This document shows positions 1-64,000 of a stretch of DNA of 64,000 bases, in pieces. The DNA is from Streptomyces sp. RPA4-2 (GTDB lineage Bacteria; Actinomycetota; Actinomycetes; Streptomycetales; Streptomycetaceae): NCBI RefSeq assembly GCF_012273515.2, contig NZ_CP050975.2, positions 5,146,001 to 5,210,000 of the forward strand, read 5' to 3'. The stretch's first letter is position 1; each line of letters opens with the position of its first letter. The translations under genes and the position numbers were made by a program. The notes beneath the pieces are model-generated. The model did no database searches and had not been told where the DNA came from. It saw nothing but the letters and a program-made list of their open reading frames with translations.

Positions 1-308
1 ATCGGCGCGTCCGGCTTGTGGACGCAGACTTCGACTTCCCTTACCCCGTCGTGCTTCAGGCAGGCCTGGGCGATGCGCTCGGCGAGCGTCTCGATGAGGT
101 CGACGGGCTCGCCCTCGACGATGGCCACGACCTCCTCCGCCACGATGCCGTAGTGCACGGTCTTCGTCAGGTCGTCGTCGGCCGCGGCCGACCGGGTGTC
201 CAGGCCCAGCGACAGGTCGACGATGAAGGGCTGTCCCTCTTCGCGTTCCTTCTGGAAGACACCGTGGTGTCCGCGAGCCTTGAGGCCGCGCAGCGCGACA
301 CGATCCAC
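1..308 (-). CDS. folB: dihydroneopterin aldolase (3' end cut by window edge)
   Basis: FolB converts 7,8-dihydroneopterin to 6-hydroxymethyl-dihydropterin and glycolaldehyde in cytosolic folate synthesis. The reverse strand reads as a FolB protein from a GTG at 308: VDRVALRGLKARGHHGVF is the typical N-terminus, followed by the pattern around ETLAERIAQACL and VEVCVHKPDAPI. An AGGAG ribosome site lies 8-9 nt before the GTG. About 102 residues are present and roughly 15-20 should follow beyond base 1. It lies downstream of folP on the same strand, as expected for a folate cluster, and folK probably follows outside the window. Identity is firm; only the C-terminus is missing. Confidence 0.92.
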   Translation of the reverse strand, partial: MDRVALRGLKARGHHGVFQKEREEGQPFIVDLSLGLDTRSAAADDDLTKTVHYGIVAEEVVAIVEGEPVDLIETLAERIAQACLKHDGVREVEVCVHKPDAP

Positions 309-556
309 GCGAATCACTCCTGCAATCGTCGGTAGGGCCCGTCGTGCACCGCGTGCGGTCGGCACACCGGCCTTCGAACGAATCTACCTGCGGGCACTGA
401 CAGTGTTCGTCCGCGGGGGCGAGCGCCCACATGATGGTCACGAGGCTTCATCGGGTGTTTCCCCTGGGGAACGCCGGGCTCATGGGTCGGTAGCCGCCCA
501 TACCCGGTGGTTCGTGATTCCAACCACTCCTTGGTTCCGCCGGGCGTCCGGCCCAC

Positions 557-1051
557 TCAACCGGGTGTCTCCTCGTCCTCCTCCTCGCCGGATTCGGCGA
601 GGACGGGGGAGGCGTGGTGCGACCAGAGTTTCCAGCCGTCGTCCGTGCGCCGGAACACGTTCGTGGCGACCACCAGCTGGCCGACCAAGGGGCCGAGCTC
701 GTCGCTGTCGTCGGGCGCGGGGCCGCCGCTGAGGATGTTCTCGGTGCAGGTGACCAGCGCGGTGTCGCCGCCGACGGAGACGTGCACATCCGTGAGGAAG
801 AACTGGATGTACTCGGTGTTGGCCATGATCAGCGCGTACGAGCGCAGGACCTCGCCGCGGCCGTTGAGGACCGGCCAGCCGGGGTGGACGCAGGAGACCT
901 GCGCGTCCTCGCCGCCGACGTTGTCGGCGACGATGTCCAGGGGGGCCAGCCAGAGGGACGACAGCTCCTCGAAGTCGCCCCTCTCCAGTGCCTCGTAGAA
1001 TGCGGTGTTGGCGAGTTCGACCTGCTCGACATCGGTGCCGGGTGCGCTCAC
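557..1051 (-). CDS. NTF2-like / SnoaL-type small protein
   Basis: A 164-residue protein starting at a GTG (1051) whose first bases overlap the folP stop codon (GTGA), so the two genes are probably translationally coupled. The sequence has the cone-fold pattern of nuclear transport factor 2-like proteins: an N-terminal helix pair (ANTAFYEALERGDFEELSSLW), then VSCVHPGWPVLNGR, and a C-terminal strand region with WKLWSHHASP. Such domains serve as small enzymes (isomerases, cyclases) or binding scaffolds, so no reaction can be assigned. Linkage to folP and folB makes a folate-related role possible but unproven. The acidic tail is EEEDEE. Longer in-frame starts exist upstream inside folP but the overlap start fits best. 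Confidence 0.85.
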   Translation of the reverse strand: MSAPGTDVEQVELANTAFYEALERGDFEELSSLWLAPLDIVADNVGGEDAQVSCVHPGWPVLNGRGEVLRSYALIMANTEYIQFFLTDVHVSVGGDTALVTCTENILSGGPAPDDSDELGPLVGQLVVATNVFRRTDDGWKLWSHHASPVLAESGEEEDEETPG

Positions 1052-1908
1052 TGGGCTCCCTCGACGGCCCGGGCGACGCGTACCGCGTCCGCGGTGGCCC
1101 GTACCTCGTGGACACGGACCGCCCACGCGCCCTGGTGGGCGGCGAGCGCGGAGACGGCGGCGGTGGCGGCGTCCCGTTCGCGGGCCGGTGGCGGGGCGCC
1201 CTCCGGGCCCGCCAGGACGTGGCCGAGGAAGCGTTTGCGTGACGCGGCGACCAGGAGCGGACGGCCGAGTCCGCCCAGCCGGTCGAGGTGGGCGAGGAGC
1301 GTCAGATCGTGTGTGGAGTCCTTGGAGAAGCCGAGGCCCGGGTCGACGACGATCCGGTCGGGGCTGACGCCGCCGGCCAGCACGGCCTCCACGCGTGCGT
1401 GCAGCTCGTCGACGACTTCGGAGACGACGTCCGCGTAGGTCCCCCTGACGTTGCCGCCCTCCAGGAAGCCGCGCCAGTGCATGACCACGAAGGGGGCTCC
1501 CGCCGCGGCTACGGCGGAGATCATCGCGGGGTCGGCGAGGCCGCCGCTGACGTCGTTGACCAGGGCGGCTCCCGCGGCGAGCGCCCGTTCGGCGACGCTG
1601 GCGCGCATGGTGTCCACGGATACGGTGACGCCCTCGGAGGCCAGGCCCCGGACGACCGGGATCACCCGCTTGAGCTCTTCCGCCTCGTCGACACGGGAGG
1701 CGCCGGGGCGGGTGGACTCGCCGCCCACGTCCACCAGGTCGGCGCCCTCGGTGACCAGGTGGAGGCCGTGTTTGACGGCGGCCGTCGTGTCGAACCAGCG
1801 GCCGCCGTCCGAGAAGGAATCGGGCGTGACGTTGACGACTCCCATGACCGCGCAGCGGTCCCAGGTCGGCAGTCCCGCGACGTGGCCGCGCCGGCGCTCA
1901 GTGCTCAT
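1048..1908 (-). CDS. folP: dihydropteroate synthase
   Basis: A 286-residue DHPS that joins 6-hydroxymethyl-dihydropterin pyrophosphate to p-aminobenzoate; it is the sulfonamide target. All family signatures are visible: MGVVNVTPDSFSDGG at about 22-36, GGESTRPGA at 62-70, DPGLGFSKD near 193, the SRKRFLG loop near 226 and the C-terminal RVHE near 267. Length is normal. The ATG at 1908 gives a short basic N-terminus (MSTERRRGH) before the barrel. It is first in a minus-strand run followed by the overlapping NTF2-like gene and folB. Confidence 0.95.
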   Translation of the reverse strand: MSTERRRGHVAGLPTWDRCAVMGVVNVTPDSFSDGGRWFDTTAAVKHGLHLVTEGADLVDVGGESTRPGASRVDEAEELKRVIPVVRGLASEGVTVSVDTMRASVAERALAAGAALVNDVSGGLADPAMISAVAAAGAPFVVMHWRGFLEGGNVRGTYADVVSEVVDELHARVEAVLAGGVSPDRIVVDPGLGFSKDSTHDLTLLAHLDRLGGLGRPLLVAASRKRFLGHVLAGPEGAPPPARERDAATAAVSALAAHQGAWAVRVHEVRATADAVRVARAVEGAQ

Positions 1909-2095
1909 ACGTCCAGCCTAGGCCTCCGGTGCGGGCCGGATTCCTTCGCGGGTCGTCCCTGACCGGGGTCTTCGGGCCACCTCGCGGCCGGTTCGGGGGC
2001 CTTCCGCGGGCGCCCTCCACCAGTGCGGGCCCGCGTGGTCCGGGCGAGGGCCCCGGAGCTGGGGCAGGAGCCCTCGCGCGGGCCGGTCCACGCGG

Positions 2096-3925
2096 CTACG
2101 CCGCTCTGACCTCGCGCTCGGCCACCCCGTGCGCGCAGGGGCGCGGGGCCCGGACCCGGCGGCGGAGCAGGCCGGGAAGGGCCAGGGTCACGAAGCCCTC
2201 GGCCTGCATGGCGGCGAAGCCGATGCGGGGGAGGTCGCGGGAGGAGCCGTAGACGACGAAGCGCGGCTCCCAGCGCGGGCGGAACTTGGCGTTGAACTTG
2301 TACAGGGACTCGATCTGGAACCAGCGGGACAGGAAGACCAGCAGGCCCCTCCAAGCGCGCAGCACGGGCCCCGCGCCGATCTTCTCGCCGCGTGCCAGCG
2401 CCGAGCGGAACATCGCGAAGTTGAGCGAGATCCGCTGGATGCCGAGGCGGGGGGACGCCTCCAGGGCGGCCACGATGAGGAGTTCGTTCATGCCGGGGTC
2501 GGCGGCGCGGTCGCGCCGCATGAGGTCCAGGGAGACCCCGTCGGTGCCCCACGGGACGAAGTGGAGGACGGCCTTCAGGTCACCGTACGGGCCGGGTGCG
2601 TCGTCGGCCTTGTGGGCGGTGGCGATCAGACAGTCGCTGTCGGACGGGTCGCCTATGCGGCCGAGCGCCATGGAGAAGCCGCGCTCGGTGTCGGTGCCCC
2701 GCCACGCCTCCGAGGCGCGGCGTATCCGGTCCAGTTCGCCCTCGCTCAGGTCACGGATGCGCCGTACCCGGGTCTCGTAGCCAGCCCGCTCGATGCGTTT
2801 CACCATCTGGCGCACGTTGCGCATCGCGCGCCCGGCCAACGAGAAATCCGCGACGTCCACCACCGCCTCGTCGCCCAGTTCGAGGGCGTCGAGGCCGGTC
2901 TCCCGGGTCCACACCTCGCCGCCCGTCTCGGAGCAGCCCATCACGGCGGGGGTCCAGGAGTGGGCCTTGGCCTCGTCCATGAAGCGTTCGATGGCGCCGG
3001 GCCAGGCCTCGACGTCACCGATGGGGTCGCCGCTGGCCAGCATCACGCCGGAGACGACGCGGTAGGTGACGGCCGCCTTGCCGCTGGGCGAGAACACGAC
3101 GGCCTTGTCGCGGCGGAGCGCGAAGTGACCGAGCGAGTCGCGGCCGCCGTGTTTGTCGAGGAGGGTCCGCAGCCGGGTCTCGTCGTCCTCGGTGAGGCGG
3201 GCGGCGGGGTGTTCGGGGCGGAAGGCCAGATAGATCGTCGTGACGGCGGTCAGCCAGCCGAGCGCGCCGAGCGAGAAGGCGACGGTCCAGGAGGTGGGTC
3301 CGGCGTAGTCGACGGGGCCCTCGAAGCCGAACAGGCCGTACAGCACGTGGGCGAGGCGGTCGGCCAGGCTCGGGTCACCGACCATCCGGTCCTCGTGGAC
3401 GCTGACGATGACCAGTCCGAGGACGAGGGAGCCGGCTCCCATGAGGACGAAGTTCGCGAGGGCCCGCCAGCGGCTGCGTGGATCGGGCAGGGCGGCGAAC
3501 TCGCTGCGGTGGCGCAGCAGCGGTGCGAGCAGCGCCAGGGAGATGACGACGCCGATGAGCGAATGGCGGTACGCGAACTGGGCGACGGCGCCGGCCGGCA
3601 GCAGCACCACGGCGGCGCGCCACGCCCGGCGCTTGCGGCGGCGCAGTCCATGGGCGAGGAGCAGCAGGAGCACGCCCGCGCTGAGCGACAGCGCCGCGGC
3701 GAAGGGGCCGAACGAGCCCGGCAGCACCTCGGCCATGGCGTGCATACGGCTGCGCCGGAAGCGCGGGAAGACGCCGGCGGCGATGTCCAGGACCCCTACG
3801 AGCGTGCAGGCCCTGGCGACGAGGGCGGGGACGGCCTCAGGGCGGGGACCACGGACTATGCGTCGCGTCCCACCTGTTCGGTCTGGAACCCCACCCGACA
3901 ATTCCCCATCTATCCTGACAGACAT
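2096..3925 (-). CDS. DUF2156 / MprF-like phosphatidylglycerol lysyltransferase-domain membrane protein
   Basis: An integral membrane protein of 609 residues if started at the ATG at 3925 (MSVRIDGELSGG); an in-frame ATG at 3985, with an AGAGGG site, would add 20 residues. The N-terminal half has about six hydrophobic helices (for example FAAALSLSAGVLLLLLAHGL and FVLMGAGSLVLGLVIVSV). The C-terminal half is the GNAT-like DUF2156 domain of aminoacyl-phosphatidylglycerol synthases, with GDPIGDVEAWPGAIERF and the end motif SLYKFNAKFRPRWEPRFVVY. MprF-type proteins transfer lysine or alanine from tRNA to membrane lipids; actinobacterial relatives have varied substrates, so the acceptor and donor are not known here. 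It is divergent from the esterase gene at 4127. Confidence 0.85.
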   Translation of the reverse strand: MSVRIDGELSGGVPDRTGGTRRIVRGPRPEAVPALVARACTLVGVLDIAAGVFPRFRRSRMHAMAEVLPGSFGPFAAALSLSAGVLLLLLAHGLRRRKRRAWRAAVVLLPAGAVAQFAYRHSLIGVVISLALLAPLLRHRSEFAALPDPRSRWRALANFVLMGAGSLVLGLVIVSVHEDRMVGDPSLADRLAHVLYGLFGFEGPVDYAGPTSWTVAFSLGALGWLTAVTTIYLAFRPEHPAARLTEDDETRLRTLLDKHGGRDSLGHFALRRDKAVVFSPSGKAAVTYRVVSGVMLASGDPIGDVEAWPGAIERFMDEAKAHSWTPAVMGCSETGGEVWTRETGLDALELGDEAVVDVADFSLAGRAMRNVRQMVKRIERAGYETRVRRIRDLSEGELDRIRRASEAWRGTDTERGFSMALGRIGDPSDSDCLIATAHKADDAPGPYGDLKAVLHFVPWGTDGVSLDLMRRDRAADPGMNELLIVAALEASPRLGIQRISLNFAMFRSALARGEKIGAGPVLRAWRGLLVFLSRWFQIESLYKFNAKFRPRWEPRFVVYGSSRDLPRIGFAAMQAEGFVTLALPGLLRRRVRAPRPCAHGVAEREVRAA

Positions 3926-4126
3926 CGCATCCCGTAGTTCTGCGAGAGACCTTGATTCCGGTGCCATTCCGGCATCCGGCGACATTGCGCCCTCTAGGAC
4001 GGTGTCTTGGGGGGTCAGGTTCACTCCCCATCGGAAAGCCGGTCCAAAAGGCAAGGAAAGTCCGGGGCAAGCTCCTGCGAAGGTGCAGGGCGCGCCCGGG
4101 ACGGGAAGCGCAGGCGGGAACAGTCC

Positions 4127-5251
4127 ATGGGTCTCACAAGCAACAAGGTGCTGGTGTTGGTGATCTTGTTCGCCGTGCTGCTGTTCGTCGGCACGGTGTG
4201 GTGGTGGCCGCGGCTGGCACGGCGCAACTGGCGGGCCGTCGGCGGACGGATCGGCCTGCTACTGGTCACGCAGGTGGCGGTCTTCGCCTCGATCGGTCTC
4301 TTCGCCAACCAGGCGTTCGGGTTCTACGCGAGCTGGGCCGACCTCCTCGGCCGGGAGAGCGGCCAGGGTGTGGTGGTCGACCATTCGGGCCGCGGGACCG
4401 GCGGCCCTCTTCAGGTCGTCGACACCCGGCAGGTGAATGTGTCGGGCGGTTCCCGGCCGCAGATCGGCGGCCAGATCCAGAAGGTCGACATCGTCGGCCG
4501 TACGACGCACATCGCCACCCCGGCGTACGTCTATCTGCCCCCTGAGTACTTCCAGTCGCGCTACCGCACCCGCACCTTCCCGGCGACCACGGTCCTCACC
4601 GGATACCCGGGCACCGCGGAGGCGCTCATCAAGGGGCTGCACTATCCGCAGACGGCCCACGAGTTGGCCAAGGACGGCAGGATGCAGCCGATGATCCTGG
4701 TCATGATGCGGCCCACCGTCGCGCCGCCGCGGGACACCGAGTGTGTGGACATCCCGGGCGGACCGCAGACCGAGTCCTTCTTCGCCAAGGACCTTCCCGA
4801 GGTCGTGGGGGCCCACTACAGGGTGGGCAGGAGGCCCGGGAGCTGGGGCATCGTGGGCGACTCCACGGGCGGGTACTGCGCGCTGAAACTGGCCATGCAC
4901 CACCCCGAGACGTACGCCGCCGGGGCGGGCCTGTCGCCCTACTACGAGGCGCCGATCGACCCGACGACGGGCGACCTCTTCCACGGGGACCGGCTGCTGC
5001 GCAACTCGGCCGACCTGCGCTGGTACCTGCGGCACAAGGCGGCGCCCCACACGTCGCTGCTGGTCACCACCAGCAAGGTGGGCGAGCACAACTACCGGGA
5101 CACGCTGCGGTTCATCGACCAGGTGAAGGCCACCGGGCGCACCGGGATCGCGTCGATCATCCTCGACAGCGGTGGTCACAATTTCAACACGTGGCGAAGG
5201 GAGATCCCGGGGACGCTGCAGTGGATCAGCGGGATACTGAGCGACCGCTGA
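4127..5251 (+). CDS. membrane-anchored esterase (esterase D / antigen 85-like alpha/beta hydrolase)
   Basis: A 374-residue protein with two N-terminal membrane helices (about 5-25 and 38-60), then an outward-facing alpha/beta hydrolase domain of the putative esterase family (PF00756). The nucleophile elbow reads GDSTGG with Ser at about 246, and the likely catalytic His (GGHNFNTW) is near 351. PF00756 contains mycolyltransferases and many esterases; streptomycetes lack mycolic acids, so a lipid or peptide ester hydrolase at the cell surface is more likely. The start ATG at 4127 gives the short cytosolic segment expected before the first helix. Upstream in-frame sequence is basic and not conserved in style. 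Confidence 0.85.
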   Translation: MGLTSNKVLVLVILFAVLLFVGTVWWWPRLARRNWRAVGGRIGLLLVTQVAVFASIGLFANQAFGFYASWADLLGRESGQGVVVDHSGRGTGGPLQVVDTRQVNVSGGSRPQIGGQIQKVDIVGRTTHIATPAYVYLPPEYFQSRYRTRTFPATTVLTGYPGTAEALIKGLHYPQTAHELAKDGRMQPMILVMMRPTVAPPRDTECVDIPGGPQTESFFAKDLPEVVGAHYRVGRRPGSWGIVGDSTGGYCALKLAMHHPETYAAGAGLSPYYEAPIDPTTGDLFHGDRLLRNSADLRWYLRHKAAPHTSLLVTTSKVGEHNYRDTLRFIDQVKATGRTGIASIILDSGGHNFNTWRREIPGTLQWISGILSDR

Positions 5252-5620
5252 CGGCCCCTCCGGGGACCGCCGACCGCCCCTCCGGGGAGTACGAACGGCT
5301 CGGCGGAGAAGATCCGGAGAATTCCCGCCGACTGTTTCGCGGTGCCTTCTCCGGTCGTTCCGCCGCCTATTCGGCGAGAAACGCGACCTCAAAGCGCTTT
5401 CGGAAAGACGAAGGGTCCGGACGAAGGGCCGGGCCGAAGGATCAGGACGAAGAGGCTGATCAACAACGAGCGGCGCTCGCGGGCATGCGGGGCATGCGGC
5501 GGCCCTTTAGGGGCGAGTGGTCACCCTGGGGACTGCCGGGGCGTTGCGAAGGTTTCGGGGTGGCTGTGTTTTTACCGGGCGGGGCTCCAAGATTCGCCTA
5601 CGCGCGGTAAGTTTCTGGCC
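5252..5620 (+). other. intergenic region, no convincing gene
   Basis: A 369-base gap between the esterase and the coiled-coil gene. It holds a short direct repeat with the core GCCCCTCCGGGGA (near 5253-5300), which can form small hairpins and may help end the esterase transcript. Several open frames cross it but none has coding-style third-position bias with a plausible start. No RNA gene was recognised. Confidence 0.5.
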
Positions 5621-7261
5621 ATGCCACGTGGACGTCACCGCCATTCCCCGCCTCTGCACAGGCTGCTGCCTCCCTCGGCCATCGCGGGCGTCTCGCTCGT
5701 CTGTGCCGTGGGTCCCTGGCTGTTCACGGAGCCAGGTGTGCTCCGCCTGCTGGCAGCGGGCGCCGCGGTGACCGCTGTCGCCGGCGCCGTCGTCATGCGC
5801 AGCTGGGACACGGCCGCGGGCAAGCGGGTCGCGGACCTCACGCGCGCGCGTGCGAGCGACGAGTGGCGCCACGAGGAGCGCGTCGCCGAACTGGAGACGG
5901 ATCTCGACGAGTCGCGCGAGCTGCGCACCAAGCTCGAACACAACCTGCGGGCCAAGCGCGTGGAGCTGGCGGGCCTGCGCAACGAGCACGCGGCGCTGCT
6001 GCGGCGGTACGCCACGGCGGAGACCGAGCGGGCGAGCGCCCTGGAGGGCCGTCGGCTGCTCGAGATAGAGACCACGGCTCCCGCGCGTGAGCTGACCGCC
6101 GCGGGGGAGCCGGCGCGGTCCGAGGACTCCGCGGAGCCGGAGACCGAAGGAGCCGACTCGGCGGAGACGCCCGCGGACGTGGCCGACGCGGGCGAGTGCA
6201 CGGACGCGCGGGCGACGGCGGAGGAGCCGGAGAAGACGGAGGAGGCGGCCGTCGAGAAGGCGGCAGACGAGGAGTCGGCAGCCGGGGCGGCGGACGCGTC
6301 CGAGGGTCCCGAGGCCTTCTCGCTTACCGGGTCGTCGCTCTTCCTGCGGGCCGACGCGGCGCTCAGCCGGATCGCGGGCGGTGCCGCGGAGGCCGACGTC
6401 CCGGACGCGGACGCGGACGCGGAGGCCGACACCGACGCCGGCTCGGCCGCGGACACCGCCTCCGCCGCCGAGGGTGCTGACGCCGCCGACGATGACGCCC
6501 ACGGTGATGCGGGCGACGCCACCGAACCGACCGCGGACTCCGATCCCGAGCCGGACCCCGACCCCGAGGCCGAGTCCGTGCCGGAGGACGACGACGCCGG
6601 TGCCTCCGCGGGTGCCGAGCCCGGCGACTCACCGGCGGACGGGTCCGCGCACGACGCCCCCGTGACCCCGGCGACCCCCGCGAGCCCCCCTGAGCCTCTT
6701 GGACGAGCAGCCCGCGCGAGCCGACGCCGCCGCGTCCGCGCACGGAGCCGGGGAGCGGACGGACGGGACACGGCTTAAGCGACGACGCCCGAGGCGGCCG
6801 ACGAGCACGCGCGCACGGACACCGTTCCCGCGCCCCCGCAGACCCCCGTTCCCGCTCCCACCGCCGCTCACGCGAAGGCGTCCGCGGTGGCCGAGGAGGC
6901 GGCCCACTCCGCGCAGCCGGTGAAGCCCGCCAAGCCCGTGCGTCCCTCCGGGCACTTCACCGTGCCGACCGCGGTGGCCGTCGTGCCGACCGCGCCCGCG
7001 CGGCGCCCGTCCGTCGAGGGCGGATTCGACTTCTTCGGTACGCAGCAGGGGTCGTCGCCCGAGGCGATGGCGTCCGTGCAGAACGAGGACCTCGCCGACG
7101 TGGTCGGCCAGGAGGCGCTCGCCCTGCACAAGGCCGAGGCCGAGGCCGGTTTCAAGCCCGTCGACGAGGGGTCCCGCGGGGTCGGCCAGGTCATCGACCT
7201 GACGGCGCACGACGAGACCGAGCACATCGACGTGGGCGTGCTGCGGAGCGCGGTTTCCTGA
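5621..7261 (+). CDS. acidic coiled-coil membrane protein, interrupted by two compensating frameshifts
   Basis: Begins at ATG 5621 (MPRGRHRHSPPL). Two hydrophobic helices at about 20-60 are followed by a clear coiled coil (about 75-150, DLTRARASDEWRHEERVAEL onward) and then a long Ala/Asp/Glu-rich tail. The frame closes at a TAA at 6776-6778. However, the same reading frame resumes at 6779 and runs to 7261 with a structured C-terminus (GGFDFFGTQQG ... VIDLTAHDETEHIDVGVLRSAVS). Between about 6690 and 6770 the coding character switches to the +1 frame (LDEQPARADAAASAHGAGER). One extra base in the C run near 6690 and one missing base near 6765-6778 would restore a single ORF of about 546 residues. 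The function is unknown; the architecture suggests an envelope or cell-division-associated scaffold. Confidence 0.7.
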
Positions 7262-7301
7262 CCGTGTCCCCCACCGCCTGAGGCATCAGGGTCGCGCGTA
7301 A

Positions 7302-7336
7302 CGGGAGGGCAGTGGCACCGAGCCGCTGCCCTCCCG
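7302..7336. terminator. bidirectional terminator hairpin
   Basis: CGGGAGGGCAG at 7302-7312 pairs perfectly with CTGCCCTCCCG at 7326-7336 around a 13-base loop. It sits between the converging coiled-coil gene and the PH-domain operon. There is no T tract, which is usual in streptomycetes. Confidence 0.7.
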
Positions 7337-7404
7337 CCGTCAGGCCCCACGACGCCTCCCCCCGAGGCCCCCCGCGCCCTCGCCGCCCAGGCCTCCGCGC
7401 CAGG

Positions 7405-7470
7405 CCGTGCGGGTCACGCCATCCAGCCGTGCGGGTCATGCGATCCAGCCGTGCGGGTCATGCCATCCAG
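7405..7470. repeat. three tandem 22-bp repeats
   Basis: Three adjacent copies (7405-7426, 7427-7448, 7449-7470) of a unit beginning CCGTGCGGGTCA and ending CATCCAG, differing by one or two bases. The last copy contains the stop codon and the final codons (WMA) of the PH-domain gene at 7458-8792, so the array looks like amplification of that gene's 3' end. Confidence 0.85.
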
Positions 7471-8792
7471 CGGTCCGGCCGGGCCTCCCGCCGCCCCGTC
7501 CGTGACCGGTCCGCCTGCGCCTGAAGAAGCTCCGCGGCCTCCGGGGCGCGGCGCAGCCGAGCCGTCACCGTCTTGCCGGCCCCGGTGTCCACATGGACGT
7601 CGGCGAGGCCGTGGAAGCGTTTCCAGGGCCCCTGCGTCAGCCGGACGCTCTGGACCTTCGCATGGGGTACGAGGGAGAGGCTGCGGCGCAGCAGGCCGTG
7701 GCGGGTGGCGAACACGGTGTCGGTGACGGCGATCCCGTACCCCCGCCACCAGAACGGCACGCACCACCCGGCCCGGCGCGGCGGCCGGGACAGGGCGGAC
7801 GGCACCGTCACTCCCGGCAGCACGCCCGCGACCACCGCCTCGGCGACCTCGCGCGGGGCGACCGGCACGAGGACGGAGTTGGACGACCCCGCCACGTCCA
7901 GCTCGACCCGTACCCACCCGCGCCGCCGCCACAGCAGCGGTTCGATGATCCGTACGGTCTGCACGCGCCCCGGCGGCACCGTCTCGTGCGTACGGTCGAG
8001 GAGGCCGTGGTCGATGCGGAGCCCGTCGGGGGAGTCGCCCACCGTCCAGTCGTACTCGCCGACGAACCGGCCCACGCTGCTCGCGCCCGCGGCGCCGAGC
8101 AGCGGCACCCCGGTCGCGAGGACCGACCACACGCTGTGGGTGGCGAACCAGAGCACGGGCGGTACGACGAGCGCGGCGGCCAGGGAGCCCCAGGTGGCGC
8201 CGGTGAGGACCAGGGAGACGGCCAGGACGCCCGCCGGGACGTGCAGCAGCCGCCGTACCGGGGCCTCGCCGACCTCGTGCGCCGTCTCCGGGGCGAAACC
8301 GGCCGCCCGGGCGAGGAGTTCGGCGCGCAGGGCGCGGGCGTCGTCCTCGCCGAGGAAGGCGAGTTCGTCCTTCTTGTGCGTCCCCACGACATCGAGTTTG
8401 AGTTTGGTGACACCCGCCACGCGGGCCAGCAGCGGCTGGGTGACGTCGACGGCCTGGAGGCGGTCGAGCCGGATGTGCGCGGTACGCCGGAAGAACAGGC
8501 CGGTGCGGATGCGCAGTTCCGTCTCGGTCACCGCGAAGTGCGTGAACCACCAGCTGAGGAAGCCGTAGAGGGCGGCCGCCGGGACGATCACGGCGAGCCC
8601 GATGAGCAGCGCCGTCGTCGTCAGCCGGGTCAGCTGCTCCTGCGCCTGATCGGGGTCGTGGACGGCCCAGCCGGCTATCACGGCGACGGGCGCCCAGGCC
8701 CTCCGGAACGGCGTCACGGGGTGCAGCCGCCGCTCGACCAGCGGCTTCTCCTCCCGCGCGGCGTCCTGCGGGCCCGGCGCCGGCGTCGTCAC
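7458..8792 (-). CDS. PH (bPH2)-domain membrane protein, YdbT-like
   Basis: A 444-residue membrane protein with two or three copies of the bacterial PH-like module (PF03703). The first follows a membrane hairpin ([23 protein letters not shown]) with [29 protein letters not shown]; a second begins near [34 protein letters not shown], and a third near [23 protein letters not shown]. This is the layout of B. subtilis YdbT. The start overlaps the stop of the shorter YdbS-like partner by 4 bp. YdbS/YdbT pairs are membrane proteins linked to protection against certain bacteriocins in Bacillus; the role in Streptomyces is not known. The 3' end carries a tandem repeat. Confidence 0.88.
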
Positions 8793-9292
8793 AGCCCCGC
8801 CGATCGGGCCTCGCCCAGCTCGGTCAGCCGGTCGCGCAGCCGCTCGGCCTCGGCCGGGTCCAGACCCGGGATGCGGGCGTCCGTCGCCGCGGCCGCCGTG
8901 TGCAGCTGCACGCTCGCGAGCCCGAAGTGCCGCTCGACGGGGCCGGAGGTCACCTCGACCAGCTGCATCCGGCCGTACGGCACCACGGTCTCCTCACGGA
9001 ACAGCACCCCCCGGCTGATCAGCAGGTCGTCCGCGCGCTCGGCGTACCGCCAGGAGCGCCAGTTGCGCCCCAGCATCCGCCAGCCCCAGCCCAGCAGAGC
9101 GAGCGGCAGCAGGGCGAAGGCGGCCCAGACCGGCCCCGCGAGCAGCCCCGGCAGGAGGGCCACGGCGATCGTCAGCAGCCCCAGCCACACCACCAGCAGC
9201 AGCCGGCGCATCCGCAGCAGACCCGGCGGCAGCCCGGTCCAGACAGGCTCCGAGGCGGTGTCGACCGCGGCTTCCGTGCTCCGCTTTTCCAT
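8789..9292 (-). CDS. PH (bPH2)-domain membrane protein, YdbS-like
   Basis: A 167-residue protein from ATG 9292 (MEKRSTEA) with two membrane helices ([20 protein letters not shown], then [18 protein letters not shown]) and one PF03703 module ([50 protein letters not shown]). It is the short first gene of the YdbS-YdbT pair, coupled to the longer partner by an ATGA overlap. Only 31 bp separate its start from the divergent nuoD2 start, so its promoter must overlap that of nuoD2 and the transcript is probably leaderless or nearly so. Confidence 0.88.
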
Positions 9293-9323
9293 GCCGCAAG
9301 GGTACGTACGCCAGACTGTGTCC

Positions 9324-10475
9324 ATGACTCCCAAGACGGAGACCACGATCGGTATCGGCGGCGCCGCGGAAAGCACCGACATGGTGCTCAACATCGGGCC
9401 CCAGCACCCGTCGACGCACGGCGTGCTGCGGCTGCGGCTCGTGCTCGACGGCGAACGGATCCAGCATGCGGAGCCGGTGATCGGCTATATGCATCGCGGT
9501 GCGGAGAAACTGTTCGAGGCGCGCGACTACCGCCAGATCGTCATGCTCGCCAACCGCCACGACTGGCTCTCGGCGTTCTCGAACGAGCTGGGTGTGGTGC
9601 TCGCCGTGGAGCGGATGCTCGGCATGGAGGTCCCCGAGCGCGCGGTGTGGCTGCGCACGCTGCTCGCGGAGCTCAACCGTGTCCTGAACCACCTGATGTT
9701 CCTGGGTTCCTACCCCCTGGAGCTGGGCGGGATCACGCCGATCTTCTACGCGTTCACGGAGCGCGAGGAGCTCCAGCACGTGATGGAGGAGATCTCCGGC
9801 GGGCGCATGCACTACATGTTCAACCGGGTCGGGGGCCTCAAGGAGGACCTCCCCGCCGGATGGACCACACGCGCGCGCGGCGCCGTCACCGCGCTGCGCT
9901 CGCGGATGGGCGTGTACGACGACCTGGTGCTCGGCAACGAGATCTTCCGGGGGCGCACGCGGGACGTGGGCGTCCTCGCACCGGCGGCCGTGCACGCGTA
10001 CGGCGTGAGCGGGCCGGTCGCGCGCGCCTCGGGGGTCGACTTCGACCTGCGCCGCGACGAGCCGTATCTGGCGTACGGCGAGCTCCAGGACACCCTGAAG
10101 GTCGTCACGCGGCAGGAGGGCGACTGCCTGGCCCGCTTCGAGTGCCTCCTGGAGCAGACGCACAACGCGCTGGACCTCGCGGACGCCTGTCTCGACCGGC
10201 TGGCCGAGCTGCCGCCCGGACCGGTCAACCAACGCCTCCCCAAGGTCCTCAAGGCGCCCGAGGGCCACACGTACGCCTGGACCGAGAACCCCCTCGGCAT
10301 CAACGGTTACTACCTGGTCAGCAAGGGCGAGAAGACCCCGTACCGGCTGAAGCTGCGCTCGGCCTCGTACAACAACATCCAGGCGCTGACCGAGCTGCTG
10401 CCGGGCACGCTGGTCGCGGACATGGTGGCGATCCTGGGATCACTGTTCTTCGTGGTCGGCGACATCGACAAGTAG
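9324..10475 (+). CDS. nuoD2: NADH-quinone oxidoreductase subunit D paralogue (orphan NuoD2)
   Basis: A 383-residue homologue of the 49-kDa/NuoD subunit that forms the quinone pocket of respiratory complex I. Recognisable blocks are [20 protein letters not shown] (about 22-41), [43 protein letters not shown], and the C-terminal [21 protein letters not shown] ... [20 protein letters not shown]. No other complex I gene is nearby, so this is not part of the nuo operon. By my alignment the loop NRHDWLSA corresponds to the RMDYLHS loop of Thermus Nqo4: the Arg is kept (Arg78) but the quinone-binding Tyr is Trp (Trp81). Start ATG 9324 lacks an obvious ribosome site. The 3' end overlaps the convergent methyltransferase gene. 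Confidence 0.9.
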
Positions 10476-11492
10476 CTCGGCGGGCAGGCCGTCGAACAGG
10501 GTGCGGCGGCCTGACCGGGGCACTCCCACCGGCTGCAGCAGCCAGCCGAAGTCGCCCAGGCCGCCGGGCGCGGTGAGCTCGGCGGCCTCGCCGGCACCCG
10601 CGAGGGCGCGTACGTACGCGGCAGGATCGCTCGAAGCCAGCGCGAGCGCCGGTCGGGCTCCGCTCACGCCCAGCGCGCGCAGCGCGGCCCGCTGGGTCAC
10701 CACGTGCCCCCCGGGCAGCGCGCACGCGTCGAGGGCGACGTGCGCCGTGATGTCGCACGACCCGTCGGGCACGGCCCGTGTCTCCCGGCCCTCGAGGAAG
10801 CCCGTGAGCGTCCCGAAGGGTGGCCGGGCGGCGGCGAGGTGGGCGTAGTCGACGGCGACGGCCAGACCCCGGTCGAGGGTGCCCACGGCTGCGGCCCAGG
10901 CCGTGTCCCTGGAGAGCCCGATCTCGGCGCGGGTCCCCTCGCCGGCCGCCGGCCACCACGCGCGCAGCCACCGCGCCTCGGCTCCGGCGACGGGCTCCCC
11001 GAGGCGTTCGGTCCCGTCCTCGGGCCGTACGAGAACCAGCCGCCGTACGCCCTCGGAGTCCACCTCCGCCACGTCCACCGGCACGTTGTCCAGCCACTCG
11101 TTGGCGAACAGCAGTCCGGTGGTCCCGCGCGGGGGCTCCGGGAGCCACTGGATCCGGGGGTCGAGTCCGGCGGGGCGACCGGCGCGTTCGACGGCGTACC
11201 CGCGCGCCCGGGAGGCCACGTCGGCGGGGAGCGCGGCGAGGACACCCGTCACCAGTTCGCCGTGACCGGCCGCCATGTCGACGAAGTCGAGCGCGGCGGG
11301 GCGGCCGAGGGCCGCGTCGACCCGGCACAGCAGCCGGGCCACGGCGGCCGCGAAGAGCGGGGAGGCGTGCACCGACGTACGGAAGTGGGCCGCGGGCCCC
11401 TCGGGCCTGCGGTAGAAGCCCGAGGGGCCGTACAGCGCCTCCTGTGCCGCCTCGCGCCAACCCCGCCACAAGCCCGCCGCCTCATGCCTCAC
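10440..11492 (-). CDS. MidA/NDUFAF7-type SAM-dependent methyltransferase (PF02636)
   Basis: A 350-residue class I methyltransferase of the Methyltransf_28 family. Diagnostic elements are the N-terminal [27 protein letters not shown], the SAM loop [20 protein letters not shown] (about 70-89), the family hallmark [12 protein letters not shown] and the late [13 protein letters not shown]. In mitochondria NDUFAF7 dimethylates an arginine of NDUFS2, the NuoD homologue, during complex I assembly; bacterial members are mostly unstudied. Here the gene is convergent with, and overlaps by 36 bp, an orphan nuoD, so NuoD2 is an obvious candidate substrate (inference). The length is somewhat shorter than the mitochondrial enzyme. 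Confidence 0.87.
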
Positions 11493-11501
11493 CGGGCCAG
11501 G

Positions 11502-11605
11502 CTAGGGCCTGTCGTTTGGATCAGGTGGCGCCAGGGCGGGGTGTCTTGCCAGGTGGGCCGAGCGGGCCCCGCGTCCCGCCACATGATCCAAACGGCAGGC
11601 CCTAG
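11502..11605. mobile_element. 104-bp MITE-like palindromic element
   Basis: Terminal inverted repeats of 22 bp at 11502-11523 and 11584-11605 match at 21 of 22 positions. Both ends begin CTAGGGCCTG and carry the core CGTTTGGATCA. The inner 60 bp is an imperfect continuation of the palindrome (GGTGGCG... mirrored by ...CGCCACA). The outer CTAG tetranucleotides could be a target duplication of the kind reported for IS5-type elements. It has no coding capacity. The ends resemble, as I recall, terminal repeats of Streptomyces IS5-family transposons, so a non-autonomous derivative is the best reading. It lies between the methyltransferase and histidine kinase starts and could affect their promoters. 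Confidence 0.7.
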
Positions 11606-11711
11606 GCGTCGGGAACGGGGAGAGCCTCCACCTTGGGGAGTACGAGCACCGCTCGCGGATCGGTCCTCCGGTTGACCCCTGCACACTGCACGCTTCCCTA
11701 CTCTGGGTTAC

Positions 11712-12917
11712 GTGCAGCGCCTTTATGACTTTCTCCGCAGACACCCGACGTGGGTCGACGGCTTCTGGGCCGTCGTCCTGCTCGGGATCTCCGCCGTGAG
11801 CCTCACCAAGGTCAACGGCGCTGCGAACCACCACGGGTCACTCGCGGCGGCCCTCCCGATCGCCCTGGTCCTGAGCCTGGTCGTGGCGCTGCGCCGCCGT
11901 ATGCCCGAGAAGATGCTGGTCCTGGCGGCCGCGATGGGCCTCGCCCAGCTGGTCCTGGACGTCGAGGTGGTGCCCGCCGACTTCGCGATGCTGGTGATCA
12001 TCTACACCGTCGCGGCGGACGGCGCCCGCTGGGCCTCCCGCTTCGCGCTGATCGGCGGCCTGTGCGCGGCGACCCTCTCGCAGATCCGCTGGCCCCAGCT
12101 GGACTCCGGCTCGCTGGGCAACATCCTGATAGCGGTCTTCCAGACGGTGCCGTTCGCGCTCGCCTGGGTGCTCGGCGACTCCGTCCGCACCCGCCGCGCC
12201 TATCTCGCCCAGCTGGAGGAGCGGGCCGCCCGGCTGGAGAAGGAGCGTGAGGCGCAGGCCAAGGTCGCCGTCGCCGCCGAGCGCGCCCGGATCGCCCGCG
12301 AGCTGCACGACGTGGTCGCGCACAACGTCTCGGTGATGGTGGTCCAGGCCGATGGCGCCGCTTACGTCATGGACACCGCCCCCGAGCAGGCGAGGAAGGC
12401 CCTGGAGACCATCTCCGGGACCGGCCGCCAGGCGCTCGCCGAGATGCGCCGCCTGCTCGGCGTCCTGCGCACCGGCGAACACCAGGAGGTCGGCGAGTAC
12501 GTGCCGCAGCCCGACGTGGAGCAGCTCGACGACCTCATCGAGCAGTGCCGCACCTCGGGGCTGCCCGTCGACTTCAAGGTCGAGGGGACGCCGCGGCCCC
12601 TGCCCAGCGGCGTGGAGCTCACGGCGTACCGCATCGTGCAGGAGGCGCTCACCAACACGCGCAAGCACGGGGGCCCGAACATCGGCGCGAGTGTGCGCCT
12701 GGTCTACTTCGACGACGGCCTCGGCCTGCTCGTCGAGGACGACGGCAAGGGCGCGCCCCACGAGCTGTACGAGGAGGGGGGCGCCGACGGGCAGGGGCAC
12801 GGTCTGATCGGGATGCGCGAGCGCGTCGGCATGGTCGGCGGCACCCTGGACGCGGGGCCGCGGCCCGGTGGAGGCTTCCGCATCAGTGCCCTGCTGCCGC
12901 TCAAGCCAGCGCCCTGA
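11712..12917 (+). CDS. sensor histidine kinase, NarL/DesK class
   Basis: A 401-residue membrane kinase starting at GTG 11712. Four or five N-terminal helices (about 15-155) form the sensor, a short coiled coil follows (LEERAARLEKEREAQAKVAV), then the HisKA_3 box ERARIARELHDVVAHNVSVMVV with the phospho-acceptor His at about 199. The C-terminal HATPase_c domain has LVEDDGKGAP, GQGHGLIGMRERVGMVGG and GGGFRISALLPL. It is immediately followed by the cognate response regulator 62 bp downstream. No extracellular ligand domain is present, so the signal is probably membrane-borne; the target genes are unknown. Confidence 0.92.
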   Translation: MQRLYDFLRRHPTWVDGFWAVVLLGISAVSLTKVNGAANHHGSLAAALPIALVLSLVVALRRRMPEKMLVLAAAMGLAQLVLDVEVVPADFAMLVIIYTVAADGARWASRFALIGGLCAATLSQIRWPQLDSGSLGNILIAVFQTVPFALAWVLGDSVRTRRAYLAQLEERAARLEKEREAQAKVAVAAERARIARELHDVVAHNVSVMVVQADGAAYVMDTAPEQARKALETISGTGRQALAEMRRLLGVLRTGEHQEVGEYVPQPDVEQLDDLIEQCRTSGLPVDFKVEGTPRPLPSGVELTAYRIVQEALTNTRKHGGPNIGASVRLVYFDDGLGLLVEDDGKGAPHELYEEGGADGQGHGLIGMRERVGMVGGTLDAGPRPGGGFRISALLPLKPAP

Positions 12918-12930
12918 CACCTGTACACGT

Positions 12931-12960
12931 GCGATCCGTAAGCATGTGATCCGTAAGCAA
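12931..12960. repeat. two tandem 15-bp repeats
   Basis: GCGATCCGTAAGCAT at 12931-12945 is followed directly by GTGATCCGTAAGCAA at 12946-12960, with a further GTGAT after it. The pair occupies the short kinase-regulator gap, just before the GAAGGGA ribosome site of the regulator. It could be a binding site or simple slippage. Confidence 0.75.
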
Positions 12961-12979
12961 GTGATGTGAAGGGACCCCG

Positions 12980-13651
12980 ATGGCGATCCGCGTGATGCTC
13001 GTCGACGACCAGGTGCTGCTGCGCACCGGTTTCCGGATGGTGCTCGACGCCCAGCCGGACATGGAGGTCGTGGCCGAGGCGGGCGATGGTGTCGAGGCTC
13101 TCCAGGTGCTGCGGGCGACGGCCGTCGACGTGGTGCTGATGGACGTCCGGATGCCGAAGCTGGACGGGGTGGAGACCACGCGCCGCATCTGCTCGGACCC
13201 GAACCCCCCGAAGGTGCTGATCCTCACCACCTTCGATCTCGACGAGTACGCCTTCTCCGGGCTGAAGGCGGGCGCCTCCGGCTTCATGCTCAAGGACGTG
13301 CCGCCCGGCGAACTGCTCACCGCCATCCGCTCCGTGCACAGCGGGGACGCGGTGGTCGCGCCGTCCACCACCCGGCGCCTGCTCGACCGCTTCGCGCCGA
13401 TGCTGCCCAACGCCGGCAAGGACCCCCAGCACAAGGGGCTGGAGCGGCTCACCGACCGCGAGCGCGAGGTGATGATCCTGGTCGCGCAGGGCCTGTCGAA
13501 CGGTGAGATCGCGGCACGCCTCGTGCTCTCCGAGGCGACCGTGAAGACCCATGTGGGGCGCATTCTGACGAAGCTGGGGCTGCGGGACCGGGTGCAGGTG
13601 GTGGTCCTCGCCTACGAGACGGGGCTCGTACGGGCGGGCGGGCACCGCTGA
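12980..13651 (+). CDS. LuxR/NarL-family response regulator
   Basis: A 223-residue regulator. The receiver domain has the acidic pair in VMLVDDQVLL and the phosphorylated Asp55 in VVLMDVRMPKLDG, with the Thr/Lys switch region in ILTTFDLDEY and FMLKDVPP. The C-terminal HTH_LuxR reads LTDREREVMILVAQGLSNGEIAARLVLSEATVKTHVGRILTKLGLRDR. It pairs with the upstream kinase as a two-component system in a single operon. The start ATG 12980 is preceded by GAAGGGA. The regulon cannot be read from the sequence. Confidence 0.93.
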   Translation: MAIRVMLVDDQVLLRTGFRMVLDAQPDMEVVAEAGDGVEALQVLRATAVDVVLMDVRMPKLDGVETTRRICSDPNPPKVLILTTFDLDEYAFSGLKAGASGFMLKDVPPGELLTAIRSVHSGDAVVAPSTTRRLLDRFAPMLPNAGKDPQHKGLERLTDREREVMILVAQGLSNGEIAARLVLSEATVKTHVGRILTKLGLRDRVQVVVLAYETGLVRAGGHR

Positions 13652-13735
13652 TCCGTCGGCGGGCCGGGCGCGTGATCCCTCGGCGGGCCGGGCGTGCCCG
13701 CCTCTCGCGGTCCCACCGGGGCCGTGGGGCGCGGC

Positions 13736-14842
13736 TCAGCGCAGGATGCCCTCCAGGAAGTCGCTGCCGAGCCGGGCCACGACCGTCACGTCCAGCTGGT
13801 GCAGCACGTACCGGCCACGGCGCCGCGTGGTGATCAGGCCCGCCTTCTTGAGCACGCCCAGGTGCCGGGATATCTCAGGGGCCGTCATCCCGTTCACCTG
13901 GGCCAGCTCGCCCGTGGTGAACACGCTGCGGGCCAGACTCCGGCAGATCCGCATCCGGACCGGATGCGACAGGGCGGTCATCCGCAGCGTCAGCTGCTCC
14001 AGGGAGGACGGGGCGGTCAGCTCGGGAGAGCCGACCGGGTAGTGCAGCACCGGCTGCCAGCCGTACCGGTGCAGCACCATCAGGTGCGGCCAGCCGAGAC
14101 TCGTCGGCACCAGGAGGAGGCCACCGTCCCCGGTGGACGTCCGGCCCTGGCCCAGCTTGTCGACCGTGATCGTCTGGGACCTCTCGTCGAGCGCCATCGC
14201 GGGGGAGACCGAGGCCACGGCCTCCGCCAGGCCCCTGCGCCGCAGCAGATCCGTCTTGTGCCGGGCGTCCGCCGCGAGCTGGTGGCGCAGCCGGGACCAG
14301 GTCTCCGCGAAGAACGCCTCGTCGCAGTCCTCCAGGAACTGCCGCAGCCACGCCCGGATCTGCGGGGGATCGTCCAGCAGCCGTCTGCTGAACCGCACCT
14401 GCTGGGGTCCGCGCGCGGCGGCCAGCTCCAGCGCGCGGTGCTGCAGCGCCGGGTCGGAGAGCGTGTCGGGGCCCGGCCCCTCGTACGGGAGCGCGCAGGT
14501 GAACTCCAGCGCCGCGTCCACGAACTGCTCGTCCGTCAGCTTGTCCAGCTGGTCCAGCTCCTCGGCGAGCGTGGCGCCCGGGAGCGTGCTCCGGCCGGGG
14601 ATGCCCGCGTACGGCAGGAACAGGTCGGAGAAGGTCGTCCGCCACAGGAAGTCGGCCTCGCACATCCGGTCGGCGAGATGCGGGTCGAGGCGGGGGGTCA
14701 CGCCGGTCGCCCAGCCCTGGAGCCCGGGGTGGTGCCCCGGCTCGGACAGCGCGTGCAGCGCCATCCCGAGCTCGGCCAGCGGCGAGGGCACGACGGCGAT
14801 CCGCTCCGGCCGGAGCCCGGTGACATCGATACGCACGCTCAT
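13736..14842 (-). CDS. ArsR-type winged-helix regulator with DUF5937-like N-terminal domain
   Basis: A 368-residue protein starting at ATG 14842 (MSVRIDVTGLRPERIAV). The large N-terminal region, about 1-260, is the actinobacterial DUF5937-like module (ALSEPGHHPGLQGWATGV is typical). The C-terminal part, about 280-355, is a winged helix: LTLRMTALSHPVRMRICRSL, GELAQVNGMTAPEISRHLGVLKKAGLITTRRRGRYVLHQLD. No metal-site cysteines are evident, so it is probably not a metal sensor. A perfect 17-bp inverted repeat lies 32 bp before the start and is a candidate autoregulatory operator. Confidence 0.85.
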   Translation of the reverse strand: MSVRIDVTGLRPERIAVVPSPLAELGMALHALSEPGHHPGLQGWATGVTPRLDPHLADRMCEADFLWRTTFSDLFLPYAGIPGRSTLPGATLAEELDQLDKLTDEQFVDAALEFTCALPYEGPGPDTLSDPALQHRALELAAARGPQQVRFSRRLLDDPPQIRAWLRQFLEDCDEAFFAETWSRLRHQLAADARHKTDLLRRRGLAEAVASVSPAMALDERSQTITVDKLGQGRTSTGDGGLLLVPTSLGWPHLMVLHRYGWQPVLHYPVGSPELTAPSSLEQLTLRMTALSHPVRMRICRSLARSVFTTGELAQVNGMTAPEISRHLGVLKKAGLITTRRRGRYVLHQLDVTVVARLGSDFLEGILR

Positions 14843-14873
14843 GACCTCATGGTGCACCCCACCACCGACAACG

Positions 14874-14910
14874 CCGCCGCCGATTGACGGCGGCCGTCAA
14901 TCGGCGGCGG
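14874..14910. promoter_or_regulatory. perfect 17-bp inverted repeat (operator or terminator)
   Basis: The arm CCGCCGCCGATTGACGG (14874-14890) is mirrored exactly at 14894-14910 around a 3-base CGG loop. It lies between the stop of the threonine aldolase-like gene (14949) and the start of the ArsR-type regulator (14842), both on the minus strand. It could terminate the former, act as operator of the latter, or both. TTGACGG, a -35-like hexamer, occurs on each strand inside the repeat. Confidence 0.6.
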
Positions 14911-14948
14911 AGTACGCCGAGCGCCGGCGCCCCAGGAGGGCCGGGATG

Positions 14949-16169
14949 TCAGCCGGGCAGCCGCGCCACGAAGTCCGCGACGGCCGCCTTCACGTCCCCG
15001 GCCGTCCACTCGAGGCCCTGGGCCGCCACCGTGACCTCGGTGAGCGCGAGCCCCGGGCCGCCACGACTCCAGCGCCCGAAGAGACCGGTCTTCGTCTCCT
15101 CGGTGTGCAGCATCGCCGCGTCCGTGAGCACCTCGGCGTCGTAGGGCAGCCAGACCTGGAACTGATGGGTGTGCGGCTCCTCGGGATGAACGCGCGCCCA
15201 GGGCACCCCGGCCTCGGCGAACCCCTCGCGCAGGGCGGCGGCGACCACGCGCGCGTGGGCCACGTACGCGGGCAGCCGCGGCAGTTCCCGGTCCAGCCCG
15301 ATCAGCGCCGCCAGCACGGTCGGGAACTGCTGGAAGACCATGCCGCCGTACCGGTGCCGCCAGGCCTTCGCCTCGTCGATCAGCGTCCTCGGGCCCGCGA
15401 CCGCCGCCCCGCCGAGGCCGTCCAGCGACTTGTAGAACGACACGTAGACGCTGTCCGCGAGGCCCGCGATCTCGTCCAGGGGACGGCCGAGATGCGGGGT
15501 GCACTCCCACAGCCGGGCTCCGTCGAAGTGCACGACGGCATCCCGCTCGCGCGCCGCCTCCGTGACCGCCACGAGCTCCTCCCAGGACGGCAGTACGAAA
15601 CCGGCGTCCCGCAGGGGCAGTTCGAGCATCAGTGACCCGAACGGCTCCTCGAAGTCCCGGACCTCCTCGGCGGTCGGCAGCCGCGGTTCGTCCGTCACCC
15701 GGACCGGGCGCAGGCCGCTGAGCCTGCTGAACGCGTGCCGCTCGTGCGTCTCCGGGTGGCCGAGCGCGTGCATCGCGACGGTCGCGTCGCCGGTACGGCC
15801 CGCCCAGCAGCGCAGGGCGACCTGCTGCGCCATGGTCCCGGTGGGGAAGAATGCGGCCGCTTCCTTGCCGAGCAGTCCGGCGACCCGCTCCTCCAGGGTC
15901 TCCACGAGCCGGTCGCCGTACATGTCCACCGGCCGGTCGAGGTCGTACACGCTCTCGGCGCCGTCGTTCAGCCAGGCCAGCCGCGAACGGACCGTCTGCT
16001 GATGGCTCGACCGCCACAGCACCCGTTCGGCCGCCTGCCACGCGGCGTTCCGCCGCTCCCGCTTCCGCTCCGCCGTCTCTTCCCGGCCCTGCCCGCCCGT
16101 CTCTTCCGTGTCCCGCTCCGTGTCCCGCTCCGCGGCCTGTTCCCGGCCCCGCTCCGCCGAATCGCTCAT
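14949..16169 (-). CDS. threonine aldolase / beta-eliminating lyase family PLP enzyme
   Basis: A 406-residue PLP-dependent enzyme of fold type I (PF01212). The cofactor lysine lies in SVYVSFYKSLDGLGG (near 250); other family blocks are LLGKEAAAFFPTGTMAQQVAL and VVHFDGARLW, where the Asp contacts the pyridine nitrogen. Such enzymes cleave L-threonine to glycine and acetaldehyde, but related beta-eliminating lyases act on other amino acids, so the exact substrate is uncertain. A charged N-terminal extension (about 50 residues, with repeated RDTE units) follows the ATG at 16169. The gene is on its own transcript upstream of the ArsR-type regulator. Confidence 0.85.
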   Translation of the reverse strand: MSDSAERGREQAAERDTERDTEETGGQGREETAERKRERRNAAWQAAERVLWRSSHQQTVRSRLAWLNDGAESVYDLDRPVDMYGDRLVETLEERVAGLLGKEAAAFFPTGTMAQQVALRCWAGRTGDATVAMHALGHPETHERHAFSRLSGLRPVRVTDEPRLPTAEEVRDFEEPFGSLMLELPLRDAGFVLPSWEELVAVTEAARERDAVVHFDGARLWECTPHLGRPLDEIAGLADSVYVSFYKSLDGLGGAAVAGPRTLIDEAKAWRHRYGGMVFQQFPTVLAALIGLDRELPRLPAYVAHARVVAAALREGFAEAGVPWARVHPEEPHTHQFQVWLPYDAEVLTDAAMLHTEETKTGLFGRWSRGGPGLALTEVTVAAQGLEWTAGDVKAAVADFVARLPG

Positions 16170-16342
16170 CCCCGGATGATGCCGTGCGCCGTCCCGTCCT
16201 GGCACCCCCATTTGCGCACCCGTCGCGACCTGCGGAAACCCACAGCCTGTGGACAACCGAAACGGCCCCCGAACCAATCGCGTTAACATGACGAGAAATC
16301 GTCCGGTACCCCGAGCGGACTGGAACGGAAGGCCGCCGTCGA

Positions 16343-17275
16343 GTGAGTACATCCCCCCAGCCAGAACCCAAGGACCGACCCGCACGCCTCGGCGTCGGCG
16401 TCGTCGGCGCGGGCCGCGTCGGCCCCGCCCTCGCGGCGGCCCTCCAGCTCGCCGGACACCGCCCGGTGGCCGTCTCCGGGGTCTCCGACGCCTCCAGGCG
16501 CCGTGCCGCGCTGCTCCTGCCCGATGTGCCGCTGATGTCCCCGGCACAGGTTCTCGAGCGCGCCGACCTGGTCCTGCTGACCGTCCCGGACGACACCCTG
16601 CCCGGTCTCGTGGAAGGACTCGCCGAGACCGGGGCCGTCCGGCCCGGCCAACTGCTCGTGCACACCTCCGGGCGGTACGGCGCGCGGGTGCTCGACCCGG
16701 CACTGCGGGCCGGCGCCCTGCCGCTCGCGCTGCACCCCGCCATGACCTTCACCGGCACCCCGGTGGACGTGCAGCGGCTGGCCGGATGCTCCTTCGGGGT
16801 CACCGCGCCCGAGGAGCTGCGCCTCGCCGCCGAGGCCCTCGTGATCGAGATGGGCGGCGAGCCCGAGTGGATCTCCGAGGAGTCCCGGCCGCTCTACCAC
16901 GCGGCCCTCGCACTCGGCGCCAACCACCTGGTGACCCTGGTCGCCGAGTCCATGGACCTGCTGCGCGCCGCGGGCGTCGAGGCCCCCGACCGGATGCTCG
17001 GCCCGCTGCTCGGCGCCGCCCTCGACAACGCCCTCAGATCCGGCGACGCGGCCCTCACCGGGCCCGTCGCGCGCGGGGACGCGGGCACGGTCGCGGCCCA
17101 CGTCGCCGAGCTGCGCAAACACGCCCCCCAGACCGTCGCCGGCTACCTCGCGATGGCCCGTGCGACCGCCGACCGCGCCCTCGCCCACGGCCTGCTGAAG
17201 CCGGAACTTGCCGAGGACCTCCTCGGGGTACTCGCCGACGGCGCGACCCTGCCCGACGACGGGAGCGACCGATGA
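16343..17275 (+). CDS. Rossmann-fold and DUF2520 domain protein
   Basis: A 310-residue protein starting at GTG 16343, with GGAAGG about 10 nt upstream. A Rossmann nucleotide-binding loop, [21 protein letters not shown], lies at about 18-38, followed by [19 protein letters not shown] and [18 protein letters not shown]; the C-terminal DUF2520 helical domain begins near [20 protein letters not shown]. The shape is that of ketopantoate reductase-like or P5C reductase-like dehydrogenases. Because it is first in an operon with panC (ATGA overlap) and no panE is seen, a ketopantoate reductase-type role in pantothenate synthesis is an attractive but unproven guess. Confidence 0.85.
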
Positions 17276-18261
17276 CCGTCCTGCTGCGCACCTCCGACGA
17301 CCTGCACGCGCGCGGACGGGGCGAGCGCCGGGTCGTGGTGATGACCATGGGCGCCCTGCACGAGGGCCACGCCACGCTGATCCGCACGGCCCGCGAGCTC
17401 GCCGGCCCGCGGGGCGACGTAGTCGTCACCGTCTTCGTGAACCCCCTCCAGTTCGGCGCTGGCGAGGACCTCGACCGCTACCCCCGCACCCTCGACTCCG
17501 ACGTCAAGACCGCCGAGCAGGCGGGCGCGGACGCCGTGTTCGCCCCCTCCGTGGACGAGGTCTACCCGGGCGGCGAACCCCAGGTCCGGCTCTCCGCCGG
17601 CCCCATGGGCGAGCGGCTGGAGGGCGCCACACGCCCCGGCCACTTCGACGGCATGCTCACCGTCGTCGCCAAGCTGCTGCACCTCACCCGGCCCGACACG
17701 GCCCTGTTCGGGCAGAAGGACGCCCAGCAGCTCGCCCTGATCCGCCGCATGGTCCGCGACCTGAACTTCGGCGTGGAGATCGTCGGCGTACCCACCGTGC
17801 GCGAGGACGACGGACTCGCCCTCTCCAGCCGCAACCGCTTCCTGTCGACCGAGGAGCGGCGCACCGCCCTCGCCCTCTCCCAGGCGCTGTTCGCCGGCCG
17901 CGACCGGCACGCCGCCCAGGAGGCCCTGCGCGCGCGGGCCCGCGAAGTGCCCGCCACACGCGCGCGTGCCGAGGCGCTCAGCGCGATCGGCGAGTCCCGC
18001 GCCGCCGCGGACGCGCACGCCGTGGCCAAGGCCGCCCCCAGCGGCCCCTCCGGTGTCCGCGCGGCCGCCCGCCTGATCCTGGACGAGGCGGCCCGCCTCC
18101 GGCCGCCGCTGGCCCTGGACTACCTGGCGCTGGTCGATCCGTCCGACTTCACCGAGATCCAGGACGACTTCACCGGCGACGCGGTCCTCGCCGTCGCCGC
18201 CCGGGTCGGGACGACCCGCCTGATCGACAACATCCCCCTCACCTTCGGAGCCGCCTCGTGA
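17272..18261 (+). CDS. panC: pantothenate synthetase (pantoate-beta-alanine ligase)
   Basis: A 329-residue cytosolic ligase that adenylates pantoate with ATP and joins it to beta-alanine. Signatures are [20 protein letters not shown] (about 20-39, HxGH-type nucleotide site), [50 protein letters not shown] and the KMSKS-like [10 protein letters not shown]. It overlaps the upstream DUF2520 gene (ATGA) and the downstream nadB (GTGA), so the operon is likely translationally coupled. The protein is some 40 residues longer than the usual 280-290, in the C-terminal helical region. Confidence 0.95.
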
Positions 18262-21080
18262 CCGGCAAAGGCACAGGTACCGGTAAAGGCACAGGTACCG
18301 GCATACGACTGCACGCGCCCGCCCCCGGCTGGGCCCTGACCGCCGACGTGGTGGTCGTCGGCTCCGGCGTCGCCGGCCTCACCGCCGCCCTGCGCTGCCA
18401 GGCCGCGGGCCTGACGACCGTCGTCGTCACCAAGGCACGCCTGGACGACGGCTCCACCCGCTGGGCCCAGGGCGGCATCGCCGCGGCCCTCGGCGAGGGC
18501 GACACCCCCGAACAGCACCTCGACGACACCCTCGTCGCGGGCGTGGGACTGTGCGACGAGGACGCGGTACGCATCCTCGTCACCGAGGGCCCCGACGCCG
18601 TACGCCGCCTCATCGCGACCGGAGCCCACTTCGACGAGTCCTCCGAGGGCGACCTGGAACTCACCCGCGAGGGCGGCCACCACCGCCGCCGCATCGCGCA
18701 CGCGGGCGGCGACGCGACCGGCGCCGAGATCTCCCGGGCGCTCGTCGAGGCGGTACGCGCGCGTGGCCTGCGCACGGTGGAGAACGCGCTCGTCCTGGAC
18801 CTCCTGACGGACGCCGACGGCCGCACCGCGGGTGTGACCCTGCACGTCATGGGAGAGGGCCAGCACGACGGCGTGGGAGCCGTGTACGCACCCACCGTGG
18901 TCCTCGCCACCGGCGGCATGGGCCAGGTCTTCTCCGCGACCACCAATCCCTCGGTCTCGACGGGCGACGGCGTGGCCCTCGCACTGCGCGCGGGCGCCGA
19001 GGTCTCCGACCTCGAATTCGTGCAGTTCCACCCGACCGTGCTGTTCCTCGGCCCGGACGCGGAGGGCCAGCAGCCACTGGTGTCGGAGGCGGTACGCGGC
19101 GAGGGCGCCCACCTGGTCGACGCGGACGGCGTGCGCTTCATGCTCGGCCGGCACGAGCTGGCCGAGCTGGCACCCCGGGACATCGTCGCCAAGGGCATCA
19201 TGCGCCGCATGCAGGAGCAGGGCGCCGAGCACATGTACCTCGACGCCCGGCACTTCGGCGCCGACATGTGGGAGCACCGCTTCCCGACCATCCTCGCCGC
19301 CTGCCGCGCCCACGGCATCGACCCGGTGACCGAGCCCGTCCCGGTCGCCCCGGCCGCCCACTACGCCTCCGGCGGCGTCCGCACGGACGCCCGGGGCCGC
19401 ACCACGGTGCCCGGTCTGTATGCCTGCGGCGAGGTCGCCTGCACCGGCGTGCACGGCGCCAACCGGCTCGCCTCCAACTCCCTCCTGGAAGGCCTGGTCT
19501 ACGCCGAGCGCATCGCGGCCGACATCGTGTACGGCCGTGCCGAGGACGGCCTCCACGCGCGCGTGCCCGAGCCGGTCCCGCACCCCGACAAGCCCGCGCA
19601 CCCGCTGCTCGCGCCCGAGGCCCGGTTCGCCATCCAGCGGATCATGACGGACGGCGCGGGCGTCCTGCGCTCGGCCGAGTCCCTGGCCCACGCGGCCGAC
19701 CGTCTCCAGCGGCTGCACACGGACGCCCGCGACGCCCTCGACGAGAACGGCAAGACCTCCGAGCCCGGCGTCGACACCTGGGAGGCCACCAACCTCCTGT
19801 GCGTGGCGCGGGTCCTGGTCACCGCCGCCCTCCTGCGCGAGGAGACCCGCGGCTGCCACTGGCGCGAGGACCACGCCGACCGCGACGACTCGGACTGGCG
19901 CCGGCACATCGTCGTACGGCTGAATCCCGACCGCACGCTCGCCGTGCACACCACCGACACAGCAGACTTCCCCCCGACCCTCCCCCCAAGCCGACGGCCC
20001 CGCCCGGGCAGGGGGACCCCCCATGCCCCGGCAGACGCCCCGCAACCAGGAGCAGTGACCGAAGTGAGCACCCTCGACCTTCCCCTCGCCCAGAGCGGCG
20101 GCTGCGGCGACGGCTGCGGCTGTGGCGGCGCCGACAACGGCGGCGACGAGACGTACATGGAGTGCGGCCTCGACCCCGCGCTCGCCCAGCTCCTCGCCGA
20201 CGCCGGACTCGACCCGCTCGAGGTCGAGGACATCGCGAACGTCGCCATCCAGGAGGACCTCGACAACGGCGTGGACGTGACGACCGTCGCGACCATTCCC
20301 GAGGACGCCGTCTCCACCGCCGACTTCACCGCCCGTGACGCGGGCGTCGTCGCGGGCCTGCGCGTCGCCGAGGCCGTCGTCTCCGTGGTCTGCACCGACG
20401 AGTTCGAGGTGGAGCGGCACGTCGAGGACGGCGACCGGGTCGAGGCGGGACAGAAGCTCCTCAGCGTCACCACCCGCACCCGCGACCTCCTCACGGCCGA
20501 GCGCAGCGCGCTGAACCTGCTGTGCCGTCTGTCCGGCATCGCGACCGCCACGCGCGCGTGGGCCGACGCCCTGGAGGGCACCGGCACCCGTGTGCGCGAC
20601 ACCCGTAAGACGACCCCGGGCCTGCGCTCCCTGGAGAAGTTCGCGGTGCGCTGCGGCGGAGGCGTCAACCACCGCATGTCGCTCTCGGACGCCGCACTGG
20701 TCAAGGACAACCACGTGGTCGCCGCCGGCGGCGTGGAGCAGGCCTTCACGGCCGTCCGTGAGGCCTTCCCGGACGTCGCGATCGAGGTCGAGGTCGACAC
20801 GCTGCACCAGCTGCGCCAGGTCCTGGACGCGGGCGCCGACCTGATCCTCCTCGACAACTTCACGCCCGTCGAGTGCGAGGAGGCGGTGGCCCTGGTCGCC
20901 GGCCGCGCGCTCCTGGAGGCCTCGGGCCGGCTCACCCTCGGCAACGCCGAGGAGTACGCCAGGACGGGCGTCGACTTCCTCGCGGTGGGCGCCCTGACCC
21001 ACTCCTCGCCGATCCTGGACATCGGCCTGGACCTGCGCGACGCGTCGGCGGACGAGGCATCCACGGACGAGGCGGAGTAG
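18258..21080 (+). CDS. nadB: L-aspartate oxidase read in frame into quinolinate phosphoribosyltransferase (NadB-NadC)
   Basis: One open frame of 940 codons from GTG 18258, overlapping the panC stop. Residues 1 to about 570 are NadB, the FAD enzyme oxidising L-aspartate to iminoaspartate: FAD loop [16 protein letters not shown] (about 30), [37 protein letters not shown] and [25 protein letters not shown]. Residues from about 600 are NadC. No stop separates them: at 19977-20024 a dispersed Streptomyces repeat lies in the NadB tail, and the expected end (RNQEQ then TGA at 20056, overlapping a nadC GTG) is now in the +1 frame. Either a true fusion or a one-base indel in the C runs could cause this. 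The N-terminus starts with a duplicated GKGTGT. Confidence 0.85.
18264..18299 (+). repeat. two tandem 18-bp repeats at the 5' end of nadB
   Basis: Two 18-bp units (18264-18281 and 18282-18299) differing by one base encode GKGTGT twice directly after the first two codons. The repeat is in phase and ends in the KpnI-like GGTACC core. It extends the NadB N-terminus ahead of the FAD loop. Confidence 0.85.
19977..20024. repeat. dispersed Streptomyces repeat at the nadB/nadC junction
   Basis: This 48-bp stretch (ACCCTCCCCCCAAGC ... GGGCAGGGGGACCCCCCAT) aligns over its length with the reverse complement of 37484-37530, a textbook copy of the streptomycete repeat ending AGCAGGGGGGACCCCCAT. The central part is diverged (CGACGGCCCCGCCCG versus TCTCGGCTTCGCTCGA). 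It lies inside the 3' end of nadB, upstream of the point where the normal nadB stop is out of frame. Confidence 0.7.
20055..21080 (+). CDS. nadC: nicotinate-nucleotide (quinolinate) phosphoribosyltransferase, internal start of the fused frame
   Basis: NadC converts quinolinate and PRPP to nicotinate mononucleotide, CO2 and pyrophosphate. From GTG 20055 (or GTG 20064) it would be about 340 residues. Family blocks are [89 protein letters not shown], and the C-terminal [17 protein letters not shown] and [12 protein letters not shown]. The N-terminus carries a Cys/Gly-rich tail ([12 protein letters not shown]). It can be translated from its own GTG even though the frame is continuous with nadB; GGAG (20049-20052) lies 2-3 nt upstream of the first GTG and about 11 nt before the second. 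Confidence 0.85.
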   Translation: MTEVSTLDLPLAQSGGCGDGCGCGGADNGGDETYMECGLDPALAQLLADAGLDPLEVEDIANVAIQEDLDNGVDVTTVATIPEDAVSTADFTARDAGVVAGLRVAEAVVSVVCTDEFEVERHVEDGDRVEAGQKLLSVTTRTRDLLTAERSALNLLCRLSGIATATRAWADALEGTGTRVRDTRKTTPGLRSLEKFAVRCGGGVNHRMSLSDAALVKDNHVVAAGGVEQAFTAVREAFPDVAIEVEVDTLHQLRQVLDAGADLILLDNFTPVECEEAVALVAGRALLEASGRLTLGNAEEYARTGVDFLAVGALTHSSPILDIGLDLRDASADEASTDEAE

Positions 21081-21085
21081 GACCC

Positions 21086-21883
21086 ATGCTCCTGACCATC
21101 GACGTCGGCAACACCCACACGGTCCTCGGCCTCTTCGACGGCGAGGAGATCGTCGAGCACTGGCGCATCTCCACGGACGCCCGCCGCACCGCCGACGAGC
21201 TCGCCGTGCTCCTCCAGGGCCTGATGGGCATGCACCCGCTGCTCGGCGAGGAACTCGGCGACGGCATCGACGGCATCGCGATCTGCGCCACCGTCCCGTC
21301 CGTGCTGCACGAGCTGCGTGAGGTGACCCGCCGCTACTACGGCGACGTGCCGGCCGTCCTGGTCGAGCCCGGCGTCAAGACGGGCGTGCCGATCCTCACG
21401 GACAACCCGAAGGAGGTCGGCGCGGACCGCATCATCAACGCGGTCGCGGCCGTCGAGCTCTACGGGGGGCCGGCGATCGTCGTCGACTTCGGTACCGCGA
21501 CCACGTTCGACGCGGTCAGCGCGCGGGGTGAGTACGTGGGCGGTGTCATCGCGCCCGGGATCGAGATCTCCGTCGACGCGCTCGGGGTCAAGGGGGCCCA
21601 GCTGCGCAAGATCGAGGTGGCCCGGCCGCGGGCGGTCATCGGCAAGAACACCGTCGAGGCGATGCAGTCCGGGATCATCTACGGGTTCGCGGGGCAGGTG
21701 GACGGGGTCGTCAACCGGATGGTGCGGGAGCTCGCGGAGGATCCGGACGATGTCACCGTCATCGCGACCGGGGGGCTGGCGCCGATGGTTCTGGGGGAGG
21801 CGTCGGTCATCGACGAGCACGAGCCGTGGCTCACGCTGATCGGGCTCCGCCTGGTGTACGAGCGAAACGTGTCCCGCACGTAG
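21086..21883 (+). CDS. coaX: type III pantothenate kinase
   Basis: A 265-residue CoaX, which phosphorylates pantothenate in the first committed step of CoA synthesis. Motifs: MLLTIDVGNTHTVLGLFDG (phosphate-1 loop, residues 1-19), the substrate region TDNPKEVGADRIINAVAAVELYGG, the phosphate-2 loop VVDFGTATTFDAV, and ARGEYVGGVIAPGIEIS. It starts 5 bp after the nadC stop and closes an operon combining pantothenate/CoA and NAD synthesis (panC-nadB-nadC-coaX). Confidence 0.95.
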   Translation: MLLTIDVGNTHTVLGLFDGEEIVEHWRISTDARRTADELAVLLQGLMGMHPLLGEELGDGIDGIAICATVPSVLHELREVTRRYYGDVPAVLVEPGVKTGVPILTDNPKEVGADRIINAVAAVELYGGPAIVVDFGTATTFDAVSARGEYVGGVIAPGIEISVDALGVKGAQLRKIEVARPRAVIGKNTVEAMQSGIIYGFAGQVDGVVNRMVRELAEDPDDVTVIATGGLAPMVLGEASVIDEHEPWLTLIGLRLVYERNVSRT

Positions 21884-22153
21884 GGGGTCTTCGCCGCCGC
21901 CGGCCTTGAGGGCCTTGTCCTCAAACGCCGGACGGGCCGAGTGTGCGAGGCCGCGCTGAAAGGCTGACGCCGGGGCGGGGCATTTCAGCCCGTCCGGCGT
22001 TTGAGGACGAGCCCTTCGGGCGATGGCGGGGGTCCAGGGGGCGGCAGCCCCTTGGCGGGGTCCAGGGACGGAGTCACCAGGGGATGGGCGGGGTCCAGGA
22101 CACGCGTAGGGGGATATGGCGGATTTTGTCTGATTAGCGCGTATCGTCACGGC
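21884..22153. repeat. inverted pair of dispersed palindromic repeats after coaX
   Basis: The sequence CCCGTCCGGCGTTTGAGGAC occurs at 21989-22008 and its reverse complement at 21917-21936, about 50 bp apart, forming a potential long hairpin. The same unit recurs at 37410-37429 and, diverged, near 45155. It is followed by CGAGCCCTTCGGGCG and GGGGGTCCAGGGGG, both also dispersed in streptomycetes. A role as a transcription barrier downstream of coaX is plausible. No gene is seen in the rest of the gap. Confidence 0.75.
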
Positions 22154-22807
22154 ATGCCCACGCCCTACGGATCCCGCGGCGGCATGGCGTTCGGTGCGCA
22201 GGAGCTGCGTGTGCTCCGTCGTGCTCTCGCCCTCGCCCTCCATCCCGCCCCCGCCTCGGCCGAAGACGTCCAGGACTGCCTCCGGCTCGCCGAATCCGTC
22301 GACGAGGCCGCCCGTGAGGGAGCCAGGCTCCGGGCCTTCCTGCTGGCCGACCTCTCCCGCTACCGGGCCGCGCTGCCCGGTACGGCCGCCGGCTACCTCG
22401 TACTCCTGGAAGAAACCCTGGCCACCGGCTACCGGCCGAATCCGGACGATCTCGCCGCCCTGCGCGCCCTGCGCGGGAACCCCGCCGCGGCCGCCCTCCT
22501 GGAGCGCTGCTGCGACCTCGCCGAACGGGACGTCCGCGCCCGCCTGGCGGGCCGCACGGCCACTCCCACGGTCCCGGCGTCCCGTACCCGTCTGACGGCC
22601 CTCCCCGGAGGTCTGGCACGGGCCGCCGGTCCCGACGAGCCCGCCCGGAAACCGGCGGACCGGCCGGCCGCCGACCCGAAGCCGAACCCTCCCGGCAGGA
22701 GCCCGCGCCCGGACCGCCCGATCCCCACCCCGGGCGAGGTCTTCCCGCCCAGGCGCAAACCCGCGCCGCCACCGGTGAACCCCCCTCAGCAACTCGCGGC
22801 GGGCTAG
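22154..22807 (+). CDS. conserved hypothetical protein with helical N-terminus and Pro-rich tail
   Basis: A 217-residue protein from ATG 22154 (MPTPYGSRGGMAFGAQELRVLRRALALAL). Residues 15-140 look all-helical (VQDCLRLAESVDEAAREGARLRAFLLADLSRYRAALPGTAAGYLVLLEETLATGYRPNPDDLAALRALRG). The last 70 residues are Pro/Arg-rich and probably disordered (PTPGEVFPPRRKPAPPP). There is no signal peptide or membrane helix. I recognise it only as a streptomycete conserved hypothetical. TTGTCT and TATCGT upstream could be a promoter that gives a very short leader. Confidence 0.7.
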   Translation: MPTPYGSRGGMAFGAQELRVLRRALALALHPAPASAEDVQDCLRLAESVDEAAREGARLRAFLLADLSRYRAALPGTAAGYLVLLEETLATGYRPNPDDLAALRALRGNPAAAALLERCCDLAERDVRARLAGRTATPTVPASRTRLTALPGGLARAAGPDEPARKPADRPAADPKPNPPGRSPRPDRPIPTPGEVFPPRRKPAPPPVNPPQQLAAG

Positions 22808-22820
22808 CTACTCTGGAGGC

Positions 22821-23000
22821 ATGGACTATGTCTCCGCGCTCGTGCCCCCCGTAGTGATGGCCGTGTTCTTCATCGGGTTGATCGTGACGATCGTCAAGAC
22901 CCAGGGCGGTGCCAACAAGTCCAAGGAGGACGCGGTCGTCGACGCCGCCCTCGCGCGCGCGGACAGCGCCCGCCAGGTCTCCCGGGACTCCGAGGCCTGA
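22821..23000 (+). CDS. small single-span membrane protein
   Basis: A 59-residue ORF (MDYVSALVPPVVMAVFFIGL onward) with one hydrophobic helix at about 5-27 (VPPVVMAVFFIGLIVTIVKT) and a charged helical tail (KSKEDAVVDAALARADSARQVSRDSEA). GGAGG ends just one base before the ATG, which is too close for normal use, so the message may be leaderless. It is followed at once by a textbook terminator, supporting a real gene. Function unknown. Confidence 0.8.
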   Translation: MDYVSALVPPVVMAVFFIGLIVTIVKTQGGANKSKEDAVVDAALARADSARQVSRDSEA

Positions 23001-23027
23001 GCGTCCGACCCCTTCGGGACGCTCATC

Positions 23028-23068
23028 GGCGTACGACTCATACGTTTTTCGAGTCGTACGCCCTTTTT
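23028..23068 (+). terminator. intrinsic terminator with T tract
   Basis: GGCGTACGACTC (23028-23039) pairs perfectly with GAGTCGTACGCC (23051-23062) and is followed by CTTTTTG. It is an unusually canonical rho-independent terminator for this GC-rich genome. It ends the small membrane protein transcript before the BlaI-type regulator. Confidence 0.92.
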
Positions 23069-23098
23069 GTTGCTGATCTCCCACTATTGTTCTGAGCT

Positions 23099-23611
23099 GT
23101 GCCTCGCCCATTGGGAGAACTCGAAGACTCGGTCATGACGCGGGTGTGGAAGTGGAACCGCCCGGTGACCGTTCGAGAAGTCCTGGAAGACCTTCAGCAG
23201 GAACGGTCCATCGCCTACACCACGGTGATGACCGTTTTGGACAATCTCCATCAGAAGGGCTGGGTGCGTCGCGAGGCGGAAGGCCGGGCCTATCGATATG
23301 AGGCGGTCTCCACGCGTGCCGCCTACTCCGCGGCCCTCATGAACGACGCATGGTCCCAGAGTGACAACCCCGCCGCCGCTCTCGTCGCCTTCTTCGGCAT
23401 GATGAGCGAGGAACAGCGCCATGCGCTGCGTGACGCCATGCGTATCGTGCAAGGTCCCGAAGAAGGCCCGGTCGATGCCGAAACGCGGGCGGCTCCGGAA
23501 GCTTCCGAGGAGAAGCGCGAGGAGAAGTCGGGCGAGAACCCGGCCGGGAACGCGGGTGAGAAGCCGGGCGGCGAGAACCCCGCCTCGGACCGTGACGGCA
23601 CCGGGCGATAG
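23099..23611 (+). CDS. BlaI/MecI/CopY-family transcriptional regulator
   Basis: A 170-residue protein starting at GTG 23099. The first 75 residues form a winged helix of the Penicillinase_R family: LGELEDSVMTRVWKWNRPVTVREVLEDLQQERSIAYTTVMTVLDNLHQKGWVRREAEGRAYRYEAV. A helical dimerisation segment follows (ALVAFFGMMSEEQRHALRDAM). The tail is a low-complexity stretch rich in Glu, Lys, Gly and Asn (ENPAGNAGEKPGGENPASD). BlaI-type repressors often pair with a BlaR-like protease, but none is adjacent. The start lies close to TATTGT, suggesting a leaderless mRNA. Confidence 0.9.
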   Translation: MPRPLGELEDSVMTRVWKWNRPVTVREVLEDLQQERSIAYTTVMTVLDNLHQKGWVRREAEGRAYRYEAVSTRAAYSAALMNDAWSQSDNPAAALVAFFGMMSEEQRHALRDAMRIVQGPEEGPVDAETRAAPEASEEKREEKSGENPAGNAGEKPGGENPASDRDGTGR

Positions 23612-23620
23612 CGTCCGCTC

Positions 23621-24184
23621 ATGCCAGCAGAGCATCCAGCGCGGCGGCCCGCACCGCATCCCGGAGACACCGCGAAAGCCATCACCGTCCGGCGGGCCAG
23701 GACCGGCGATGTCCCGGCCGTGCGTCGCCTCCTCGACGCGAACGTCCGACGCCGCATCCTGCTCGACAAAGCCACGGTGACGCTTTACGAGGACATCCAG
23801 GAGTTCTGGGTCGCCGAACGCGACACCGGCTCAAGTACCGAGGTCGTCGGCTGCGGTGCGCTGCACGTGATGTGGGAAGACCTCGCGGAAGTCCGCACTC
23901 TCGCGGTGAACCCGGCGGTCAAGGGCGCAGGTGTCGGTCATCAGTTGCTGGAGAAGTTGCTGCACACCGCCCGTTGGCTCGGCGTTCGCCGCGTTTTCTG
24001 TCTCACCTTCGAAGTGGACTTCTTCGCGAAGCACGGCTTCGTGGAGATCGGTGAGACGCCGGTCGACACCGATGTGTACGCCGAGCTGCTGCGTTCCTAT
24101 GACGAGGGCGTCGCGGAGTTCCTCGGTCTCGAACGAGTGAAACCGAACACCTTGGGCAACAGCCGGATGCTTCTGCATCTGTGA
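23621..24184 (+). CDS. amino-acid N-acetyltransferase (GNAT, short ArgA-type)
   Basis: A 187-residue GNAT protein. Acetyl-CoA binding motif A is visible as VRTLAVNPAVKGAGVGHQLLEKLL, followed by GVRRVFCLTFEVDFFAKHGFVEIGE. The end, ERVKPNTLGNSRMLLHL, is typical of the short actinobacterial N-acetylglutamate synthase, which makes N-acetylglutamate for arginine synthesis. It begins 10 bp after the BlaI-type gene, so the two are probably cotranscribed. Assignment to ArgA function rests on overall family similarity, not on biochemistry. Confidence 0.85.
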   Translation: MPAEHPARRPAPHPGDTAKAITVRRARTGDVPAVRRLLDANVRRRILLDKATVTLYEDIQEFWVAERDTGSSTEVVGCGALHVMWEDLAEVRTLAVNPAVKGAGVGHQLLEKLLHTARWLGVRRVFCLTFEVDFFAKHGFVEIGETPVDTDVYAELLRSYDEGVAEFLGLERVKPNTLGNSRMLLHL

Positions 24185-24411
24185 TCGCCGGCCACTATTC
24201 CGCCGGACCGGCTTGCCCGCGTTCCCTATGTCCGAAACGCGCATGTTTCCGGTCTTCCAGTGACCCCCGAGTCTCCCCCAGGGGTTTGTGTTTTTCCAGC
24301 AAAAGCGGTTTGCTTTCCGACGTACTGCAGTACTGCATATAACAGGGGACGCGAAACGGCGGCCCACGCCGCAGACCCTCGGCCCTCACGTTATCGATGA
24401 AAGGAAATCCG

Positions 24412-24747
24412 GTGGCACAGAAGGTTCAGGTCCTTCTTGTCGACGACCTCGACGGTGGCGAGGCGGACGAGACGGTGACGTTCGCGTTGGACGGCAAGAC
24501 CTACGAGATCGATCTCACGACCGCCAATGCGGACAAGCTCCGTGGTCTTCTCGACGCCTACGTGAAGGGTGGGCGCCGTACCGGTGGCCGCGCTTCGGGG
24601 GGACGCGGAAAGGCACGCGTCGCTTCCGGTGGCAGCCAGGACACCGCGCAGATCCGCGCGTGGGCGAAGGAGAACGGTTACGAGGTCAACGACCGTGGCC
24701 GCGTTCCCGCGTCCATTCGCGAGGCCTACGAGAAGGCCAACGGCTGA
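24412..24747 (+). CDS. lsr2: Lsr2 nucleoid-associated xenogeneic silencer
   Basis: A 111-residue Lsr2. It bridges AT-rich DNA and silences acquired genes and specialised metabolism in actinomycetes. The N-terminal dimerisation domain reads AQKVQVLLVDDLDGGEADETVTFALDGKTYEIDL; a flexible RGG-like linker follows (GGRRTGGRASGGRGKARV); the C-terminal DNA-binding domain, IRAWAKENGYEVNDRGRVPASIREAYEKA, contains the RGR minor-groove clamp. GTG 24412 with AAAGGA seven bases upstream fits better than the in-frame ATG at 24397. It stands alone, convergent with the next gene. Confidence 0.95.
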   Translation: MAQKVQVLLVDDLDGGEADETVTFALDGKTYEIDLTTANADKLRGLLDAYVKGGRRTGGRASGGRGKARVASGGSQDTAQIRAWAKENGYEVNDRGRVPASIREAYEKANG

Positions 24748-24882
24748 GCGCTCGCGCGCCGCAATCGGATGCGATGGCACTGGGTCGCCATCGTCTCCAC
24801 GAGTCGTACGAGATCGGGGGCGCCCCCACCGCCCCCCATGGCCGACAGAGTCGGCAGCGAGGGTTCCACCTCGCACCCCGGC

Positions 24883-25488
24883 TCAGGGGGCCGCAGCCAG
24901 ACGGCGGCCCCCTGCGGACCGGACCCGCTTAGCGGAGATAGGCCCTTCGGGCACCCCCGGCGGCAGCGGAGCCCCGATGCTCCCGCCCGCCCCGACCGCC
25001 GTGAGATCCAGCGCGAGGGTGCCCCACTCCAGCCAGTCGAGCAGCCCCGGCAGCTCCTCCGCGCTCCCCGCCGCCACCAGCAGCCGCATCCGCGCCCCGC
25101 GCCGGACCGGCCGGCCCCCGCACCGCGGCGGTGCGTGCCCCGGGCGGACCGCGGAATCCCCGGAGCCCCCGTGCGGCGCCGGAAGAACGGGCTCTCGCGC
25201 TCCGGAATCCCCTGGATCATCGAAATCGGGGGAATCACCGGAATCACCGGATTCGCCATGCCGTTCCGGCAGGTTTCTGCGCAGTGCCACCGGAGACGTC
25301 GGACCGAGGTGCCGCAGGGCCGCGAAACCCGCCTCCGCGGGGACTTCCAGCACGTCGAAGCGCATGCCGGTGGCCAGCCGCACCGGTGAGCCGGGCACGG
25401 TCGTCCAGCCCAGTTCGTTCTCGTACCACCACCGCGTCCGGTCGCTCAGGTCGAGCGGGCGGCGAGGAAGGGGGACAGTGGGAACCAT
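24883..25488 (-). CDS. SCO3374-family conserved hypothetical protein
   Basis: A 201-residue protein with the N-terminus WWYENELGWTTVPGSPVRLATGMRFDVLEVPAEAGFAALRHLG, which I recognise as the streptomycete family named after SCO3374; this segment resembles the start of bifunctional primase-polymerase domains, but the catalytic part is absent. The middle holds Gly-Asp-Ser repeats (GESGDSGDSPDFDDPGDSG) encoded by imperfect DNA repeats. The C-terminal third has MRLLVAAGSAEELPGLLDWLEWG. The gene lies between lsr2 and clpC in the conserved order. Function unknown. Confidence 0.75.
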   Translation of the reverse strand: MVPTVPLPRRPLDLSDRTRWWYENELGWTTVPGSPVRLATGMRFDVLEVPAEAGFAALRHLGPTSPVALRRNLPERHGESGDSGDSPDFDDPGDSGAREPVLPAPHGGSGDSAVRPGHAPPRCGGRPVRRGARMRLLVAAGSAEELPGLLDWLEWGTLALDLTAVGAGGSIGAPLPPGVPEGPISAKRVRSAGGRRLAAAP

Positions 25489-25918
25489 GACAGGAGCAAC
25501 CGACGGAAGGGCTCCAGAGTTACGCTGGGTGTTTCATGATGAGCGCAGAGTGTCGAACAGGGGGGCGCGCGGGGACGATCGGCGGCGCAAAGATGTTCGC
25601 CCGTAGCGGAGGGAACCTGTGCGCGCCGCATGGAGTGTCAGTGCGTACGGGTAAGACATCCCTAGTGGGAGGGGCGACACGCAGAGCCTGGGCGCCTCAC
25701 GTTCGCCATCGGCGTACAGCTCATGAGGGTATCTGCCTGGCCTGCGGGAACATCGTCTCGCACCATCAGGTTGGAGCAGATGTCGGCGTTCGGGGTCAGG
25801 AGGCCAAGGACGGTGTCGGCAGTTGGAATGAGCGGTCCCCGCTTGCGGGACTAAGCTGCGGAAGGACAGGGAGGGGAGCGTCCCCTTACTGCCTGACCGC
25901 TCTGAGGAGCGATTAACG
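25489..25918 (+). promoter_or_regulatory. clpC promoter region
   Basis: A 430-base region between the divergent SCO3374-family gene and clpC. A frame of 126 codons (25536-25916) crosses it but lacks coding-style bias and homology I can see. It contains a candidate ClgR box (separate entry) and, nearer clpC, a TAAGCT that could be a -10. GAGGAG lies about 11 nt before the clpC ATG. Confidence 0.5.
25703..25717 (+). promoter_or_regulatory. candidate ClgR operator upstream of clpC
   Basis: TTCGCCATCGGCGTA contains the dyad CGCC-ATC-GGCG. Its reverse complement CGCCGATGGCG fits the published actinobacterial ClgR core CGCYNANRGCG at every defined position. ClgR is known to activate clpC and clpP genes in Streptomyces and Corynebacterium. 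The site lies about 200 bp before the clpC start. Confidence 0.55.
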
Positions 25919-28444
<2,526 letters not shown>

Positions 28445-28466
28445 CCCTCCGGGTTCGCCGCAGTAG

Positions 28467-28516
28467 GAGAAGAGGGGCTGCCCCGGGACTTCGGTCCCGG
28501 GGCAGCCCCTCTTCTC
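28467..28516 (+). terminator. clpC terminator: perfect 23-bp stem with TTCG tetraloop
   Basis: The arm 28467-28489 (GAGAAGAGGGGCTGCCCCGG onward) is mirrored without mismatch at 28494-28516 around TTCG. The outer ends GAGAAG/CTTCTC and the following GTTGTTC give a weakly U-rich exit. It lies 23 bp after the clpC stop. Confidence 0.93.
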
Positions 28517-29227
28517 GTTGTTCACGGCCGTGCGCGTACGCGCACGGCGGCGGACCCGGGCCGCTGTGAGGCCTTGGGCGCGCGCGTCAGCCGAAGGCCC
28601 CGGCAGACGCCCACACGGCGCCCGTACGCAGGCGCACCCACGTGCAGGTTCCGTACACAGCTGGCCCGTGTGCAGGGCTTCCGTATGGGCGGGCCCCGGC
28701 GCTGAGTCCGTGTGGAGGCGCGCTCCGCTGCCCCATCTCTCCCCTTGCCTCCCCCCACCGTCGTCTCGTCTCCCCGGAAGGGCCCGGATCGCCTCTCGAC
28801 GGGGGTCGCCCGAGAGGTCGGACGGGGCCCCGCGGGCGCCTCCGCGTGACATGACGCACAGGCGATTTGTCCCGTACTAGGACTGTTAGTGGACGGAGGC
28901 AGGGAGGCAAAACGGACATTTCGAGCTGGGCCCGTGCGAGGGTCCGGGGGTCCGTTGCCGGGGTGTGGGGGGAGGTCGTTCCTGCCGTGCTCTGCGGGGT
29001 GGGAAGTGGGGTTAAACCGAACTTCTTCCAGAAAAAACGGACGAATCAGTGCATGCCATAACTTCTGTCAAGGAGTCGGTCGTTACGGGGTCAAGTACGA
29101 CCTAGCGTCGTAGAAGGGGGCTTTGGGGATTCGCCGGGGTCCGGGTTACCAAGGGATGGCCCCCTCCGGCAGCGACCGAGCTCCGGATGGGTTTCAAGTC
29201 CCCCGTCCCCGTCTCCATGAGGTTCAG
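28517..29227 (+). other. 711-bp gap: long upstream region of the M23 peptidase gene
   Basis: No frame in this stretch has convincing coding bias together with a start and ribosome site. The first 330 bases are GC-rich and featureless. Bases 29010-29090 form an A/T-rich island (TTAAACCGAACTTCTTCC, then AAAAAACGG) likely to hold a promoter. The last 130 bases before the peptidase could form several hairpins. I looked for a ydaO-type (c-di-AMP) riboswitch, known upstream of streptomycete wall hydrolases, and did not find its conserved blocks. Confidence 0.45.
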
Positions 29228-29875
29228 ATGTCGAAGCGTGTCACGTCCCGTAACTCCCGCACGTCCCTGCTCCGTAGCCGGACGGCCGTCCTCGCCGCCT
29301 CGGTGGGCGCCACGGTCGTACTGGGCGCCGGGATCGCGTCCGCCAGCACCCTGGACAGCGCCGCGACCAGCACGACGGCCGGTGTCCTGCAGACCCAGGC
29401 CGCCGCCCAGGCCAAGGCCGCCTCGAAGGCTCAGCACGACACGGCCAAGAAGGCCGCCTCGTGGATCGACCCGGTGAAGAAGTACACCCTGTCCGCCACC
29501 TTCAACCAGGCCGGCGGCATGTGGGCCCACAAGCACTCCGGCCAGGACTTCGCGGTTCCGCTGGGCACCGACGTGTCCGCCGCCCACGGCGGCACCGTCG
29601 TCAAGGCCGGCGGCAACGGCGCCGGCGACGGCCCCGCGTACGGCAACGCCATCGTCATCAAGCACGGCAACGGGACGTACTCCCAGTACGCCCACCTGTC
29701 GCGGATCGACGTGCGCATAGGCCAGGTCGTCACCACCGGCCAGCACATAGCGCTGTCGGGCAACACCGGGAACTCCAGCGGGCCGCACCTGCACTTCGAG
29801 ATCCGTACGACCCCGAACTACGGCTCGGCCATCGACCCGGTCGCCTTCCTGCACGCCAAGGGCGTGACGGTCTAA
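29228..29875 (+). CDS. secreted M23-family (LytM) peptidoglycan endopeptidase
   Basis: A 215-residue exported protein. ATG 29228 with GAGG upstream gives a signal peptide: basic MSKRVTSRNSRTSLLRSRTA, hydrophobic VLAASVGATVVLGAGIASA, cleavage near ASA-S. An Ala/Lys-rich helical linker follows, then the M23 zinc domain from about 95: HKHSGQDFAVPLGTDVSAAHGG supplies the first His and Asp ligands and SSGPHLHFEIR the HxH motif. Such enzymes cut peptide cross-links in the wall during growth or germination. No wall-binding (LysM or SH3) domain is present. Confidence 0.92.
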   Translation: MSKRVTSRNSRTSLLRSRTAVLAASVGATVVLGAGIASASTLDSAATSTTAGVLQTQAAAQAKAASKAQHDTAKKAASWIDPVKKYTLSATFNQAGGMWAHKHSGQDFAVPLGTDVSAAHGGTVVKAGGNGAGDGPAYGNAIVIKHGNGTYSQYAHLSRIDVRIGQVVTTGQHIALSGNTGNSSGPHLHFEIRTTPNYGSAIDPVAFLHAKGVTV

Positions 29876-29909
29876 GCACCCGCGGGTGTGACCGTGAAGG
29901 CGTGATGGT

Positions 29910-30509
29910 TCACGGGGCGACGGGACCGCTGTGCGCCTGCGTCACCAGATCGACGGCGACCTCCAGGATGGCCTTGCGCTTCTCCTCGGGGTCGCCTTCG
30001 ACGTCCTTCAGCATGAACATCCCGGCATGCATCGAGAACAGCGCGCTGATGCAGCGGACCTGGTTCGTCAGGTCCGCTTCCGGCTCCTTGAGCAGGTCGA
30101 TCATGCGGATCATGCGGTCCTTGAAGTCCTCGCCGGTGCGCAGCTCACGGACGGCGGCCTGGTTCTCCTGCATGAAGCGGAAGAGCGGGGCCGCGTCCGC
30201 GAGGGCGTTGCTGTAGCGGTGCAGGATCTCCTGCTTCGTCGCCAGCGTGCGCGGCTGCTGCCGTCCCCACTCGATGAGTTCGTCCATGGGCCTGGACAGG
30301 TCCTGGAAGAGGCTCTTGAGGATGTCTTCCTTGGTCTTGAAGTGGTAGTACAGCGCCGCTTTGGTGACGTCCAGGTGCTCGGCGATCTCGCGGAGCGAGG
30401 TCTTCTCGTAGCCGTGCTCGGAGAAGAGTTCGAGGGCTACGTCCTGGATGCGCTGGCGGGTGTCCCCGCGTCGCTGCCGCTTGGTGCCGTCCATGGTGTC
30501 GCCGCCCAT
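29910..30509 (-). CDS. TetR-family repressor of the adjacent MFS transporter
   Basis: A 199-residue protein. The N-terminal HTH reads GDTRQRIQDVALELFSEHGYEKTSLREIAEHLDVTKAALYYHFKTKEDIL, classical TetR_N. ATG 30509 is chosen because GAGGAG lies 8 nt upstream; an in-frame ATG at 30494 is also possible. The C-terminal ligand domain is rich in Met and Phe (FRFMQENQAAVRELRTGEDFKDRMIRMIDLL). It is divergent from a 14-TM MFS exporter with an 18-bp palindrome between them, the standard layout of a drug-responsive repressor-efflux pair. Confidence 0.92.
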   Translation of the reverse strand: MGGDTMDGTKRQRRGDTRQRIQDVALELFSEHGYEKTSLREIAEHLDVTKAALYYHFKTKEDILKSLFQDLSRPMDELIEWGRQQPRTLATKQEILHRYSNALADAAPLFRFMQENQAAVRELRTGEDFKDRMIRMIDLLKEPEADLTNQVRCISALFSMHAGMFMLKDVEGDPEEKRKAILEVAVDLVTQAHSGPVAP

Positions 30510-30619
30510 CGTCGTACTCCTCGCACTCCTTGATACGCACGTGCCGCCCCACGGGCAAATCCAGGAAAACTTACTTGACGCCCGGCTAGTTACGGGACTA
30601 CTTTCCCTCAGTGTAGTCA

Positions 30620-30637
30620 ACTTGCCGGTCGGCAAGT
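30620..30637. promoter_or_regulatory. TetR operator: 18-bp perfect palindrome
   Basis: ACTTGCCGGTCGGCAAGT is made of ACTTGCCG and its exact complement around GT, within CAACTTGCCGGTCGGCAAGT. It lies between the divergent TetR (30509) and MFS (30704) starts. A second, weaker dyad (GACTAC near 30594 and GTAGTC near 30613) sits just beside it. Confidence 0.8.
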
Positions 30638-30703
30638 AAGTAGCGGAGCAGGGGCACTCGCCCCGACACCAGTGGGCGTCCAGCGGGACCCAGGGGAGTG
30701 GGA

Positions 30704-32299
30704 ATGATGGCGGACAACACGGAAGCGGTCGTACAGACCGAGAAACAACCACGCAGTGTACGGGTCGTCCTGCTCGCGCTCATGATCGCGATGCTCCTGG
30801 CGATGCTCGACAACATGATCGTGGGCACGGCGATGCCTACGATCGTGGGCGAACTGGGCGGCCTGGAGCACCTGTCATGGGTCGTCACCGCGTACACGCT
30901 CGCGACCGCCGCCTCGACCCCGATCTGGGGCAAGCTCGGCGACATGTACGGGCGCAAGGGCGCCTTCATGACCTCGATCGTGATCTTCCTCGTCGGGTCC
31001 GCGCTCAGCGGCATGGCGCAGGACATGGGACAGCTGATCGGCTTCCGTGCCATCCAGGGCCTGGGCGCCGGCGGTCTGATGGTCGGCGTCATGGCGATCA
31101 TCGGGGACCTCATTCCGCCGCGTGAGCGGGGCAAGTACCAGGGCATGATGGCCGGCATCATGGCGCTCGCCATGATCGCCGGACCGCTGGTCGGCGGCTC
31201 CATCACGGACCACTGGGGCTGGCGCTGGTCCTTCTACATCAACCTGCCGCTCGGCATCGTCGCGCTGCTGGCCGTCAGCGCCGTGCTGCACCTGCCGAAG
31301 AAGCGGGTCGACGCGAAGATCGACTACCTCGGTGCCGGTCTGCTGACCGTCGGCATCTCGTCCATCGTGCTCGTCACCACCTGGGGCGGCAGCGAGTACG
31401 CCTGGGGCTCCGCCCGGATCATGGAGCTCATCGGCATCGGTGTCGCCGCGCTCGTCGGCTTCGTCTTCGTGCAGACCAAGGCCGCCTCGCCGATCCTGCC
31501 GCTGCACATCTTCCGCAACCGCAACTTCACGCTGATGTCCCTCATCGGCTTCATCACGGGCTTCGTGATGTTCGGCGCCGTACTCTTCCTGCCGCTGTAC
31601 CAGCAGTCCGTGCAGGGCGCCTCCGCGACCAACTCCGGCCTGCTGCTCCTGCCGATGCTCGGCGCGATGCTGGTCACCTCGATGGTCGCCGGGCGGGTCA
31701 CCACCAGCAGCGGCCGCTACAAGGCGTTCCCGGTCGTCGGCAGTGTGCTGATGTCCGTGGGCCTGTTCCTGCTCTCGCAGATGGACACCGCGACCAGCAG
31801 GCTGACCTCGGGCCTGTACATGGCCGTGCTCGGCCTGGGCATGGGCTGCCTGATGCAGATCACGATGCTGGTGGCGCAGAACAGCGTCGAGATGAAGGAC
31901 ATGGGCGTCGCGTCCTCGTCCACCACCCTCTTCCGTACGCTCGGCTCGTCCTTCGGCGTCGCGATCATGGGCGCGCTGTTCAACCACCGCGTCCAGGACG
32001 TGATGGCCGAGCGGGCCGGGGCGCTGGGCTCCAAGATGACCGAGCAGTCCGCGCAGCTCGACGCGGCCAGCCTCGCCAAGCTGCCGGCCGCGGCGCGCGA
32101 GGCCTATCAGTTCGCGGTGTCCTCCGGTACGCACTCCGCGTTCCTGCTGGGATCCGTGGTGGCCCTGGGCGCACTGGTGGCGGCGGTGTTCGTGAAGGAG
32201 GTCCCGCTGCGGGGCGCGGGGGCACCCGCGAAGTCCGCCGAGGCCGACGCCACGGCGAACGACGCGCCGCCGAAGGAGACCCTGGCGGAAACCGTCTGA
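30704..32299 (+). CDS. MFS drug efflux transporter, DHA2 (EmrB/QacA) family
   Basis: A 531-residue transporter with 14 predicted helices. DHA2 motifs: LDNMIVGTAMPTIVGELGG in helix 1, motif A GKLGDMYGRKGAFM, and motif C-like MALAMIAGPLVGGSITDHWGWRWSFYINLPLGI. The hydrophilic tail is Ala/Glu-rich. AGGGGAG stands before adjacent ATG codons at 30704 and 30707; GTG 30698 is less likely. It exports lipophilic drugs or an endogenous metabolite by proton antiport; the substrate cannot be read from the sequence. Repression by the divergent TetR is likely. Confidence 0.92.
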   Translation: MMADNTEAVVQTEKQPRSVRVVLLALMIAMLLAMLDNMIVGTAMPTIVGELGGLEHLSWVVTAYTLATAASTPIWGKLGDMYGRKGAFMTSIVIFLVGSALSGMAQDMGQLIGFRAIQGLGAGGLMVGVMAIIGDLIPPRERGKYQGMMAGIMALAMIAGPLVGGSITDHWGWRWSFYINLPLGIVALLAVSAVLHLPKKRVDAKIDYLGAGLLTVGISSIVLVTTWGGSEYAWGSARIMELIGIGVAALVGFVFVQTKAASPILPLHIFRNRNFTLMSLIGFITGFVMFGAVLFLPLYQQSVQGASATNSGLLLLPMLGAMLVTSMVAGRVTTSSGRYKAFPVVGSVLMSVGLFLLSQMDTATSRLTSGLYMAVLGLGMGCLMQITMLVAQNSVEMKDMGVASSSTTLFRTLGSSFGVAIMGALFNHRVQDVMAERAGALGSKMTEQSAQLDAASLAKLPAAAREAYQFAVSSGTHSAFLLGSVVALGALVAAVFVKEVPLRGAGAPAKSAEADATANDAPPKETLAETV

Positions 32300-32314
32300 C
32301 CTCCCGCTCGACCC

Positions 32315-32348
32315 GAAGGCCCCCGGCGTGTCCGCCCCGGGGGCCTTC
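32315..32348. terminator. bidirectional terminator between MFS gene and cseC
   Basis: GAAGGCCCCCGG (32315-32326) pairs perfectly with CCGGGGGCCTTC (32337-32348) around a 10-base loop. It separates the converging MFS transporter and sigE-cse operons. Confidence 0.85.
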
Positions 32349-32421
32349 TCCCGTTCCCGGGCGTTCATCGGCGCTCATGGGCCCGGCGGCGGCACTGGTA
32401 CCGCGACGGGGTGTCGCTCCC

Positions 32422-34041
32422 TCACGCCGGCAGCAGGGGGAAGCTGCCCGTGTTCGTGGGCGCGTGCTCCGGCAGCCACAGCACCGCGACGGCGCCTTCC
32501 GCGGGCATGTTCTCCGGGGCGCCCGCGGGCCGGATGTTGCGGAAGGTCAGCCGGGCGCCGAGCACCCGGGCCTGGCCCGCCGCGATGGTGAGCCCGAGCC
32601 CGTGGCCGTGGCCCGAGCGGTCGCTGCTGCCGGTACGGAAGCGGCTGGGGCCGTCGGCCAGGAGTTCCTCGGGGAAACCGGGACCGTGGTCGCGCACACG
32701 GATGACGCGGCCCTCCACGGAGACCTCGATCGGCGGTTTGCCGTGCCGTGCCGCGTTGGCCAGCAGGTTGAACAGGACACGCTCCAGGCGACGCGGATCC
32801 GTGGTGACCTCCGACTCGTGGATCACGCGTACGACGATGTCGGCGTCCTTGGCGGCCACCCGGCGCGCCACGAACTCGCCGAGCATGATGTCCTGCAGCT
32901 CGGCCCGCTCGGAGGCACCGTCCAGCCGGGCCACCTCCAGGACGTCCTCGACGAGCGTGCGCATGGCCTGTGCCCGGTCGCGGACGAGTTCCGTGGGGCG
33001 GCCGGGAGGCAGCAACTCGGCCGCGGTGAGCAGCCCCGTGACCGGGGTGCGCAGCTCGTGCGCGATGTCGGCGGTCACCCGGCGCTCGGCCTCGATGCGC
33101 TGCTGGAGCGCGTCCGCCATGGCGTCCACGGCCCGCGCCAGGTCGTCGGTCTCGTCGCGCACGACCCCGCCGATCGCCTCCCGTACGCGGACGTCGGTCT
33201 CGCCCTTGGCGACCTGGTTCGCGGCGGCCGCGGCCTTGCGCAGCCGGCGCGACAGCTGACCGCCGATCAGTACGCCGAGGGCGCTGCCGCCGAAGACGAC
33301 CGCGATCGAGCCGATGATCAGCGCCTGGTCGAGGTCCTTCATGACGTCGGTGTTGCGGTCCGTGAACCCGGTGTGGAGCGAGAGGACACGGCCGTCCTTG
33401 AGGGGCACGGCCGCCCAGATGTCCGGCACGCCGTTGGGGCGGTCGGTCACGTAGGTGGCTCGCCGTCCCTCCTTGACCTTCGCCAGCAGGTCTCCCGGGA
33501 TCGTCGGGTCGTCGACCTTGACCCCGAAGGACTGCGTGCGACCGGACTCGTACATGCGCTGGGCGACCTGGATCCGCTCGTCCGCCAGATCACGCGAGTT
33601 GTCGAGCATCGAGACGCGGGCCGCGTTGTGCACGACGAGGCTCAGCGCGACCGCGACGAGGGCGCCGACCATGGCGATGGCCGCGCTCAGCTTCCACCGG
33701 ATGCCGGTGCGCATGCCGGTGTGTCCGGCCGCGGTGGCCCGCCCACCGCGCTCGGGCCTGCCGCCGCCCGTGCCCGTGCGGGCGGCGAAGCCGACGGACC
33801 CGCTGCGGCCGGCCGCCCTGCCGCCGGCCCCACCCGTCCCGCCGACGCCGCCGTGGACGGCGACGCCGATCGGTCCGCCGTGGACGGTGCCAGGTCCACC
33901 GAAGTCGGCGCCCGGCCCACCGAAGTCGGCGGCCGGCCCGTCGGAGCCGGTGCCGGATCCGCCGATGCCGATGCCGATGCCGATGCCGATGCCCGGTCTG
34001 TCGTCGTCCGCCGGGTTCCGGCGCTGGAACATCCCCCGCAT
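32422..34041 (-). CDS. cseC: envelope-stress sensor histidine kinase CseC
   Basis: A 539-residue sensor kinase of the Streptomyces cell-envelope stress system. It has a Gly-rich N-terminal extension of about 110 residues, helix 1 at about 117-138 (IAMVGALVAVALSLVVHNAA), an extracytoplasmic sensor domain (about 140-238), helix 2 at about 239-262, HAMP, HisKA with the phospho-acceptor His near 328 (VTADIAHELRTPVTGLL) and a HATPase domain (VRDHGPGFPEELL, RSGHGHGLGLTIA). It responds to wall damage and phosphorylates CseB. It is the last gene of sigE-cseABC, 7 bp after cseB. The N-terminus contains a hexanucleotide repeat encoding Gly-Ile pairs, making the protein longer than I recall for S. coelicolor. 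Confidence 0.93.
   Translation of the reverse strand: MRGMFQRRNPADDDRPGIGIGIGIGIGGSGTGSDGPAADFGGPGADFGGPGTVHGGPIGVAVHGGVGGTGGAGGRAAGRSGSVGFAARTGTGGGRPERGGRATAAGHTGMRTGIRWKLSAAIAMVGALVAVALSLVVHNAARVSMLDNSRDLADERIQVAQRMYESGRTQSFGVKVDDPTIPGDLLAKVKEGRRATYVTDRPNGVPDIWAAVPLKDGRVLSLHTGFTDRNTDVMKDLDQALIIGSIAVVFGGSALGVLIGGQLSRRLRKAAAAANQVAKGETDVRVREAIGGVVRDETDDLARAVDAMADALQQRIEAERRVTADIAHELRTPVTGLLTAAELLPPGRPTELVRDRAQAMRTLVEDVLEVARLDGASERAELQDIMLGEFVARRVAAKDADIVVRVIHESEVTTDPRRLERVLFNLLANAARHGKPPIEVSVEGRVIRVRDHGPGFPEELLADGPSRFRTGSSDRSGHGHGLGLTIAAGQARVLGARLTFRNIRPAGAPENMPAEGAVAVLWLPEHAPTNTGSFPLLPA
33958..33995. repeat. hexanucleotide repeat in the cseC 5' region
   Basis: About six tandem copies of CCGATG at 33960-33995 (plus strand) encode the GIGIGIGIGIG stretch near residues 17-27 of CseC. 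Beside it (33896-33945) are two copies of a 21-bp unit around CACCGAAGTCGGCG. Copy changes would stay in frame. Confidence 0.85.
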
Positions 34042-34048
34042 ACCCTGC

Positions 34049-34759
34049 TCAGGCCTTCAACTTGTAGCCGAAACCGCGGACCGTCTCGATCCGGTCCTGG
34101 CCGATCTTCGTCCGCAGTCGCTGGACATGGACATCGACGACGCGGGTGTCACCGCCCCAGCCGTAGTCCCACACGCGTTCGAGCAGCTTGTCACGGCTCA
34201 GCACCGTGCCCGGCGCGGACGAGAACTCCAGCAGCAGCCGCATCTCGGTGGGGGTCAGCGCGACCGGCACCCCGCCCTTGAGCACCTCCATGCCCTCGGT
34301 GTCGATCTCCAGGTCCCCGTCCCCGAAGGAGAGCAGGCCACCGCCGACCGGCGAGGGCGTGTCCGTACCCGCGTTCGGGCCGCTCGCGTGCCCGAAGCGC
34401 CGCAGCACCGCGCGGATGCGGGCGACCAGCACGGCACCGTCGAAGGGCTTCGTCACGTAGTCGTCGGCGCCCGCCTCCAGACCCAGGACGACATCGATCG
34501 AGTCGGCCCGCGCCGACAGCATGATCACGGGGACGGTGGACTCGTCACGGATACGGCGGCACAGGCTGACGCCGTCGAGGCCGGGGACCATGACGTCCAG
34601 CAGGGCGATGTCGGGGCGGTCCGCGCGGAACGCCTCCAGGCCCGACAGGCCGTCGGGCATGGCGGTGACCGCGAAGCCGTCCCGCTCCAGCGCGAGTTGT
34701 GTGGCCTCGCGGATGACATCGTCGTCCTCGACGAACAGGACGTGGGTCTGCTCTGCCAT
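34049..34759 (-). CDS. cseB: OmpR-family response regulator CseB
   Basis: A 236-residue regulator. Receiver domain MAEQTHVLFVEDDDVIREAT with acidic pocket E11-D12 and phosphorylated Asp55 (IALLDVMVPGLDG), switch Lys in VTKPFDG. The C-terminal winged helix has VALTPTEMRLLLEFSSAPGTVLSRDKLLERVWDYGWGGDTRVVDVHVQRLRTKIG. Phospho-CseB is known to activate the sigE promoter, so the operon is self-amplifying. ATG 34759 with GGAG upstream. It lies between cseA and cseC in the conserved order. Confidence 0.95.
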   Translation of the reverse strand: MAEQTHVLFVEDDDVIREATQLALERDGFAVTAMPDGLSGLEAFRADRPDIALLDVMVPGLDGVSLCRRIRDESTVPVIMLSARADSIDVVLGLEAGADDYVTKPFDGAVLVARIRAVLRRFGHASGPNAGTDTPSPVGGGLLSFGDGDLEIDTEGMEVLKGGVPVALTPTEMRLLLEFSSAPGTVLSRDKLLERVWDYGWGGDTRVVDVHVQRLRTKIGQDRIETVRGFGYKLKA

Positions 34760-34788
34760 CCGGCTGCTCCGTTTGTTCCGTCTGCTCT

Positions 34789-35448
34789 TCAGTTCGCGGC
34801 GGGGGAGGGGGCGTCGGTGGCGCCCACCGCATTGCTGTAGTCGTTGTGCGTCCGGGACTCCTCGGTGAAGTGGGTCGCGGACCAGCCGTAGGTGATCACT
34901 TCCTCGCTGGAGGGGTACGACACCGGGTCGCCCTTCTTGTACAGCTGCTGTGTGACCACCAGATCGCCCCGGTCGATCTCCGCGTAGACCGGCGGTTCCT
35001 CGGTCTTGAACACGTTCTCGTACCGGCCCTTCTCCTCGCGGTACACGTAGGAGCCGATGCCGACGGCGTCTCCGCAGGTCATCACGTTGACCACGACGTC
35101 GTCCGAGGGTCCCCCGGTCAGTTCCCCGTACGACACGTCCACCGGGTACTCGTCGGCCACGCACGGCTTGAGGGCGCTCTTGACCGACGGACTGACCTCG
35201 GGGTCGTCCTTGACGAGCTTGACCACGTCCACCCGCTTGGGGGCCTTCGTGGCCGAGGGGGAGGTGGTGGGCGTCGTAGGCCCCTTGGCCACCGCCTCAC
35301 TGCCCGCCGGGCCCTCGTCACGGGCGCCCGTACCACCCGTGGCACAAGCGGTCAGGAAAAGGCCGAGGGCGGCGAGCACGGCCATCGCCGCACCCCCCGC
35401 CTTCAGTACCCGGCCGGTACTCCTGGCCCGAATTCCTAGGCCGCGCAA
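34789..35448 (-). CDS. cseA: lipoprotein CseA, negative modulator of the SigE system
   Basis: A 219-residue lipoprotein: after a basic start, helix GGAAMAVLAALGLFLTAC ends in the lipobox LTAC, with acylated Cys near 35. A Thr/Pro/Ser linker follows (TTPTTSPSATKAPK), then an extracellular domain (VDVSYGELTGGPSDDVVVNVMTCGDAVGIGSYVY). It begins at TTG 35448, with AAGGAG 8 nt upstream, inside the last codons of sigE (13-bp overlap). In S. coelicolor CseA damps signalling, probably by acting on the CseC sensor domain outside the membrane. Confidence 0.9.
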   Translation of the reverse strand: MRGLGIRARSTGRVLKAGGAAMAVLAALGLFLTACATGGTGARDEGPAGSEAVAKGPTTPTTSPSATKAPKRVDVVKLVKDDPEVSPSVKSALKPCVADEYPVDVSYGELTGGPSDDVVVNVMTCGDAVGIGSYVYREEKGRYENVFKTEEPPVYAEIDRGDLVVTQQLYKKGDPVSYPSSEEVITYGWSATHFTEESRTHNDYSNAVGATDAPSPAAN

Positions 35449-35987
35449 CGCTCCCGCTCCTTACCCGGTTCGAGCGCGCGGGCGCCGCGCTCCTCCTGGT
35501 CCCGGCTCTCCAGCTCCTCGCGGAGCCGGGCCAGCGCCCGGTGCAGCGTGCTCTTGACCGTTCCGGCCGACATGCCGAGCGCGGCGGCCGTCTCCTCCGT
35601 GGACATCTGCTCCCAGTGTCGCAGCACCACGACGCTGCGCTGCTTCGGAGCCAGCACCTTCATGATGTCCATGAGGAGCGCGCGGTCCGCGTGCTGCTCG
35701 GTGGAGTCCTCCACGCGGGCGTCCGGGAGCTGCTCGGTGGGCACCTCCTCGAGCTTCCGCGCCCGCCACCACTCGGTCCGCGTATTGATCATCACGCGGC
35801 GCAGGTACGCGTCGGCCAGCCGCTTGTCCGCGATGCCGTCCCAGCGGCCGTACGTGCGTACGAGCGCGGTCTGCAGCAGGTCCTGGGCGTCCACGGGGTC
35901 GGGGACCAGGCGACGGGCACTGCGCAGCAGCGCGTCCTGCCGAGTGCGGACGTACTCCTCGAATTCGAGCACCTCGCCGTGCGCCAT
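35436..35987 (-). CDS. sigE: ECF RNA polymerase sigma factor SigE
   Basis: A 183-residue SigE, the envelope-stress sigma factor. Region 2 reads VLEFEEYVRTRQDALLRSARRLVPDPVDAQDLLQTALVRTYGRWDGIADKRLADAYLRRVMINTRTEWWRARK; region 4 reads LAPKQRSVVVLRHWEQMSTEETAAALGMSAGTVKSTLHRALARLREEL. ATG 35987 is preceded by GGAGG at 9 nt spacing. Unlike most ECF factors it is controlled at transcription by CseBC, not by an anti-sigma factor, and no anti-sigma gene is adjacent. It heads the sigE-cseA-cseB-cseC operon and drives wall-stress genes. Confidence 0.95.
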   Translation of the reverse strand: MAHGEVLEFEEYVRTRQDALLRSARRLVPDPVDAQDLLQTALVRTYGRWDGIADKRLADAYLRRVMINTRTEWWRARKLEEVPTEQLPDARVEDSTEQHADRALLMDIMKVLAPKQRSVVVLRHWEQMSTEETAAALGMSAGTVKSTLHRALARLREELESRDQEERGARALEPGKERERCAA

Positions 35988-36255
35988 GATCAACCGCCTC
36001 CATCCCCGTTTCCGACCCGCCTGCTGACGCCTGCTGCCGGTTGTCCATCGCCTGTGCACCGCTGTCGTTCCGCTGTGTGTGCGGTACGGGAATGAAGCTA
36101 CGGAGGCGTTGTCACGGGGTTGTCCGAGACAGCCTGCGACGAGCACTCGGCTGTACGTCGGTTGTGTAACGGAAGGAGGGGACGGGTAGGGCGAGGTGGC
36201 TACATGCCCCGGTTGGGGATGATTTGGCAGTCCGTGGAGTGCGTGACGGTCGTGA
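35988..36255 (-). promoter_or_regulatory. sigE promoter region
   Basis: The 268-bp gap upstream of sigE and downstream of mutY should hold the CseB-dependent sigE promoter known in S. coelicolor. I can see a string of short A/T-richer blocks near 36090-36180 but no repeat I can confidently call a CseB box. Confidence 0.4.
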
Positions 36256-37176
36256 CTAGGTCAGGGGCAGCCGATACAAACCACCCGTGAGGGGTTCGAC
36301 GAGTCCGTCGGCGACGAGCCCGTCCAGAGCCCGGGCCCGCTGCACCGGTTCCTCCCACACGCGGTCCAGGGCGGACTGCGGGACGGGCGTGACGGCCTCC
36401 CTGAGTACGGCGAGCAGCTTGCCGCGCACCTGACGGTCGGTCCCGGCGTACGTCTGGCCACGGCGCGGCGGGCCGTCGTGCGCCGGCTTGCCCGCCAGCC
36501 GCCACGCGCACTGGGCGGCGATCGGGCAGCGGTGGCAGCTCTCGTTCTTCGCCGTGCAGATCAGCGCGCCGAGTTCCATGGAGGCGGCGGCCCAGCGGGA
36601 GGCGGTGCGCTCGCTCTCGGGGAGCAGGGCGCGGGCGAGCTTGCGCTCGGCGGCCGTGGTGGCGTTCGGCGGGTACTGCACGCCGGCCACGGCCCGCGCG
36701 AAGACCCTGCGGACGTTCGTGTCCAGCACGGCGTGCCGCTGGCCGTACGCGAAGGACGCCACCGCCGCGGCCGTGTACTCGCCGATGCCGGGCAGCGCGA
36801 GCAGCTGTGCGTGCTCCGTGGGTACGTCGCCGCCGTGGCGTTCCGTTATGGCGACCGCGGCGCCGTGCAGCCGGAGGGCGCGGCGGGGGTAGCCGAGGCG
36901 GCCCCAGGCGCGGACGGCTTCGCCCGGCGCCTCCTTGGCGAGGTCGGCGGGGCGGGGCCAGCGGGCCACCCACTGTTCGTACACGGGCAGGACGCGGCTC
37001 ACCGGGGTCTGCTGCAACATGAACTCACTGACCATCACGCCCCAGGGGCCGGCGTCGGGGCGGCGCCAGGGGAGGTCGCGGGCGTGCTCGTCGAACCAGG
37101 TGATCACCGGCTCGTGCAGGGTCTCGCCGGAGGTGGTGGGCTGGGGGCTGGGTGTGGGCAAGGTGGGTGCAGTCAT
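36256..37176 (-). CDS. mutY: A/G-specific adenine glycosylase
   Basis: A 306-residue MutY, which removes adenine mispaired with 8-oxoguanine or G. Catalytic Glu lies in VMVSEFMLQQTPVSRV (near 51); the helix-hairpin-helix reads LALPGIGEYTAAAVASFAYG with the catalytic Asp in VLDTNVRRVF; the 4Fe-4S loop has Cys residues in CTAKNESCHRCPIAAQC. ATG 37176 gives a 20-residue Pro/Thr-rich start. The C-terminal NUDIX-like 8-oxoG recognition domain of E. coli MutY is absent, as in other actinobacterial short forms; a small winged-helix-like end remains. Confidence 0.93.
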   Translation of the reverse strand: MTAPTLPTPSPQPTTSGETLHEPVITWFDEHARDLPWRRPDAGPWGVMVSEFMLQQTPVSRVLPVYEQWVARWPRPADLAKEAPGEAVRAWGRLGYPRRALRLHGAAVAITERHGGDVPTEHAQLLALPGIGEYTAAAVASFAYGQRHAVLDTNVRRVFARAVAGVQYPPNATTAAERKLARALLPESERTASRWAAASMELGALICTAKNESCHRCPIAAQCAWRLAGKPAHDGPPRRGQTYAGTDRQVRGKLLAVLREAVTPVPQSALDRVWEEPVQRARALDGLVADGLVEPLTGGLYRLPLT

Positions 37177-37663
37177 GACGTTTCCGATCCTGCCATGGGT
37201 CGGTGCCGGGGCGTGCTTCTCGCGTACATGGGCGGGTTGCGCGACCGCCCCCGGCGCGCGCCCGGGTTCCTCGCCCCCGCCGCCCCTACCCGACCCGTCC
37301 CTGGGGCTCCGCCCCGGACCCCGCCAGGGGCGCTGCGCCCCTGGACCCCCGCATCGCCCGAATCGCCGGACGGGCTGATGGTGCTTAAGCCTGGGCTGCG
37401 GATTTTCAGCCCGTCCGGCGTTTGAGGACAAGGCCCTTAAGGCCGGAGCGGGGGTCTGGGGGCGGAGCCCCCAGGTACGGATGATGGGGGTCCCCCCTGC
37501 TCGAGCGAAGCCGAGAGCTTGGGGGAGGGTAGGGGCGGCGGGGGCGAAATCCGGGCGGGGGCGACAACTGGACCGGGCTGTCGAGATGATGATCCGGAAA
37601 AGTTGACGCCCAGGGCGGCGGGTGGGGCAAGCCCCGGCCCCGATCTCTCGTACAGTTTGCGCC
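37177..37663. repeat. intergenic cluster of dispersed Streptomyces repeats
   Basis: A 487-base gap without a gene. It contains CCCGTCCGGCGTTTGAGGAC (37410-37429) with an opposing 14-bp arm at 37365-37378, a GGGGGCGGAGCCCCC hairpin near 37458-37472, and the repeat at 37484-37530 (CCCCCCTGCTCGAGCGAAGC core) that also occurs, diverged, at the end of nadB. GC hairpins around CCTGGGGCTCCGCCCC (near 37302) add to the palindromic character. This mosaic is typical of streptomycete interoperonic spacers. Confidence 0.75.
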
Positions 37664-38473
37664 GTGGGATCTCTGCGCAATCCGGTCGGGCCGCTACCCT
37701 CCACCATCTACTGGCGTCGGAGGGCCGTTCTGCTGTCTCTGGTCGCTCTGTTGGCGCTGCTGACGGTCTGGATCGTCAGCACCGGGGGCGGCGGCAAGAA
37801 GGGCGCGGACGGTTCCAACGGGAAGGGCCCCGTGGAGACGATCACCCCGGGACCCTCGGGATCCGGCCCGGCGATAAGCCAACACCCGGGCGGACGCGAC
37901 GAGTCGAGCGGCAGCGCGAACACCGGCGGTGGCAGCGGCGACGGATCCGGCGACGGGGACGGTTCCGGCGGTGGATCAGCCGGAGGCACCGGCGGCTCGG
38001 ACGGCGGCTCCCACGGCGGAGGCACCGGCTCCGCCGGATCCGCCGATCAGGTCCCGGCCGGTTCCACTCTCCCCAACTGTGCGGCGGGCGCGGTCAAGCT
38101 GACCCTGCGCAGCGTCCACAACTCGTACGGACCCGGCGCCAAGCCCTCGGTCCAGCTGATCGCGAAGAACTCCTCCGGCAGCGACTGCAAGGTCGACCTC
38201 GGCCCGAAGAAAGCCGTCCTGACGATCACTCAGGCCGGGGAGGACAAGAGTTTCTGGTCCTCCGCCGACTGCCCCAAGGACGTCTCGAGTCTCTTCTTCC
38301 GTGTTCCGGCCGGCGGCCAGGTGACCTACACGGTGGACTGGGACCGCACGGCCAGTGCCCCCGAGTGCGCGACGCCCCCGGCGGGTTCGGCGTCCGCGGG
38401 CACCTACCTGGTGGAGGCGAAGGCGCCGGGGCTGGCGAAGGCACAGACCTCGTTCGTGCTGTCGCAGGACTGA
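37664..38473 (+). CDS. anchored extracytoplasmic protein with Ser/Gly linker
   Basis: A 269-residue protein starting at GTG 37664, only 7 nt after TACAGT, so probably leaderless. One helix (VLLSLVALLALLTVWIVSTGG, about 22-42) anchors it; a Gly/Ser/Asp-rich linker of about 90 residues follows; the C-terminal domain (about 140-268) is beta-rich with four Cys (LPNCAAGAVKLTLRSV, GSDCKVDLGPKKAVLTI, SADCPKD, APECATPP), which probably form two disulfides outside the cell. It resembles Ig-like adhesion or carrier domains, but I cannot name a family. Confidence 0.75.
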   Translation: MGSLRNPVGPLPSTIYWRRRAVLLSLVALLALLTVWIVSTGGGGKKGADGSNGKGPVETITPGPSGSGPAISQHPGGRDESSGSANTGGGSGDGSGDGDGSGGGSAGGTGGSDGGSHGGGTGSAGSADQVPAGSTLPNCAAGAVKLTLRSVHNSYGPGAKPSVQLIAKNSSGSDCKVDLGPKKAVLTITQAGEDKSFWSSADCPKDVSSLFFRVPAGGQVTYTVDWDRTASAPECATPPAGSASAGTYLVEAKAPGLAKAQTSFVLSQD

Positions 38474-38483
38474 GGCGCCGGGC

Positions 38484-38602
38484 GGTCCAGGTCCCTGGGC
38501 GGTCCGAATCCCCGAGCGGTCCGGATCCTCGGGTGACCCGGATCGCCGGGTGACCCGGATCGCCGGGTGATCCGCATCCCCGGGTGATCCGCATCCCCGG
38601 GG
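38484..38602. repeat. seven tandem 17-bp repeats between convergent genes
   Basis: Seven contiguous 17-bp units from 38484 to 38602 with unit form GGTCCGGATCCTCGGGT / GACCCGGATCGCCGGGT / GATCCGCATCCCCGGGT. Pairs 3-4 and 5-6 are identical or nearly so, the sign of recent duplication. Most units are small dyads (ACCCGG-ATCG-CCGGGT), so transcripts could fold into a row of hairpins. The array fills the space between the secreted-protein stop and the disA stop and may work as a bidirectional terminator. Confidence 0.9.
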
Positions 38603-38616
38603 CACCGGGGGGTCCG

Positions 38617-39741
38617 TCAGACGTACCGTTCCAGGATCGACGACTCCGCCAGCCGCGAAAGCCCCTCGCGTACGCTGCGCGCCCGCGCCTCGCCCACCCC
38701 GTCGACCGCCTGGAGATCGTCGACGCTGGCCGCGAGAAGCTTCTGCAGACCGCCGAAGTGCTCGACGAGACGGTCGATGATCGCGCCGGGCAGACGCGGG
38801 ACCTTCGCGAGGAGCCGGAAGCCGCGCGGCGAGACCGCGGAGTCGAGTGCCTCGGGGGAGCCGGTGTAACCCAACGCCCTTGCCACCGTGGGCAGTTCGA
38901 GCAGCTCGGCATGGGCGAGGGCGTTCAGCTCGAAGAGGGCCTCGTCGACCGTGCGGGAGCGCTTCGCGGTGGGCTCGGGCACGTAGTCGCGGACCACCAG
39001 CTCACGCTCGGGCTCCACGCCCGCGATCAACTCGTCGAGCTGGAGGGCGAGCAGACGTCCGTCGGTGCCCAACTCCACCACGTACTCGGCGATCTCGGTC
39101 GCGATGCGGCGCACCATCTCCAGACGCTGGGCCACCGCCGACACGTCCCGGACGGTGACCAGGTCCTCGATCTCCAGTGCGGAGAGCGTGCCCGCGACCT
39201 CGTCGAGGCGGAGCTTGTAGCGCTCCAGGGTCGCGAGAGCCTGGTTGGCACGCGAGAGGATCGCGGCGGAGTCCTCCAGGACGCGGCGCTGACCGTCGAC
39301 GTAGAGGGCGATGAGCCGCATCGACTGGGAGACCGAGACGACGGGGAAGCCGACCTGCTTGCTCACCCGGTCCGCGGTGCGGTGCCGCGTACCCGTCTCC
39401 TCGGTGGGGATCGTCGGGTCCGGCACCAGTTGCACGCCCGCCCGGAGGATCTTGGTGAGGTCCTTGTCGATCACGATGCCGCCGTCGAGCTTGCACAGCT
39501 CGCGCAGCCGGGTCGCGGTGAACTCCACGTCCAGTACGAAGCCGCCGGTGCACATCGACTCGACGGTCTTGTCCCAGCCGAGCACGATGAGTCCGCCGGT
39601 GTTGCCGCGGAGAATTCGTTCGAGCCCGTCGCGCAGGGCCGTGCCGGGTGCCACGGCGCTCAATGAGGCGCGCATCAGGCCATCGGCACCGGAGCTCCCA
39701 CCGGACTTTCCGGGAGCTGCTGCCCGGTCGTTGGCTGCCAC
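38617..39741 (-). CDS. disA: DNA integrity scanning diadenylate cyclase
   Basis: A 374-residue DisA, which makes c-di-AMP from two ATP and scans DNA. The N-terminal DAC domain has [12 protein letters not shown], the catalytic Asp86 in [10 protein letters not shown] (DGG where other DisA proteins have DGA) and the ATP-contacting RHR at 119-121 (GTRHRTADR). A helical linker follows ([33 protein letters not shown]), then the C-terminal HhH DNA-binding domain ([47 protein letters not shown]). In Streptomyces DisA is the main c-di-AMP source, controlling K+ and osmotic balance. It is followed upstream by radA on the same strand. Confidence 0.95.
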
Positions 39742-39809
39742 TGCACTCCTCCGGTCGCGGGTTTCCGGTCGCCCTGGGTTCGTACGGACGGGCGAGACCA
39801 GGGCAAAGT

Positions 39810-41219
39810 CTACCGGCGCTCTTCGTCCTCCCGTGGGGCCTCTCGACGACGGGAGCGCGGAAGGACCCGCAGCGCCTCGCCCATGTCGGCGACTTCCAGG
39901 ACCTTCATACCGGGTGGCGTCCTGCCCGGATCGCTCGGAACGAGGGCGTGGGTGAAGCCCAGTCGGTGGGCTTCGGCCAGTCGCCGCTGCACCCCCGTGA
40001 CCCGTCTGACCTCCCCGGCGAGGCCCACTTCGCCGATCGCGACGAGGTTCTTGGGGAGAGGAGTGTCACTCGCCGCGGACGCGAGCGCGAGGGCGATCGC
40101 GAGGTCGGCGGCCGGCTCGGAGAGCTTCACACCGCCGACCGTCGCCGAGTAGATGTCACGTTTTCCGAGGGCGGTGATCCGGCCCCGCTGCTCCAGGACG
40201 GCCAGCATCATGGAGACGCGGGAGGTCTCCAGACCGGAGGTCGTCCGGCGGGGGGAGGGGATCTGCGAGTCCACCGTGAGGGCCTGCACCTCCGCGACCA
40301 GGGGCCGGCGGCCTTCCAGGGTCACGGTCAGACAGGTGCCCGGGACCGGCTCGGCGCGCCGGGTGAGGAAGAGACCGGAGGGGTCGGTCAGGCCCGTGAT
40401 GCCCTCGTCGTGCAGCTCGAAGCAGCCGACCTCGTCCGTCGTCCCGTAACGGTTCTTGACGCCTCGGACCAGCCTGAGGCGGGCGTGCCGGTCGCCCTCG
40501 AAGCTCAGGACGACGTCCACGAGGTGTTCGAGCAGGCGGGGGCCGGCGATCGCGCCGTCCTTGGTGACATGGCCCACGAGGAGGGTCGACATGCCGCGCT
40601 CCTTGGAGGCGCGGATGAGTGCCCCGGCGACCTCACGGACCTGGGCCATGCCGCCCGGGGCGCCGTCGATCTCCGGGGAGGCGACGGTCTGGACCGAGTC
40701 GAGGATGAGGAGTGACGGCTTCACGGCGTCCAGGTGGCCGAGGACGGCGGCCAGGTCGGTCTCCGCGGCCAGATAGAGGTGGTCGTCGATGGCCTTGATG
40801 CGGTCGGCCCGCAGCCGGACCTGGCTCGCCGACTCCTCACCCGTCACATACAGCGTGCGGTGCTCGTCGCTCGCCGCCTTCGCCGCCACGTCCAGGAGAA
40901 GGGTGGACTTCCCGACGCCGGGCTCGCCGGCGAGCAGGACGACCGCGCCGGGCACCAGACCGCCGCCCAGGACGCGGTCCAGCTCGGGTACGCCGGTGCT
41001 GCGCGCGGTGGCCTGGCGGCCGTCCACCTGGCCGATGGGCACCGCGGAGGTGGTGACACGGCCGGGCGTCGTGGTCCGGACCGCGGGTGCGCCGTACTCC
41101 TCGACCGTCCCCCACGCCTGGCACTCGGGGCAGCGGCCGAGCCACTTGGCCGTCTGCCATCCGCACTCGGTGCAGCGGTAGGACGGACGGTCCTTCGCGG
41201 TTTTCGTACGGGCAGCCAT
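39810..41219 (-). CDS. radA: DNA repair protein RadA (Sms)
   Basis: A 469-residue RadA, a RecA-like helicase promoting branch migration in recombinational repair. N-terminal zinc finger C16-TEC19 and C30-PEC33, Walker [13 protein letters not shown] near 98, the RadA signature KNRYG near 254 (usually KNRFG; Tyr here) and the C-terminal Lon-like domain ([34 protein letters not shown]). It is adjacent to disA, an arrangement kept in many Gram-positive genomes, where RadA and DisA are known to interact functionally. The end is charged ([15 protein letters not shown]). Confidence 0.95.
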
Positions 41220-41495
41220 GACCGAACCGTAGCCGAGGCCACCGACAGCGCGGTCGGCCGTCGTGCCCGCCGCGAACTCGTCACCGGCCCGCTCCCTCGG
41301 TTCTCCCCTGTCGCGCCGGGGGCTCCCGCCGACGGGGACGGGTCGCGCGCCCCCCGTCCGTCGCCGCCCGTGAAGGTCCAGGCCAGGGAATCGGGGGTTC
41401 GTGTCCCCTTATGAGGGATCGTTTCACCCGTACGGATTAAATATGCTCAAGGGGGAAGAAGGGGTCGTGGTCGGGCACCTACGGTCGCACGGGTG

Positions 41496-42965
41496 ATGAG
41501 CAGCAGTCCGGAGACCTCGACACACACCACGCACACCACCGGCGCACACCGGGCGCACGGTGCAGCGCGCAAGCGGGTGACCCTGCCCCGTGGCGCATCG
41601 GCCCGCACGATGGCCCAGCGCCCTCCCGCGCGCTACGAGCCCTATCTGGACGGCCTGTTCACCTACTGCCTGTCCGTGCTGTGCGACCACGACGCGGCCA
41701 CCGCCGCGCTCGGCGACGTCCTCGCGCTCGCCGACCGCCGGGGCCAGCGCTCCCCGGAGTCCCAGGACGACCGCCGGGCCTGGCTGTACGCGCTCGCCCG
41801 CTGGTCCTGCCTGCGCAAGCTCACCGAGGCCCGGCGCAGACACCAGGCGACGCACACCTCCGGCCGCCGCACGACCCCCAAGGGCGGCAAGGGCGACAAG
41901 GAAGCCGCCGACCGGCGCGCGGCCGAGGCGCTCGCCGCCCCCGTCTCCGAAGAGGCCCGGGCCCAGCGACAGCGCGAACTCGCCCTGCTGGCCTGGCCGG
42001 AGGCCGCCGGCACCACCCCCGAGCAGCGGGAGGCGCTCGAACTCGCCGTCCGCCACCAGCTCGCCGCCCACGAGGTCGCCGCCGTCCTCGGCATGGACGC
42101 CACCAAGGCGCGCGAGCTGCTCGCCTCCGCCGCCTGTGAGGTCGAACGCACCCGCGCCGCCCTCGCCGTCGTCGAGACCGGCACCTGCCCGAGCGTCGCC
42201 CGCCTCACCGGCGACAGCCAGCTGGTCCTGAGCGCCGGCCTGCGCCGCGAACTCGTCCGGCACGTCGACGACTGCCCGCGCTGCCGCCGCACCGCCGAAC
42301 GCGCCGCGCCCGGTACCTGGCCCGGCACGGTCACGCCCGCCGCGCTCCCCGTCCTGCAGGCCCCGCGCGCCGCCCTGCACATCGCGCTCGAGCACGTCCC
42401 GCGGACGCGGGGCGGCGCGCCGCGCTTCGACCGGCGCGGCTTCCCGATGGACCCCAAGGACCGGGCCGCCCGCCGGGACCGGCTGCGGGCGCGCGCCGTC
42501 ACCACGACCGTCGTCGCCACCGTCGTCGCCGCGCCCGTGTTCGCCCTCTGGGCGGCCTACCGCGGCGCGCCCCTCACCGGAGAGGGCGCCGACGGCCGCC
42601 AGGCCACCGCGAGCGAGGCGCACGGCCACGACGGCATCGGCGGCGAGAACGCGGGCGGCTACGAGAACGCGGGCAACGCCAGCACCAGACCCGGCGGCCG
42701 CTTCGCCAAGGGCGACGGCACGCCCGACGTGTCCGTGGAGGTCACCAGTGCCGCGGGCGCGGGCAGCGCCGCGGGGCACCTCTCCGTACAGGCCACGGGC
42801 AGCGGCGACACGACCTTCATCAGGCTGACCGCGTCCGGGAGTTCGACGGTCCACTGGTCCGCGCGCTCCGGAGCGCCCTGGCTCTACCTCAGCCGCTCCT
42901 CGGGCGCGCTCGCCCCCGGAGAGTCGGTGACGATCAAGGTGTACGTGGACCAGCTCCGCCAGTAG
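41496..42965 (+). CDS. sigma-like / zinc-finger / transmembrane / BACON domain protein, 3' frameshifted
   Basis: A 489-residue multidomain protein (GTG 41493 is an alternative start). Residues about 45-120 resemble sigma region 2 (RYEPYLDGLFTYCLSVLCDHDAATAALGDVLALADRR), 165-225 resemble region 4 (TTPEQREALELAVRHQLAAHEVAAVLGMDATKARELLASAACEVERTRAAL), 230-268 resemble an anti-sigma zinc finger (GLRRELVRHVDDCPRCRRTAER). One helix at about 336-356 follows, then a BACON-like beta domain (SGSSTVHWSARSGAPWLYLSRSSGALAPGESVTIKVYVDQL). The frame ends at TAG 42963-42965, but a natural continuation (VAGPWSARVAIAPAGAVVTIGGYG ... Pro-rich tail to 43252) is in another frame, so one base appears missing near 42955-42962. 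Confidence 0.8.
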   Translation: MSSSPETSTHTTHTTGAHRAHGAARKRVTLPRGASARTMAQRPPARYEPYLDGLFTYCLSVLCDHDAATAALGDVLALADRRGQRSPESQDDRRAWLYALARWSCLRKLTEARRRHQATHTSGRRTTPKGGKGDKEAADRRAAEALAAPVSEEARAQRQRELALLAWPEAAGTTPEQREALELAVRHQLAAHEVAAVLGMDATKARELLASAACEVERTRAALAVVETGTCPSVARLTGDSQLVLSAGLRRELVRHVDDCPRCRRTAERAAPGTWPGTVTPAALPVLQAPRAALHIALEHVPRTRGGAPRFDRRGFPMDPKDRAARRDRLRARAVTTTVVATVVAAPVFALWAAYRGAPLTGEGADGRQATASEAHGHDGIGGENAGGYENAGNASTRPGGRFAKGDGTPDVSVEVTSAAGAGSAAGHLSVQATGSGDTTFIRLTASGSSTVHWSARSGAPWLYLSRSSGALAPGESVTIKVYVDQLRQ

Positions 42966-43252
42966 CTGGCCCCTGGAGCGCGCGCGTGGCGATCGCACCC
43001 GCGGGCGCCGTGGTCACGATCGGCGGGTACGGGAGCGCGGGCCCGTCCGCCCCCGGCGGGTCCGGCCCCGGTCCGGCGCCCGGCAGCCCCACGCCGTCCG
43101 GCCCCGGCTCGGCGACGCCCTCGTCCGGTCCCGACCCGTCGCCGACCCCTTCCGCCCCGTCGCCGACCCCCACGCCCACGGACCCGACCCCGTCGAACCC
43201 GGACGGCTCGACCCCGCCGCCCGCGGGCACCGGCGACCCGGTCCCGTCCTGA
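42962..43252 (+). pseudogene. detached C-terminal segment of the BACON protein
   Basis: Read in the frame of 42962 the sequence continues the BACON domain without a break (GPWSARVAIAPAGAVVTIGG) and then gives a Pro/Gly/Ser tail (PGPAPGSPTPSGPGSATPSS) ending at 43252, 3 bp before the convergent gene. A single-base indel joins it to the upstream ORF. It has no ribosome site of its own. Confidence 0.7.
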
Positions 43253-43255
43253 CGG

Positions 43256-44116
43256 TCAGGCGACCGGGTCCGCGGGATGCGGTGCGAGCAGCGGCAGCTG
43301 CGAGGCCAGCCGCTGCTCACAGAGTTCGACCAGCCGGTCGTACCCGGCCTTGCCCATCAGCTCCACGAGCTCCGGGCGGTACGAGACGTACACCGGGTCG
43401 CCCGCTCCGTGGGCCGAGGTCGCCGACGTGCACCACCAGTGCAGGTCGTGGCCGCCCGGACCCCAGCCCCGGCGGTCGTACTCGCCGATCGAGACCTGGA
43501 GCACCCGGGTGTCGTCGGGCCGGTCGATCCACTCGTACGTCCGGCGCACCGGCAGCTGCCAGCACACGTCCGGCTTGGTCTCCAGCGGCTCGCGGCCCTC
43601 CTTGACCGCCAGGATGTGCAGCGAGCAGCCCGCGCCACCGGCGAAACCGGGCCGGTTCTGGAAGATGCACGAGCCCTCGTACGGGCGCGTCTGGCGCTCG
43701 CCGTCCTCGTCCTGCGACACCCAGCCCGACTCCAGGCCGATGTCATGGTGCTGCCAGAGGTCCGGAGTGAGCCTCGCCACGTGCCCGGCCACCCGCTTCT
43801 CGTCGTCCTCGTCCGAGAAGTGGGCCCCCAGCGTGCAGCAGCCGTCGTCGGCGCGACCGGCCTGGATGCCCTGGCAGCCGCTGCCGAAGATGCAGTTCCA
43901 GCGAGAGGTCAGCCATGTCAGATCGCACCGGAAGACCTGCTCGTCATCGGCGGGATCCGGAAACTCCACCCATGCCCGCGCGAAGTCGAGTCCCTTCTCG
44001 TCGGACGCCGAGGCCTTCACCGGCGCCGCCTTCGGGGATTTCTTGGACTTGGTGGCCTTCGCCTGCGAAGAACCCTTGGCCGAATTGTCAGGCTTCGCCT
44101 TTTTCGTCTTTGGCAC
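43256..44116 (-). CDS. conserved Cys-rich protein, function unknown
   Basis: A 286-residue soluble protein from GTG 44116. The first 38 residues are Lys/Ala/Ser-rich and basic ([20 protein letters not shown]). The core has a Cys-rich block that probably binds a metal or cluster: [44 protein letters not shown], then [24 protein letters not shown] and [14 protein letters not shown]. This spacing recalls the zinc/iron-cluster YkgJ or DUF3109-like proteins, which is a guess. No signal peptide or helices. It is divergent from the Ppx/GppA gene. Confidence 0.75.
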
Positions 44117-44187
44117 GCGTCCAGGGTAAGTCGCCGGAGGCCGCTCCGGGGACGGCGGGCGGGCCCGGCCGCAGTAGCGTTCCGTAC

Positions 44188-45119
44188 ATGAGACTCGGTG
44201 TCCTCGACGTGGGTTCGAACACGGTGCATCTGCTGGTGGTGGACGCACACCCCGGCGCGCGCCCGCTGCCCGCGCACTCGCACAAGGCCGAATTGCGGCT
44301 CGCCCAACTGCTCGACGAGAGCGGGGCGATCGGCTCCGACGGTGTCGACAAACTCATCGAGACGGTCCAGGACGCGCTGGAGGCCGCCGAGGACAAGGGT
44401 GTCGAGGCGATGCTGCCGTTCGCCACCTCCGCCGTGCGTGAGGCCAGCAACGCGGACGACGTACTGGCCCGGGTGCAGGCCGAGACCGGTGTCGAGCTCC
44501 AGGTGCTGACGGGTGCGGAGGAGGCCAGGCTGACGTTCCTGGCCGCCCGTCGCTGGTTCGGCTGGTCGGCGGGCAAGCTGCTGGTCCTCGACATCGGCGG
44601 GGGATCGCTGGAGATCGCGTACGGCCTGGACGAGGAGCCGGACGCGGCGGTGTCGTTGCCGCTCGGCGCGGGGCGGCTGACCGCGGGCTGGCTGCCGGCC
44701 GATCCCGCGGATCCGGCCGACATCAAGGCGCTGCGGCGTCATGTCCGGGCGCAGATCGCCCGTACGGTCGGGGAGTTCAGCCGCTTCGGCGCCCCCGACC
44801 ATGTCGTCGCCACCTCCAAGACCTTCAAGCAGCTCGCCCGGCTGGCCGGGGCGGCGCGCTCCACGGACGGGCTGTACGTGCAGCGCGAGCTGAAGCGGCG
44901 TTCTCTGCAGGACTGGGTGCCGAAGCTCGCCTCGATGACGGTCGGCGAGCGGGCGGAGCTCCCCGGGGTCTCCCCGGGGCGGGCGGGCAGCTGCTCGCGG
45001 GGGCGATGGTCGCCGAGGGGGCGATGGATCTCTTCGGGGTGGAGACCCTGGAGATCTGTCCCTGGGCCCTTCGGGAGGGCGTCATCCTGCGGCGTCTGGA
45101 CCAGATGGAATCCGTGTAG
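44188..45119 (+). CDS. Ppx/GppA-family phosphatase, C-terminus frameshifted
   Basis: An actin-fold phosphatase of the exopolyphosphatase/pppGpp phosphatase family. [20 protein letters not shown] is the phosphate-1 motif, [19 protein letters not shown] follows, [14 protein letters not shown] is the phosphate-2 motif, and the adenosine-side motif region is [16 protein letters not shown]. After GVSPGRAG (near 44990) the frame goes astray and would run to 45171 as [13 protein letters not shown]. In the frame one base on it reads [43 protein letters not shown] and stops at 45117-45119, the normal family ending. A missing G in the GGGCGGGCGGG run explains this. Intact length would be 310 residues. 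Confidence 0.87.
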
Positions 45120-45319
45120 CCCCTTCTCGACAGGCCTCCGGGGTCATGTCCTCGGCCCGTCAGGCGTGTGAGGGCGAGCCTTTCGGGGCGATCGGGGCGA
45201 TCGGGGGTCCAGGGGCGGGGGCCCGTTCGCGGGGCCCCTGAGGGCGGGACGGCCGGTTCCGGGGGGTCCGCGGGTCACCGCCTCCCCGTGCTCAGGCCAC
45301 TCCCCGTACTCTGTCCCTC
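45120..45319. repeat. spacer with degenerate dispersed repeat
   Basis: Bases 45153-45190 (CGGCCCGTCAGGCGTGTGAG core) are a diverged copy of the dispersed unit found after coaX and mutY, followed by GGGGCGATCGGGGCGATCGG. No gene is seen. TACTCT at 45307-45312 is a likely -10 for the next gene. Confidence 0.6.
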
Positions 45320-46144
45320 GTGGCAGAACCAGTGGTGCGCATCCCGGATGCGAAGGTCGCGCTGTCCACGGCGTCCGTGTATCCGGAGTCGACGGCGACG
45401 GCCTTCGAGATCGCGGCGCGCCTCGGCTACGACGGTGTCGAGGTCATGGTGTGGACCGACCCCGTCAGCCAGGACATCGACGCTCTGCGCCGGCTCTCCG
45501 ACCACCACCGGATCCCGATCCTCGCCGTCCACGCCCCCTGCCTGCTCATCACCCAGCGCGTCTGGTCCACCGACCCCTGGACCAAGCTCCAGCGGGCCCG
45601 GTCGGCAGCCGAGAAGCTCGGCGCGAGCACCGTCGTCGTGCACCCGCCCTTCCGCTGGCAGCGCCAGTACGTGCGCGACTTCGTCACCGGGATCTGGCAG
45701 ATGGCGAACGAGACGGACGTCCGCTTCGCCGTCGAAAACATGTACCCCTGGCGCTATCGGGACCGCGAGATGCTCGCGTACGCCCCCGACTGGGACGTCA
45801 CGAAGGACGACTACCGCCACTACACGATCGATCTCAGCCACACCGCGACCGCCCGCACGGACGCCCTGCAGATGATCGACCGCATGGGCGACCGCCTCGG
45901 CCACGTCCACCTCGCCGACGGCAACGGTTCCAACAAGGACGAGCACCTGGTCCCGGGCCGCGGCACCCAGCCCTGCGCCGAGCTGCTGGAGCGCCTCGCG
46001 CTCGGCGGCTTCGACGGCCACGTCGTCATCGAGGTCAACACCCGCCGCGCGATGTCCAGCGCCGAACGCGAGGCGGACCTCGCCGAGGCCCTCGCCTTCA
46101 CCCGCCTGCACCTCGCCTCCGCCGTCAAGGTGCCCCGCCGGTGA
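45320..46144 (+). CDS. sugar phosphate isomerase/epimerase-like TIM barrel protein
   Basis: A 274-residue AP-endonuclease 2 fold protein (PF01261). Metal-site residues are in [62 protein letters not shown] and [12 protein letters not shown], the standard His/Glu/Asp set of xylose isomerase-like proteins. Members act on sugars, inosose or hydroxypyruvate; the substrate is not evident. GTG 45320 follows TACTCT by 8 nt, so the mRNA is likely leaderless. The stop overlaps the downstream TetR start (GTGA), implying coupling. Confidence 0.87.
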
Positions 46145-46755
46145 CGGACGCAGCCCCGCGCCGCCGGGGGCGCCCCTCCCGTACGCAGACGGAGGCGGCC
46201 CCCGCCACCCGCGACCGCATCCTCGACGCGGCCCGCGAGGAGTTCTCGGAGCGGGGCTACGAGAAGACGTCGGTCCGTGGCATCGCGAAGGCCGCCGGGG
46301 TCGACTCCGCCCTCGTGCACCACTACTTCGGCACCAAGGAGCAGGTCTTCGAGGCGGCCATCGAGGTCGCCTTCGCCCCCGCCCTGGCGGCCCCCGTGGC
46401 GGTCGAGGACGGCCCCCTCGACGGCGTCGGGGAACGCCTGACCCGCTTCATCTTCGGCATCTGGGAGAACCCGGCCACCCGCGCGCCCCTCCTGGCGATC
46501 GTCCGTTCCGCCGTGAACAACGAGACCGCCGCGGCCGTTTTCCGCCGGCTCATCGCCGCCCAGCTGCTGCGCCGCATCGCCCAGCAGGTCGACCTCCCCG
46601 ACGCCGAACTGCGCGCCGAGCTGGCCGCCGCCCAGCTGGTGGGGGTGGCGATGCTCCGTTACGTGATCAGGGTCGAGCCGCTGGCCTCGGCGGACCTGGA
46701 GGCGATCATCGCGCGCGTGGCCCCGGTGGTACAGGGCCACCTCACCCTTCCCTGA
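46141..46755 (+). CDS. TetR-family transcriptional regulator
   Basis: A 204-residue regulator beginning at GTG 46141. [55 protein letters not shown]. The C-terminal domain ([26 protein letters not shown] ... [20 protein letters not shown]) is the TetR_C type common in actinobacterial regulators of unknown ligands. A basic Arg-rich arm precedes the HTH ([12 protein letters not shown]). Translational coupling to the TIM-barrel gene suggests a shared function. No palindrome typical of an operator stands out just upstream of 45320. Confidence 0.9.
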
Positions 46756-46904
46756 GCGGCGTCTCCCGCCGCGCGCCCGTGCGGCGCGTCGCACGGGACC
46801 CGCGCATCGAGACAGTCATCCCGCATTCCGGACGCCCCGTCCGAATCCTGGCGCGGCGGCGTAGGCTCGATACCGGTCACAACTCTCCGAAGGAGCGAGC
46901 GACG

Positions 46905-48758
46905 ATGCCCGAACTGAGGTCCCGCACAGTCACCCACGGCCGCAACATGGCGGGCGCACGCGCCCTTATGCGTGCCTCCGGTGTACCGGGCGCGGACATC
47001 GGACGGAAGCCGATCATCGCGGTCGCCAACTCCTTCACGGAGTTCGTGCCGGGCCACACCCACCTGCAGCCGGTCGGCCGGATCGTCAGCGAGGCCATCA
47101 CGGCCGCCGGGGGCATCGCGCGCGAGTTCAACACCATCGCGGTCGACGACGGCATCGCGATGGGCCACGGCGGCATGCTGTACTCCCTGCCGTCCCGCGA
47201 CCTGATCGCGGACTCGGTCGAGTACATGGTGGAGGCCCACTGCGCCGACGCCCTGATCTGCATCTCGAACTGCGACAAGATCACGCCCGGCATGCTGATG
47301 GCGGCCCTGCGCCTGAACATCCCGACGGTCTTCGTCTCCGGCGGCCCGATGGAGTCCGGCCGCGCCACCCTGGTCGACGGCACGGTCCGTACGCTCGACC
47401 TGGTCGACGCGATCTCCGACGCGGTGAACGACAAGATCTCGGACGAGGACATCCTCCGTATCGAGGAGAACGCCTGTCCGACCTGCGGCTCCTGTTCCGG
47501 CATGTTCACCGCCAACTCGATGAACTGCCTGACCGAGGCCATCGGCCTCTCCCTCCCCGGCAACGGCTCGGTGCTGGCCACCCACACGGCCCGCAAGGGG
47601 CTGTACGAGGACGCGGCCCGCACGGTGGTCGACATCACGCGCCGCTACTACGACGAGGACGACGAGTCGGTCCTGCCGCGCAACATCGCCACGCACGCGG
47701 CGTTCGAGAACGCCATGGCCCTCGACATCGCCATGGGCGGCTCCACCAACACGATCCTGCACCTGCTGGCCGCCGCCCAGGAGGCGGGCGTCCCCTTCGG
47801 GCTGGACGAGATCAACGCCGTCTCGCGCCGCGTGCCCTGCCTCGCCAAGGTCGCCCCGAACGTCGCGAAGGACCGCACGTACTACATGGAGGACGTGCAC
47901 CGCGCGGGCGGCATCCCGGCCCTGCTCGGCGAGCTGCACCGGGCCGGCCTGCTCAACGAGGACGTCCACTCCGTGCACAGCCCGTCCCTCTCGGACTGGC
48001 TGAAGACATGGGACGTGCGCGCGGGCTCCCCGTCCCCCGAGGCGGTCGAACTGTGGCACGCGGCCCCCGGCTGCGTCCGCTCGTCCGAGGCCTTCTCCCA
48101 GTCCGAGCGCTGGGAGGCCCTGGACGAGGACGCGGAGAACGGCTGCATCCGCTCCTCCGAGCACGCGTACTCCAAGGACGGCGGCCTGGCGGTCCTCAAG
48201 GGGAACCTGGCGGTGGACGGCTGTGTCGTGAAGACGGCGGGTGTCGACGAGTCCATCTGGACCTTCGAGGGCCCCGCGGTGGTCTGCGAGTCGCAGGAGG
48301 AGGCCGTCGACAAGATCCTCCGCAAGGAGATCACCCACGGCGACGTCGTCGTCATCCGCTACGAGGGTCCCAAGGGCGGCCCGGGTATGCAGGAGATGCT
48401 CTACCCGACCTCGTTCCTCAAGGGCCGCGGCCTCGGCAAGACCTGCGCCCTGATCACCGACGGCCGCTTCTCCGGCGGCACCTCGGGTCTGTCGATCGGC
48501 CACGCCTCTCCCGAGGCGGCCTCCGGCGGCACCATCGCCCTGGTCCGGGACGGCGACCGCATCCGCATCGACATCCCCAACCGCTCGGTCGAGCTCCTGG
48601 TCGCCGACGAGGAGCTGGCAGCCCGCCACTCCGCCCTGAACGGCGTCTACGCCCCCGCGAACCGCGACCGCAAGGTCTCGGCCGCGCTCCGCGCCTACGC
48701 CGCGATGGCGACGAGCGCGGACAAGGGCGCGGTGCGCGACGTCTCGAAGCTGGGCTGA
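46905..48758 (+). CDS. ilvD: dihydroxy-acid dehydratase
   Basis: A 617-residue IlvD, which dehydrates dihydroxy-isovalerate and dihydroxy-methylvalerate in valine, leucine and isoleucine synthesis. Fe-S ligand cysteines lie in [18 protein letters not shown] and [32 protein letters not shown] and the C-terminal [27 protein letters not shown] are also diagnostic. ATG 46905 has AAGGAG upstream. Length is that of the E. coli-type long form. It is monocistronic, followed by a strong terminator. Confidence 0.96.
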
Positions 48759-48790
48759 CCCACCACCGCGCACTGACCCACCACCGCGCA
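48755..48790. repeat. two identical tandem 18-bp repeats at the ilvD stop
   Basis: CTGACCCACCACCGCGCA occurs at 48755-48772 and again at 48773-48790; the first copy contains the ilvD stop codon. It is a perfect duplication just ahead of the terminator. Confidence 0.9.
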
Positions 48791-48794
48791 CTCC

Positions 48795-48823
48795 AGGGGC
48801 CGCTCCCGCCGGGAGCGGCCCCT
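48795..48823. terminator. ilvD terminator
   Basis: AGGGGCCGCTCCC (48795-48807) pairs perfectly with GGGAGCGGCCCCT (48811-48823) around a 3-base loop. It separates ilvD from the convergent kinase gene. Confidence 0.88.
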
Positions 48824-48870
48824 CCGCATGGTCCGTTCCGCCCGGCCGGCCCCCACCTCGGCCCGCAGGC

Positions 48871-50982
48871 TCACCAGGCCGCAGGGTCGTCGGCCGCCAC
48901 CGCGAAGACGGTTCCGTCCGGCGCACTCGCGTAGACACGGCCGTCAGCGATCAGCGGGAGTGGCAGCACGGCCGCGACCCGGTCCGGCTCGGCTCCGTTC
49001 CGGGTCCGGGTCTGGCCGATGAGCTTCCCGCGGGCGGCGTCCACGGCGAGCAGCCGCCCGTCCGGTGTGGTGAGGTACACGTGTTTGGCGTCGACGGCCG
49101 GTGTCGAGCCCCGGCTCACGGAGGTCTCGAGACGCCAGCGCTGTACCCCGGTGTCCATGTCGATGGCCATCAGCCCGCCGAGGGTGCTCATCAGATAGAC
49201 GGTGCCGGCGCGGACGGAGGTTTGGGCCTGCGGCAGCGACATGCCGATCGTCACCCGGTGTGACGTTCTACTCCCGGGGTCGTACCGGACCAGGGCGTCG
49301 GTCTCGGTGGAGTTGTTGACGGACGCGAAGAGGACAGCGCCTCGCCGTGTGCCGACCGGATCCAGCGTGCCGTTCAGACGGGTGCTCCACCGCACGTGCC
49401 CGGTCTCCGGTTCCACCGCGGTCACGCGCGTACGCGTTCCGTGGTCCGTCGTACTCGTGGCGTAGGCGAGTCCGTCCCCGGCGAACGAGGTGATGTTCGG
49501 CTCGGTCTGTTCCGGCAGGCCACGACTCCAGCGTTTCCCGCCCGTGGCGCCGTCCACCCCGGTGACCGTCCCGTCGGCCCGGGTGAGGAGCACCATGCCC
49601 CCCACGTGTTGGAGCCCGCCGTACGTCGAGAGGTCCATCGTCCACCGCACCGTGCCCGACACCGGATCGAGGGCCTCCAGGAGCTGTCCGGCATGGGTCA
49701 CGACGTGTACGAGCCCGCCCGACATGACGGGCGCCCCGTCCGGGGGGCTCTTCTCGGGGGAGGTGTGCCGCCACAGCACCTTGCCGTCGACCGGGTCGAG
49801 AGCGGATGTCAGCCCCGGCTGGGCACAGAACAACTTCCCGCCGCCGTAGGAGCATTCGGGCGTTCCGGTGGTCCGGCCCGCCGGCTTCGTGCTCCACCCG
49901 CTGAAGGCGGCCGGTGCGGACCGCCGCTGATGGTTCGGCTGAGCGCCGGTGCTGTCGTCGTGCCCGAGAAACTGTGTCGTGGCCAGTGTCCCGCCCGAGA
50001 CGAACACGAGAGCGCCGACAGCGACGGCGGCGCGCTTGAGCGCCCATCTGCCGGGAGTTGGCGCGGGAGGCGCGGGTTCGTCGTCCACGGCATCGGGCGT
50101 GGTGGCAGGCTGGACGGTGCGCTGGGCCGGAATGAACGCCTGGGTGTCGTACGAGGCCGCCACCGAACGCAGCTCCCGCATCAGTTCGTCGGGTGTCGGC
50201 CGGTCCTCGGGCTCCTTGGCGAGGCAACGGGTGATGAGCGGTGCGAGATTCGCAGGTACGTCGGTCAGGTCCGGTTCGTCGTGCACGACTTGGTAGGCGA
50301 CGACATAGGGGCTGTCGGAGTCGAACGGGCCGCGGCCGGTAGCGGCGTGCACCATCACCGAGCCGAGGGCGAAGATGTCGGCGGCCGGTCCGACCTCGCG
50401 CGGCCTTCGGAACTGCTCGGGTGCCATGAAGGGCGGCGTTCCGATCAGTTTGCCCGTCTCGGTGTGCAGTTCACTGTCCGACGGCCGTGAGATGCCGAAG
50501 TCGATGACCTTGGGGCCGTCCTCGGCGAGCAGGACGTTGCTCGGCTTGAGATCCCGGTGTACGACTCCCACCCGGTGGATGTCGCGCAGCGCCTCGGCCA
50601 GTCCGGCCATGAACCGGCGCAACTGAGAGGCGGACAAGGGACCGTTCCGCTTCACCTGTTCGGCGAGAGTCGGACCCGGTATGAACAGGGTCGCCATCCA
50701 GGGCCGTCCGGCCTCCGGGTCCGCGTCGACCACGGGCGCCGTGAACGCCCCGCTCACCCGCCGGGCCGCGGCGACCTCCTGCCGGAAACGCCCTCTGAAC
50801 TCAGGGTCCTTGGCGTACTCGGCGTGGACGACCTTGACCGCGAGTCGCAGCCCCGAGCCGCTGCGGGCCAGATGGACCACGCCCATGCCGCCGGATCCGA
50901 GACGCTCGTCAAGGCGGTACTGCCCGGCGTACTCGGGAAGTTCCGCTTCCGGATCCGTTCCGGTGTTCCGCTGTGGCGCCAT
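48871..50982 (-). CDS. transmembrane Ser/Thr protein kinase with PQQ-type beta-propeller sensor
   Basis: A 703-residue Hanks-type kinase. The kinase domain spans about 20-280: glycine loop LGSGGMGVVHLA, catalytic Lys50 in LAVKVV, HRDLKPSNVLL at 142-152, DFGIS near 163 and MAPEQF. A Pro-rich juxtamembrane region leads to one helix at about 317-338 (VAVGALVFVSGGTLATTQFL). The extracellular part (about 370-700) has repeating PQQ blades (GKVLWRHTS, GTVRWTMDL, GGKRWSRG, GHVRWSTRL, GVQRWRLE), forming a beta-propeller that could bind a ligand. It is divergent from two secreted or SH3 proteins, which may be related to its signal. Confidence 0.92.
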   Translation of the reverse strand: MAPQRNTGTDPEAELPEYAGQYRLDERLGSGGMGVVHLARSGSGLRLAVKVVHAEYAKDPEFRGRFRQEVAAARRVSGAFTAPVVDADPEAGRPWMATLFIPGPTLAEQVKRNGPLSASQLRRFMAGLAEALRDIHRVGVVHRDLKPSNVLLAEDGPKVIDFGISRPSDSELHTETGKLIGTPPFMAPEQFRRPREVGPAADIFALGSVMVHAATGRGPFDSDSPYVVAYQVVHDEPDLTDVPANLAPLITRCLAKEPEDRPTPDELMRELRSVAASYDTQAFIPAQRTVQPATTPDAVDDEPAPPAPTPGRWALKRAAVAVGALVFVSGGTLATTQFLGHDDSTGAQPNHQRRSAPAAFSGWSTKPAGRTTGTPECSYGGGKLFCAQPGLTSALDPVDGKVLWRHTSPEKSPPDGAPVMSGGLVHVVTHAGQLLEALDPVSGTVRWTMDLSTYGGLQHVGGMVLLTRADGTVTGVDGATGGKRWSRGLPEQTEPNITSFAGDGLAYATSTTDHGTRTRVTAVEPETGHVRWSTRLNGTLDPVGTRRGAVLFASVNNSTETDALVRYDPGSRTSHRVTIGMSLPQAQTSVRAGTVYLMSTLGGLMAIDMDTGVQRWRLETSVSRGSTPAVDAKHVYLTTPDGRLLAVDAARGKLIGQTRTRNGAEPDRVAAVLPLPLIADGRVYASAPDGTVFAVAADDPAAW

Positions 50983-51110
50983 GGACCCACCCCCGTGCTG
51001 TTCGTCCGCGCGCGCGACGCACGGAGCCTAGTCGATTCCACGTGCGAACCAGAGGCGGCTTGCTAGCCTCCGCGTGCGACAGGCGTACGCATGTGCGTCG
51101 CCCGAACGCG

Positions 51111-51137
51111 CCTGTTTCACCTGTTTCACCTGATTCG
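51111..51137 (+). repeat. three 9-bp tandem repeats before the first SH3 gene
   Basis: CCTGTTTCA (51111-51119) is repeated exactly at 51120-51128 and, with changes, as CCTGATTCG at 51129-51137. It lies 25-50 bp before the SH3 gene start, in the region divergent from the kinase gene, and could be a protein-binding site. Confidence 0.65.
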
Positions 51138-51161
51138 TCTGATCCAACGGGGGAGGCCTTC

Positions 51162-51503
51162 ATGGCTGTTGAGCGCATGGAAAGCATGGAAAGCGTCACG
51201 AGCACGAAGAATCATGACGGGGAAGCGGCAACCGCCGACGCCGCCGTGGCGGGACTGGTCACCTACCCGATCGCACCCGGCTCCGCGCTGAACGTGCGCA
51301 GCGGCCCCGGCACCGGATACCGCATCGTGCGGGTCCTGCCCGAGGGCTCACGCGTGTCGATCTTCTGCCAGACCCCCGGCGGATCCGTGAGCGGCCCGTA
51401 CGGCACCACCAGCATCTGGGACAACATCTCCAACGGTGAGTACGTCTCGGACGCGTATGTGAAGACCGGCAGCGACGGCTACATCGCGCCGCGCTGCTCC
51501 TGA
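51162..51503 (+). CDS. SH3-domain small protein (first of a tandem pair)
   Basis: A 113-residue protein. After an acidic, Met-rich start (MAVERMESMESVTSTKNHDG) comes a bacterial SH3 domain: YPIAPGSALNVRSGPGTGYRIVRVLPEGSRVSIFCQTPGGSVSGPYGTTSIWDNISNGEYVSDAYVKTGSDGYIAPRCS. Two Cys near the middle and the end could form a disulfide. No signal peptide is visible in this copy, whereas its neighbour, about 70 percent alike over the domain, has one. GGGAGG precedes ATG 51162. SH3b domains usually bind peptidoglycan peptides; the lack of an export signal is odd. Confidence 0.87.
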   Translation: MAVERMESMESVTSTKNHDGEAATADAAVAGLVTYPIAPGSALNVRSGPGTGYRIVRVLPEGSRVSIFCQTPGGSVSGPYGTTSIWDNISNGEYVSDAYVKTGSDGYIAPRCS

Positions 51504-51513
51504 GGAGAAGGGG

Positions 51514-51867
51514 ATGAACAGCACCATGAAGTCTGTGGCACGCAGAAGGACCATGGTGGCCGGAGGATTCGCCGCCACCGTCATGCTGGTGATGGGGGCC
51601 GCGTCCGAGGCGGCCGCCGCCGCCAGCTATCCCCTGGCCCCCGGGGTCTCGGTGAACGTGCGCTCCGGCCCCGGTACTCACTACTCGGTCGTTCGCACCC
51701 TGCCAGTGGGTTCGTCCGTACCGATCTACTGCCAGTGCCCTGGCGAGACCGTCAGCGGGTACTACGGGACCACGAACATTTGGGACAACATCGCCAACGG
51801 TCAGTTCATCTCCGACGCCTACGTGAAGACGGGCAGCGACGGCTACGTAGCGCCGCGCTGCGCCTGA
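51514..51867 (+). CDS. secreted SH3-domain small protein (second of a tandem pair)
   Basis: A 117-residue exported protein: basic start MNSTMKSVARRRTMVAGG, hydrophobic core FAATVMLVMGAASEAAAAA, predicted cut near AAA-AS. The rest is the same SH3 domain as in the gene just upstream (YPLAPGVSVNVRSGPGTHYSVVRTL ... IWDNIANGQFISDAYVKTGSDGYVAPRCA). GAGAAGGGG stands directly before the ATG, 10 bp after the first gene, so the pair is an operon born of tandem duplication. A wall-binding or extracellular ligand role is likely. Confidence 0.9.
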   Translation: MNSTMKSVARRRTMVAGGFAATVMLVMGAASEAAAAASYPLAPGVSVNVRSGPGTHYSVVRTLPVGSSVPIYCQCPGETVSGYYGTTNIWDNIANGQFISDAYVKTGSDGYVAPRCA

Positions 51868-51931
51868 CCGACCGACGCGAGGGGTTCGGGCGAAGCCGGG
51901 CCCCGCGGCCGACCGGAGCGATAATCGTCGT

Positions 51932-52435
51932 GTGAGTGATACGACCGAAACCGGTACCGGTACCCCCGCGGGACCCCAGCCCGAGCCCCTCCGCTTCTTC
52001 GGGACCACCTGGGTGGAGCACGACGGCGGCTACACCGGCCGCCGGGCAGGCGTGGCCGTCGGCTCGCTCGTCGCCGCGGTGGCCGCCTGCTTCGTCCTGC
52101 GCTTCGCCTACCAGGGCCTGGCGATCGCGGACGTCGGCAGGCCGGTGACGATCCTGGTCGTGGTGATGTTCGCGGTGTGCAGCGCGCTCGCCTTCCGCCA
52201 CACCTGGGACGCGTTCGCCAAGCGCCCCGATCCCGACCGCCAGGCCTCCCTGCGGGGCCTGCTGGCCATCGGCTTCGTCGGCACCCTCCTCGCGTACTCC
52301 GTCCGTTCCCTCACCGAGGCCCCGGGCGAGAGCCTGCACCGCGAGGAGTACGAGACGGCCCGTACGCGGTACGAGCGCCGTTCCGCGGGCCGCACCCGCA
52401 ATCCGTCGAAGAAGCGCCGGGCCGCCGGGTCCTGA
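51932..52435 (+). CDS. small integral membrane protein, function unknown
   Basis: A 167-residue protein with three or four helices (GVAVGSLVAAVAACFVLRFAY, VTILVVVMFAVCSALAFRHT, GLLAIGFVGTLLAYSVRSL) and a basic C-terminus (YERRSAGRTRNPSKKRRAAGS). GTG 51932 lies only 5 nt after ATAATC, a good -10, so the message is likely leaderless. I recognise it only as a streptomycete conserved membrane protein; no family function is known to me. Confidence 0.8.
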   Translation: MSDTTETGTGTPAGPQPEPLRFFGTTWVEHDGGYTGRRAGVAVGSLVAAVAACFVLRFAYQGLAIADVGRPVTILVVVMFAVCSALAFRHTWDAFAKRPDPDRQASLRGLLAIGFVGTLLAYSVRSLTEAPGESLHREEYETARTRYERRSAGRTRNPSKKRRAAGS

Positions 52436-52534
52436 CGGCACTCCCGTCCGGCACCGGAAGCCCAGGCTCCGGACCGGGGCGGCTGGGACGAAAACCCCTG
52501 TGCCCCCCACAGCTGCACCAGCCACCATGAACGT

Positions 52535-53444
52535 ATGACCCCTCCTCCCACCCCGACGCGGCCCCCGACACCGGCACCGGCACCGAGGCGAAAGCCCAGG
52601 CCGACACCGGCGCTTAAGCACCGAACCCGAAACGCAGGCCGACCCCGACACCCGGAACCGGACCCGCGCCACCCGCGCCCACTCCTTCAACACCGCCGCG
52701 GCCCAGTACGCCGCGAACCGCCCCTCCTATCCACCCGCCCTCTTCGACACGATCGAAGAACTCGCCGGCCGCCCCCTCACCGGCGCACGGGTCGTGGACG
52801 TGGGCGCCGGCACCGGCATCGCCACCGCGCTGCTGCGCGCGAGGGGCGCGCACGTCCTGGCCGTGGAACCCGGCGAGGGCATGACCGCGGAATTCCGCCG
52901 CGCCGTCCCCGGAGTTCCGATCGTCCGGGGCGACGGCAACGCCCTCCCGCTCCTCGACGCCTGCGCCGACTTCCTGACGTACGCCCAGTCCTGGCACTGG
53001 ACCGACCCGGCCCGCTCCCTGCCGGAGGCACTCCGGGTCCTGCGTCCCGGCGGCTCCCTCGCGCTCTGGTGGAACACGGACGCCCTCGACGTCCCCTGGA
53101 TCGCCGCCGAGGCACGCCGCATCGAGCGGTATTTCGGCGACGAGCAGGCCAGCAAGGGGGGCACCGGCGGCAAGGGGGGTGTGGCCGGCTCCCGTACCGA
53201 ACTCGCCTTCGAAGGCGCTCCCCACATCCCGGACCACGCCCACCGCGTCGTCCGCTGGAGCCGCCACATCCCGGTCGACACGCACCTCGCCAACATCACC
53301 AGCCACTCGATCTTCCTGGTCCTCGGCGAGGAGGGCACCGAGGCCTTCCTCGCCGAGGAGCGGGCCCACCTGCTGGAGGCGTTCCCGGACGGGCGGGTCG
53401 AGGAGGTCTACGACGTGCTGGTGATCGTGGCGACCCGTTCGTGA
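52535..53444 (+). pseudogene. class I SAM-dependent methyltransferase with disrupted 5' end
   Basis: The intact downstream frame (open from about 52614) reads HSFNTAAAQYAANRPSYPPALFDTIEELAG, then the SAM loop VVDVGAGTGIATALLRARG, VLAVEPGEGM, SWHWTDPARSLPEALRVLRPGGSLALWWN and a C-terminal YDVLVIVATRS: a typical Methyltransf_11 protein. In this frame the only late start is GTG 52794, inside the SAM loop, so an intact start is missing. A plausible original start is ATG 52535, continuing as DAAPDTGTGTEAKAQADTGA in a second frame and then in the third; two missing bases (near 52550 and 52615) would join them into 303 codons. Either assembly errors or a dead gene. Substrate unknown. Confidence 0.7.
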
Positions 53445-54829
53445 TCCCGCGCGGCGGCCCACCGTTCCAGGGCCGCCGCACACGCGTGATCCACATGGCG
53501 CAGCCCGCCCAGCTCCAGCCGTACGTCACGGTCGTGGGGCACAGCCTCCAGAGCGTCCAGCAGCTTCGGCAGCCGCAGGAACGTCGCGTTCCCCACCACC
53601 CGTACGACCATGCCCGCGGCCCCCCGGTCCTCGGTCTCCACCTGCACATGGCTGATGTCCCACGCGGTCTTCGCCACGGCGAGCGCCAGCCCGACCAGCA
53701 CCCCCTCGAACAGGTTCCCGGCCACGATGGCCACCGCCGTCACGCCCAGCACCACGACCTCGCCCCGGTGCCCGCGCCACAGACCCCGCACCTCCCGCAC
53801 CGGCACCAGCTTGCAGCCCGCGTGCACGAGCAGTCCCGCCAGCGCCGCCACCGGAATGATCCCGAGGACCCCGGGCACCACCGCCGTGAAGACCAGCAGC
53901 CACACCCCGTGCAGCACCCGCGAGGCCTTCGTCCGCGCCCCCGCCTGCACGTTCGCCGCGCTCCGCACGATCACCGCGGTCATCGGCAGCGCCCCGAGCG
54001 CCCCGCACACGGCGTTCCCCGCGCCCTGCGCGATGAGTTCGCGGTCGTAGTCGGTCCGCGGTCCCCGGTGCAGCCGGTCCACCGCCGCCGCGCTGAACAG
54101 CGACTCGGCCGACGCGATCAGCGCGAACGCCAGCACCGTCCCGAACACGCCCACTTCCGTGAGCCGCCCGAGCTCCGCCAGGGACGGCGGCTGCACGGAG
54201 TCCAGCAGCCCGCGCACCGTCACCCGCCGCACGGACAGATCGAACAGACCGGTCGCCGCCGACGCGAGGGCCACCGCCGGCAGCGGCGCGGGCAGCACCC
54301 GCGCCCCGCGCCGCCACCGCGGCCACAGCAGGAGTACGGCGACGGTGGCACCGCCGACCGCGAGGGCTGCCGGGTCGGCGGCACCGGGCAGCGAGAACAA
54401 GCCGGCGATCTTGCCGGGCCCGCTCGCGGGCGCGGAGACGTCGCCCATCGCGTACACCTGGCCGGCGATCAGCACGAGCCCGATCCCGGCGAGCATTCCC
54501 TGCACCACGGCCACGGACACGGCCCGGAACCACCGCCCGAGCCGCAGCACCCCGAGCGCGAGCTGCACCAGCCCGGCCCCGAGCACCAGCACACCGAGCG
54601 CCGGCAGCCCGTACGTCTGCACCGCCTCGTACACCAGCACGGTCAGCCCGGCCGCCGGCCCGCTGACCTGCAGACTGCTGCCGGGCAGCAGCCCGGCGAC
54701 CAGCCCGCCGACGATCCCGGTCACCAGTCCCAGTTCGGCCGGCACACCGGAGGCTATGGCGACCCCCACGCACAGGGGCAGCGCGACGAGAAAAACGACG
54801 AGGGACGCCGACAGATCGGCTTTGCGCAT
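53408..54829 (-). CDS. SulP-family inorganic anion transporter with STAS domain
   Basis: A 473-residue SLC26/SulP transporter starting at ATG 54829 (MRKADLSASLVVFLVALPLCVGVAIASGVPAELGLVTGIVGG); the GTG just before it, with GGAGG at 7 nt, is an equally good start. About ten to twelve helices follow, with the family pattern LLPGSSLQVSGPAAGLTVLVYEAV and LGALPMTAVIVRSAANVQAGARTKASRVLHGVWLL. The C-terminal STAS-like domain is truncated or small (ATFLRLPKLLDALEAVPHDRDVRLELGGLRHVDHACAAALERWA). Substrates in the family are sulfate, bicarbonate or dicarboxylates. The 3' end overlaps the convergent methyltransferase by 37 bp. Confidence 0.88.
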   Translation of the reverse strand: MRKADLSASLVVFLVALPLCVGVAIASGVPAELGLVTGIVGGLVAGLLPGSSLQVSGPAAGLTVLVYEAVQTYGLPALGVLVLGAGLVQLALGVLRLGRWFRAVSVAVVQGMLAGIGLVLIAGQVYAMGDVSAPASGPGKIAGLFSLPGAADPAALAVGGATVAVLLLWPRWRRGARVLPAPLPAVALASAATGLFDLSVRRVTVRGLLDSVQPPSLAELGRLTEVGVFGTVLAFALIASAESLFSAAAVDRLHRGPRTDYDRELIAQGAGNAVCGALGALPMTAVIVRSAANVQAGARTKASRVLHGVWLLVFTAVVPGVLGIIPVAALAGLLVHAGCKLVPVREVRGLWRGHRGEVVVLGVTAVAIVAGNLFEGVLVGLALAVAKTAWDISHVQVETEDRGAAGMVVRVVGNATFLRLPKLLDALEAVPHDRDVRLELGGLRHVDHACAAALERWAAARDHERVATITSTS

Positions 54830-55231
54830 CACAACAGCACCTCCGGTCGAGAGCGGCAGACGCGTGGGCTGCCGAGCCGGGGGAGGGCGCGGCGGACGTA
54901 CGGGCGCGGTCCGTTGGCCGGTGGGCATATGACCGCGCACTGAAATCCATTGTCGGTAACGGGAGTTGATCGCGCAGCCCTTCGTGTGACCGCCACGTGA
55001 ACGTGGAAGCGCACCACCCGCACCGCGCGCCGGAGTGGTCCCTTCCGATCGCGCCGCCGCGCGCCTGCGCCCCCGAACGCGACCGGGCTTGACGGCCGTG
55101 CTCCACGCGAGCAATATTCATCACGTGATGAATATTTCGAGGCACACGCCGTCCCCGGCCGACCCCCCGGACCCCTCCACCTCTCCCGTCCCTCCGCCGC
55201 CACCGTCTCTCCCGCATCCCCCCGGCCCGCC
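54830..55231. promoter_or_regulatory. divergent promoter region between SulP and ABC exporter genes
   Basis: A 402-bp region holding the 24-bp palindrome described separately. Downstream of it a Pro-rich frame (ATG 55128, MNISRHTPSPADPPD) leads toward the ABC ATPase in another frame, while the ATPase frame itself is open back to before 55130 without a start codon (SAATVSPASPRPA just before VRAEG). Either GTG 55232 is the start or one base is missing near 55220. Confidence 0.55.
55113..55136. promoter_or_regulatory. perfect 24-bp AT-rich palindrome, probable operator
   Basis: The half-site AATATTCATCAC is followed directly by its exact complement GTGATGAATATT. In DNA of over 70 percent GC, a 24-bp palindrome that is two-thirds A/T is very unlikely by chance. 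The core TTCATCACGTGATGAA has the shape of TetR or PadR sites controlling ABC exporters. It lies about 95 bp before the ATPase GTG and overlaps the alternative ATG at 55128. Confidence 0.85.
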
Positions 55232-55990
55232 GTGCGCGCCGAGGGCCTCACCGTCGTACGGGGCCCCCGCACCGTCCTGCGCGGACTCGACTTCGCCGTC
55301 CCGCGCGGCCAGATCACCGGACTGCTCGGCCCCTCCGGTTGCGGCAAGTCCACCCTCATGCGGTCCACCGTCGGCACCCAGGCCAAGGTGGCCGGCACCC
55401 TCGAAGTCCTCGGCCGTCCGGCGGGCGACGCCGCCCTGCGCTCCCGCATCGGATACGTCACCCAGGCCCCCTCCGTCTACGACGACCTGACCGTCCGCCA
55501 GAACCTCGACTACTTCGCCGCGGTCCTCGACCCCGGACGCGCGGCCGCCGACCGCCGCCACCACCACGTCACCCGGGCCATCTCCGACGTCGACCTCACC
55601 TCCCACGCCGACTCCCTCGCGGGCAACCTCTCCGGCGGCCAGCGCAACCGCGTCTCCCTCGCGGTCGCCCTCCTCGGCACCCCGGAGCTCCTGGTCCTCG
55701 ACGAACCCACCGTCGGCCTCGACCCGGTCCTGCGCCGCGACCTGTGGACCCTCTTCCACGCCATCGCCGCCGACCGGGGCGCCACCCTCCTCGTCTCCTC
55801 CCACGTCATGGACGAGGCGGAGCGCTGCCACCGCCTCCTGCTGATGCGCGAGGGCGAGATCCTCGCCGACGACACCCCCGACGCCCTGCGCGAACGCACC
55901 GGCTCCGAGACCGTCGAGGCCGCCTTCCTCCACCTGGTCGACGAGGCGAACGCGACCGCCGACAGGCCCCGCAAGGAGACCGTCCGATGA
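55232..55990 (+). CDS. ABC transporter ATP-binding protein (exporter type)
   Basis: A 252-residue ATPase. Walker A GPSGCGKST at 33-41, Q-loop VTQAPSVYDDLTVRQNLDYF, signature LSGGQRNRVSLAVALLG, Walker B LLVLDEPTVGLDP and switch His in LLVSSHVMDEAERCHR. The domain after the switch (GEILADDTPDALRERTGSETVEAAFLHLV) is typical of DrrA/ABC-2 exporters. It overlaps the permease gene by ATGA. GTG 55232 gives a start with almost no N-terminal residues before the first strand; a longer protein from ATG 55128 would need a frame correction. Confidence 0.9.
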   Translation: MRAEGLTVVRGPRTVLRGLDFAVPRGQITGLLGPSGCGKSTLMRSTVGTQAKVAGTLEVLGRPAGDAALRSRIGYVTQAPSVYDDLTVRQNLDYFAAVLDPGRAAADRRHHHVTRAISDVDLTSHADSLAGNLSGGQRNRVSLAVALLGTPELLVLDEPTVGLDPVLRRDLWTLFHAIAADRGATLLVSSHVMDEAERCHRLLLMREGEILADDTPDALRERTGSETVEAAFLHLVDEANATADRPRKETVR

Positions 55991-56814
55991 CCACCGACAC
56001 CACCGCCGACAACCTGATCCCGAGCACGGGCACGAGCACGGGCACCAGCACGAGGGCGAGCACGAGGGTGAGCGCCATCAACCACGCCCGTACGACGGCC
56101 ACCGCGACGCGCGTGCTGCGTCAGCTCCGCCACGACCCGCGCACCATCGCGCTGATGATCCTCATCCCGTGTCTGATGCTCGTGCTGCTCCGCTACGTCT
56201 TCGACGGCAGCCCGCGCACCTTCGACTCCATCGGCGCCTCGCTCCTCGGGATCTTCCCGCTGATCACGATGTTCCTCGTCACCTCCATCGCCACCCTGCG
56301 CGAACGCACCTCCGGCACGCTGGAACGCCTGCTCGCCATGCCGCTCGGCAAGGGCGACCTGATCGCCGGTTACGCCCTCGCGTTCGGCGCCGTGGCCGTC
56401 GTCCAGTCGGCCCTCGCCACCGGCCTCGCGGTCTGGTTCCTGGGCCTCGACGTCACGGGCTCCCCGTGGCTCCTCCTGCTGGTCGCGCTCCTCGACGCGC
56501 TCCTCGGTACGGCCCTCGGCCTCTTCGTCTCGGCCTTCGCGGCCTCCGAATTCCAGGCGGTCCAGTTCATGCCGGCGGTGATCTTCCCCCAACTCCTTCT
56601 GTGCGGCCTCTTCACGCCCCGTGCGAGCATGCACCCGGCCCTGGAAGCGGTCTCCGACGTGCTGCCCATGTCCTATGCCGTCGACGGAATGAACGAGGTC
56701 CTCAAGCACACCGACATGACGGCCACGTTCCTCCGTGACGCCCTGATCGTGGCGGCGTGCGCCCTCCTGGTGCTGGTCCTCGGCGCGGCCACCCTGAGGC
56801 GCCGCACGCGGTGA
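55987..56814 (+). CDS. ABC-2 type transporter permease
   Basis: A 275-residue permease with six helices and the ABC-2 membrane domain: HDPRTIALMILIPCLMLVLLRYVF, GIFPLITMFLVTSIATLRERTSGTLERLLAMPLGKGDLIAGYAL, and the conserved late block FMPAVIFPQLLLCGLFTPRASMHPALEAVSDVLPMSYAVDGMNEVL. The first 40 residues hold a Ser/Thr/Gly repeat (STGTSTGTSTRASTRVS) from 12-bp DNA repeats. It forms a DrrAB-like exporter with the upstream ATPase. Substrate unknown; control through the upstream palindrome is likely. Confidence 0.9.
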   Translation: MTTDTTADNLIPSTGTSTGTSTRASTRVSAINHARTTATATRVLRQLRHDPRTIALMILIPCLMLVLLRYVFDGSPRTFDSIGASLLGIFPLITMFLVTSIATLRERTSGTLERLLAMPLGKGDLIAGYALAFGAVAVVQSALATGLAVWFLGLDVTGSPWLLLLVALLDALLGTALGLFVSAFAASEFQAVQFMPAVIFPQLLLCGLFTPRASMHPALEAVSDVLPMSYAVDGMNEVLKHTDMTATFLRDALIVAACALLVLVLGAATLRRRTR

Positions 56815-56913
56815 CGCGCCGTGGCCGTCCGCCGGTCGGACGGACCACCCCGTCCGGCCGCCCGGGTGCGAGGATGACCCCAGGACGACGCACCCCTGGA
56901 GGGCACCCGCACC

Positions 56914-57723
56914 ATGACCCAGAAAGTCGCAGTCCTCGGCACCGGAAAGATCGGCGAAGCCCTGCTGAGCGGAGTGATCCGATCCGGCTGGGACCCCGCC
57001 GACCTCCTCGTGACGGCCCGCCGCCCCGAGCGCGCCAGGGAACTCCAGGAGCGCCACGGCGTCACGGCCGTCACCAACGCCGAGGCCGCCAAGAACGCCG
57101 ACATCCTGATCCTCACGGTCAAGCCGCAGGACATGGGCACTCTCCTCGACGAACTCGCCCCGCACCTGCCCGCCGACCGCCTGATCATCAGCGGCGCGGC
57201 CGGCATCCCCACCTCGTTCTTCGAGGAGCGTCTGGCCGCGGGCACCCCGGTGGTGCGCGTCATGACGAACACCCCCGCGCTCGTCGACGAGGCCATGTCC
57301 GTCATCTCCGCCGGCAGTCACGCCACCGAGGAGCACCTCGCCCACACCGAGGAGATCTTCGGTGCCGTCGGCAAGACGCTCCGGGTCCCCGAGTCCCAGC
57401 AGGACGCCTGCACCGCCCTCTCCGGCTCGGGCCCGGCGTACTTCTTCTATCTGGTCGAGGCCATGACGGACGCGGGCATCCTGCTCGGTCTGCCCCGCGA
57501 CAAGGCCCACGACCTGATCGTCCAGTCCGCGATCGGCGCCGCCGTGATGCTCCGCGACAGCGGGGAGCACCCCGTGCGGCTCCGCGAGAACGTGACGTCG
57601 CCGGCGGGCACCACGATCAACGCGATCCGCGAGCTGGAGAACCACGGCGTACGCGCGGCCCTCATCGCCGCGTTGGAGGCCGCCCGCGACCGCAGCCGCG
57701 AACTGGCCTCCGGCAACAGCTAG
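56914..57723 (+). CDS. proC: pyrroline-5-carboxylate reductase
   Basis: A 269-residue ProC, last enzyme of proline synthesis, using NAD(P)H. The Rossmann loop is VAVLGTGKIGEALLSGVIRSG (about 5-25), then ADILILTVKPQDMGTLLDEL, LIISGAAGIPTSFFEE, VVRVMTNTPALVDEAM, and the family signature in the C-terminal domain ALSGSGPAYFFYLVEAMTDAGILLGLPRDKA ... VTSPAGTTINAIRELE. ATG 56914 has CTGGAGGG upstream. It stands alone between the ABC exporter and the convergent trpS. Confidence 0.95.
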   Translation: MTQKVAVLGTGKIGEALLSGVIRSGWDPADLLVTARRPERARELQERHGVTAVTNAEAAKNADILILTVKPQDMGTLLDELAPHLPADRLIISGAAGIPTSFFEERLAAGTPVVRVMTNTPALVDEAMSVISAGSHATEEHLAHTEEIFGAVGKTLRVPESQQDACTALSGSGPAYFFYLVEAMTDAGILLGLPRDKAHDLIVQSAIGAAVMLRDSGEHPVRLRENVTSPAGTTINAIRELENHGVRAALIAALEAARDRSRELASGNS

Positions 57724-57743
57724 CGCAGCAGCGGAACCGGCAA

Positions 57744-57769
57744 GGGGCCGGGCACGCCCGCCCGGCCCC
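57744..57769. terminator. bidirectional terminator between proC and trpS
   Basis: GGGGCCGGGC (57744-57753) pairs exactly with GCCCGGCCCC (57760-57769) around a 6-base loop, in the 52-bp gap between convergent stops. Confidence 0.85.
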
Positions 57770-57775
57770 GCCGTC

Positions 57776-58774
57776 TCAGCCCGCCGCCAGCAGCCCGATG
57801 GCCCGGTACGCCGAGTCCACTCGCGGTCTGGCCATCTCCCTCGCCTTCGCCGCACCGTCCCGCAGCACACCCTCCACGTACGAGGGGTCGGCGCACAGCT
57901 GCTTGTGCCGTTCCCGCAGGGGCCGCAGAAGTTCGACCACGGCCTCGGCGGTGTCCTTCTTCAGGGCGCCGTACGACTGATAGGCACCGCTCAGGGTCTC
58001 CGGGTCCGTGCCCTCACAAGCGGCGAGGATCTCCAGCAGGTTCGAGACCCCCGGCCGTCCCTCCGGGTCGTGGACGACGTCCTGCCCGCTGTCCGTCACC
58101 GCCCGCATGATCTTCTTCCGCATGACGTCCGGTTCGTCGAGCAGATAGACGACGCCCGGCCCCACGTCGTCGCTCTTCCCCATCTTCGACGTCGGCTCCT
58201 GGAGATTCATGACCCGCGCGGCGACCTCGGGGCGGGTGGCCCGTGGCACCGCGAACGTGTGCCCGTACCGCTGGTTGAACCGCACCGCGAGATCCCGGGT
58301 CAGCTCCACATGCTGTGTCTGGTCGTCCCCGACCGGCACCTCGTCGGTCCCGTACGCCAGGATGTCCGCCGCCATCAGCACGGGATAGGTCAGCAGCGAC
58401 AGCCGTACGCTCCCGCCCCGCTCCCGTTCCCGCGCGGCCTTCTCCTTGTACTGGATCATCCGGCGCATCTCCCCGTCCGTGGCGACGCACTCCAGCAGGT
58501 ACGACAACCGGGCGTGCTCGTCGACATGGCTCTGCACGAAGACGGTGCACAGCCGCGGATCGAGCCCCGAGGCCAGCAGCAGCGTCGCGGCCTGCCTGCT
58601 GAGTCTGCGGACCCGTCCCGGATCGTGGTCCACGGTCAGCGCGTGCAGATCGACGATGCAGAACAGGGCGTCGGCCCGGTGCTGATCGACATCGGCCCAG
58701 CGGCGTACGGCCCCCAGGTAGTTCCCCAGCGTCAGATGCCCGGTCGGCTTGACCCCGCTGAAGATCCGCTTCAT
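57776..58774 (-). CDS. trpS: tryptophan-tRNA ligase, auxiliary TrpRS1 type
   Basis: A 332-residue class Ic synthetase. The HIGH-like motif is PTGHLTLGNYLGA (10-22), the KMSKS loop is SKMGKSDD, and CIVDLHALT, RMIQYKEKAARERERGG and VPVGDDQTQHVELTRDLA form the active site. Residue 9 is Lys (FSGVK9PTG) where housekeeping TrpRS usually has Gln; as I recall, Lys here marks the indolmycin-resistant TrpRS1 of S. coelicolor (SCO3334). The gene order beside proC also fits SCO3334. ATG 58774 with AGAGGG upstream. A Trp-rich leader peptide and attenuator precede it, so expression should rise when charged tRNA-Trp is scarce. Confidence 0.93.
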   Translation of the reverse strand: MKRIFSGVKPTGHLTLGNYLGAVRRWADVDQHRADALFCIVDLHALTVDHDPGRVRRLSRQAATLLLASGLDPRLCTVFVQSHVDEHARLSYLLECVATDGEMRRMIQYKEKAARERERGGSVRLSLLTYPVLMAADILAYGTDEVPVGDDQTQHVELTRDLAVRFNQRYGHTFAVPRATRPEVAARVMNLQEPTSKMGKSDDVGPGVVYLLDEPDVMRKKIMRAVTDSGQDVVHDPEGRPGVSNLLEILAACEGTDPETLSGAYQSYGALKKDTAEAVVELLRPLRERHKQLCADPSYVEGVLRDGAAKAREMARPRVDSAYRAIGLLAAG

Positions 58775-58837
58775 CTCTCCACCCTCTGGTCGAGGCCGCC
58801 GCACCGTCCGGCCGGCCCCCCAGGAGGGAGATACAGA

Positions 58838-58862
58838 AACGGCCGCCGGGGCGGCGGCCGTT
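58838..58862 (-). terminator. trpS attenuator hairpin
   Basis: On the minus-strand transcript AACGGCCGCC, a 5-base loop and GGCGGCCGTT form a perfect 10-bp stem followed by TCTGT. It lies 27 bp after the leader peptide stop and 64 bp before the trpS start. Its 5' arm is complementary to the GGCGGCCGT that follows the leader stop codon, so an alternative antiterminator can form. Confidence 0.8.
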
Positions 58863-58880
58863 GTGTACATACGTGAGTAC

Positions 58881-58898
58881 GGCCGCCGTCAGGCGGCC
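58881..58898 (-). promoter_or_regulatory. antiterminator/pause hairpin of the trpS leader
   Basis: GGCCGCC and GGCGGCC flank a 4-base loop formed by the leader stop codon TGA and one C. The 3' arm, continuing as GGCGGCCGT, can instead pair with the 5' arm of the downstream attenuator. Ribosome stalling on the two Trp codons just upstream would decide which forms. Confidence 0.7.
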
Positions 58899-58930
58899 CA
58901 CCACTGCTGGGTGCACGTATGTGTCGTCAT
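58889..58930 (-). CDS. trpS leader peptide with tandem Trp codons
   Basis: A 13-codon ORF, MTTHTCTQQWWAA, starting at ATG 58930 on the minus strand and ending with TGA at 58889-58891, 114 bp before trpS. Two consecutive TGG codons lie just before a set of mutually exclusive hairpins. This is the architecture of ribosome-mediated attenuation, reported for the auxiliary trpS of S. coelicolor. TACCCT about 7 nt before the ATG may be the -10, giving an almost leaderless leader mRNA. Confidence 0.85.
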   Translation of the reverse strand: MTTHTCTQQWWAA

Positions 58931-59610
58931 GGCTCCGAGGGTACGCGTCCGAGGGGCGCCCGGGGCTGAGTTGACACACCCCTGTCCCCTACGTAGTGTT
59001 CTCCGAGTTGTCCGACGTGAGCTCCGACTCCGGTCGGTCCCCGGACAGCCATTCCGCAACAGGCATCCAGCGAACGGCGACTCGTCGTCGGCTCGTTTAT
59101 GTGCGCGTTTGCGAAATGAGGAATCCGCGTTCGAAAGGACGCCCCCGATTAGCTCGGGAGGCAGGAATCCGCTAAAGTCTCACTCGTCGGAACGGCCCAA
59201 CGGCCGGGAAGACAAGCCCCACTGACTGGGAATCAGGCCCGAAAGGATCTGATAGAGTCGGAACCGCCGGAAAGGGAAACGCGAGAGCGGAAACCTGGAA
59301 AGCACCGAGGAAATCGGATACGGAAACGGTCTGATAGAGTCGGAAACGCAAGACCGAAGGGAAGCGCCCGGAGGAAAGCCCGAGAGGGTGAGTACAAAGG
59401 AAGCGTCCGTTCCTTGAGAACTCAACAGCGTGCCAAAAATCAACGCCAGATATGTTGATACCCCGTCTCCGGCCGATCGGTCGGGGCGAGGTTCCTTTGA
59501 AAAAGTCCTGCCCCTTGGGGTAGGCGCACAGCGAGGACGCTGTGAACCGGGAGGATTATTCCTCTTCCTGGTTCCGCTCTCGTGGTGTCGTCCCGATTAC
59601 GGGAAAACAT
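58931..59610 (+). promoter_or_regulatory. rRNA operon promoter and leader region
   Basis: A 680-bp multi-promoter region before 16S. Besides the canonical promoter at 58971-58999 it holds three further -10-like hexamers: TAAAGT (59173-59178) and two TAGAGT (59253-59258, 59335-59340). The latter two lie in a repeated block CTGATAGAGTCGGAA, without -35 matches, as known for several streptomycete rrn promoters. Downstream (59412-59610) is the pre-16S leader with TTGAGAACTCAACAGCG, expected to carry antitermination and RNase III sites. Confidence 0.75.
58971..58999 (+). promoter_or_regulatory. HrdB-type promoter of the rRNA operon
   Basis: TTGACA (58971-58976) and TAGTGT (58994-58999) with exact 17-bp spacing match the principal sigma factor consensus. 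It points toward 16S rRNA, about 610 nt upstream. Confidence 0.85.

Positions 59611-64000
<4,390 letters not shown>

Follow-up and report, generated by a model that had tools for sequence, protein, structure and literature searches.

The window analysed here, a stretch of 64,000 nucleotides from Streptomyces sp. RPA4-2, contains two convergent genes that overlap by 36 bp, nuoD2 and a gene encoding a MidA/NDUFAF7-like methyltransferase (Table 1). The open reading frames and their coordinates agree with the original prediction, and Pfam searches confirm both assignments. NuoD2 matches PF00346 with 233 bits, above the cut-off, and carries the HRGxE motif, as do complex I D (49-kDa) subunits. Its match to PF00374, the family of [NiFe] hydrogenase large subunits, reaches 19.4 bits and stays below the cut-off of 25.8, and we rejected this identity. 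The methyltransferase matches PF02636 with 57.2 bits (cut-off 23.3). The genome comprises 9.86 Mb in one contig, in which we found two NuoD genes and a single PF02636 gene.

Table 1. Features of the nuoD2/methyltransferase locus, numbered by window position.
Feature	Position	Strand	Evidence
nuoD2, 383-aa D (49-kDa) subunit of the second complex I	9324..10475	+	ORF + PF00346
MidA/NDUFAF7-like PF02636 methyltransferase, 350 aa, GTG start as listed	10440..11492	-	ORF + Pfam
Convergent overlap of nuoD2 and the methyltransferase gene, 36 bp	10440..10475	.	
Arg58 codon, HRG motif; proposed methylation site; equivalent to human Arg85/Yarrowia R121	9495..9497	+	
Arg78 codon (CGC), NRHDWLSA; equivalent to Yarrowia R141 by offset of 20	9555..9557	+	
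Trp81 codon; replaces quinone-binding Tyr (T. thermophilus Y87/Yarrowia Y144)	9564..9566	+	
His32 codon; counterpart of quinone-site histidine	9417..9419	+	
Methyltransferase loop, residues 71-80, presumably SAM-binding; consensus VDVGAGxGEL	11253..11282	-	
Glu132 to Asp135 of ANEWLDNVP in the methyltransferase	11088..11099	-	
Two bPH_2-domain genes	7458-8792 and 8789-9292 (7458..9292)	-	

A scan of named genomes returned 80 loci, 79 from Streptomyces and one from an 'Actinobacteria bacterium', and close relatives of our locus are Streptomyces. The methyltransferase gene lies near D2 in 78 of these loci; the other two stop 50 and 150 bases past D2. The overlap is not universal, not even within Streptomyces: exactly 36 bp are shared in 21 of 67 convergent named loci, the other 46 having a gap instead, and in 7 of 14 convergent loci from our class sample (window included). 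The bPH_2 gene pair accompanies nuoD2 and the methyltransferase gene in many families, flanking or often separating them. A 29-bp inverted repeat, with arms 93% complementary and 46 nt apart, is located between the methyltransferase and a histidine kinase gene (window 11502-11605), and the 18-base motif of its arms occurs at this single place in the genome. Our promoter and terminator scan of positions 9000-11750 found none.

We compared an AlphaFold model of the methyltransferase (pTM 0.91) to known structures. The top six Foldseek matches are 4g67, 4f3n, 1zkd (two chains), 5zu0 and 5ztz, with TMq values of 0.71-0.77, and all matches with E below 1e-15 are COG1565/MidA-type structures (5zu0, E 7e-17). 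The model thus predicts a MidA/COG1565 fold. In sequence the solved relatives are distant, with phmmer E values of 0.015 for 1zkd and 0.85 for the NDUFAF7 homologue 5ztz. Glu132, Leu134 and Asp135 are invariant in 31/31 aligned relatives, and the consensus contains a GAGxG-type loop, which by family we take to bind SAM. Presumably, 5zu0 and 5ztz are the MidA entries from Dictyostelium. The title of entry 5zu0 speaks of a proteobacterial origin of this methylation, a claim against which the spread of PF02636 across Actinomycetota (45 of 149 genomes drawn from the phylum) should be weighed.

The original prediction equated human Arg85 with Arg78 of NuoD2; our alignments identify Arg58 instead. 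NDUFAF7 dimethylates human Arg85, the C-terminal residue of the peptide KCDPHIGLLHR, with Gly-86 next in the chain (PMC3829151). The human LLHR|G junction aligns with GYMHRG of NuoD2, and in PDB alignments the HRG arginine lies opposite Arg58: query residue 19 pairs with residue 46 of the human chain and the alignment continues ungapped, so that 58 corresponds to 85. In Yarrowia, R121 is dimethylated and R141 is a separate arginine (PMC8042128). Arg78 is found 20 residues past Arg58 and thus corresponds to R141, not to the dimethylated R121; it is kept in NuoD1 and NuoD2 alike. For the NDUFAF7/MidA family, the D-subunit arginine in the HRG motif is the established substrate (PMC3829151). The hope that the gene pair might bear on the origin of the modification has to take into account that a bacterial complex I, that of Paracoccus denitrificans, is already known to be dimethylated at the same arginine (PMC3750175). 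The E. coli D subunit contains this arginine in unmethylated form (PMC8042128), and the residue by itself is therefore no proof of the mark. A control search for PF02636 yielded no gene in E. coli.

We located the genes for complex I elsewhere in the genome. The main nuo operon is found at about 5.31 Mb of contig C1, with NuoD1 reading LHTG and NuoB1 reading VAGR. A second cluster, nuo2, at about 5.358-5.369 Mb and about 200 kb from nuoD2, encodes A2, B2 (VSGT), C2 and H2-N2, and is without D, E, F and G. None of the 40 class nuo2 loci that we read, several of which end at contig ends, has a D gene of its own; the D1 gene in one of them (L215) is part of the adjoining main operon. In 16 of the 24 best-scoring loci from other classes of the phylum, C2, D2 and H2 follow one another directly, and E, F and G are missing between them. 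A second NuoE, F or G was found neither in the nuo2 cluster nor within the window or the D2 loci read; near nuo2 in L216 there is a NuoF-like piece (40%). The nuo2 cluster and NuoD2 together provide A-D and H-N, an 11-subunit set. By this gene complement NuoD2 is the D subunit absent from the nuo2 cluster and hence no functional orphan, so that its description as isolated holds for the locus and fails for the function. Nor is the gene pair a survivor of the main nuo operon, as had been suggested: NuoD2 belongs to the second complex I, and NuoD1 has a threonine at the methylation site. In print, the nuo2 cluster and nuoD2 have been named in Streptomyces ambofaciens, where nuoD2 again lies apart from nuo2, and NuoL2 and NuoM2 have been proposed to exchange into the main complex I (PMC8388888).

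The subunits of the second complex retain much of the expected cofactor and pump chemistry. The four cysteines of cluster N2 are present in 41/41 NuoB2 sequences (CCCC), and NuoI2 of our strain contains two ferredoxin (Fe4S4) motifs whose cysteines are largely kept relative to E. coli. The residues that we checked in L2, M2, N2 and K2, and which we take to function in pumping, are kept with respect to E. coli, the exception being H305 of NuoN, which is a Gln. Two of the E. coli residues checked in NuoH2, of similarly presumed function, are changed: R37 is His and E216 is Val. Outside both nuo clusters, the genome contains a third NuoB-like (PF01058) gene (C1:7992753-7993103).

We next asked how closely methyltransferase and NuoD2 co-occur. 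A draw of 196 genomes from the class was searched with NuoD2, PF02636, NuoB2 and a methyltransferase profile. A match was counted as a NuoD2 orthologue if it was full-length, had an E value no higher than 3e-67 and stood apart from the split NuoD1 matches. At least 80 genomes have NuoD2. Taking NuoD2 among the matches listed, the methyltransferase is found in 74 of the 80 genomes with and in 4 of the 116 without it (Fisher p = 2e-41, kinship ignored); 72 of the 74 genes lie within the D2 stretch read and two on another contig (G067, G071). As the test ignores kinship, joint loss within families is the better evidence: among the matches listed, 8 genomes of family f15 contain both genes and 10 neither, with corresponding numbers of 1 and 16 in f16 and 3 and 1 in f28. 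PF02636 alone missed four D2-adjacent enzymes that were found by tblastn (G018, G111, G113, G169). Ten weak profile matches to short pieces (E 3e-5 to 8e-4; G038, G051, G072, G087, G118, G135, G145, G153, G154, G171) were not counted because we take them as generic methyltransferase matches. In a phylum draw of 149 genomes, 136 of them from other classes, we counted by hand, requiring a full-length match of at least 45% identity for a D2-like protein. PF02636 was detected in 33 of the 49 other-class genomes with such a match, with no match in the remaining 16, and in 6 of the 87 without (G197, G212, G222, G226, G234, G277). The co-occurrence that had been predicted thus extends beyond close Streptomyces, to 24 of the 26 class-draw families having NuoD2 (among the matches listed) and to other classes. 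Together with linkage, it lends good genomic support to the idea of an enzyme-substrate pair, with Arg58 and not Arg78 as the target. Across many Actinomycetota families, MidA-type enzymes hence accompany one complex I paralogue rather than the other.

Neither gene strictly implies the other. A rule that the methyltransferase occurs only with D2 is broken by four D2-less class genomes that match the family profile strongly. In two of these (G059, G004) the matches are at contig ends; in the other two (G066, G146) the protein is a 252-aa form with AGDWLAHVP or AVDWLCHVP instead of ANEWLDNVP, in which we recognised no SAM loop by eye. The converse rule, that an arginine on D entails the methyltransferase, is broken by six class genomes, whose D2 loci contain none by the class-built profile (G110, G182, G156, G100, G120, G138), and by 13 of the 24 best other-class D2 genomes, in which PF02636 has no match (families f45, f46, f49, f68, f76). 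Arg58 is kept in all of them, and in the 13 other-class genomes D2 is inside the operon. Since Arg58 is kept where no enzyme is detected, the residue appears to have a role of its own, with methylation as a refinement, and some lineages may do without Arg58 methylation or achieve it by other means. The same genomes, and the sequence distance of the enzyme from its solved relatives, could also be taken to mean that the methyltransferase acts on another NuoD2 residue or on another protein of the second complex, such as NuoB2, and that Arg58 stays unmethylated as in E. coli. We regard this as unlikely, since the family's established substrate is the D-subunit HRG arginine (PMC3829151) and since, in the class, the enzyme accompanies the complex with the D2 arginine and hardly ever the one with the D1 threonine alone.

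Arg58 of NuoD2 as the probable target is set in a residue exchange with subunit B beside cluster N2. We analysed NuoD2 from all 80 class genomes counted as NuoD2-bearing among the matches listed, NuoD1 from 20 loci, one further locus and our strain, and NuoB2 from 40 loci of a longer list and our strain. The D-subunit site is Thr in 22/22 NuoD1 and Arg (Arg58) in 80/80 class NuoD2 among the matches listed, and the B-subunit site is Arg in 21/21 NuoB1 and Thr in 41/41 NuoB2. The swap is without exception. An Arg/Thr exchange between the D and B subunits has been described for Yarrowia versus Thermus, with Yarrowia carrying the Thr in subunit B, as NuoB2 does, and Thermus having Thr at the R121 site and an Arg of subunit B in the same space (PMC8042128). 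From these residues, it seems that one cell holds both a methylatable and a non-methylatable complex I. In the literature that we searched, we saw bacterial nuoD2 linked neither to PF02636 genes nor to an arginine switch between paralogous complexes. It is very unlikely that NuoD2 serves the main complex I as a spare D subunit, swapped with NuoD1 under some conditions: the separation of nuoD2 from nuo2 in Streptomyces would fit such a role, but NuoD2 combined with NuoB1 would bring two arginines to one place by N2, NuoB2 has the matching Thr, and D2 resides within the nuo2 operon in other classes.

A second difference between NuoD1 and NuoD2, the D subunit of the second complex, concerns the quinone site. 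Position 81 is Trp in 80/80 class NuoD2 among the matches listed and in 24/24 D2 proteins of other classes (L357-L380), and it is Tyr in 22/22 NuoD1. The usual quinone-site tyrosine, which binds the quinone head group (PMC8119997), is thus replaced in NuoD2, and the Tyr-to-Trp change marks out a complex I subclass. His32 is retained in 75 of the 80 NuoD2 among the matches listed and is Asn, Gln or Thr in the other five. Given Trp81, ordinary quinone reduction by the second complex is uncertain.

We then compared gene order outside the class. In eight other-class genomes (G210, G224, G256, G276, G286, G305, G314, G319), coordinates place the methyltransferase gene on the strand of D2, 7.7-8.4 kb downstream, and it adjoins the N2 gene in 3/3 of their loci that we read (L339, L350, L352). 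In family f44, among the 24 best, the enzyme gene is convergent on D2 at a distance of 0.2-6.9 kb in 7 of 8 genomes, and in the eighth (G290) the two are on different contigs; in this family the 4 kb read at D2 contain no further nuo2 gene. In Streptomyces, D2 and the enzyme gene lie together apart from nuo2; the link between D2 and methylase thus likely predates this arrangement. That the linkage is inherited gene order around a housekeeping methyltransferase with no functional tie, as the conserved surroundings within Streptomyces might suggest, is extremely improbable, because linkage persists while order, orientation and intervening genes vary between families, because both genes are lost together within three families, and because the enzyme adjoins N2 of the nuo operon in the three loci above.

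Subunit identity, residue swap, linkage and co-occurrence are seen in the sequences themselves; methylation, ferredoxin input and a quinone as acceptor are what we infer. We consider it probable that NuoD2 is part of a second complex I with a gene cluster free of the NADH module, and that this complex has a dedicated PF02636 methylase for Arg58 and transfers electrons from ferredoxin to menaquinone. nuoD2 would have been relocated from its nuo2 operon in this lineage, and its product would complete a complex of 11 subunits (A2, B2, C2, D2 and H2-N2). The PF02636 protein most likely dimethylates Arg58 symmetrically during assembly, and the modified side chain may pack against cluster N2 in NuoB2; in the Thermus-type main complex, the arginine of NuoB1 would be used there instead. 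As the nuo2 cluster contains no NuoE, F or G, another electron donor is likely needed. The neighbouring 2-oxoacid oxidoreductase KorAB would probably supply the electrons by reducing ferredoxin, and they would move on to menaquinone via a site where Trp replaces Tyr. In our genome, the KorAB genes (L007, 10624-13627) run opposite to nuo2 and lie about 4.6 kb upstream of it, with regulator genes in between. Of 40 loci, 25 have KorA, mostly together with KorB, next to nuo2 on the opposite strand; in the other 15, some of which are at contig ends, KorAB is absent near nuo2. KorAB is thus a candidate for the electron source. In S. coelicolor, SCO4594 has been named an alpha-ketoglutarate ferredoxin oxidoreductase (PMC8981147), and SCO4599-4608, which have been called NADH dehydrogenase subunits (PMC9739823), are taken here as the nuo2 cluster of that species, near SCO4594.

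Some genomes have a reduced second complex. In seven genomes of families f14 and f15 (G141, G014, G047, G032, G093, G103, G013), the one NuoH found belongs to the main type (40-44% to NuoH2), and none of the NuoL found exceeds 41% to NuoL2. All seven keep D2, B2 and the methyltransferase. C2 and I2 were seen in five reduced genomes (L220-L224), and the G014 locus (L219) shows B2 and C2 before the contig ends. G141 is assembled as one contig; the other six are draft assemblies. In the single-contig genome G026 (L207), nuo2 comprises A2, B2, C2 and I2 with NuoH2 as a remnant and no intact nuo2-type NuoL, and D2 and the methyltransferase are kept. G082 and G175, which looked reduced in the stretch read, were rejected because H2 and L2 are present. 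The genomes without a second membrane arm suggest a docking module: B2, C2, D2, I2 and the methylase might form a self-contained, interchangeable quinone-module that docks on the main membrane arm with electrons from ferredoxin, Trp81 and the methylated arginine retuning the N2/quinone chemistry. We offer this as a tentative and rather doubtful extension.

The proposed second complex can be compared with known systems. It resembles the action of NDUFAF7/MidA on Arg85 of NDUFS2 in human and Dictyostelium in the PF02636 fold and motifs and in the HRG arginine on subunit D. It differs in being bacterial, in concerning one of two complexes I, with a cluster that lacks the NADH module, in the replacement of the quinone Tyr by Trp, and in the linkage of enzyme gene and substrate gene. 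Mitochondria need the methylase for assembly, so that any catalytic role of the dimethylarginine is masked there. Streptomyces may offer a possibly dispensable second complex and a single PF02636 gene with which to study dimethylarginine beside N2, and the same cell provides a natural counterpart in which the same problem is solved by an arginine on the other subunit. The known 11-subunit complexes (NuoABCDHIJKLMN without NuoEFG), whose donor is thought to be ferredoxin-linked, are similar to nuo2 plus NuoD2; here, such a set occurs in Streptomyces and other actinobacteria, alongside a 14-subunit complex and a methylase gene. The complex I of Paracoccus denitrificans consists of 14 subunits, is driven by NADH and uses ubiquinone. 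It is bacterial too, and the arginine mark was observed there (PMC3750175), whereas we propose it from sequence, for a second complex whose cluster has no NADH module and which exists beside an unmethylatable one. The S. ambofaciens report deals with the same genes, and its available text mentions neither the methyltransferase link nor the arginine swap (PMC8388888).

Two NuoD2-less genomes of one family (L382, 2071-2829; L383, 2002-2760) encode a shortened relative of the methyltransferase that lacks the catalytic motif and is likely a pseudoenzyme. The gene beside it has, by eye, the look of a Rossmann-type reductase.
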